The notes beneath the pieces were generated by a model. The model had not been told where the DNA came from, did no database searches, and worked only from the letters and a program-made list of their open reading frames with translations. 33,626 bases of DNA from a virus. The DNA lies in the IMG/VR virus record IMGVR_UViG_3300033148_004541, positions 1 through 33,626 of that record; one strand, written 5' to 3'. Positions 1 through 33,626 of this stretch are shown here, piece by piece. Position 1 is the first letter of the stretch, and every line of letters begins with the position of its first letter. The position numbers and the translations under genes were made by a program.

Positions 1-214
1 ACTTTTTAATTAAGTTAATAGCCGTTTCTACGTTAACATAAGCTCTAGTACCTCTTATATACTCTCATTTTGATGTCTTACATCACGAGCCAGTATGATA
101 CCTTACTCTTAAGTCTTTAGTTATTATAAACTCTTTCGTGTGATACATATTCTTGAACTCAAATCAATCATTGAGGGCTTCTTTTATATATTCACATACT
201 TTTATTTTGTTCAT
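1..214 (-). CDS. Hypothetical protein, C-terminus cut by window edge
   Basis: An open frame of 71 codons starts MNKIKVCEYIKEAL and runs off the left edge without a stop. Three UGA codons are read as glycine, two of them in the stretch YHTGSGCKTSKGEYI. Only 24 bases separate it from the gene upstream, so the two probably share the promoter at 486-513. No recognisable domain is seen. There is no Shine-Dalgarno; the start follows an A/T-only stretch, as for most genes here. Confidence 0.7.
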
Positions 215-238
215 AATATTTTATATTATAGAATAAAT

Positions 239-436
239 TTATCTTCTATCTACGTCAAAACATAAGTTAAATTGGTCTATTGACACTTCTAAGGTGTCTC
301 AAATATGATTTAAATATACTTTATCTTCAGTTACATATTTTATTTCATACATCCCTGCGCGTATTGTTCTTTCTCAATTCTTCTTGTTATCTTCAATAAT
401 ATTAGTTATACAACGAATTTTACATGTTGCGTTCAT
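239..436 (-). CDS. Small hypothetical protein (65 aa)
   Basis: This is the first gene after the strong promoter at 486-513. It starts MNATCKIRCITNIIEDN and ends FDVDRR at UAA, with two UGA glycines (KNGERT and HIGDTL). It is mixed alpha/beta in character with no membrane segment. It has three cysteines but no clear metal-site spacing. It is separated from the lysis region by two terminators, so it belongs to a different transcription unit from the genes to its right. Function unknown. Confidence 0.72.
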
Positions 437-452
437 GTGCAATAGAGTTAAG

Positions 453-466
453 GCTAAAAGTTAAGT
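453..466. repeat. 14-bp repeat copy 1 (GCTAAAAGTTAAGT)
   Basis: The 14-mer GCTAAAAGTTAAGT occurs here and at 31472-31485, and in inverted orientation at 711-724. Copies 1 and 3 lie just downstream of near-identical promoters, and copies 1 and 2 bracket the small-RNA unit. The placement suggests a regulatory binding site, which is inference. Confidence 0.55.
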
Positions 467-485
467 AACCAACTTAACGTAAAGC

Positions 486-513
486 ATTATATTCTTTTTA
501 CAACTCCTGTCAA
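486..513 (-). promoter_or_regulatory. Sigma70-like promoter (TTGACA-16-TATAAT)
   Basis: On the minus strand a perfect -35 TTGACA (508-513) and -10 TATAAT (486-491) are 16 bp apart. The box at 31541-31568 is almost the same sequence over about 30 bp, including the spacer. It sits directly downstream of the terminator at 544-567 and would drive the genes at 239-436 and 1-214. Confidence 0.8.
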
Positions 514-542
514 GACTTTTTTAAAAGAAAGTTATTAAGCAC

Positions 543-620
543 TAAAAAAACTGGTTATTAACCAGCTTAATTAGCAACGTTCTCCTGCGTCAGCTTGTAT
601 CAGAGGCTTGGAAAATCTAC
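543..620 (-). ncRNA. Candidate small RNA 1 between promoter and terminator
   Basis: A strong promoter (627-654) and an intrinsic terminator (544-567) enclose only about 75 transcribed bases with no gene. The predicted RNA carries the 11-mer UUUCCAAGCCU, which is also found in the loop of the second candidate small RNA near 22.5 kb, and both RNAs contain GUUGC near the terminator. No known family is recognised. The alternative is a short leader whose downstream gene is not translated, but the terminator argues for a discrete RNA. Confidence 0.55.
544..567 (-). terminator. Intrinsic terminator of small RNA 1
   Basis: The minus strand forms CTGGTT-AAT-AACCAG, extended by A-U pairs, followed by seven U residues (complement of 544-550). 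It insulates the small RNA from the promoter at 486-513. Confidence 0.8.
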
Positions 621-626
621 ATAAAG

Positions 627-654
627 AGTATATTTATTTATTTTAATGTGTCAA
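627..654 (-). promoter_or_regulatory. Promoter of small RNA 1 (TTGACA-16-TATACT)
   Basis: A perfect -35 TTGACA (649-654) and a -10 TATACT (627-632) are separated by a 16-bp A/T-only spacer. The -35 box overlaps the U-tract of the terminator at 655-683, so upstream transcription ends where this unit begins. Confidence 0.75.
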
Positions 655-683
655 ATAAAAAACACACGGTTTTAAGGTGTGTT
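655..683 (-). terminator. Intrinsic terminator after the lysis region
   Basis: The minus strand has AACACAC and GTGTGTT arms around a 9-base loop, followed by a U-rich tail. It lies about 80 bases downstream of the stop at 762 and should end the late transcript. Confidence 0.8.
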
Positions 684-710
684 CTTCTGTTGAATAATTG
701 AATATCAATT

Positions 711-724
711 ACTTAACTTTTAGC
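711..724. repeat. 14-bp repeat copy 2, inverted (ACTTAACTTTTAGC)
   Basis: This is the exact reverse complement of the 14-mer at 453-466. Together they form an inverted pair about 260 bp apart that brackets the small-RNA unit with its promoter and two terminators. Confidence 0.55.
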
Positions 725-761
725 TAGGTTAGTATATTTATAATAGTGATTATGTCAAATT

Positions 762-1385
762 TTATACGAAACAATAGAATGTTCTGTAACAAATATGTTC
801 TATAAATTCATCAAAATCAGAAATTTCATATAGATTATTGTCATTATTAGGATTCCCGTCTTGGTTTCTATCCCGATAATTGTCATATATAAGATGCTTA
901 CCATCTCTACGGATTATATTAGTACCATGTCTAACTGTTATTTTATCGTTAGCATAATGAATAAAATCCTTGTATCTATTTATAATTCAGTCATCAGTTC
1001 TATCTTCAATAAACTCATGTCAATATTTAACTCATATTCAAATCATATAACCATTGTTGTACAATTCTTTTAATTGCTTCATATCTTCAGGTATATCTTT
1101 CCTTAATTTTAAACAATTAGCTCAAATTCTCTTTCTTACAAACTCATTATTGTCTGCAAGACTTCAGCCTGATCTAACTCATAGTAATTTTGAGTTTATA
1201 GACTCTTTTACTCATGCTTCCATCCAAGACTCATTAGAATCTTTAACTCTCTTGTCAGCTCAAATATTGTAGCGATAATTTATATATGCCCTATATTGTG
1301 AGCAAGCCCGTCTAGTTAGAGTCTTGTCTCATTGGTTTATATGAAGAAATTTTTGAACTTTATTATATACTGTTTTAAGTTCCAT
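762..1385 (-). CDS. Putative papain-like (C39-type) cysteine peptidase, candidate endolysin
   Basis: A 207-residue protein starting MELKTVYNKVQKFLHI. Near residues 22-35 is LTRRACSQYRAYINY, where the Cys could be the nucleophile. Toward the C-terminus is ITVRHGTNIIRRDGKHLIYDNY, which resembles the His strand and following hairpin of C39-like phage lysins. This assignment comes from pattern memory and is tentative. It carries eleven or so UGA glycines. It is the last gene before a terminator and lies next to small membrane proteins, which fits a lysis role. There is no signal peptide. Confidence 0.6.
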
Positions 1386-1395
1386 AATATTATAG

Positions 1396-1527
1396 TTAAG
1401 CTATATTAGTTTTCTTTCTTGTTAGGTATCTCTTTTTTTTACTAGGTAGTGTTGTTTTCTTTTGGTTTATATTAGGAGAATTTCTCTTAATAGTTATCTT
1501 TCTTGGCTTTAGCTTTCTTTTAACCAT
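1396..1527 (-). CDS. Small very basic protein (43 aa)
   Basis: Starts MVKRKLKPRKITIKRN and is rich in Lys and Arg throughout, with no acidic residues. It ends IA at UAA. It lies 10 bases upstream of the putative peptidase in the same operon. A nucleic-acid-binding or disordered accessory role is possible, but the sequence shows only its charge. The U8 run within it (complement of 1433-1440) is a homopolymer that could slip. Confidence 0.5.
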   Translation of the reverse strand: MVKRKLKPRKITIKRNSPNINQKKTTLPSKKKRYLTRKKTNIA

Positions 1528-1545
1528 CTTTATTTATATTATTAA

Positions 1546-1680
1546 TTAGTTTGTTTCTATACCGATTATGTCTATATCTAATTGTCGTGCTATTTTAGCT
1601 GTGAAACACAGATTAGTTATTCACACTCACATAACTGCTAAAAAAGCTAGCGCAATTAGAATTTTTGCCTTAGTACTCAT
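1546..1680 (-). CDS. Small membrane protein, holin-like (44 aa)
   Basis: Starts MSTKAKILIALAFLAVMGVG, giving one hydrophobic helix at about residues 5-24. The rest is short and hydrophilic with a final IDIIGIETN. Its start falls directly after the stop of the coiled-coil membrane protein upstream, so the two are translationally linked. Size and topology resemble small holins or spanin-type helpers, but topology alone does not prove this. Confidence 0.6.
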
Positions 1681-1681
1681 A

Positions 1682-1975
1682 TTATTCCATAATTATTTTA
1701 AAAATGTAAGGTATGGCCATTCATATTATTATCGCAGCTCAAGTCCACGCAGTTGTTTTTAACATTATTTTTTTGACTTCTTTTTCTAGTACTCCAATTT
1801 TTTCTTCAGAAACCTTTTGTCTTTCATCAAGTCTTATTACATTTTCGTCTAAGGTTACTGCTTTAGTTAAAGTTTTGCTAATATTATTTAGATCAGAATG
1901 GATAGAGGCCATTAATATCTCTATCTTTTGACTTTTCTCCTCTAGGTTATCTACCCTATGCTCAATATCTGACAT
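1682..1975 (-). CDS. XhlA-like coiled-coil protein with C-terminal membrane helix (97 aa)
   Basis: Starts MSDIEHRVDNLEEKSQKIE. Residues about 1-70 form a heptad-rich coiled coil (LDERQKVSEEKIGVLEKEVKK). After two UGA glycines the C-terminus is hydrophobic (GAAIIIGMAIPYIFKII). This soluble coil plus C-terminal anchor is the plan of XhlA-type phage proteins that work with holins at the inner membrane. The standard code truncates it just before the anchor. Its stop overlaps the spacer to the small membrane protein downstream. Confidence 0.72.
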
Positions 1976-2019
1976 AATTGTTTATTAATATATAAATGTA
2001 GTGTTTGTTTTATTATATC

Positions 2020-2523
2020 TTATTTATTTTTATTTTCAAGTTTTATATCTGGTTCAGTTCTATCTATCTTATATCCTTTGTCTATTAAGATATTAAAAAT
2101 AGCTGTAGGACTAGGTAATTTAGTAGTTTCTTTAAGTATTCACGCATGAATTAAAAGTTGATAAACTAGCTCGCTACAATACCATCTGTTTGGATCATGT
2201 TCTACTTTCGTAAAGATGTAACTTAATATTCATGGGAAGTCGTAAGCTTTTCAAACTTGCTTTTCTAGCCATTCAATCTCAAATTTTCAAGGAATAACCA
2301 TAATATCTACTATTGTTTGTCTTTTATGGTAATGACTCCAATGTCAAACTTTTAATATTTTACTATTAATAATTCATTGATTCCACCGAGCTTCGTAATA
2401 ATTTGGTCAAACCTGTATTCCCACATGAGAGTAAGGCTTACCACTAAATTTCATAATTATTTGTGCTATAAGTCATTTTCATCTGAAAAAAACTATTTCA
2501 GCTTTATTGTATACTTTATTCAT
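2020..2523 (-). CDS. Permuted papain-fold hydrolase (YiiX/NlpC-P60 superfamily)
   Basis: A 167-residue protein. An early strand followed by YSHVGI gives His33, and RWYCSELV places the candidate catalytic Cys near residue 115. His before Cys is the order of circularly permuted NlpC/P60 enzymes such as YiiX. FFRGKGLIAQIIMKFSG is the typical N-terminal strand-helix. These enzymes cut amide or ester bonds, often in cell-wall or lipid substrates. The position in the lysis cassette suggests a wall hydrolase. The start overlaps the upstream stop by 8 bases. Confidence 0.78.
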
Positions 2524-2962
2524 AAATTCTATAATTATTAGTAAATTCATTTATTGCAACCACTTGTTCATCACTTAATTGTATTCAGAATAGAATTCAT
2601 AAAATGAAAAATACAAATCGGAATACAAATAGTATAAAAAATAATGTAAAGACTGTTTTTAAGCGTCCTGTTTTCATTTTAATTCACTCTAAGGAATAAA
2701 CATACTCTATTGCTTCAAAACACGTGATTCCGTTCATTTTTAAGCCTTTATACTTCATAAAATCAATATAAGGTACTGTCTTTTCTGAAACTATCTCATT
2801 AAAAGTAGTTAACCATTCTTTTTTAGTGATAATACTAAATTTTCATTTACCTAGTGGTTCTTCCATAATATAACTAAGAACAAGGTCGTCATGTAATAAA
2901 ACAGAGTGGCTTATTCCTAGTTTAGAATAGTTAGAGTCTCAAAGTGTATTAATTAATTTCAT
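2516..2962 (-). CDS. Hypothetical protein with C-terminal membrane segment (148 aa)
   Basis: Starts MKLINTLGDSNYSKLGIS. About 90 soluble residues are followed, across a UGA glycine (SLEGIKMKTG), by a strongly hydrophobic stretch (VFTLFFILFVFRFVFFILG) at roughly residues 105-125. An internal ATG at 2677 could give a separate 53-residue membrane protein, as in dual-start lysis genes. The start overlaps the preceding stop by 10 bases. No family recognised. Confidence 0.65.
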
Positions 2963-3318
2963 GGCATTGAAGGATCATCAATAGGTCTATTATCCGTGAA
3001 TATAAAGTCACTAACTGAAACATAGGGTATTCACATTCATGGTCAAAGTTCAGCAAGTAAAGTATTGGCTTCAGACTCAGTTACGAATGTAAATTCAAAA
3101 GCTTTGTCTAATTTTTGAAAATAGTCTATACTTTCTTGTGTACAATCATCAGGGTATTCAACTAAAGAAATAAATCTTCAGTCAGATATACAAAAAGATG
3201 TTTCAGTAAATGTAGCTACTCAGTCAGTTTCAATATTTACTCTATCGTTTGTATTAGGGTCTTGATAACAATTATCATTAGCTTTTTTTCTTTTCCAAGT
3301 TACGATTTGTTTAGTCAT
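2953..3318 (-). CDS. Hypothetical protein (121 aa), virion-gene neighbour
   Basis: Starts MTKQIVTWKRKKANDNCYQD and is acidic overall, ending DDPSMPGN at UAA. It has several UGA glycines (ETDGVATF, ISDGRF, ELGPGMGIPYV). It has no membrane segment or signal peptide. It lies between the LamG protein and the lysis genes, with a 9-base gap to the former. Possibly a small tail-associated protein, by position only. Confidence 0.65.
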
Positions 3319-3327
3319 ATTTTTTTA

Positions 3328-4032
3328 TTAGTAAGATAAACCCGGTCATCAATTATATAAATCGCTCCAATCTTGTGCTGATAATACAGAATTCTTAGCA
3401 AAGAAGAATTCATCTCAATCTCATTCAAAGAAATTAGTCAATGCTTTTCATATTCTTAATGGAATATTATTTAATGTAGGATTTCAAGCAGTAGTTACAC
3501 TTCAATCAGCAGAACCATTTATATAACATTGTAAAAGCTTACTAGTATTATTATAACTAAATCAAACGTGATACCAAGTTCAAGTTGTAAGAGTTGCAGT
3601 AGGTGCTGAATTAGTATAATATGTACCAGAATTAGCATAGAAGTCAATTCTAAATTTACCATTTGTATTAACTAACATCATCCAACCATCAGCTCAAGAA
3701 TCTCTTTTTGACATAAACCTTGTGTCTGTAGAGCTTCAAAGAGTATCTAGATTAATCCACCCTCAAGTGCTAAAATCTCAAGGAGTATCAAAACTAGAAT
3801 CATCTAGTTCTACATAATCATTAGTTGTAAAACTATATCCTCAATTAATTTTAGCGGGTGTAAAGAAACTAGCTCAGAAAATAGTTCAATCTACTCAAGT
3901 AGTTGGTACTGAATCAGGGAAAGTTCAATCCGAATCCATTTTCCGATAATTAGTAATCTTACTAGATAGTGAAGTATTCCCCCCGAAAGGGGGAATTACT
4001 GAAGAATAGTTTATTATTCATATATTAAACAT
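3328..4032 (-). CDS. LamG/concanavalin A-like domain protein (234 aa), tail receptor-binding candidate
   Basis: The Laminin-G_3-like fold is clear from YRKMDSDGTFPDSV, then FSTGGWINLDT, then TWYHVGFSYNN, then NIPLRIGKALTNFFEGDGDEF, ending DWSDLYNGG. Such domains bind glycans or proteins. The first ATG of the recognised domain is residue 34; I chose the upstream ATG at 4032 because the frame stays open and supplies the expected first strand. The N-terminal codons include a perfect C5/G5 hairpin at 3980-3995. It directly follows the tail fibre gene and probably belongs to the adsorption apparatus. Confidence 0.82.
3979..3997 (-). other. GC-rich hairpin inside the LamG coding start
   Basis: The minus strand reads five C, TTTC, then at least five G, a near-perfect stem in a genome that is otherwise very A/T-rich. 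It encodes IPPFGG about 50 bases downstream of the LamG start codon. It could tune translation or protect mRNA. It lacks a U-tract, so it is not an intrinsic terminator. Confidence 0.5.
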
Positions 4033-4033
4033 A

Positions 4034-6409
4034 TTATATTAGGTTACCATATAAATTCCAAGAGTCAGTTCAGACTTTCATTAATGTTAATCAAACTCAT
4101 TGACCATTACTTGTTTTATTACTATCAAGTGAATTAATAGTTACTCAAGCTCCTGCGACTGTTACAGCTCAAGCACCATCTTGACTTAGATCAACTTGTG
4201 TTCCTATTGGAAAAGCTACTGAAGCATTAGTCGGAATTGTAAGGGTAATTGCAGCAGCATTTGTTAATGTAACTAGTTTACTTTGATCTGTTAATACTAA
4301 AGTATAAGTAGTTCAAGTTTGTGCGTTTATTAGAGTTTCTGCTGGGATGTCATCTAATAAAGCTATTGTTCAACTCTTATCTGGAACTGTTAAAGTTCTA
4401 GTTGTTCCTGTTGTTACTCAAGATAATTCAAATGCAAGTTTTTTAGTGTCATCTCAATTGTCAAAAACAGTAAAGTTAGCATCATTAAAATCTGTTATTG
4501 CAGCAGCTCAACTTCAAGAAGCACTTCCTCATGGAAGAACTCATCTTAAATCAATGAAATTAACTCAGAATCCTAAGGCTTCATTTGTAAAACTTCAACC
4601 TCATCATGCTGCGTATTTTAGCACAAATGCACACACCAATACTGGGGTGTCAAATCATTTTGGGAAACTTGTATTACTTAATCCGTCAACATCATTGAAC
4701 GCATCTGAAGCATTACCATAACTTCAATTAGGCTTTAATAGATATACCTTATCATTTAATCAGCTATCGTAGTTTTTACTAACTCACATAACTATTTGAT
4801 AATATTTATTACTCAAGCTAGCTCATGTAGCATCTGTAATAATTGAATTTAAATCTGTAATTTTAGTATAAGGAGTTGTTTCATCGTTTATTATGTAAGC
4901 TCAATCTACTGAAAGTGTTTTAGCTATTACATCTTGATTAAACATTTGTTTAACTACTCATGTAGCAATAGTAAAATCTACAGACTCAGGACTTGGTCAG
5001 GTATCTATTGTAAGATTAGGAGTAAGTCAACTTTCGTAAGTAGTTCATCCAAGCTCTCTTATTCTATTAATAGCTGTTGTTATTATTCATTGTCAGTCCA
5101 CTACTGTAGCGTTGTTGAATCTTCTAAATGTTAATTCTTTTTCTGTGTTGGTAATTGTTGCATCCAATACATTTACTGTACCTAGAATAGCTACCGTTCA
5201 AGTAGGAGCAGAAGTTGCAGTTTGTAATACTGCTATTGATCCACTTAATCATACATAAATCCAGTTTTTCACTGGCACTGTAGCAGTTCAGGCTGTTAAA
5301 CTAGCTCTAGCTCTACCTCAAATACCTGCTCATGTAGCACAATCAAGTATGTAATTTTTACTTCATATTTGTACTGGTAAATCTCCTCCTCAATCTTTTT
5401 CTACATCTACATATATAATTCCTCAATCTACATATATTACTAGATCTTGTGACTCAACTGCTGTTCACTCAATAGTATAATTAAATGGATCAGTTTCAGT
5501 ATTTACTCATAAAACACCATTAGTCGCATCAGAATATACTGTAGATCAAATTATGTAGGCTCTTCATGGATATGTAGGTCTTGATGTTGTAAATGCTCAA
5601 TTTTCTCCTAGGTATAGAACATTTCAAACAGCAACTGAAGTTGTGTCAATTCATTCTACAACTCATTTTTGTACAAATTCTACCAAACCTCAATCATTAG
5701 TAGTGTTACCTGCAACTCAAAGTACCCAGTTTTGATTATATGTTCTATTATCAGCAACTCAAACTTCAAAATTAACATCTCATACATCTACTCAAGATAC
5801 ATATATTACTTTACCTTTTAGTATTTCTCAACCAGTATTATTTAAGAATTTACTAGATAGAGTCCTTCATAGTTCAAGTCTAAACTCGTTAGCTAATCAA
5901 AATTGTAGATTATTTATAGAGTTTTGGAATAGTTTATCCGTATTAGTTGCTGGAGTTTGTCCAGTTGGGTATTCAGTAGATATAAACTCAGGAGTTCAGG
6001 TTGTAGTAACGTCTTGATTAATAAACGTATGGTCACTTCAATTAGAAGTCCTATGAGTAGTATTATCATCAAGATTCGTTTTATCTGTAGCTGTTAATAT
6101 CTTATTCGTAATTCATTCTACCATGTTATCCATATCGAAAGCATCTCAGCTTACATTAGTTGGATCATAAGTAGATTTGTTCATATCTCAACCTCAAGGG
6201 ATAACTGCCCATCCTCGGTCTTTTCTTCAATATGTAGATCAATCTCCTGGAGCTTCTTCTGTTTTACCATCTAGTGCAGTTTGTGTACTATCTGATATAG
6301 GTAAGTCTGCTATATCAAATTTCTTAGTCTCTCCTCATTGAACCATTACTCATAGGTCAGTTCAAGTTGGAGTTCAGCTATTAAGAGCTGATATTTTACT
6401 GTCTGCCAT
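4034..6409 (-). CDS. Tail fibre protein (791 aa)
   Basis: Starts MADSKISALNSGTPTGTDL, a common fibre N-terminus that attaches to the virion. It is Thr/Asn/Gly-rich and repetitive, with no helix-rich domain. Near residue 650 is DLRGVLPGGSASGSGAAA, followed by TRTLTVPDKSGTIALLDDI, a repeat typical of phage fibres. The final part, VTLTNAAAITLTIP and VDLSQDGAGAVTVAGAG, matches widespread fibre C-terminal beta modules. It carries very many UGA glycines, so the standard code shatters it. Its stop overlaps the start region of the LamG gene by leaving one base between them. Confidence 0.9.
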
Positions 6410-6419
6410 TCTTTATTTT

Positions 6420-6596
6420 TTAAGAAATAATAGGTCTTGGAGTCCATGATGTTTCAATATCATAACTACCTTCTAATAATATTTTATCTCAAGTTTCTAA
6501 TAGTAAGAAGTCTCAAGTTTCCATAAGTAAGAATTCAGGGTCTTGTCTAGCTTCCCAGTCAGTAGTTACTCAGGTTCTTTCTGTCCATGTTGTCAT
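6420..6596 (-). CDS. Small repeat protein (58 aa)
   Basis: Starts MTTWTERTGVTTDWEAR. The middle has three short repeats of the form FLLLETGD / KILLEG. Similar little proteins sit beside tail fibre genes in many phages and may be adaptor or stem pieces, by analogy only. It is the first gene after the promoter at 6625-6651 and leads the fibre-LamG-lysis transcript. Confidence 0.68.
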
Positions 6597-6624
6597 ACTT
6601 GGATATTAAGTAGTAAACATAAGT

Positions 6625-6651
6625 ATTTTACTTATTTTTTGTAATAATCAA
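6625..6651 (-). promoter_or_regulatory. Late-type promoter (TTGATT-15-TAAAAT)
   Basis: -35 TTGATT (6646-6651) and -10 TAAAAT (6625-6630) are 15 bp apart. The boxes at 11546-11572 and 18929-18955 have the same -35 and the same unusual 15-bp spacing, each just downstream of a terminator. Confidence 0.6.
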
Positions 6652-6654
6652 ATA

Positions 6655-6677
6655 TAAAAGAATAGCCGTAGCTACTC
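6655..6677 (-). terminator. Intrinsic terminator
   Basis: The minus strand forms GAGTAGC-TACG-GCTATTC followed by TTTT, three bases after the stop of the 729-residue gene at 6680. Confidence 0.75.
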
Positions 6678-6679
6678 CC

Positions 6680-8869
6680 TTATTTTTTCTTAGTTTTTAA
6701 TTTCTTAGACTTATTATTATTATTCGTAGAGGGATTGTCCACTCTCTTAGTGTTAGCACTATTATCGCTCAAGCTAGAGCTCTTAGTATTAGGGATTTCA
6801 TTTTTTACTTGTTTTCTTAAATTACTAAGTATATCCTTGTCTTTTACCGTAAGAAGCTTTTTATTCTTAATTTTATTATTTATTTTTTTAAGATTTTGTA
6901 ATCCTTCCTCGGATAAATTATTTAGAACTTTAATTATTGCCTTTCTTCTAAATCAAGTTAAGGCTCATTCAAGTAGCTTTCAAGCAGCACCTCATAAGAT
7001 AGCACCTATAACGTGTCAAAATAATGGAACTATAGCTCATCATGCAGTTGCTCATGCAAGAACTCAACCTACTCCAGTAAATTTATCTAAACGACCCCTA
7101 TTTTGCATAGCTCTATGTAAAGATCATAGATTATCTATAGCTTCTATTCTTTGTCCTATACCAGGAGTAGCTTCTTCTAATCTATTAAGTAAAGGTCTTC
7201 TATTAGGTTTATTTATATTTGATATTATACTTTCATAATTAGACCTGAGTTCTCCTTTTTTTGGTCAAGACCTGTATACTAAATCATCTGTTGCATCTTT
7301 AAGCTCCATAAGTTTATCAGCATATTTCTTGTCTAATCCCCTTAGTCAAGGAATATCATTTTTAGCCTTTATATCTAGTATTTTTCTTAATTCCCTCATT
7401 ACTCTTTGTCACTTTCAAGTAGTTGCTTGGTCAAATCAAGCTAAATTACTCATAGTTTTTCTAAATTGTAATACTTCTGCTGGTGTTAAATGTCATTTTG
7501 CTGTATCTGCTACTATATCTCAGTATATTTGATTAAATTTAGTTATATCTGCAGGGTTTAATTCTCATGCTTTACTTCATGCAACTCTGGTAATAGTTCA
7601 ATTATCTATCTTCATTCAGTTTTTCCCTAAAATATTGTCGAATGAGTCCAAGAAATTATCCATTTTAACAGGAACAGTGCTTTTCCTTATATCATTATAA
7701 TATTTACCACTTTCTGACAGCTCATTATCTAGTTTATTAATAGTTCCTCTTACATCTTGAGATACTTGTTCAACTCTATTAGCCTTATAACCCTTTATAT
7801 CTCGTAATCACTCAGCTCATTCCATTTGTTTGTTCATTCTAGTGAACTCATCTATTTGATATGGATTAGATTTGAATCACTTAACTTGTTCTTTAGTTAA
7901 TCCTGTCTCTATTTCTTTTGTTAAATCCACTACATCATCAAATTGTTTTTGTGCTGCAGTAGTTATCTCTTCTTTTCATTTAATAATTTTTTTTCATAAA
8001 TCATCAGCCTTTTCAGTTAAATCTAAGGTTATCTTTTTACCAGCAGTAACTATGTCATCTGCTTTCTTTACTACCTGCTCTCATACCTCTCAAACAACAT
8101 CTTTTCATATATCTGCTAATACCTTTGTTCACTTTTTAGCTCATCAAGCCGTTGCAATTTCAAGTATAGGCTCTGCTAATTCCTCTATATATTCTGCAAT
8201 AACAGCAAACTTAGGATCCTCCTCTTTCTCTTTTGCCCACAATGCTTTTTCTTCTGCGGCTAAGGATTTAAAGGCTTCAACATCTTGCGTTATCTTGTCT
8301 TTCACTCCAGGAATTTTCATCGCCTCGTTGTATATATTAGCTATAGTTTTTTTATTATCTTCTTTTTGTTTATCAGTAGCTAAAGAAGATATTCATCTCA
8401 TAAATGCATCTCATAATATTTGGACTCACGAGTTTAATACTGAAGATGCTACAAAAGCTTTGTCGTCTTGTGCTATAGTTCATCTTTGTTGTGCCTCAAA
8501 GACTCTTTGTTGTCTATTAGTTTCTCTATTAAATATATCTCAAAGTATACCTTGTGCTTCCTCAGGTCTTCAAGTTTTAATTCTATGAATATCAGATCCT
8601 AAAGTTTCAGCACCTTTTAGTACGTTTTTTCAAAAAGTTCATATTGTTCTAGGAATTAATGAAAATCATTCTCAAAAAGTAGGGGGAGTAGATTTAGTTG
8701 GAATATCATCAAATAGATTAATTTTTCAAGGAGTTTGTGCAACATCTCCTGTTGCACTTATTAAATTAGTTTTATTTTGTAATATAAGTTTTTTTGCTCT
8801 AGTTGGATTAATTCCTTTACCAACTAATGTTTTGAACTTTTGTATATCTTGGTCATTAAATTCTCACAT
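6680..8869 (-). CDS. Large internal virion protein (729 aa)
   Basis: Starts MGEFNDQDIQKFKTLVGKG, with UGA as codon 2. It is mostly helical with long charged stretches (EAFKSLAAEEKALWAKEKEED, shown in part) and ends in a Lys/Asn-rich tail. A glycine-rich hydrophobic segment near residues 600-640 (TGVGGVLAGATAGGA, GAILGGAAG) has the glycine-zipper look of membrane-inserting ejection proteins. Its place after the M23 protein and before the fibre suggests a core or ejection protein of a short-tailed phage. No family recognised. Confidence 0.82.
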
Positions 8870-8872
8870 ATA

Positions 8873-11518
8873 TTATTGGTTAAGGAAATTAAGTATATCT
8901 TCATCAGAAGCATCAGCTCATATTGTAGTAGTGCCATCTCAACCGATACTAATTCACTTATTTCTTAGTGTGGCTTTAGTATTATCAAGTACAGTTTGTT
9001 TTGCACCTCTCATTAATTTAACCTCATTAGTGAAAAATCATTTGAATGGGTTTTTCCCTGCTGTAATACTTGGAATCACATCTTCCATTAACTCTAAATC
9101 TGGTCAATTCAATACTCATAAATTAAATAATTCCTTTGCTTGTAGTAGCGCATTTTTATGCTCTTGTTCTATTAACCTTTTTGTTGTTCACGGTAAAGTT
9201 TTAGTTCAATATTTTTCAGCATATCATATTAATTTATCCATAGATTGGTTAAATGCTCCAAATACATCAATATCAGTTGATAGCTTTTTCCTATCAGCAC
9301 TTGATAATGCATTAAATGCTTCTTTATTTGATATGTTAAATCATTTTTCTTTAAATATTTGTGCTGCGTTAGCATTATATCATTCATTAGCGTCTTTTAC
9401 AAATCTTTCATATTCAGGAGTTCCAAATTTCATTCCTGTGGGGATCTTATCATCTTCTATAAAGGCTCTGTATTGTGGAAGTTTATTCTTATCATATCAT
9501 CCAGTTATTGTGATTTCTTCAGAAGCCGTATAATCATTAGGATTTAACCATTCATTATTAGTGCCTCTTACTCTATAATCTAAATGAGGTCAAGTACTGA
9601 ATCAACTACTACCTGATAATGCTATAACGTCTCATTTTGCCACTGTATCTCATTCACTTAATATTCATTCACTTAAATGGTTATACATATGTCTATTACC
9701 TTGTTTATCTGTTACAATCGCTTGTAATCAATAATCTCAAGCTTCTTTAATACTTGTAACTGTTCAATTAACAAAAGATTTAACATCAGTTCATACTGGC
9801 ATAGCATAATCTACTCAAGGAGTTCATACCTGACCATCTGCTAATCTTACATTATCTATAGCATTAGGAGAAGTTGCGCCATAATCTTGAGTCACTCTAT
9901 ATTGATCCATAGAAGTATCTTTAGAAGTAGTCCTTGTTTGACCTGTTGTAGTATTATATAATGTATTATCATCTAATTTAGTCCATTTACTTGTTCAACT
10001 AGCACTTGAGGCCAATCCTGTATCGTAACTTTTAATAATTTCTCAAGTTTGAGTATTTACTAAGGCAGTTTTACCAGTAGCAGGGTCTTTCAAGAATGAG
10101 GTTGCAATTCATTGATTTTCTCGCGCTAATTTATCTTGTGCTTTATTATATTCAAATTGTTCTTTTTGGAAATCAAAAGCTCTATCTTGACTAGCTAATT
10201 GTAACCCTTCTTGTCTTAATGTTTCTTGCCTACCTGCTTCTTGTTGGAATAAGTTATAATTAGTAGTGAATAACTCAGTTGAATCAGCTTTTAATTGAGT
10301 AAGTGTACCTACTGCATTATTCGCTTGTGTAATAGCTAGATTTAAAGGTCATAATATAGCTTTCTTCCTATTATATACAAGTTGTTTCATGGCAGCAGTT
10401 CACGCAGCCGTTCATTTCAACTCTTCTTTAACTTGGTCTTCAACAGCATCGTATTCAGCTTGTAATTCAGCTACTTTATCTTTTTTATCTTGTACCTCTT
10501 GATATTTAGCTGTAATTTCTGGAGTATTTGTCATTGCATTATATTCAGCTCTGCTTATAGATCAATCAGATAATGCAGTTCATAATGTTACTTCCTGTCA
10601 ATCAACTACTACTTTATTACTATTTCATATTTCAGTAGAAACCGTCTCAAATACAACTTCTTCATTAATTGAGCCTTCTCACTTAATAGTATTTAGTTCA
10701 GTTAGTTTTTTAATCCTCTCTGATTGTAATGGGTCTCACATCAAATCACTATATGCTTGAGTTCATGGTAATAGTATTCCTTGTCATAGTGCTGATTGTA
10801 ATTGACTATCATTTAATCTCTCATAAGCTTTATATTGATCCACTCTACCTTGTAACTTCTCATAATTAGGATTAGTTTTATCTACTCATACTAATAATGC
10901 TTGTTTAAATGTAGTTTCTCAAGTCTCTCAGACTTTACCTAAACTAACTTTAACAGGGTTACCTTGTTCATTAATACTCCATTCAAACTTTTCATCTCAA
11001 ATAGTAGCAGTAACTTTTCAATTCTTAACCTCAGCGATAGTTCCATATCTATCTTCTACAAATTGGTCTAAGTTTTCTAATCAACCTCATCTTTGTTTGA
11101 ATTCATCGATGTTATCAATTTTATTGAACGTTTGACCTTCAGTTGTTTCAGTTTTTGTAGTTTCTTCTATTTTAGTATCAACTACTGGCTCAGTTACATC
11201 AGTTTTAACTGGTTCTTCCGTTTTTGTTGCATCTAGAGCAGCTTTAGCATCTTGTTCATTTTTATAATCTGTAATAGATATTCAATATTTTTCTTTGTAA
11301 GCATCGTTAACTGCTCAAATATTTTCTTCTGTTATTTCTCAACTTTTTATTCTATCTGTAAATCTAGCTCAAGCCTCAGATGCTTCCTTTCGTATAAAAG
11401 GTTTAGTAGATTCTAAAGGTTGTTTTTCAGCCATTTCCATTAGTTCTTGTTTTGGTTGAAGTGGTTGAGTTATCTCTGCTATTCGCTCATCCTTAGTTTT
11501 AGGTATAGGTGTTGCCAT
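8873..11518 (-). CDS. Virion protein with M23 peptidase domain (881 aa)
   Basis: Residues 1-150 are helical and charged, then coiled coil, then an M23 domain at about residues 560-655: GVDYAMPVGTDV, then RHMYNHLSEG, then VAKGDVIALSGSSGFSTGPHLDYRV. M23 enzymes are zinc endopeptidases that cut peptidoglycan cross-links. The last HxH is HLD, so the third metal ligand is changed and activity is uncertain. The helical C-terminus extends past residue 700. A virion-borne wall hydrolase would open the cell wall during DNA entry. It is the first gene behind the promoter at 11546-11572. Confidence 0.85.
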
Positions 11519-11545
11519 AAATTTTTATTAATTAGTAATACTTAT

Positions 11546-11572
11546 ATTATAATGTTTTTTTCGTAAAATCAA
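11546..11572 (-). promoter_or_regulatory. Late-type promoter (TTGATT-15-TATAAT)
   Basis: -35 TTGATT (11567-11572), 15-bp spacer, -10 TATAAT (11546-11551), followed by AAGTAT. It starts 28 bases upstream of the 881-residue gene and abuts the terminator at 11575-11600. Confidence 0.68.
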
Positions 11573-11574
11573 AT

Positions 11575-11600
11575 AAAAGGTTAGATAGTTCTAACCTTTT
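11575..11600 (-). terminator. Intrinsic terminator (possibly bidirectional)
   Basis: AAAAGGTTAGA and TCTAACCTTTT arms form a stem of about 11 bp with A and T flanks on both sides. It overlaps the stop codon of the upstream 168-residue gene. Confidence 0.8.
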
Positions 11601-12105
11601 AAGAATATGCTGTCATTATTATTTTTATATCTATATCGCTGTTTATATATGTAAGCTCTATTCAGCCAGCTATGAAGTCATCAAAGTTAGCCCTAGTTAT
11701 ATTTCCTGAATTATAAACAGCTATAGCTCTTGTGCTTATATCGTTACTGTCTCCATCCCCTATTCTAAATCAAGCAGGAGTTCAGTTTTCTAATATAGAA
11801 ACGTCAGAAAAGGCAGCAGGAGTTGTAACAGCAGTAGGAACAGCTTTTATTAATACTTCTCTAGGAATAAAACCAAAGCCTGTATATTGTACTGTTTCAA
11901 GTCATCAAGAAGCAAGTTTACTAAAGGTTAGTGTTTTAACTCAACCTCAAGCAGTTAGCTCAACCTCTCTACCTATTTTTAGTCTTTGTTTAACTTGTCA
12001 AGGTTTATATGTATCAGTCCAGTAGTTTAGATCATCTCGTTTAATCTCCATTCAACCCTTATTAGTATCATCAAAAGTTAATCATTTATCTTCTTTTATT
12101 TTCAT
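11599..12105 (-). CDS. Structural protein, tail-associated (168 aa)
   Basis: Starts MKIKEDKGLTFDDTNKGG and is beta-rich, with DGDSNDISTRAIAVYNSGN and a final IKIIMTAYS. It overlaps the end of the 478-residue gene by 10 bases (ATGAAAATAA). It sits in the virion operon and ends in the terminator at 11575-11600. It could be a tail or decoration protein; the family is unknown to me. Confidence 0.72.
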
Positions 12106-13532
12106 ACGTTTTGATTACCAAATAAATCTATTCAATAAAACCTTCACTCTGCATCTCAAGTATGTGGGAACTCTACCTTAAATCTAATTGTATTAAATAA
12201 ACCAATTGGGTTTAAAAACATTTGTTTATTAATCTTCAATCAATGATTACTAGAAGTTATAGAATTGTTATTTCCTTCCCAAATCTTAGCCCATGTTCAA
12301 CTTTCATCTAGTTGGAAGTATAGAATTATATTATTAGTAGTGAGTCCAGAGAATTTTAATATAAGATTTTCTATTGATTTCTCATATTGTATATTATCTC
12401 ACACAAATACTAGGCTTTCTAAGAAAGAATTAGTCGCTTGTGATTCGGGGGTTCATGTACTAGTATATAATTTAGTAGCCCTAGAATAATATATTCATGA
12501 TGAAGAATAATTAAATACTTGCTTACCATCTATACCATCGTCTATATCAGTTGTATCTATAGAGTATATAGGATTAATCCCTTCTGAATATCATGGAAGA
12601 GTACCATATTGAGCTAATGCTATTCAATCAGAAGAATCATAGTTTAAATATATTTGGTCTTCGTATGCCCCTAACAAATTATCTATTCTACTACCTAGTT
12701 TTCAATCAAATATCTTTTGGTATTGTACTCCTGCAAATTTATATAAATCATTCTCGGCTGAAGCATAATCATAAGCTCATTTATTTATAACTGAGTTTAT
12801 TGCAATTCATTCTAAATTTACACTTGTTTCAAGAGTAGAAGATGATCAGTCCCAAATATGTAACCTAGATGCTGTTAATCAAATAGCTGTATAAATTCTA
12901 TACTGTCATTGAAACTGTGTAATTCATATAACATTCTCGTTATAAGGGAATTCTATTAGATTAGTTACGACCTCATTGTTATCTATCTGAAGGATGCTAT
13001 TATAATGTGAAAATATTATTCTATATCACTCTTCTACTATTTGCATTCAATCTAAAGGAGCAGAGGTACTATTTCAAGTATCAGAGGTATAGGTTAAATA
13101 TCTATCATCAAAGGTACTTCAATCTAAATTACTCCTATGGATATATTTAGTAACTGTACTTGGTGCTGTATCTTGGAAATAGTATAACTTTTGATCTCAT
13201 CAAACTGTAGTCATGTGAGCCATTCTTTTCCCTCAATCTGAAGCAGTAGCTTTTAATACAGAAGTTTCTCACTCTTCTCGTAAATATATTTCTTTATTAG
13301 AAAGCCATACTATCTCTTGATCTCAACCTCAAGCCTTCTGAACGTTATATAATCATCTAATGCTCGATCCAAACGTATCTATAAGGTTATTATTGTCAGT
13401 AGGTCTTACATCATATCTTCTTGTGTCTACTCAATATCAAGAAAAATATCTACCTGTTTGTCATTGGTATTTTTGGTCATTCACTCATCAAGTGAAGTTA
13501 TTCCATTGTATTATTAAAGGACTTGATGCCAT
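12096..13532 (-). CDS. Beta-rich tail/stopper-like structural protein (478 aa)
   Basis: Starts MASSPLIIQWNNFTGGVNDQ. The body has recurring short strands such as QEIVWLSNKEIYLREEG, GDQKLYYFQD and GQYRIYTAIGLTASRLHIW, a pattern like a beta-propeller. The opening motif, NFTGGVNDQK, is common in phage tail-tubular or stopper-like proteins. It begins 5 bases from the connector gene's stop. Probable short-tail component, inferred from position and composition. Confidence 0.75.
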
Positions 13533-13536
13533 AATA

Positions 13537-14199
13537 TTATTTTAAATAATTAATGTTTGGTATATCTCTTTGAACTGGAGCTTGTATTCTACCACTTAAT
13601 GCGTTACATACTTTTAGTATACCTACCTCAAATTTAGCTCTAGCCTCTTGTGCTTCAGGTATTCTTAATTGACTCTCTAACCATCTACTTTTTAATCAAT
13701 ACATTAGTACTTTAGTATATTGATCTGGTAATGTATCAACATCAGCTCCTAATAGTTTTTTAGGATATAATATACCATAAATCTTTAATGTAGTTATCTC
13801 TTTAGGTGCTGGGTATATGAATAGTGAATTATCTTGCACTAAATAGAAAGGATTTATAGTATCATCGTAACTTTCTAAATCATAATCAAGGTTCTCAAGT
13901 GTTTTTGGATAAATTGGAGTCAAAGCATCATCGGTAGAGTTAAGCTCCCAACTAATTCACTTTACTTTTTGCAATCAGTCTTGATTTGCATCTCTTACAG
14001 GGAATAAATACTCATTTTGGTCTACCACAGTAGATGTAGTTATACTATTATAGAAGTAATCCTCTTTTTCCTCTATTATAGCATCAATTAACTCATCTCT
14101 TGAGTCATTGTAATAGCGAGTTCATACAATATCAGGTAGTTGTAATATATCACAAGCCATATCTATACGGAAGTCTGCTAGTTCTGTTATTATTGTCAT
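13537..14199 (-). CDS. Head-tail connector/adaptor protein (220 aa)
   Basis: Starts MTIITELADFRIDMACDILQ. Helical N-terminus with YYNDSRDELIDAIIEEKEDYF, then a beta part ending YLVQDNSLFIYPAPKEITTLKIYGI, then helix YTKVLMYGLKSRWLESQLR. This order (helical bundle, insertion with the tyrosine-proline strand, then a helix with Arg-Trp) is typical of phage head completion proteins that dock below the portal. It overlaps the 69-residue gene upstream by 10 bases. Confidence 0.8.
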
Positions 14200-14399
14200 T
14201 TGTTATTTATTAGGTTATATTGTTCAGTCACAGCCTTTCTAACTTGTTTTAGTACACACTCATAGTATTTATCATCATAGTCTTTTACAAGTATCTTTTG
14301 AAACTTCTTACTCTTATGTGTGTATATTAATTCAAGTACTGTTGTTTCAGTTCAGTCTGGCATTGTACATTGTTTAACTTCTTTCTTTCTTACTTTCAT
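14190..14399 (-). CDS. Small head-region protein (69 aa)
   Basis: Starts MKVRKKEVKQCTMPDGTET and continues KSKKFQKILVKDYDDKYYECV. Its start lies inside the end of the glycosyltransferase gene in another frame (26-base overlap), and its end overlaps the connector start. The tight coupling suggests that it is made with the connector. Function unknown. Confidence 0.72.
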
Positions 14400-15063
14400 A
14401 TCTTCATTGGTCAGGGAATAAACTCTCTAGTAATGCTTTAAATTCTTCAGATACAATCAAGCAATCAAGGTTTGACAAGAATGTAGGTAATTCTTCAGGG
14501 ATTTCTTCTAAATTTCTTATCTTAAAGTCTTTTAGATATTCTCATACTATTCAATAATGATTGCAATACAAATTTCTTAATAAATATCATTGGGTCATAT
14601 CGTATTTAGTCTGCAATGCTAAGAATTTAACTTTATTATAAACAATAGGAGTGTGTAGACTAAAGTCCTTTCATCTAGGGAATAACTGAAATGTTTTATA
14701 TAAGTTATTTATATAGCTTCCACGTTGTAACCTATCTCTTTTCTCCAAATAGTGATCCATTATAGATCATTGATTGTAATATTTTATTTCTGTTTCTTTA
14801 GTTATATAGAAGTCGTCATTCATTAATATGAAATCATCACTTATATTTTTATAATTACAAGCTATATTTATTTTATGCAAGGCATTTAAACTCTTTATTT
14901 TATAAGGGTCTTCAGCAGAGATATGAATAACATTCTCTACCCATTCAGGCTTATATCAAATAATGTATACCTTATCATGTTCTATATTTTTTAAACTTCT
15001 CAAAGAGTATCTTAATTCTAAGCAATTATCTGCTCATTCTCTTAATATGTATACTATGTCCAT
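14374..15063 (-). CDS. Stealth-like glycosyl(phospho)transferase (229 aa)
   Basis: Starts MDIVYILREGADNCLELRYS. HDKVYIIGYKPEWVENVIHIS resembles the CR1 block, and DDFILMNDDFYI (about residues 78-90) the CR2 block of Stealth proteins, which transfer sugar-1-phosphate in capsule and teichoic-type polymers. The paired Asp residues would bind metal. It is shorter than full Stealth enzymes, so parts may be missing. Its place between capsid and connector suggests virion decoration or host surface change, which is inference. Confidence 0.65.
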
Positions 15064-15116
15064 GAATTTTGAAGTTAGTTGTAATATATATATTATATTC
15101 AAAAACTATTAAAAGT

Positions 15117-15146
15117 AAAAAAAAAGAGATAAATTAATATCTCTTT
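15117..15146 (-). terminator. Intrinsic terminator after the capsid gene
   Basis: AAAGAGATATTAA and its complement TTAATTTATCTCTTT are followed on the minus strand by nine U residues. It lies 15 bases downstream of the major capsid stop and partly insulates the very abundant capsid message from the glycosyltransferase. Confidence 0.85.
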
Positions 15147-15160
15147 CAATTATGTATCAA

Positions 15161-16054
15161 TTATGATGCAGTTCCTTGTGTAGTATATAACACAGCAATA
15201 CCTTTTGCAGTTTCGCTGAATATTTTAGCTCCCCAAACAACTTGAAACATCAAATTAGAGTAGAAACCATCAGTTGATTTAACTAAGTCAGTTTCTGTAA
15301 TTTGTGTTACAAAGTTTACTGAACCATCAACTAACATTATCATTTCTCCACTTTCATTTAATGCAGTAGTAGATTTAACTTTAACTCAACCGATTAAACC
15401 GATGTAACCTTTTTTTCTATCAGATAATCAAACATCATTTGCATCAAGCAAGTTAGATTGAATTAACATAGAAGCAAAAGCAGTTGGTAAATATAGTGAT
15501 AAATCTTCAGTAGCATTTTGGTTTTCCAGTGCAACTCTTAATTCTTCGATATATCCGTAAATAGTTGTTTTAGAAACATCTGATTTAGGAGCACCTGAAT
15601 ATAGTTTATTAGCAGTTGGAATAACAGCAATATCTGTAACTAAGATTTGATCTCTTACTTGTTGATCCATTAAGTTTGAAATACCTACAGCAGCTCTATC
15701 AGATAGCATACTTTCAATAGCTATGTTTGATTGAGTTAATTCAAAGTTAGTAATAGGTATACTTTTTTCAGTATATTTATTAATAACTAAGTTTTCTGCA
15801 GTTATTACGTAAGCTTCAGGAGTAATTACTCAACCAGGTCCAGTACCAGTCTTGAAGTCTGTAGCTCCAGGATTACCGATTGATTGTGCAGTAAATGTTA
15901 AGTTAGGTGCGATTTGTACATGTACAGAATCCCCAAACTTTTTAAGTTCTCATGTATATTTAGAATTTATAGATTCCATAAATCTATTTTTTTGGTCAAA
16001 TTTTCTTAGTAATTCTTTACTAAAAATCTTCGGACTAAATGTAGTATTTGCCAT
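15161..16054 (-). CDS. Major capsid protein, HK97 fold, P22-coat-like (297 aa)
   Basis: Starts MANTTFSPKIFSKELLRKFD. The N-arm is followed by KFGDSVHVQIAPNLTF, then the long helix SNIAIESMLSDRAAVGIS, and near the end KGYIGLIGGVKVKSTTALNES and LVDGSVNFVTQITETDLVKS. This is the usual order of the N-arm, E-loop, spine helix and A-domain loop in coat proteins. The glycines in DVGLSD and LIGG are UGA, and the standard code stops at DANDV. A scaffold gene lies upstream and the terminator at 15117 follows. Confidence 0.85.
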
Positions 16055-16097
16055 TTGTTGTTTGTTATATTTATAATAGCATATAACTTATTAGGAA

Positions 16098-16613
16098 TTA
16101 TCTTTTAATTGTAACTTTTCATTGCTCACTTAGTGCCATAATTTTATTATATTTATCTTGGGACATTCATTCTAAGTCTGCAGTATTGTAAGTTGCTTTT
16201 CGAGATTCTTCTCAATCAGTTACATTCATAGCATTAGCTTTTCTTCTGTTCTCTATAGTAACATCATCATTCTCTATTAAAGCTTTCGCTTGCTTTAGAG
16301 TAAATCATTGTTCTCTATATTTAAGAATGTCAGCTTTATATTCTTTCATTTCTTTATTGTCTAGTAGAAAATCATTTACCTCTTCTCTTAATGCTAACTT
16401 TTCTTCAGTTATTGCATCTCAAGTAGTCTCAACTTTTTTACCCTTTAGTTGTTTTTTCATTTCAACTATAGTTTTTTCAGCTTTTTCTCTCCTAGCCACT
16501 TCTTTGTCATAATCTTCAACTGTTAAATCAGTGTCAGTATTATCTCATGTATCAGTTTCAGTATCTACAGTAGTATCAACATCAGTTGTTACATCGTTTT
16601 CTAATTCATCCAT
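16098..16613 (-). CDS. Scaffolding protein (171 aa)
   Basis: Starts MDELENDVTTDVDTTVDTET, an acidic, disordered N-terminus. A coiled-coil middle has VARREKAEKTIVEMKKQLK, and the C-terminus is short and basic (KVTIKR). Acidic start, helical middle and basic tail immediately before the capsid gene is the usual scaffold pattern; the basic end would contact coat subunits. The first half is translated only from the ATG at 16613. Confidence 0.82.
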
Positions 16614-16654
16614 TTTAGATTGTTTTTTAAGATGATAAAATATAAACATTTTTT

Positions 16655-16673
16655 AAAAAGAGTGTCGCTCTTC
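16655..16673 (-). promoter_or_regulatory. Leader hairpin before the scaffold gene
   Basis: On the minus strand AAGAG-CGACA-CTCTT is followed by TTTAAAAAA, 40 bases upstream of the scaffold start. The promoter-like stretch upstream (TTGACT and TATTAT-like elements, spacing unclear) means it could act as a leader attenuator. Confidence 0.4.
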
Positions 16674-16718
16674 AATATAATACTATGTATATACTTAAAT
16701 AAGTCAAATTTTATATAC

Positions 16719-16745
16719 AAAAAGACTATGAAATTGATCATAGCC
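16719..16745 (-). terminator. Intrinsic terminator
   Basis: The minus strand has GGCTATGA and TTCATAGTC arms followed by five U residues, about 10 bases after the stop of the 86-residue gene. Confidence 0.75.
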
Positions 16746-16753
16746 TAGTTATA

Positions 16754-17014
16754 TTAGTAATCTATTCAAGGTAATTTATTTTCAAAAACCTCTCTTAAAT
16801 GTTTATCAGTATTTTGGAAGAAATCATCTCTAGCATTTTGATATACTTGCCATTTTTTAATAACTTCTCTATCTTTTTCATTATCCACATCAAATTTAGA
16901 TAATCTCTCAAATAACTCAGTCTTAGCTTCTTTTTCTATCACTTTTAGTACTTTAAATCACGGATGTTCTTTAAATTGTTCTAAGCTCCTTTTTTGGTCT
17001 TTATTTAATTTCAT
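16754..17014 (-). CDS. Small helical protein after the portal (86 aa)
   Basis: Starts MKLNKDQKRSLEQFKEHPGFK and is almost entirely charged helix, with KEAKTELFERLSKFDVDNEKDREV. Similar small helical proteins sit beside portal genes in many phages. It starts 15 bases after the portal stop and ends at a terminator. No family recognised. Confidence 0.7.
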
Positions 17015-17028
17015 AGTCTAAAGTTACA

Positions 17029-18900
17029 TTATAATCAAGGACTTGCTGCAATAGGTTCTTGTGCTTGTTGGTTTTCATTATTCATTGACATATTTAATGC
17101 TTGTGCGTTTCATTCTCATTGCTCATTTGGATTAACTCAAGTGCTTTTCCATATTGCGAACTCTTTATATTCGCTTAATGCTTTATCTTTAGCATCTGTA
17201 TCCATTGCTTGTTTGTATATATCTAAGTATATATCTGGATTTTGGTTAGCTTCTGGGCTTGGTACTTCAATATCATTATTAAGTAATTCAAGATTTGCCT
17301 TAGCATCTAATTCATCAACACTTTCTCTAATATATTTACTAGAGTCAAAATCTCTAATATTAGATTTATCTCATAATGTTCTAAGTAATTCATTCTTAGC
17401 ATATTCACTTGTAATATTCGGAAGATAGATATTAGCTATAATAGAAAGCTTATTAAACTCTTTGTCATTTTCTATTTGTTCTTGATTTCTACTTACAACA
17501 ACTACTTGTACTTTTCAGTCTGCTATGAATTCTTTTTTAGCTAGTTCTAAACTTACTGCAGAACCTTTTTGCCACATAGATATATTTTTCTTACCTTTCT
17601 TACTCATATTAAGAGCATAACTTCTATAGTGTGCAGTCCGATATTCTTTTTGTCATCTTAGGTAATTATTACTAATCCATCATAGAATGTTATTAGCATT
17701 TTGTTGTAACGTTTGTATCTCAGCTTTAGTTTGACTACCTCATTGAGTTAATCCAAAGTTTTGTTTAGATATACTTGTAGTTTCTTCTGCTAAGTTCTCA
17801 AGCCTAGCGATTAATTGATCTGTATATTGATTTGGCACAGGTGGAGTAAAAGGGAAAATACCGTTTTGTGTTGGCATTCAACTTTTATTACTTATAGGTA
17901 ATATTCTTCAACCTGGTTTAGACTTCTCTAGTATAGTTGTGTCTATTCCTAATTTATCATCAATAAATATATCTGGTCATAATGCAGCTATTCTAGCATT
18001 AATTATTTGTAGATTAGTTAATTGTGTAGATAAGTCTTGGAATACTAATACTTCATCTGCTATAGATACTCAACATACATTACCTATTTTAGGTTTTCTT
18101 CTATGTAATTGAATAGGAAACTTAACTTTAGTTGGTTTTAACCTTTCTGCCTCAGTCAATGGTTCTATTTCCATATATCTAATTAGAGTATTCAAGTCTG
18201 CTGACCAAGTAGTTAATACCTTCATTCATTTATGGATAGTGAAGTGGTCGTATATATCTACCAATCATTCATTATCGTTACTATATGTATAGTTATTAGC
18301 TTCATCTTGTGATCTTTCAGTCTTAGTAACTTCTTCATCTATAGATCATTCTATTTCCATTACTTGCTCCTTATCAAAAGCTTTATTAGTCTTTAATGCT
18401 TCGTAATCCATTCTTCTTCTAACTCATATAAATCTAAGTTTACTACCTTTGTAGTTCTTAGGATCAATTATAAGGTTTAAAGGATTAATAGTATCACTAA
18501 TAGGTTGTATTTCTTCATCGTCCCGTCAATCTATAATAGTAGCAGCTAATCAGTATACAGCATTGTAATTCACTATATCTTCCCTCATTTCGTATAAATC
18601 CATATCTATATCATCATACTTTGCCATCATATTAGCATTTCTCATTATCTCATTTCATAGAGCTCATGTATTAGTTAAGAATTGTACACTAATATCATCA
18701 GTTAGAAATAATGCGTTTTCTAATTGTATATTCTTCCATAATAATGGGATTCTTACTTGTCATTCTGGTAATTCAGGGTCAAGCACTTTGTCTAAAATAT
18801 TCCTTTTCCTGTCAAGTTCACTTCTTATGTGGTTAAATCACATATTGTATTCTCTTCTAACCTTTCAAGATAATTCTTCTTGAAGCTCAAGTAGGCTCAT
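17029..18900 (-). CDS. Portal protein (623 aa)
   Basis: Starts MSLLELQEELSGKVRREYNM. The order fits a portal: PEGQVRIPLLWKNIQLENALFL, then DIVNYNAVYGLAATIIDG, then INPLNLIIDPKNYKGS, the FIGVRRRMDYEALK stem region, and QTKAEIQTLQQNANNILGWIS before the crown. Size is normal. It forms the dodecameric ring through which DNA passes and that docks the terminase. Residues are broken by UGA about every twenty codons in the standard code. It follows TerL with its own promoter at 18929-18955. Confidence 0.85.
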
Positions 18901-18928
18901 GTTTAATTAATTATATATTAATATACTT

Positions 18929-18955
18929 ATTATAACGTTATTTTAATAAAATCAA
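18929..18955 (-). promoter_or_regulatory. Late-type promoter (TTGATT-15-TATAAT)
   Basis: -35 TTGATT (18950-18955), 15-bp spacer, -10 TATAAT (18929-18934), then AAGTAT. It is the closest relative of the promoter at 11546-11572. It drives the portal. Confidence 0.68.
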
Positions 18956-18957
18956 AT

Positions 18958-18982
18958 TAAAAAGCAACCTGTTAGGATTGCT
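18958..18982 (-). terminator. Intrinsic terminator overlapping the TerL stop
   Basis: AGCAATCC-TAACA-GGTTGCT followed by five U residues on the minus strand. The left arm overlaps the TAG stop of TerL. Confidence 0.8.
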
Positions 18983-20390
18983 AGTAATTAGGAATGAATG
19001 CCTTAGCTTTTTCCTTTGGTGTATTATACGAGTTTAATTCAAAATAACATCTCATCATTAAAGTGTCTGAATAATCAGGGCTCCTTCATAGTTTTTCTTT
19101 TACTCAATCTTTACTAAGTATTTTCTTTTTTCAGTCTTTATCTAAATCCACTTCAACTACCACATCCAGTTCCTCTGATAGTTCTGTAAAGTTTTGGTCT
19201 AATACTCTTATTTTATTTCAATTAACTAGCTTAGCTAGCTCAAAGTAACATTGAGTCTTTAAATTCATAAAGTTTACTTTCTTTGTATCATCATACTTTG
19301 CTTCTAGTGGTTGTATACAGCTAGAGTTATTAATAAACCCTTTACATCTTAAATGATCTACTATTCAACCTCATACTCAATCTTCATCAACTATTGTATT
19401 ACTCATTCATACATTGTATTTATAAGCAAACTCTTTTATCTTATTCTCTATATCTACATTTAAACATTTTAGAAACTCTACTCTGTCTATCTCTTCATAA
19501 TTATCAAAAACACTTATAATAGCTTTATCTTTTCATTTTCTAGCCGCATCACAGCTAATATATTTATTTCAATTATATTTAGGATTAGTTTTTAGATCTA
19601 ATATCTTATTGTATTCAAATAACCTTCAAGGAGTATCATCGTAATCAAAGTTACCATAATAATATCTTTGTCTTAATACTTCATTCTCTTCATTCTTTAG
19701 CTCATCAAGATATTCTTGTGATAGGTAAGGATTATCAGTAGGTAGAGCAGGGATAAACATATCCTTTCACATATCCAAACCATTTTTGTAAGGTAAATAG
19801 AAAGTTCTATATACCCATCATTTATCAGGGTTAAAAGTACTCAATACTTTTCTTGGAATATTATACTCTACGTTTAAGTGTCTTCATACTCTTTTCTTTA
19901 AAACAGCTACTCACATTTCGGGACATTCATTTGCCTCATCTATATAAGCTCAAGTTATCTCAAGTCCTCATATTTTAGTAAAATGTTTGTCTGTTGGCTT
20001 ATCCTGTAGTCATCTAAATAGTATCTCACTTCCATTACTAAACACTATCTCTTTTCATCAGTTCCTTGTAACATAATCATAAGCTCAAGGCTCTTTGTTT
20101 AATACATCAATACTAGAAGCTTCTTTAAAACCTAGTATTAGCAATGCCTTAACAAAAGATTGAAAAGTTGTATCTAACACATCTGTAATATATCTTCTGA
20201 ATACTCAGTATTTAACTCAAGGATACTTCTTACACATCATAGATATCCATAATGCAGCTAAGATAGTTTTCCCTCATCAAGCAGCTCATCAGTATCAAAG
20301 ATTATCTATTCAGTTATCTTTAAGTAGTATTTGCAATGCTTTAAATTGTTTTATACTTGGCTTAACTTCAATTATTCTTTCGTTCTTCAT
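18981..20390 (-). CDS. terL: Terminase large subunit (469 aa)
   Basis: Packaging ATPase-nuclease. Walker A is GYGGAAGGGKT at about residues 30-40, with five glycines encoded by UGA. Walker B is AYIDEANE near residue 150. The nuclease carries CDAARKGKDKA near 280 and VDEDGVGGG near 335. It pulls DNA through the portal and cuts it. The start at 20390 overlaps the TerS end by 29 bases, in a different frame, and the stop is TAG. Length is normal for the family. Confidence 0.93.
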
Positions 20391-20772
20391 TTTCTGTATT
20401 TGGGTTTATGATATTAAAACTAACATCAGGCATTCTTAACTCTCAAGATAACTTATTATCTATCTCAGTCTTCAAGCTAAACTCATCTTTAGCTTTTCTT
20501 TCCAAGTACCATCTAGCATTGTAGTCATCATTCTCTTCTAGTTTGCTATATATAATTTCTTTAGCCTTCATTCTAGGTTGTTGTTTTAATAGCTCTTTTC
20601 TGTCGGAAAACTCAGGGTTTAGCTTTATGTAATCATATAAAGCATCTTTTGAGATATTTGCATTAAGACAAGCCTCTAAGTCTGTAAAGCCTTTTTTAAA
20701 ACCGTCTTCCAATTTCCCGATTGCTAGTTCTGTCATTACTGTAGGTCTTCCTACTGGGTTTTTCTCTTCCAT
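20362..20772 (-). CDS. terS: Terminase small subunit (136 aa)
   Basis: Starts MEEKNPVGRPTVMTELAIGK. VGRPT and the following helix-turn-helix (LEACLNANISKDALYDYIK) are the DNA-binding part, then an oligomerisation helix (ARWYLERKAKDE), then MPDVSFNIINPNTENEE, typical of the end that contacts TerL. The last 27 residues are visible only with UGA as glycine. It directly precedes TerL and overlaps it. Confidence 0.88.
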
Positions 20773-20789
20773 AATCTATTGGTTACTAA

Positions 20790-20903
20790 TTATTTTCTTT
20801 TATATCTCTTACTTGAACTTTCTTTACCTGTTGATATATTCTTTCATGTTGACTTCCTTCCTTTACTTGGAACTTTTAAAGTCTTCTTTGGTGTTCTTGC
20901 CAT
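20790..20903 (-). CDS. Small basic protein (37 aa)
   Basis: Starts MARTPKKTLKVPSKGRKS and is Lys/Ser-rich and probably disordered, ending YKRK. One UGA glycine. It lies 17 bases upstream of TerS in the packaging operon. It could bind DNA, on charge alone. Confidence 0.5.
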
Positions 20904-20921
20904 AATATTATAGTTAATTTA

Positions 20922-21188
20922 TTAAATATTACTTACTATATAACAGTTCGTATCAAAATATTCTTGTCCGAATAGTTCTATAGTTCGCTGTACATTTCTT
21001 TCACTTACTGGGATATAACTATTATAGGATATCTTAGCCTCTTTTAAATCTTTTATAACTCATTCATATACTTCAACTATATTTTCTTGTGTTAATATGG
21101 GGATTGGACGTTCTCCTGGAGCATATGTATTTGTAACTAATTTTTGTAACTTCCTTTTCCTTATAAAGTCCTTTATGTATTTTATCAT
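20922..21188 (-). CDS. Hypothetical protein (88 aa)
   Basis: Starts MIKYIKDFIRKRKLQKLVT, with APGERPIPILTQENIVEVYE and ends CYIVSNI. Mixed alpha/beta, basic at the N-terminus. It is 18 bases from the next gene, probably in the same message as TerS. No family recognised. Confidence 0.68.
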
Positions 21189-21285
21189 ATTAATTAATTA
21201 AATAATAAACTTATTATTACCAACTATACTTAAATAGTTAGTAATGTAAATTAATTATTGTTTACCTTCCTTAGGTTCTTTGTAT

Positions 21286-21540
21286 TTAGAAGGGCAAATC
21301 CTCTACGCTTATTCCTTCTCAAGTGTTTGTGTTAGTATCTTTAGGTTTGTACTCATTAATTGCTACACTTAGATCGTTTCAGAATTTATCTGCTTCCTTT
21401 CTTTTATTAACTACGATATTTACATAACCAGCTTCATTACAGTACTTTTCTAATTCACTCATTTTTAATCCTAGAGTGTAAAAATCTCAAAATTGAGAAG
21501 TTCTTGTTTTTCCGTTTCCACAGAATATTTTATTTCACAT
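21286..21540 (-). CDS. Hypothetical protein (84 aa), UGA second codon
   Basis: Starts MGNKIFCGNGKTRTSQFGDF, where codon 2 is UGA. The tail is acidic (TNTGEGISVEDLPF), like the acidic tip of single-stranded DNA-binding partners, but that similarity is slight. The 97 bases between it and the gene downstream hold no gene, only A/T-rich sequence. Confidence 0.68.
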
Positions 21541-21558
21541 ATTATTTATTATTATTTA

Positions 21559-21915
21559 TTAATTATATTCTAATTTACTGAAATCAAATAGTTTTATTAT
21601 ATTTACCCTTAGGTTTTTATCTATTGCTATATTTTTATATCAGTATTCCTTCATTTTCTTTTTGTATTTTCTTTTTTCTAATTTTGACATATATCTTTTA
21701 TTCTCATAAACTGTTATTAATGTATTATTCTTTATAATATATACACAATATTCTCATTGAACAACAAACGATCAAAATGTAGTAGCTCTTATTAATTTTA
21801 AATGATTTTTTATATCATCTAATATTTGAAAATTTCTATACAATCTATTATTGCCAGCAAAGTCTACAATAGCTCTTTCTTCAAATCTTTCGCATCGATG
21901 CTTTGTTATGATCAT
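21559..21915 (-). CDS. Hypothetical protein (118 aa)
   Basis: Starts MIITKHRCERFEERAIVDFA and has a Lys-rich middle (SKLEKRKYKKKMKEYGYKN). Only two or three UGA glycines, so most of the frame is also open in the standard code. Possibly nucleic-acid-binding from its charge. It abuts the YopX gene (3 bases). Confidence 0.7.
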
Positions 21916-21918
21916 AAT

Positions 21919-22302
21919 TTATTTGTTATTTTCTAAAAGCTTTGAGTCCTCGTATATGTTTCAAATAATTTCATTTTCAAAGCTATATAAATCTTCACTA
22001 CCCATATTATCATCTCATTTTATTTTATCACAAATCCATCTTCACTCTATCATTTTTACTTCTCCAATATATTCTCCCCAATCTTCTTTTTCAAGATATT
22101 TTGATTTTATTGTTTTCCTTACTATATCTCCCTCATATATCTCAACCCAATTCTTATCTTTAAGTCAAGTATACAATTCTAGATATACCTTACTTCCTGT
22201 GTTGGTATTTATAGCACTGTATCAGTCTGTATTATTTCAAACAAGAGTGTATTCTACAAAGCTATTTTCTTTCTTATCCCATGCTCTAAATTTTGGTATC
22301 AT
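21919..22302 (-). CDS. YopX family protein (127 aa)
   Basis: Starts MIPKFRAWDKKENSFVEYTL and has WVEIYEGDIVRKTIKS in the middle, ending ENEIIGNIYEDSKLLENNK. FRAWDK at the start, EGDIV in the middle and GNIYE near the end are the signatures of YopX (PF09643), common in phages of Firmicutes and others, function unknown. Length is normal. Near residue 95 the pair RWICDKIKG matches the family strand. Confidence 0.85.
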
Positions 22303-22313
22303 ATCGCTAAAAG

Positions 22314-22478
22314 TTAATCAAATAATTCTCTCCTTAAATTAAATTCCTTTTTGTTTAATATCCTTGCTACTAATCTTTTATTCTCATTACATACTTTCTC
22401 TATGTCTTTATCTGTTAATAGGTTAGTGTCATTAGTTAGTATGTTTCATAACTGTTTGATGAGTTCTTGTTGTTCCAT
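22314..22478 (-). CDS. Small helical protein (54 aa)
   Basis: Starts MEQQELIKQLGNILTNDTNL and is helical and charged, ending RRELFD. It is the first gene after the small RNA terminator (15 bases away), so it may be read only by leaky termination. 12 bases separate it from YopX. No family. Confidence 0.65.
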
Positions 22479-22492
22479 AATTCTATTTACTT

Positions 22493-22546
22493 AAAAAAAG
22501 CAACAATCGAGCAGGCTTGGAAATTGCACTCAATTATTACTTTTTT
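22493..22546 (-). terminator. Long terminator stem of small RNA 2
   Basis: 18-bp stem with a 17-base loop and seven U residues at the end. The U-tract is part of the stem base, paired with the A-run of the left arm on the RNA, so the hairpin is unusually long for this genome. Confidence 0.7.
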
Positions 22547-22576
22547 AAAATATCCAAACCTTTTAAGCAATTCCAT
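22493..22576 (-). ncRNA. Candidate small RNA 2 with loop-leader pairing
   Basis: A promoter (22583-22610) and terminator enclose about 84 transcribed bases and no gene. The terminator is an 18-bp stem (22494-22511 with 22529-22546; three pairs are G-U only on the minus strand, which fixes the transcribed strand). The 17-base loop contains GCAAUUUCC and CCAAGCC. The leader carries GGAAUUGC (22567-22574) and GGUUUGG (22554-22560), complements of each, so an H-type pseudoknot or two alternative folds are possible. The loop 11-mer is shared with small RNA 1. Confidence 0.6.
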
Positions 22577-22582
22577 GTAAGT

Positions 22583-22610
22583 ATTATACTCTTTTTATTG
22601 TTAATTGCAA
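22583..22610 (-). promoter_or_regulatory. Promoter of small RNA 2 (TTGCAA-16-TATAAT)
   Basis: -35 TTGCAA (22605-22610), 16-bp spacer, perfect -10 TATAAT (22583-22588). Same spacing as the other TTGACA promoters in the window. Confidence 0.72.
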
Positions 22611-22619
22611 ATTATTATT

Positions 22620-22835
22620 CTACGACTGCATTTCATTTAATGCAAGTTCATAAGCCCGTCAATCTATAAGTATTTTTCTAAATTCTCCTGCTGTTTTATA
22701 TCAAGAGAAATCGCTAGTATAAGTGTTTCTAGTCCATACTTTATTATTTATAGTTATTTTATAATCAAAGCTAAACGTATTATCCTCTGCTTCTACTTCG
22801 ATATTATTTACTTCAATTTCTATTGTTTTTTTCAT
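22620..22835 (-). CDS. Hypothetical protein (71 aa)
   Basis: Starts MKKTIEIEVNNIEVEAEDNT and is strand-rich, ending ALNEMQS at a TAG stop. It has DFSGYKTAGEFRKILIDG with two UGA glycines. The alternating strand pattern suggests a small beta protein. It ends where the small RNA 2 promoter begins. No family. Confidence 0.68.
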
Positions 22836-22851
22836 ATGTATTTGTTAATAA

Positions 22852-22998
22852 TTATTTATCCTCCTTTTTTATCTCAAAACTTAACCTTTCTCCCGTTCAG
22901 TTAAACTCTAGAGTAAATCATCTTTTCTTTAATACATTGCCTAATTGGCTTAGTGCGTTAGTAAATGGTTTACTGGCTATTAGTTCTTTTAGTGTCAT
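22852..22998 (-). CDS. Small hypothetical protein (48 aa)
   Basis: Starts MTLKELIASKPFTNALSQLG and ends FEIKKEDK at UAA. Two UGA glycines (KRGFTL, FNGTGE). The AAGGAGG in its end, 13 bases before the next start at 22835, could act as a ribosome site, but most genes here do without. Unknown function. Confidence 0.62.
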
Positions 22999-23001
22999 AG
23001 G

Positions 23002-23376
23002 TTATTTCTCATTAACAATTAAATTAATCTTTCATAGTTCACAAGCATGAATATCATCTATACAAATATCAGGAATTATATCTGGTTCAAATATGTGTTT
23101 TCAAGAAGAGTCTTTCCCTTTGTGGTTTTTACTTGCATATCAATCTACAAATTGACATAAACCTAATTCACTAACTATTAACCTAGCCCAATCTTCTCAT
23201 TGTCAACTCCAAACTATAATTTTAATATTTTTAAAACTATGTAATATTTTTAATAGTTCTATTATTCTATCGTTTGCGATAAGATTATAATTACTAGGGT
23301 CTTTATATTTTAAATATTTTGCACATATCTTTATTAACGTTCAATCGACGTCAAATGCTATTATTGTTTTCTTCAT
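23002..23376 (-). CDS. HAD-superfamily phosphatase (124 aa)
   Basis: Motif I is AFDVDGTL at residues 7-14, with Asp9 as nucleophile and Asp11 as general acid; the conserved Gly is UGA. Motif II is VWSG near residue 60. Motif III is probably SKNHKGK, and motif IV is DICIDDIH near residue 105 with two Asp residues for magnesium. All four HAD motifs are present in a protein with almost no cap, so it may act on a macromolecule, such as a DNA or RNA 3' or 5' phosphate, as with polynucleotide kinase-phosphatase. The substrate is unknown. Confidence 0.87.
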
Positions 23377-23386
23377 AGGTTATTTG

Positions 23387-23563
23387 TTAGTTAATAAGTT
23401 CGAACCAAGATTTATTATTTATTACATTATTAGGCAATTCACAATGTAATTTTTTATCACTTACTAAATCTGTTAATACTTCTTCATTTATAGTATCATA
23501 TTCAATTTCTAATCATTTTTTGTATCATAAAAATCATTTTAATAACCTATATTTTTTCTTCAT
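23387..23563 (-). CDS. Small hypothetical protein (58 aa)
   Basis: Starts MKKKYRLLKGFLGYKKGLEIE and has three UGA glycines in its first 17 residues, ending SWFELIN at UAA. Gap of 10 bases to the HAD gene. No domain recognised. Basic N-terminus, acidic middle. Confidence 0.65.
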
Positions 23564-23581
23564 AATCTATTTAGTTAATTG

Positions 23582-23848
23582 TTAAATATATTTGTTATTA
23601 AGGTAATTTACCATAAATATTAATTCCTCTTTTATTCAATTACATAGCTGTGTTAATTTGTAGCTATTTGCAACACAAGTAGTATTATTTGCCCTACTTC
23701 ACATCCAGCCATTTTCAAATTCTCTCTCAACGGCTTTATCTTTTTGCTTTTTGTATTTAATTAATAATCGTGTAGTTTGTTTAATGTGTCCTAGTATCTC
23801 TAACTCATTAGATCAATCCAGGTGTTTTTCCATTGCTATGTCGTTCAT
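23582..23848 (-). CDS. Hypothetical protein (88 aa)
   Basis: Starts MNDIAMEKHLDGSNELEIL, with LLIKYKKQKDKAVEREFENGWMG and ends NYLNNKYI. It is helical with a charged centre. It is the first gene after the non-coding block, so transcription from a promoter within or beyond that block must reach it. No family. Confidence 0.68.
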
Positions 23849-24203
23849 AATCTTATTGTTAATTAATATTAGTAACTAGTTATATAATGCTAGTTTCTGA
23901 ATAAATAAAGCATAATTCCCCCTACCCCCTTATAGTAATTAAATACCTTATATAAGAGGAAGCTTCACTTATTACATGTTGAATAAATTACTAGATTAGC
24001 TTATTGCCTGTCCACATAATGTGAGGTATCGGGTGCTCTATATTACCCAAGAGAAAACTTTAAAATGCCATTATTCTTTCATTTTTTAAGTTGCAAGACC
24101 CCAGACTTCCGTCCCTATTATTCTATAAGTTCTCGCTCTCATTAAATCTTATAGTAGCTACCTGTCAATTCAGGCTTTTATCTTAAATAGATAGATGTAA
24201 TGT

Positions 24204-24276
24204 ATAAGTGTTGGGGTTCGAACCCACTTACACAACTGTCAAGGATGCGTTACTTTATACCAATATTTCCCCTTAT
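24204..24276 (-). tRNA. tRNA-like fold, degenerate (anticodon TGA if canonical)
   Basis: A T-loop TTCGAAC sits between TGGG and CCCA, acceptor strands ATAAGGG and CACTTAT pair in six of seven positions, and TTGGTA fits a D-loop. The D-stem does not pair and the anticodon stem (GCATC with GTTGT) has a mismatch. CTTGACA as loop would give anticodon TGA. No encoded CCA. It could be a decayed tRNA or a different RNA. Confidence 0.25.
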
Positions 24277-24526
24277 GGTTTTTGTATACATAGTGTTGCT
24301 ATCTTTTTTATAAGGCATCGCACCTTTTATCTATGTATAGAGGGTAATCTCCTTATACACTACATTCATCCATTTAATCGCACAAAAAAACATATTGCTT
24401 ACTACGACAATATGTTCTTTCTAACCACCTATTACGGTATAATTAGATTATGTTGTAGTAAGATGGTTTTGTGTACTCCCTAATAATAATCATTTTTCTT
24501 TATATTGCAAATGTTTTTTAAAGAAA

Positions 24527-24553
24527 ATAAAAAAACACCCTAAAGTGTTTAGT
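24527..24553 (-). terminator. Intrinsic terminator within the non-coding block
   Basis: The minus strand has AAACAC-TTTAGG-GTGTTT followed by seven U residues. It separates the tRNA-rich half from the leftmost part of the block. Confidence 0.75.
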
Positions 24554-24554
24554 A

Positions 24555-24586
24555 TTTAGCAAAAGCTAAACTAGGATATTATATCC
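24555..24586. repeat. Two adjacent perfect hairpins
   Basis: TTTAGC-AAAA-GCTAAA (24555-24570) and GGATA-TTA-TATCC (24574-24586) follow the terminator. Neither has a U-tract. They may be cruciform DNA or RNA processing structures. Confidence 0.5.
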
Positions 24587-24610
24587 CTACATTGTTCAAG
24601 ATGCAATTTT

Positions 24611-24638
24611 TTTGTAAACAATAATCTGTTTGTAAACA
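24611..24638. repeat. Two direct copies of TTTGTAAACA, 18-bp period
   Basis: TTTGTAAACA is at 24611-24620 and at 24629-24638. The core TGTAAACA is near-palindromic. Spacing and neighbouring palindromes resemble iteron-like or operator sites. This is inference. Confidence 0.45.
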
Positions 24639-24659
24639 CAAGATATTGTATTGCTTACA

Positions 24660-24676
24660 GTAGTAATGATTACTAC
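24660..24676. repeat. 17-bp perfect palindrome
   Basis: GTAGTAAT-G-ATTACTAC is a perfect 8-bp inverted repeat about a single base, the shape of a dimer-binding operator. No U-tract follows on either strand. Confidence 0.5.
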
Positions 24677-24680
24677 ATAC

Positions 24681-24783
24681 AGTATATAATATGAGATTTG
24701 AACTCATATCTCTATCTTAGTAGACCTCCATAATATAAATATTACAGGATAGTGTTTTTCTTGTTAAACTATATTTATATACT
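24681..24783 (-). tRNA. tRNA-like fold with enlarged anticodon region
   Basis: Ends AGTATAT and ATATACT pair perfectly, the T-arm ATGAG-TTCAAAT-CTCAT is canonical, and CTATC/GATAG arms could be an anticodon stem. Between those arms are about 30 bases in place of seven, and three extra bases separate the T-arm from the acceptor. No encoded CCA. It might be a tRNA with an insertion, or a tRNA-mimic. Confidence 0.28.
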
Positions 24784-24804
24784 GAATGTAATAATAATTA
24801 TTTA

Positions 24805-24881
24805 TGGTCAAAGAGGTAGGACTCGAACCTACAACCCCACGCGTCCAAGGCGTGTACGCTAGCCAATTGCGTCACTCTTTG
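24805..24881 (-). tRNA. tRNA-Pro(UGG)
   Basis: A fully canonical cloverleaf: acceptor CAAAGAG/CTCTTTG, D-stem ACGC/GCGT, anticodon stem CACGC/GCGTG with loop CTTGGAC (anticodon TGG), T-arm GTAGG-TTCGAGT-CCTAC, discriminator A and encoded CCA. C1-G72 is the bacterial proline identity pair. It has clearly higher G+C than its surroundings. Confidence 0.95.
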
Positions 24882-25044
24882 TTAATAATCTACTAACACG
24901 GAACTTTTAGCCAATTTCTTATACTACTTGCAAATATATATAAGCTGTTGCTTTAAGGTATAAGCTTAATATTAGTACTAAATATTTACTTATGAGTTGC
25001 TACCTATTCATTTAACTAAAATCCCCCTGTTAATATATTATTTA

Positions 25045-25119
25045 TGGAGCTAAGCACAGGTATCGAAACTGCGACCCTTCCTCCTAGAGAAAGTGCTCTA
25101 CCAACTGAGCTAGCCTAGC
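25045..25119 (-). tRNA. tRNA, glycine-type body with anticodon loop TCTAGGA
   Basis: Acceptor GCTAGGC/GCTTAGC, D-arm GCTC-AGTTGGTA-GAGC, discriminator U and encoded CCA. G1-C72, C2-G71 and U73 are bacterial tRNA-Gly identity elements, and the D-arm and following bases match bacterial tRNA-Gly. Anticodon stem is CTTTC/GGAAG. The 7-base loop gives TAG at positions 34-36, C in place of the invariant U33, and two extra pairs could close the loop to three bases. The T-stem has a U-C mismatch at 53-61. It is not a plain Gly(UCA). Function unclear. Confidence 0.6.
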
Positions 25120-25378
25120 ATATATTAGGATATAAGTATTAGTTATACCCTAAATTGTAGTGTTTTATCAGGTTACACATATATAGCCGACTACCTGAAA
25201 GAATGCTTTATGGTGATCAAGGTTAGCTCTTAACTAAACGACTTAATCAAAAATCCAACAGTCGGGTTAATCCTTATCTATAGTTGGGTTAACCCCGTTG
25301 AATATTGTTTTGAACCTCCGTTGGGCCACATTGTTAAGAGGTGTAGGAAGTATTGACTTAACTATTATAATCAATTAT

Positions 25379-25708
25379 TTATTTATTTCAATACTTTTTT
25401 ATCATATCTATTGACTTTTGCACTAAATCCTTAGTGTTCTTCTTTGTTTCAAGTATTTCTTTATTGAACTCATATCATTCATCAGGACTGAACTCTGGAG
25501 CTATCACATAGACTAGACTATTATCACTTCTAAGCATATTGTAATCCATTTCGCTTATTATGTGATAGACTTTAAATCAAATAGTTTTACTGATAGATTT
25601 AATAGCTTTGTCTAGTTCTTCATCTGTTGCTTTTTCAGGATCAGTAGATGGAACTTCATTTATAGTTTTATGATATGTATTGATTATTAGTTCTTTATCT
25701 TTTCTCAT
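25379..25708 (-). CDS. Hypothetical protein (109 aa)
   Basis: Starts MRKDKELIINTYHKTINEVPS, helical and charged, with a strand NSLVYVIAPEF and a Lys-rich C-terminus. Two UGA glycines. Its start overlaps the stop of the membrane protein upstream by one base. It is the last gene before the tRNA block. No family. Confidence 0.7.
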
Positions 25709-26076
25709 TATTTCTTATTATAAAATATAGAACAGTCTACAGCTCTCCCCTCTTGGCTATTTTCTTTTTTACACTTATTCAATATTTTTAATTCCTTTTC
25801 CTTAAGGGAAAGTGTGTTTTTTATTTCAAAAATTTCACTCGATAGGGAAGTGGTTTTAGTCTCAATTTTCTCTAATTTATTTATTCTTATCTTCTCTATA
25901 TTATTTATATTAATTTTTGGTATGTTATTAATAACTACTAGAATTATAAATATACTAACTACCACTATTATTATTATTTTTTTATTCATCGGCTTTTCTT
26001 CGTTAACGTCAATGTCTACACCTCAAATGTCTACATCTTCTAAATTAAAGTCTCTTATACAATCGAACTTTTCCAT
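25708..26076 (-). CDS. Membrane-anchored coiled-coil protein (122 aa)
   Basis: Starts MEKFDCIRDFNLEDVDIGG. A hydrophobic helix (IIIIVVVSIFIILVVI) spans residues about 33-50, followed by a coiled coil (KIETKTTSLSSEIFEIKNTL) and two Cys near the end. An ATG at 25989 gives a shorter 93-residue product, but the longer frame with one UGA stays open and has a good start. An inner-membrane anchored early protein, perhaps in superinfection or membrane change; not testable from sequence. Confidence 0.7.
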
Positions 26077-26082
26077 AAGCCT

Positions 26083-26241
26083 TTATTTAATTATTAAATT
26101 AATATCATCTTGAATTTTCTTTTTAAGTTCTTGATATTTCTCTTCGCATTTTTCTGAAATTTTATATTCGTTATCTTCATAGAATTTGTAAGTTTCCATA
26201 AATTCACTTTCTTCTTTTGTTAGTGTAGTGTTTTCATTCAT
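26083..26241 (-). CDS. Small helical protein (52 aa)
   Basis: Starts MNENTTLTKEESEFMETYKF and is acidic-to-basic helix with no UGA codon, ending NLIIK at UAA. 7 bases from the anchored coiled-coil gene and 3 from the gene upstream. No family. Confidence 0.65.
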   Translation of the reverse strand: MNENTTLTKEESEFMETYKFYEDNEYKISEKCEEKYQELKKKIQDDINLIIK

Positions 26242-26243
26242 AA

Positions 26244-26453
26244 TTATTTCTTAGGTTTTATACAATCTCCCATTATTTCTGTTTCTTCAATTCTTTTTAC
26301 TAAAAATCTTTTTTTATGTAAGGTGTCATATATATCATTTGGACTGTCTTGATTTAATATTCTTCATACATCTTTACTTAATAACTCTTTGTATGCTTCA
26401 ATAGATACTGGGATTGTTGATCTCAGCTCATCTTGGTAGTTTTGTTTTTCCAT
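26244..26453 (-). CDS. Small hypothetical protein (69 aa)
   Basis: Starts MEKQNYQDELRSTIPVSIEA and has SKDVGRILNQDSPNDIYDTL, ending CIKPKK at UAA. Its start base overlaps the last base of the upstream stop. One UGA glycine. No family recognised. Confidence 0.66.
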
Positions 26454-26737
26454 TATTTTAATAGGTTATCAAGATATTGTACTGGATTTTCTAAATTATC
26501 CATTAAATCCCTTACTTTTCTATCTGCAGTACCTATTTTTCAATCTTTTGAAATTAAATAGATTCTAACTTTTTCAGTAAATTCTGGAGTGAATATTAAT
26601 ATACGAATATTTATTACTTCTTCTATTCAAAGTGTATTTTGTTTTACTAAGTATCAATCACTTAAATATATCCCTTCGTTAATCTCAAATCAAATCTTAT
26701 CACATATTCCTTTTAATATTTCGTGTTCATTTTCCAT
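26453..26737 (-). CDS. Hypothetical protein (94 aa)
   Basis: Starts MENEHEILKGICDKIGFEIN, with GYLVKQNTLGIEEVINIRILIF and a helical end. Four UGA glycines. It follows the tandem-hairpin region. Mixed alpha/beta fold, no family. Confidence 0.68.
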
Positions 26738-26748
26738 AATGTATACAA

Positions 26749-26844
26749 TTATTTAATAATATTGTGTCGATGTTTTCTTATTTTCCCGACATATAATTTT
26801 TCTATGTCGGATCTATTGCACAATTTTTCAATAATTTTGTGCAT
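26749..26844 (-). CDS. Possible 31-residue basic peptide among hairpins
   Basis: Starts MHKIIEKLCNRSDIEKLYVG and ends RHNIIK at UAA. It begins within the loop side of the second hairpin and runs through the first. It could be a real micropeptide regulated by those hairpins, or a chance frame in repeats. Confidence 0.3.
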   Translation of the reverse strand: MHKIIEKLCNRSDIEKLYVGKIRKHRHNIIK

Positions 26845-26884
26845 TAAGTTTTTCTATTGCACAATTTTTAAGGTTTTTTGTGCA
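26786..26884. repeat. Three tandem hairpins
   Basis: CCGACAT/ATGTCGG (26786-26810), TGCACAA/TTGTGCA (26817-26843) and TGCACAA/TTGTGCA (26858-26884). The second and third share arms and flanking CTATTG and TTTTTCT, a tandem repeat with a period near 41 bp. None is followed by a clear U-tract on the minus strand, so simple terminators are unlikely. Confidence 0.6.
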
Positions 26885-26889
26885 TTAGG

Positions 26890-27075
26890 CTATTTTTCTA
26901 AGAATTCTGAGCTATTTTCACAGCTAGGACAATTATATTCTTGTCAATTATTTCAAAGACATATGGATGTATTATGACTACAATTCAAACAAGTAATCTC
27001 TGTGAAAGTTGCATAGTTATTTGAAGATGTTTTACCTATCATATATCATTCTTTTATAGATGTTTCTTTAGCCAT
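26890..27075 (-). CDS. Zinc-ribbon protein (61 aa)
   Basis: Starts MAKETSIKEGYMIGKTSSNN. The pairs CLNCSH (about residues 28-33) and YNCPSC (about 49-54) form a classic four-Cys zinc ribbon of CxxC-x15-20-CxxC type, used by many small phage transcription or nucleic-acid binding proteins. The stop is TAG. Its start overlaps the end of the upstream gene by 8 bases. A regulatory role is possible. Confidence 0.72.
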
Positions 27076-27553
27076 TTGTTTTAATTAAAGAATAAATAAA
27101 TTTAATACATTCTTCGCTTTGTTGTTCTATTGGTTTTGTTTTTTCTTTCCATAAAGAACATAATTTTATTTCAAATACATCTTGTTCTATTCAGTCTATT
27201 ACAGCTGGGATATCTCTTATTTCCTCAAATTCTCAGAAATCAGACCATTTATGAATTTCAAGTTCTTCTATTTTTTCTGCAATAATTTGATTTGTATCAA
27301 TTAATTTAGGTAATTGATAACCTAATACATTACCAATCATTACTGGGTGTCAGATATTTTTTTCAACATCATTTATAAAAAATCTATCTTTTATAGCTCC
27401 AGCAACTTCAAATTCATGTATTCAATCTATTTCTTGGTTTATTGTTTTTACTCAAAGGTAATTTTTTAATATTATCTTACATCAAAAATTTAATGTTTTA
27501 TCAGCTATTTCTTCATATATCTCCTTTATCATTTGTTCAATTTCTTTAGTCAT
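27068..27553 (-). CDS. Hypothetical protein (161 aa), CPR-phage-type
   Basis: Starts MTKEIEQMIKEIYEEIADKT and has LNFGCKIILKNYLGVKTI, then HPVMIGNVLGYQLPKLI, and an acidic middle before KLCSLWKEK. HPVMIGNVL with a preceding charged strand recurs in proteins from candidate-phyla phages and mobile elements as I recall; the family has no function known to me. Several UGA glycines. Confidence 0.75.
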
Positions 27554-27578
27554 TTTCTCTTAACGGCTAGGGGATAAA

Positions 27579-27890
27579 TTATTTAATTAAATCTCAATAT
27601 CTTTTATTTCTTAGTTTATTCCTTTTATCATATTCTTGTCCATTACGTAGATCGATAAGTTCAGTATCTTCAAAATCTATGAACTCGTAGTCTAATTCAA
27701 AACATTTTTGTTCTTTTTTAAAAGGAAAACTATTTAAATTTCATACAGATTCTCTTTCTTGACAATAACTAGGTTCATAATAACCTGATTCATAATCTAA
27801 TCATCATTGGTATAAATTTATACAATAGCGACAATTTCTAGGAATATTTTTGATTTTTTCTCTTATTTTTTCTATATCTTCTTTATTCAT
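27579..27890 (-). CDS. Cys-containing hypothetical protein (103 aa)
   Basis: Starts MNKEDIEKIREKIKNIPRN. NCRYC, then YC and a later C form a possible four-Cys metal site at about residues 20-65. The C-terminus is charged (NKLRNKRYGDLIK). Three UGA glycines. Perhaps a small zinc protein; family unknown. Confidence 0.68.
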
Positions 27891-27917
27891 ACTTTTCTAT
27901 AGGGGGTTATATATTAT

Positions 27918-28115
27918 TTACACTTCAATATTAGATATATAGTCAAAGTATTTAACTTCTCAATCTTTATCCTCAACTACATAAGTTCAATTTTTCTTTT
28001 TTCAAATAAAAAAATATTTTGGGTAATTATCAAGTTTTCATTGTTTGTATTCATAATGTGCTTGCCCTTGTGTCCAGTTACTAACACCTATTCTTTCTCA
28101 TTGTTTAATTATCAT
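27918..28115 (-). CDS. Small hypothetical protein (65 aa)
   Basis: Starts MIIKQGERIGVSNWTQGQAHY and has FIGKKKNGTYVVEDKDGEVKY. The alternating short strands joined by GK and DG turns suggest a small beta barrel. Several glycines are UGA. It follows a weak terminator. No family. Confidence 0.66.
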
Positions 28116-28136
28116 ATCCGTTATATTTAATTGCTA

Positions 28137-28155
28137 AAAGGGGAAGCTCTCCCCG
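28137..28155 (-). terminator. Weak intrinsic terminator
   Basis: GGGGA-GAGCT-TCCCC followed by UUUU on the minus strand, 8 bases after the stop at 28163. The stem is the most GC-rich in the early region; the U-tract is short. Confidence 0.6.
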
Positions 28156-28162
28156 TGGTGGT

Positions 28163-28315
28163 TTAATTTTCTTTTCTAATATTTTCAAGCTCTTCATTTA
28201 TTGTTGTTTTTCTTTTAGTTTCTCCATAATTTTCAGAAATTTCAATTTCTAAATCTCAGCCAGTAATATTTTTTATATTATTTAATGTTTCGCTTAATAA
28301 ATCTAATCCTGTCAT
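28163..28315 (-). CDS. Small hypothetical protein (50 aa)
   Basis: Starts MTGLDLLSETLNNIKNITGG and is helical, with a Glu-rich middle and ends IRKEN at UAA. One UGA glycine. Terminator just after it. No family. Confidence 0.62.
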
Positions 28316-28337
28316 AATTTTTTCTTATAAATATAAT

Positions 28338-28532
28338 TTAATTTTCTAAATATTTTTTTACTAATTTATCAAAATCTTTTTGTTCTTTCTTTTTTAATTC
28401 CATATGTAACATACGTAATTCTAGTGGTGCAGCTAATTTCATTTCCAACCAATCCTTATTATATTCCTGTGGTAAAAAAATGTGTTCTTTTATTTTTTCA
28501 AAACATTCTTTACTTGTTAAGTCCGTTTTCAT
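28338..28532 (-). CDS. Small helical protein (64 aa)
   Basis: Starts MKTDLTSKECFEKIKEHIFL and is amphipathic helix throughout, ending LVKKYLEN. No internal UGA. The 93 bases upstream hold two hairpins (near 28561-28587 and 28615-28640) and no gene. Unknown function. Confidence 0.66.
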   Translation of the reverse strand: MKTDLTSKECFEKIKEHIFLPQEYNKDWLEMKLAAPLELRMLHMELKKKEQKDFDKLVKKYLEN

Positions 28533-28625
28533 AAGTTCTTTTCTTATAAATATAAAATAGTTGTAGTGTTTATTAATAGTTTTACAACATAAATAGGTCG
28601 GGGATTAGAATGAGTTATTCTAATT

Positions 28626-28922
28626 TTATTTTAGTAAATCATACATTGGTAATTCTGCTTTTCAATTTATAATTCTTCTATTAATCCTTTGTACAAGCCG
28701 TTTGACTTTATTGTAGGATTCTCATAGGCAAGGGATATAATAGTGTCACTTGTATATATTTATATTACCTTCATTACAATAACATAAATGATTATAATCA
28801 CAATCACAACTATTTTTTGTTTTATAGTTAAATTTTTGAATTATTATTCATTTAACTTCAAAAGTAGATGTAACCTCAATATCATAGGCATTAATCTTAT
28901 AAAATAGTCGATGGTTTGTCAT
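28626..28922 (-). CDS. Cys-rich hypothetical protein (98 aa)
   Basis: Starts MTNHRLFYKINAYDIEVTST. SCDCDYNHLCYCN gives four Cys and a His in 13 residues (about 44-56), a probable metal site, in a strand-rich protein with a basic C-terminus (KRLVQRINRRI). It could bind DNA or RNA; family not recognised. Confidence 0.68.
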
Positions 28923-28958
28923 AACTTTTTTTATTAATTATTATTGTTCTCTAAGTCT

Positions 28959-29156
28959 CTATCTCCTATTCTCAACCTCATCACTTTTAGTCCAAGGTTG
29001 TTTATATAGTCTTTCGCTATCCATTATATCAAGTATAGCATCGCATACAGCCCTTATCATTGTAACTAAATTGTATTTCTCATCTTTTCTTTCTTCTGAG
29101 TGAATAGTTGGTCAATGTTTTTCGGAGAGGTCTTTATCAAAGTTTTTAATGTTCAT
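28959..29156 (-). CDS. Small hypothetical protein (65 aa)
   Basis: Starts MNIKNFDKDLSEKHGPTIHS, helical, ending KSDEVENRR at TAG. One UGA glycine. The alignment of IRAVCDAILDIMDSERLY looks like a dimerising helix. Unknown. Confidence 0.64.
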
Positions 29157-29158
29157 AA

Positions 29159-29587
29159 TTAGTTTAATTTAAGAAGTATTTTATTTAGTTCTGAGTCTTC
29201 TTTTGCATTATATAGATAAGCTTCTTTATTTGGAATTTTAAAATTATATCATCAAGTCGGATAATTACTTAAGTGGTGACTATCTAAAAAATAATAATAC
29301 TTTAAATCTGCACTTAATATTACATTTAATCTAACCTTACTTGTTTTTACAATATATTTAGTTATTGCTGTAGTTCAGTAGTGTCAAAGGATTTCATCAT
29401 AATATAATCAATCTTCTTCCTGTCATTCATATAATGGTATATCTTTAGAATATTTTCTGATAAAATCATCTTTACTATATCAAAAATCTACTATAAAACA
29501 TTTAATTAAACACTCTTCACTTAATGTTTTATCCATCTCATCTTGGATTAGCTCTATATTAGCTAGTCTGTCTTTTGTTTCGTTCAT
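29159..29587 (-). CDS. Hypothetical protein (142 aa)
   Basis: Starts MNETKDRLANIELIQDEMDK. Acidic N-terminal helix, then FIVDFGYSKDDFIRKY and a strand region VRLNVILSADLKYYYF. Six UGA glycines. The DFG-like and HH residues suggest no clear catalytic motif. Family unknown. Confidence 0.7.
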
Positions 29588-29603
29588 TTGTTTTAGTTAC
29601 TAA

Positions 29604-29909
29604 TTAATATTTTAAGTCTATTATTGCCATTGCGAATTCAGTATTGTATTTTTCTTTAAAAAATAGTAATTCTTTTGTAATACTTGTTAGTTTTTCTCAG
29701 CTAAGGTTACATAATTTGTTATATTTTTCTATATTAGAACAGAAATTTTTAGCTTCTTCTAAAGTATATTTTCAGCCTCTTTCTTCCTGTTTTTTAACTT
29801 CTTCATCCTTCTTTTTATTATAGTTTTCAATAGCTTCTTTATATGTATTTGCTTCTGATAATACCTTTTTAATCTCTTCAAACTTTTTTATATCTATATT
29901 TCAATTCAT
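29604..29909 (-). CDS. Helical hypothetical protein (101 aa)
   Basis: Starts MNGNIDIKKFEEIKKVLSEA, codon 3 being UGA. It is helix and coiled coil (YNKKKDEEVKKQEERGGKY) with two Cys near the middle. 13 bases before the gene downstream. No family. Confidence 0.68.
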
Positions 29910-29918
29910 AATAATTTA

Positions 29919-30170
29919 TTAAGTATTATTCTTTTTCCCCATATATATTATACGGGCTTTTTTATTAGTATCTTTTCTTAGTTTTGATATTTGTTCATCT
30001 AGTTCTCTTACGAATAATTCATTCTCTGCTTTGTATTTAGTGATTCATTCTTCTTTATTCATATCTAGGATGGCTAATAAACTTGCACGTATATTTGTTA
30101 ATCAATCTAGTCAATGATTTTGTTTAGCTGTATCTATCATTTCTATTTTTTGGGTTTCTGTGATTTTCAT
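29919..30170 (-). CDS. Helical hypothetical protein (83 aa)
   Basis: Starts MKITETQKIEMIDTAKQNHG, then LTNIRASLLAILDMNKEEG and a basic C-terminus (RKDTNKKARIIYMGKKNN). Three UGA glycines. Possibly DNA- or RNA-binding by charge. No family. Confidence 0.68.
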
Positions 30171-30180
30171 AATATTAAAA

Positions 30181-30375
30181 TTAAGAATTATTCTTCCTTT
30201 TATTTCTTTTATCTCTATCTCTTTGCCCTTTTATATTCGTTAACCTTCTCCTATCTTTTCTTTTATTTCTAATAATAGTCTTTATTGCCACATAATTTGG
30301 GCTATTTTCTAGTTCTTCTATTTCTCTATCTAAATTCTCTATATCAGAGTCTAAGTTGTCAAATTTTACTGTCAT
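30181..30375 (-). CDS. Basic coiled-coil protein (64 aa)
   Basis: Starts MTVKFDNLDSDIENLDREIE, an acidic coiled coil, then a very basic half (NKRKDRRRLTNIKGQRDRDK). No UGA. Acid-to-base polarity like small nucleic-acid-binding accessory proteins. No family. Confidence 0.66.
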   Translation of the reverse strand: MTVKFDNLDSDIENLDREIEELENSPNYVAIKTIIRNKRKDRRRLTNIKGQRDRDKRNKRKNNS

Positions 30376-30505
30376 GTGTGTTTATAATTTATCTAAAATA
30401 TAACTGTGTTGTATTACTAGGATTGAATACTTTAAAATCTTACATATAGCCCGTATTAGTATAACCGATCAAAGTAGCTGTGCCCGTAAGTGTATTTTAA
30501 AGGCT
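30376..30505 (-). other. Intergenic leader with repeated ACGGGC and paired ends
   Basis: Between two genes, CTTAC and GTAAG arms enclose two ACGGGC copies and a GATCGG. AAAGGCTT and AAGCCTTT arms lie across the end of the 50-residue gene just upstream (near 30494-30548). It could be an untranslated regulatory RNA. No promoter or terminator is clear. Confidence 0.35.
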
Positions 30506-30658
30506 TTATTGTTTTTCTCATATATTCTCTTTAAGTTTTAAAGCCTTTATTACATCATGAGGTTTGTACACTCATTCTTCAATACAATCTAGTATTATAT
30601 CTAATTTCTTTAATGATCCAGTCATTCATTCGTTTATTACTTTCTCTGTTACTGTCAT
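30506..30658 (-). CDS. Small helical protein (50 aa)
   Basis: Starts MTVTEKVINEGMTGSLKKLD and ends ENIGEKQ at UAA, three UGA glycines. The distal half forms a long hairpin with downstream DNA (above). Function unknown. Confidence 0.63.
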
Positions 30659-30668
30659 AGTTTTATAA

Positions 30669-30818
30669 TTATGAATTAATTTGTTTTAGTTTTCGTATTT
30701 CACTCTCTAGTACATAGAACCCTTTTGTAAATTCAGCCTGCATTTTAGCCCGTGGGAACTTTTTATTGAGTTCCTCTAACTTTGTATCTCTATATTCTTT
30801 TATGTCTTCTGGTGTCAT
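30669..30818 (-). CDS. Small helical protein (49 aa)
   Basis: Starts MTPEDIKEYRDTKLEELNKK and is one long charged helix, ending KQINS at UAA. No UGA. 10 bases from the gene downstream. Unknown function. Confidence 0.63.
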   Translation of the reverse strand: MTPEDIKEYRDTKLEELNKKFPRAKMQAEFTKGFYVLESEIRKLKQINS

Positions 30819-30821
30819 ATT

Positions 30822-31058
30822 TTAATCATTATCAATTAAATCTCATCTTACTTTCTCATCTTGATCTATTTCACTATTTATAAAAGATTGTATTCTTATT
30901 GCAAAGCTTTTATTTTGTTCAATTCTATCACTAAGTTCTCATACTATACCAAAGAAGTTATCAGAACTTTCATCATTTTGAATATAATCAAATAGAGCTA
31001 CTTCATCTTCTTTTACCTCTTGTAGTATCTCTAGTTCAAGTTTTTTTAGTCAATACAT
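30822..31058 (-). CDS. Acidic helical protein (78 aa)
   Basis: Starts MYGLKKLELEILQEVKEDE, codon 3 being UGA. Highly acidic, with a C-terminal DQDEKVRGDLIDND. DNA-mimic size and charge but no known family. 3 bases to the next gene. Confidence 0.66.
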
Positions 31059-31078
31059 AATTTGATTGTTAGTAATTA

Positions 31079-31255
31079 TTATTGTTCTTTTTCAAATTCA
31101 ATATCTAAATTGATATTTTTAATTATTTTTCTTTGTTCTCTGATCTGTTTATTTTTCTCACCCCTTTCTTTTATAAAACGAAGTAATTTACTATCTTCAA
31201 TTCTTCTTTGTTGTTCAAGTCTTGAAATGTTCATATTTTGGGTTCAAATTCTCAT
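31079..31255 (-). CDS. Basic helical protein (58 aa)
   Basis: Starts MRIGTQNMNISRLEQQRRIE and is a basic coiled coil, ending IEFEKEQ. One UGA glycine. Second gene of the unit behind the promoter at 31541-31568. Unknown. Confidence 0.65.
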
Positions 31256-31270
31256 AATATTATAGTTAAT

Positions 31271-31435
31271 TTATAAACTTAATTTGTACTCATCACTCTC
31301 TGTATCTACTGCATGACTTCTATCTATAGTAAAAGGGATTTTATTTTTCTTATATTCATTTAACGTAAGTCCATTTACAGTTTGGATAGAGCTAAATACT
31401 ATAATTGTATAAATCATTGCTTTTATTGTTTTCAT
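31271..31435 (-). CDS. Small secreted or membrane protein (54 aa)
   Basis: Starts MKTIKAMIYTIIVFSSIQTV and has a signal-like hydrophobic core with possible cleavage after VNG, then a charged tail ending DEYKLSL. A TTG at 31504 with GGAGAG upstream would add 23 residues and remove the signal-like start; I chose ATG at 31435 because it makes an export signal and other genes here start at ATG. First gene after the promoter. It could act at the envelope, such as in exclusion; inference. Confidence 0.6.
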   Translation of the reverse strand: MKTIKAMIYTIIVFSSIQTVNGLTLNEYKKNKIPFTIDRSHAVDTESDEYKLSL

Positions 31436-31471
31436 AGTTGCCAGCTGATTAAGAAATATGAATTCCTTTTT

Positions 31472-31485
31472 GCTAAAAGTTAAGT
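31472..31485. repeat. 14-bp repeat copy 3 (GCTAAAAGTTAAGT)
   Basis: Identical to 453-466 and in the same position relative to the near-identical promoter (about 60 bp downstream of the -10 here; 20-33 bp there). See the finding on the repeat. Confidence 0.55.
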
Positions 31486-31540
31486 ATTGATAAAGTTTGT
31501 TCAAGAAGTTTACTCTCCTGTATATCTACCTAACATAAGC

Positions 31541-31568
31541 ATTATATTCTTTTTACAACTCATGTCAA
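31541..31568 (-). promoter_or_regulatory. Sigma70-like promoter (TTGACA-16-TATAAT)
   Basis: -35 TTGACA (31563-31568), 16-bp spacer, -10 TATAAT (31541-31546). It is nearly identical to the promoter at 486-513, including the spacer. It leads the transcription unit containing the early genes to its left. An ATG near 31534 opens an 8-residue leader (MLGRYTGE). Confidence 0.8.
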
Positions 31569-31589
31569 GATTTATTTAGACTTTCTTAC

Positions 31590-31615
31590 AAAAAAACCAT
31601 ACTTATTAGGTATGA
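31590..31615 (-). terminator. Intrinsic terminator
   Basis: Minus strand CATACC-TAATAA-GTATG followed by seven U residues, immediately upstream of the promoter at 31541-31568. It ends the NinB-like unit. Confidence 0.82.
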
Positions 31616-31690
31616 TTTAGCTGTTTATAGCTTTAACTAGCTAATAATTAATTTAATCTTTTATGTGTTTACTTTTTATTTTATTCTGTT

Positions 31691-32107
31691 TTAATGAAAA
31701 TGGCTAGCATCGGGGATTACAAAACTATCTATTTGTTCCATTCATATCTTCTCCATAGCTCAATGTTCAAATAAAGCTCTAATCATATCAAAATATTTAG
31801 AAAATTCTTTAGTATTTAGATCAGTAGTGCTTCATCTTACATAGATACACTTCTTAGAATAGTCTGATTTTATTCTCTTCTTCTTAATCAAGTACTTTTT
31901 GAATATTTCATCGTGTAAATAGTAAGAAGTGTAAATGTATCAGAAGTCATAGTATCTATCACAAATAAACTGTAGGCTAGCCCAGTAATATGAATTCTGG
32001 TCTGTACTTCTCTTTTTCTTTACCTCCTTAATTTCATAGTATCAATCAGGAAGGGCTGGGAAGTGTCATTTTATCTTCCCTTGTTCCTTAGTAAAGTTGT
32101 ATTTCAT
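31691..32107 (-). CDS. NinB-like phage protein (138 aa)
   Basis: Starts MKYNFTKEQGKIKGHFPALP. KKRSTDQNSYYWASLQFICD at about residues 30-49 and GSTTDLNTKEFSKYFDMIRAL further on match phage proteins often annotated NinB-like or of recombination accessory type (RSxxQNxYYW, then STxxLxTxEF). As I recall these bind single-stranded DNA. It ends SHFH. It is followed by a terminator and a new promoter. The family name is from memory of motif, not a search. Confidence 0.72.
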
Positions 32108-32132
32108 TTGTAAAATATATTAACTAAAATAT

Positions 32133-32363
32133 TTAACCTGCATTAAAATCACTTAATACTATTCACTTCTTCATATAATCGCAATCAGTTGTATATCAAA
32201 TAAGAGTAGTTCTGGCTGTTTCCCATATATTAGGTCACTCGTCAGCTGATATATCTTTAGCATATTTCTTAGCTTCCTCTAAATTATTTACTACTATAAT
32301 ATGTCAACTATATTCATCATAATCAACATCATCATCGTCTCTTTCCAATTTCCAAATTTCCAT
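32133..32363 (-). CDS. Hypothetical protein (76 aa)
   Basis: Starts MEIWKLERDDDDVDYDEYSG, with an acidic start and strand-helix pattern, ending LSDFNAG. WETARTTLIGYTTDCDY has two UGA-linked glycines nearby. Unknown. Confidence 0.66.
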
Positions 32364-32381
32364 AATCTTTATACTTAATAA

Positions 32382-32600
32382 TTAAATTAGTTCTTTTCTT
32401 ATATCAGTTAAATCAACTCCTACTTTGTATTCATTAAGTTTAGCTTCAATTAGATCACACATTCTATTATGTGTTTTCTTAACTGCTTTTCACTTAAAGA
32501 ATTTGTATACTTCGTTAACATCGTAATCATGTAGTATTTTTTCATATAACAGGAATTCTCTTAAATCTTTTAATTCTTTTAGTGATTGTATTTTTATCAT
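32382..32600 (-). CDS. Helical hypothetical protein (72 aa)
   Basis: Starts MIKIQSLKELKDLREFLLYE and has one UGA glycine (FFKGKAVKK) and a final RKELI. Overlaps the previous gene by 7 bases. Helix-rich; might be DNA-binding. Unknown. Confidence 0.67.
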
Positions 32601-32911
32601 AATAGTATTCTAATTAGGTAGTAAAATATAGTTACTGATCGTATAGCTATTGTAATATTTCTTCAGTAGAAAATCCACATTGTTTTTATTATTCATTTTT
32701 CAACTACAATATTTTCTGCTAATTCTACTCTTTTGAAAATCTCCTCGTACTTAGCTTCTACTCATTCCTTAAGTGATTTTTCTTCTAAGAGAACCTTAAG
32801 AAGACTAGCTTTTTGAGTACTACTCATATTAGGTAACATTTTTAACCAGTATCCTAGTTCTTTAATAGTTACACTCTCTGTGGAGTTTAGTAGTTCTATT
32901 AGTTTTTTCAT
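32594..32911 (-). CDS. Hypothetical protein with C-terminal membrane segment (105 aa)
   Basis: Starts MKKLIELLNSTESVTIKELG. After UGA glycines the C-terminus is hydrophobic and basic (IIKTMWIFYGRNITIAIRSV, then FYYLIRILLG). A TTG at 32989 in the same frame would extend it into the gene upstream; the frame there is better used by that gene, so I chose ATG at 32911. A DNA-binding-like helix near the start and a membrane anchor could tie it to the envelope. Unknown. Confidence 0.6.
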
Positions 32912-32925
32912 AATCTTTGTGGGGG

Positions 32926-33096
32926 TTAAATTAAATATCGATCTTCTAACATACTTTTTAATAAAACTCATAGAGCTATTAGTTTTCAATCTTCCTCTTC
33001 AATAATATTTTCTATTGTATGATCATAATGACATTGTTCTTGGTCTTTTAATACATCATAAGCTTCTTTTAATAACTTATAAAATTCTTCGTTCAT
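32926..33096 (-). CDS. Small acidic protein (56 aa)
   Basis: Starts MNEEFYKLLKEAYDVLKDQE and has Glu-rich helices with one His cluster (CHYDH), ending LEDRYLI. Two UGA glycines (EDGKLIALG). 17 bases from Gp157. Unknown. Confidence 0.65.
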
Positions 33097-33113
33097 GATT
33101 TTTTAATTAATAA

Positions 33114-33626
33114 TTAAGATATTTTTAAACTCATTCTTTCTTCAATATGTACTCATTCAATTTCTTCTTCTTTTAAGAATTTCTTTAATAGTGTTTTATC
33201 TGCTTTATAACTAGCAGGAATTACTTGTTCTTCTACATATTTTTTATACTTATCATCTATTTTAGATTCGTCATCTATGATTACTCCTGAAGATTTAGTA
33301 TATTTAATGTTCCAGTTACCAAAAGCAATAGGTTTTTTATAATCTTTTTTAGTTAATAATTCTATGAAGTTCTCTGATTTCTTTATATCTTTTTGTCTTC
33401 CTTTTTTCATTTCTTGTAGTCTTTTTATTTCATCATCAATTCAAGTAACATCTCAAAGAGTGTTTGCTCTTTTCTTTAATATCCATTCTAGTAAGTCATC
33501 TTTTTTATTTTGTAATTCTACTAGTTCATCTTGTACTAGTTTAAATTCTTCATCAGTTACTATTTGTTCTCCAGTATCAGGATCAAAACAATCATAGTAT
33601 TTATTTAATGTTAGAGCTACTTTTTG
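33114..33626 (-). CDS. Gp157-family protein, N-terminus cut by window edge
   Basis: An open frame of 170 codons begins upstream of the window. VQDELVELQNKKDDLLEW is the helical start; IDDEIKRLQEMKKGRQKDIK the coiled coil; KKPIAFGNWNIKYTKSSGV the strands; and YKADKTLLKKFLKEEEIEGV then RMSLKI close the family pattern of Siphovirus Gp157 (PF05565). In lactococcal phages a Gp157 protein was linked with resistance to infection; it often lies near RecT/SSB genes. Its position at the start of the early region fits. The start is unseen. Confidence 0.82.

What the first reader, a model, noticed from the sequence alone, without database searches (positions are those of the whole stretch)
20268..20300. 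UGA means glycine throughout this phage
Reading UGA as glycine joins dozens of minus-strand fragments into genes of normal length. The decisive site is the TerL Walker A loop: five UGA codons give GYGGAAGGGKT, whereas tryptophan would put five Trp in a loop that must be glycine-rich. HAD motif I (DVDGTL), M23 (VAKGD, TGPHLD) and the LamG gene agree. UGA also appears as codon 2 after ATG. Both UAA and UAG still end genes. Table 25 is known for Absconditabacteria and Gracilibacteria, so the host is likely there.
Basis: partly seen in the sequence, partly recalled or inferred. Interest (0 to 1): 0.92.

Follow-up and report, generated by a model that had tools for sequence, protein, structure and literature searches.

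The report
Phage recodes UGA and probably CGG
This virus of an ultra-small bacterium reads the usual stop codon UGA as glycine, which is known for its host group, and very probably also reads the arginine codon CGG as tryptophan, which I found reported for such hosts but not for their viruses.

Summary
The window is a 33.6 kb virus record, almost wholly coded on the minus strand once UGA is sense: ORF cover rises from 3% (table 11) to 74%, with 442 in-frame UGA in 9,822 codons, about 66% of glycine codons. UGA means glycine, not tryptophan. Against 12 standard-code TerL homologues, UGA columns hold Gly 142/327 (background 4%) and Trp 1/327. With UGA masked, window UGA opposite sense codons of recoded relatives are Gly 58/224, Trp 0. 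HMM scores peak with Gly. No tRNA-Gly(UCA) was found in the window, so the host must supply it. Two Gracilibacteria-class MAGs holding phage relatives carry tRNA(UCA) with glycine identity. Code-25 phages of these hosts are already published: a new member of a known kind.

Beyond the finding, table 25 is not enough. CGG, normally Arg, aligns with Trp in this phage family: 15 independent columns, Trp in 6, Arg in 0 (Arg codons would give about 8.6 columns with Arg, 0.02 with Trp). In the window's portal, CGG sits at residues 421 (Trp in 9/9 relatives) and 126 (Trp/Phe/Tyr in 8/8). CGA in the window does not look like Trp. CGG=Trp is published for such hosts; I found no report in their phages.

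The parts
20265..20297 (-). TerL Walker A loop GYGGAAGGGKT with five UGA codons (residues 32, 34, 35, 38, 39) and one GGG
   Evidence: standard-code homologues have GGAAGGGKS here
18981..20390 (-). terminase large subunit, 469 aa, 29 UGA codons, ends in TAG
   Evidence: PF04466 5e-10; phrog_2 5.5e-32; alignment
17029..18900 (-). portal protein, 623 aa, 24 UGA codons and two CGG codons
   Evidence: phrog_1216 9.7e-10; relatives
17638..17640 (-). CGG codon, portal residue 421: Trp in 9 of 9 relatives that do not have CGG there
18523..18525 (-). CGG codon, portal residue 126: Trp 5, Phe 2, Tyr 1 in 8 relatives
2386..2388 (-). CGG codon, residue 55 of the C92-amidase-like protein; reading it as Trp raises the phrog_1128 score from 77.7 to 80.2 bits
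15161..16054 (-). major capsid protein, 297 aa, 4 UGA
   Evidence: phrog_267 4.5e-15
12096..13532 (-). conserved tail-region protein, 478 aa, 34 UGA, shared with recoded relatives and MAG contig L031
8873..11518 (-). 881 aa protein with M23 peptidase domain (domain 9539-9820), 48 UGA
   Evidence: PF01551 9e-21; UGA residues face Gly in solved M23 structures even when translated as Ala
4034..6409 (-). 791 aa tail protein, 65 UGA
   Evidence: phrog_8780 4e-18
23002..23376 (-). HAD/PNK3P-like phosphatase, DVDGTL motif
   Evidence: PF08645 1.2e-4
24805..24881 (-). tRNA-Pro(UGG)
   Evidence: ARAGORN; Rfam 62 bits; 75-87% identical to tRNA genes of the Gracilibacteria class
25045..25119 (-). tRNA-Leu(UAG)
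   Evidence: ARAGORN; Rfam 45 bits
24683..24778 (-). degenerate tRNA-like element with a 25-nt insertion in the anticodon loop; the loop holds no UCA, so it is not the UGA reader
   Evidence: Rfam RF00005 32.2 bits; sequence; fold

Best explanation
A tailed phage of a code-25 bacterium (Gracilibacteria/Absconditabacteria lineage) whose whole gene set is written in the host's code. UGA is decoded as glycine by the host's tRNA-Gly(UCA), and genes end at UAA, rarely UAG, so no UGA-reading release factor is needed. In addition the phage very probably follows the host lineage's second change, CGG read as tryptophan by a Trp-type tRNA(CCG), while CGA in the window looks unchanged. Shown here: UGA columns are Gly, CGG columns in the family are Trp and never Arg, no UCA tRNA found in the window, UCA and CCG tRNAs of matching identity in a MAG that holds a relative. 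Inferred: that this host's tRNAs do the decoding, and the host itself.
For: UGA. CGG: in recoded relatives 102 aligned residues opposite CGG include Trp 36 and no Arg, whereas CGT/CGC/AGA/AGG give 47-77% Arg (overall Arg-codon rate 47%). Collapsed to 15 independent columns: Trp in 6, Arg in 0; resampled Arg-codon columns never gave 0 Arg columns or 6 Trp columns in 20,000 draws; TGG columns are compatible (P 0.07 and 0.70). Held-out portals L114, L115 and L116 have Trp at both window CGG sites, although L115/L116 come from lineages whose own CGG/CGA sit where relatives have Arg. G039 has tRNA(CCG) with A1:U72, G73 and no A20 (Trp-type by the criteria of PMC8629427) next to tRNA-Gly(UCA). Host class: collinear phage contig L066 in G039 and tail contig L031 in G074.
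Against: The window itself offers only two alignable CGG sites, plus one weak HMM site; two of the six Trp columns come from L083, a more distant phage. G039 also holds an Arg-type tRNA(UCG) that could wobble onto CGG, and G074, which holds another relative, shows no tRNA(CCG). The MAG contigs are short (6.2 and 3.0 kb) and could be binning errors. No CRISPR spacer was seen among the best host matches. No protein data.
Confidence: 0.9

Rival explanations
1. UGA is glycine but CGG is still arginine (plain table 25); the two portal CGG sites are true Trp-to-Arg substitutions.
For: Table 25 is the catalogued code; CGG is rare in the window (9 codons) and only three sites are testable; contexts of the other six CGG codons do not decide it.
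Against: Trp-to-Arg at two aromatic columns shared by several phages, with no Arg at any of 15 CGG columns in the family, P below 5e-5 against resampled Arg-codon columns; held-out relatives agree.
Confidence: 0.1
2. UGA is tryptophan (code 4) in this phage.
For: Code 4 is the commonest UGA reassignment in phages and bacteria.
Against: Trp 1/327 against standard-code TerL, while TGG columns give Trp 22/24; Trp 0/224 in the masked test; Trp gives the lowest TerL and M23 scores of ten residues tried.
Confidence: 0.01
3. UGA is a stop or readthrough signal, or the record is a decayed genome or bad assembly.
For: None found.
Against: UGA makes up 4.5% of codons in all genes, open frames return only when UGA is opened and not UAG or UAA, and independent relatives keep UGA or Gly at the same columns (218 UGA-UGA columns).
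Confidence: 0.005
4. The host is a standard-code bacterium (for example Bacteroidota, where the nearest named phages live) and the phage changes the code during infection.
For: TerL is about 40% identical to Flavobacterium phage 11b and to prophages of Bacteroidota.
Against: No UGA-reading tRNA found in the window and no release factor or synthetase noticed among its genes (the record may be incomplete); recoded relatives occur in Gracilibacteria-class MAGs; all genes are recoded, not only late ones.
Confidence: 0.04

Closest known systems
Code-25 phages and prophages of Absconditabacteria and Gracilibacteria (Liu et al. 2023, PMC10746230)
   Same: Dense in-frame UGA read as glycine; almost no genes under code 11; IMG/VR contigs
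   Different: That paper does not mention CGG or arginine codons; no spacer link was found here; I did not check whether this very contig is in its tables
RSA-ATP1, 39 kb tailed phage of an Absconditicoccaceae host (PMC13059738)
   Same: Tailed phage of similar size, code 25, carries tRNA genes
   Different: RSA-ATP1 encodes its own tRNA-Gly(UCA); none was found in the window, which has Pro(UGG) and Leu(UAG). That paper does not discuss CGG or CGA
CGA/CGG-to-Trp reassignment in Absconditabacteria, CGG-to-Trp in some Gracilibacteria (Shulgina and Eddy 2021, PMC8629427)
   Same: Same codon, same new meaning, same bacterial lineages, same tRNA(CCG) type
   Different: Described there for bacteria; the phages it tested were for the AGG-to-Met change
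Flavobacterium phage 11b and Cellulophaga phage phi10:1
   Same: TerL about 40% and 38% identical
   Different: Standard code; TerL was the only window protein with a match in the stretches of these genomes that I compared

Membership tests
Phage using NCBI code 25 (UGA = Gly) | Dense in-frame UGA; genes appear only with UGA as sense | tested here: met
Phage using NCBI code 25 (UGA = Gly) | UGA columns match glycine in homologues, not Trp | tested here: met
Phage using NCBI code 25 (UGA = Gly) | UAA and UAG remain stops | tested here: met
   TAA 58, TAG 5 gene ends; frames end again 2-11 codons after TAG
Phage using NCBI code 25 (UGA = Gly) | All other codons standard | tested here: not met
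   CGG aligns with Trp, not Arg; no other well-sampled codon stands out as reassigned
Phage using NCBI code 25 (UGA = Gly) | Host with tRNA-Gly(UCA) | tested here: inconclusive
   Found in MAGs G039 and G074 that hold phage relatives; the window's own host is unknown
Code with CGG = Trp (Absconditabacteria/Gracilibacteria type) | CGG columns are Trp | tested here: met
   for the family; two window sites
Code with CGG = Trp (Absconditabacteria/Gracilibacteria type) | CGA also Trp (Absconditabacteria form) | tested here: inconclusive
   Four window CGA sites favour Arg over Trp weakly; CGA looks like Trp in relatives L027 and L083
Code with CGG = Trp (Absconditabacteria/Gracilibacteria type) | Trp-type tRNA(CCG) in the host | tested here: inconclusive
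   Present in G039, not seen in G074; true host unknown

The most novel reading that the evidence does not exclude
Phages of this family carry both reassignments of their hosts, UGA=Gly and CGG=Trp, and differ among themselves in CGA (Arg-like in the window, Trp in L027 and L083), so the phages record the stepwise change of the CGN box in their hosts and would be confined to hosts with the same doubly changed code.
Probability: 0.5. Interest if true: 0.65.

Novelty: new variant of a known kind. Interest (0 to 1): 0.5.

Why it matters
UGA=Gly phages are known, so that part adds a well-documented member. A phage family that also uses CGG as tryptophan would show that viruses follow a sense-codon change as well, would mean that annotating these phages with table 25 puts Arg where Trp belongs, and would give a codon-level marker of host lineage where CRISPR spacers are lacking. 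Within this one family, relatives with CGG=Trp, with CGA=Trp, and with CGG still at Arg positions can be compared directly.

Tried and rejected
Spacer search: both halves of the window against 353 Gracilibacteria-class genomes gave many short AT-rich matches; none of the 14 flanks inspected held a CRISPR-like repeat array. Only repeats of 22 bases or longer were looked for and weaker matches were not inspected, so this is not proof of absence. A UGA-reading tRNA in the window: not found by ARAGORN over the whole window, nor by Rfam with loose cut-offs in 23.5-26 kb; the third tRNA-like element has no UCA in its loop. Relatives of the capsid, the 762-1385 and the 2020-2550 proteins by direct viral scans: none; 762-1385 also had no match in named phages. 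CGA=Trp in the window: not supported. Reading CGG as Trp did not raise the portal or 3328-4032 profile scores; those CGG sites lie at the edge of or outside the profile match. One origin or several of the recoded TerL: the tree needs two changes, but the backbone is weak and one origin is not ruled out.

Full report
What was checked. The window is a 33,626-base virus record, G+C 28.6%. Under table 11 the minus strand has only four ATG ORFs of 80 aa or more (3.4% cover). With UGA open it has 37 (74.1%), including proteins of 881, 791, 729, 623, 478 and 469 aa. Opening UAG or UAA instead gives 7.6% and 9.7%. The 63 called genes hold 442 UGA codons (45 per 1000) against 232 GGN codons; 58 end in TAA, 5 in TAG. 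The Walker A claim is exact apart from a one-codon shift of the coordinates.

What UGA means. (1) TerL was aligned, UGA masked, with 12 standard-code homologues from named phages and IMG/VR. At its 29 UGA columns those homologues have Gly 142, Trp 1 of 327 residues; background Gly is 4.1%; TGG columns give Trp 22 of 24. (2) Translating UGA as each of ten residues, the phrog_2 score of TerL is 112 bits for Gly, 94 Ser, 90 Ala and 63 Trp; the Pfam M23 score is 77 for Gly, 56 Asn and 38 Trp. (3) With UGA masked, 12 genes were compared with recoded relatives: 218 UGA-UGA columns, and 224 window UGA codons opposite a sense codon, of which Gly 58 (20-fold enriched) and Trp 0. In the other direction Gly 102 of 284, Trp 3. 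(4) The M23 domain with UGA as Ala still aligns these residues to glycines of solved M23 peptidases.

Relatives. Recoded relatives are L001/G001, L002, L003/G003, L026, L027, L110, L111 and L112 from IMG/VR, and contigs of Gracilibacteria-class MAGs: G039 C187 (L066: portal 42%, capsid 44%), G074 C87 (L031: tail 48-49%), G023 and G022 (TerL 38%) and G020 (portal). The class was reached through L022, a contig titled Candidatus Gracilibacteria. Standard-code TerL relatives are mostly phages and prophages of Bacteroidota. In the TerL tree the four closest recoded phages form a clade (99/100) separate from the L083/L084 pair; one origin of recoding is not ruled out.

How it is decoded. The window has tRNA-Pro(UGG) and tRNA-Leu(UAG) but no tRNA(UCA) was found. 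MAGs G039 and G074 each have a tRNA(UCA), labelled SeC by ARAGORN, with G1:C72, C2:G71, G3:C70 and U73, the glycine criteria of PMC8629427. So the likely reader of UGA is the host tRNA. This is inferred: the window's own host is not identified and no spacer match was seen.

A second change. A codon-by-codon table of aligned residues flagged CGA and CGG. Across the recoded family, CGG faces Trp 36, Tyr 14, Phe 8 and Arg 0 of 102, while CGT, CGC, AGA and AGG face mainly Arg. Collapsed to 15 independent columns, Trp occurs in 6 and Arg in 0. Resampled Arg-codon columns average 8.6 with Arg and 0.02 with Trp, and none of 20,000 draws reached the observed values; TGG columns are compatible. In the window, CGG is portal residue 421 (Trp in all 9 relatives without CGG) and 126 (Trp 5, Phe 2, Tyr 1). 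Three portals not used in the first count (L114-L116) have Trp at both, and L115/L116 use CGG or CGA where relatives have Arg, so the change is specific to part of the family. At a third site Trp raises the phrog_1128 score from 77.7 to 80.2. Window CGA codons at four sites lean to Arg over Trp. G039 has a tRNA(CCG) with Trp features. PMC8629427 reports CGA and CGG as Trp in Absconditabacteria and CGG as Trp in some Gracilibacteria. Two searches of the held library found no paper on phages with this change, and the two code-25 phage papers do not mention CGG. Subscription papers were not searched.

Verdict. The added CGG=Trp reading makes it a new variant, at about 0.88 confidence for CGG and 0.98 for UGA=Gly; the overall 0.9 covers both with the host inference.

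Noticed in passing
18981-20390 (-): TerL is a domain mosaic: residues 1-245 (ATPase) are 83% identical to L001 but 38-40% to L002/L003, while residues 246-469 (nuclease) are 76-79% identical to all three. The portal next to it is 74% identical to L002/G003 but only 27% to G001.
   Followed up: partly
24683-24778 (-): Third tRNA-like element, 23% G+C, canonical T-loop, 25-nt insertion in the anticodon loop, inside a 10-bp outer helix; the loop before the insertion reads GUA (Tyr).
   Followed up: partly
25120-25400 (-): Non-coding stretch upstream of the tRNAs with a strong predicted fold (-57 kcal/mol, z -2.1), no Rfam match.
   Followed up: partly
14374-15063 (-): Weak Stealth CR2 match (PF11380, below cut-off) and strong phrog_7999 match (2.6e-42, unknown function) in the structural gene block: a possible sugar-phosphate transferase.
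   Followed up: no
L027 1993-3852, codon 225; L083 4976-5386, codon 101: CGA codons at Trp columns, unlike the window: relatives may differ in the meaning of CGA.
   Followed up: partly
L082 (G039 contig C2, 2230-2450): A class II tRNA with long variable arm and anticodon CCG; identity unclear.
   Followed up: no
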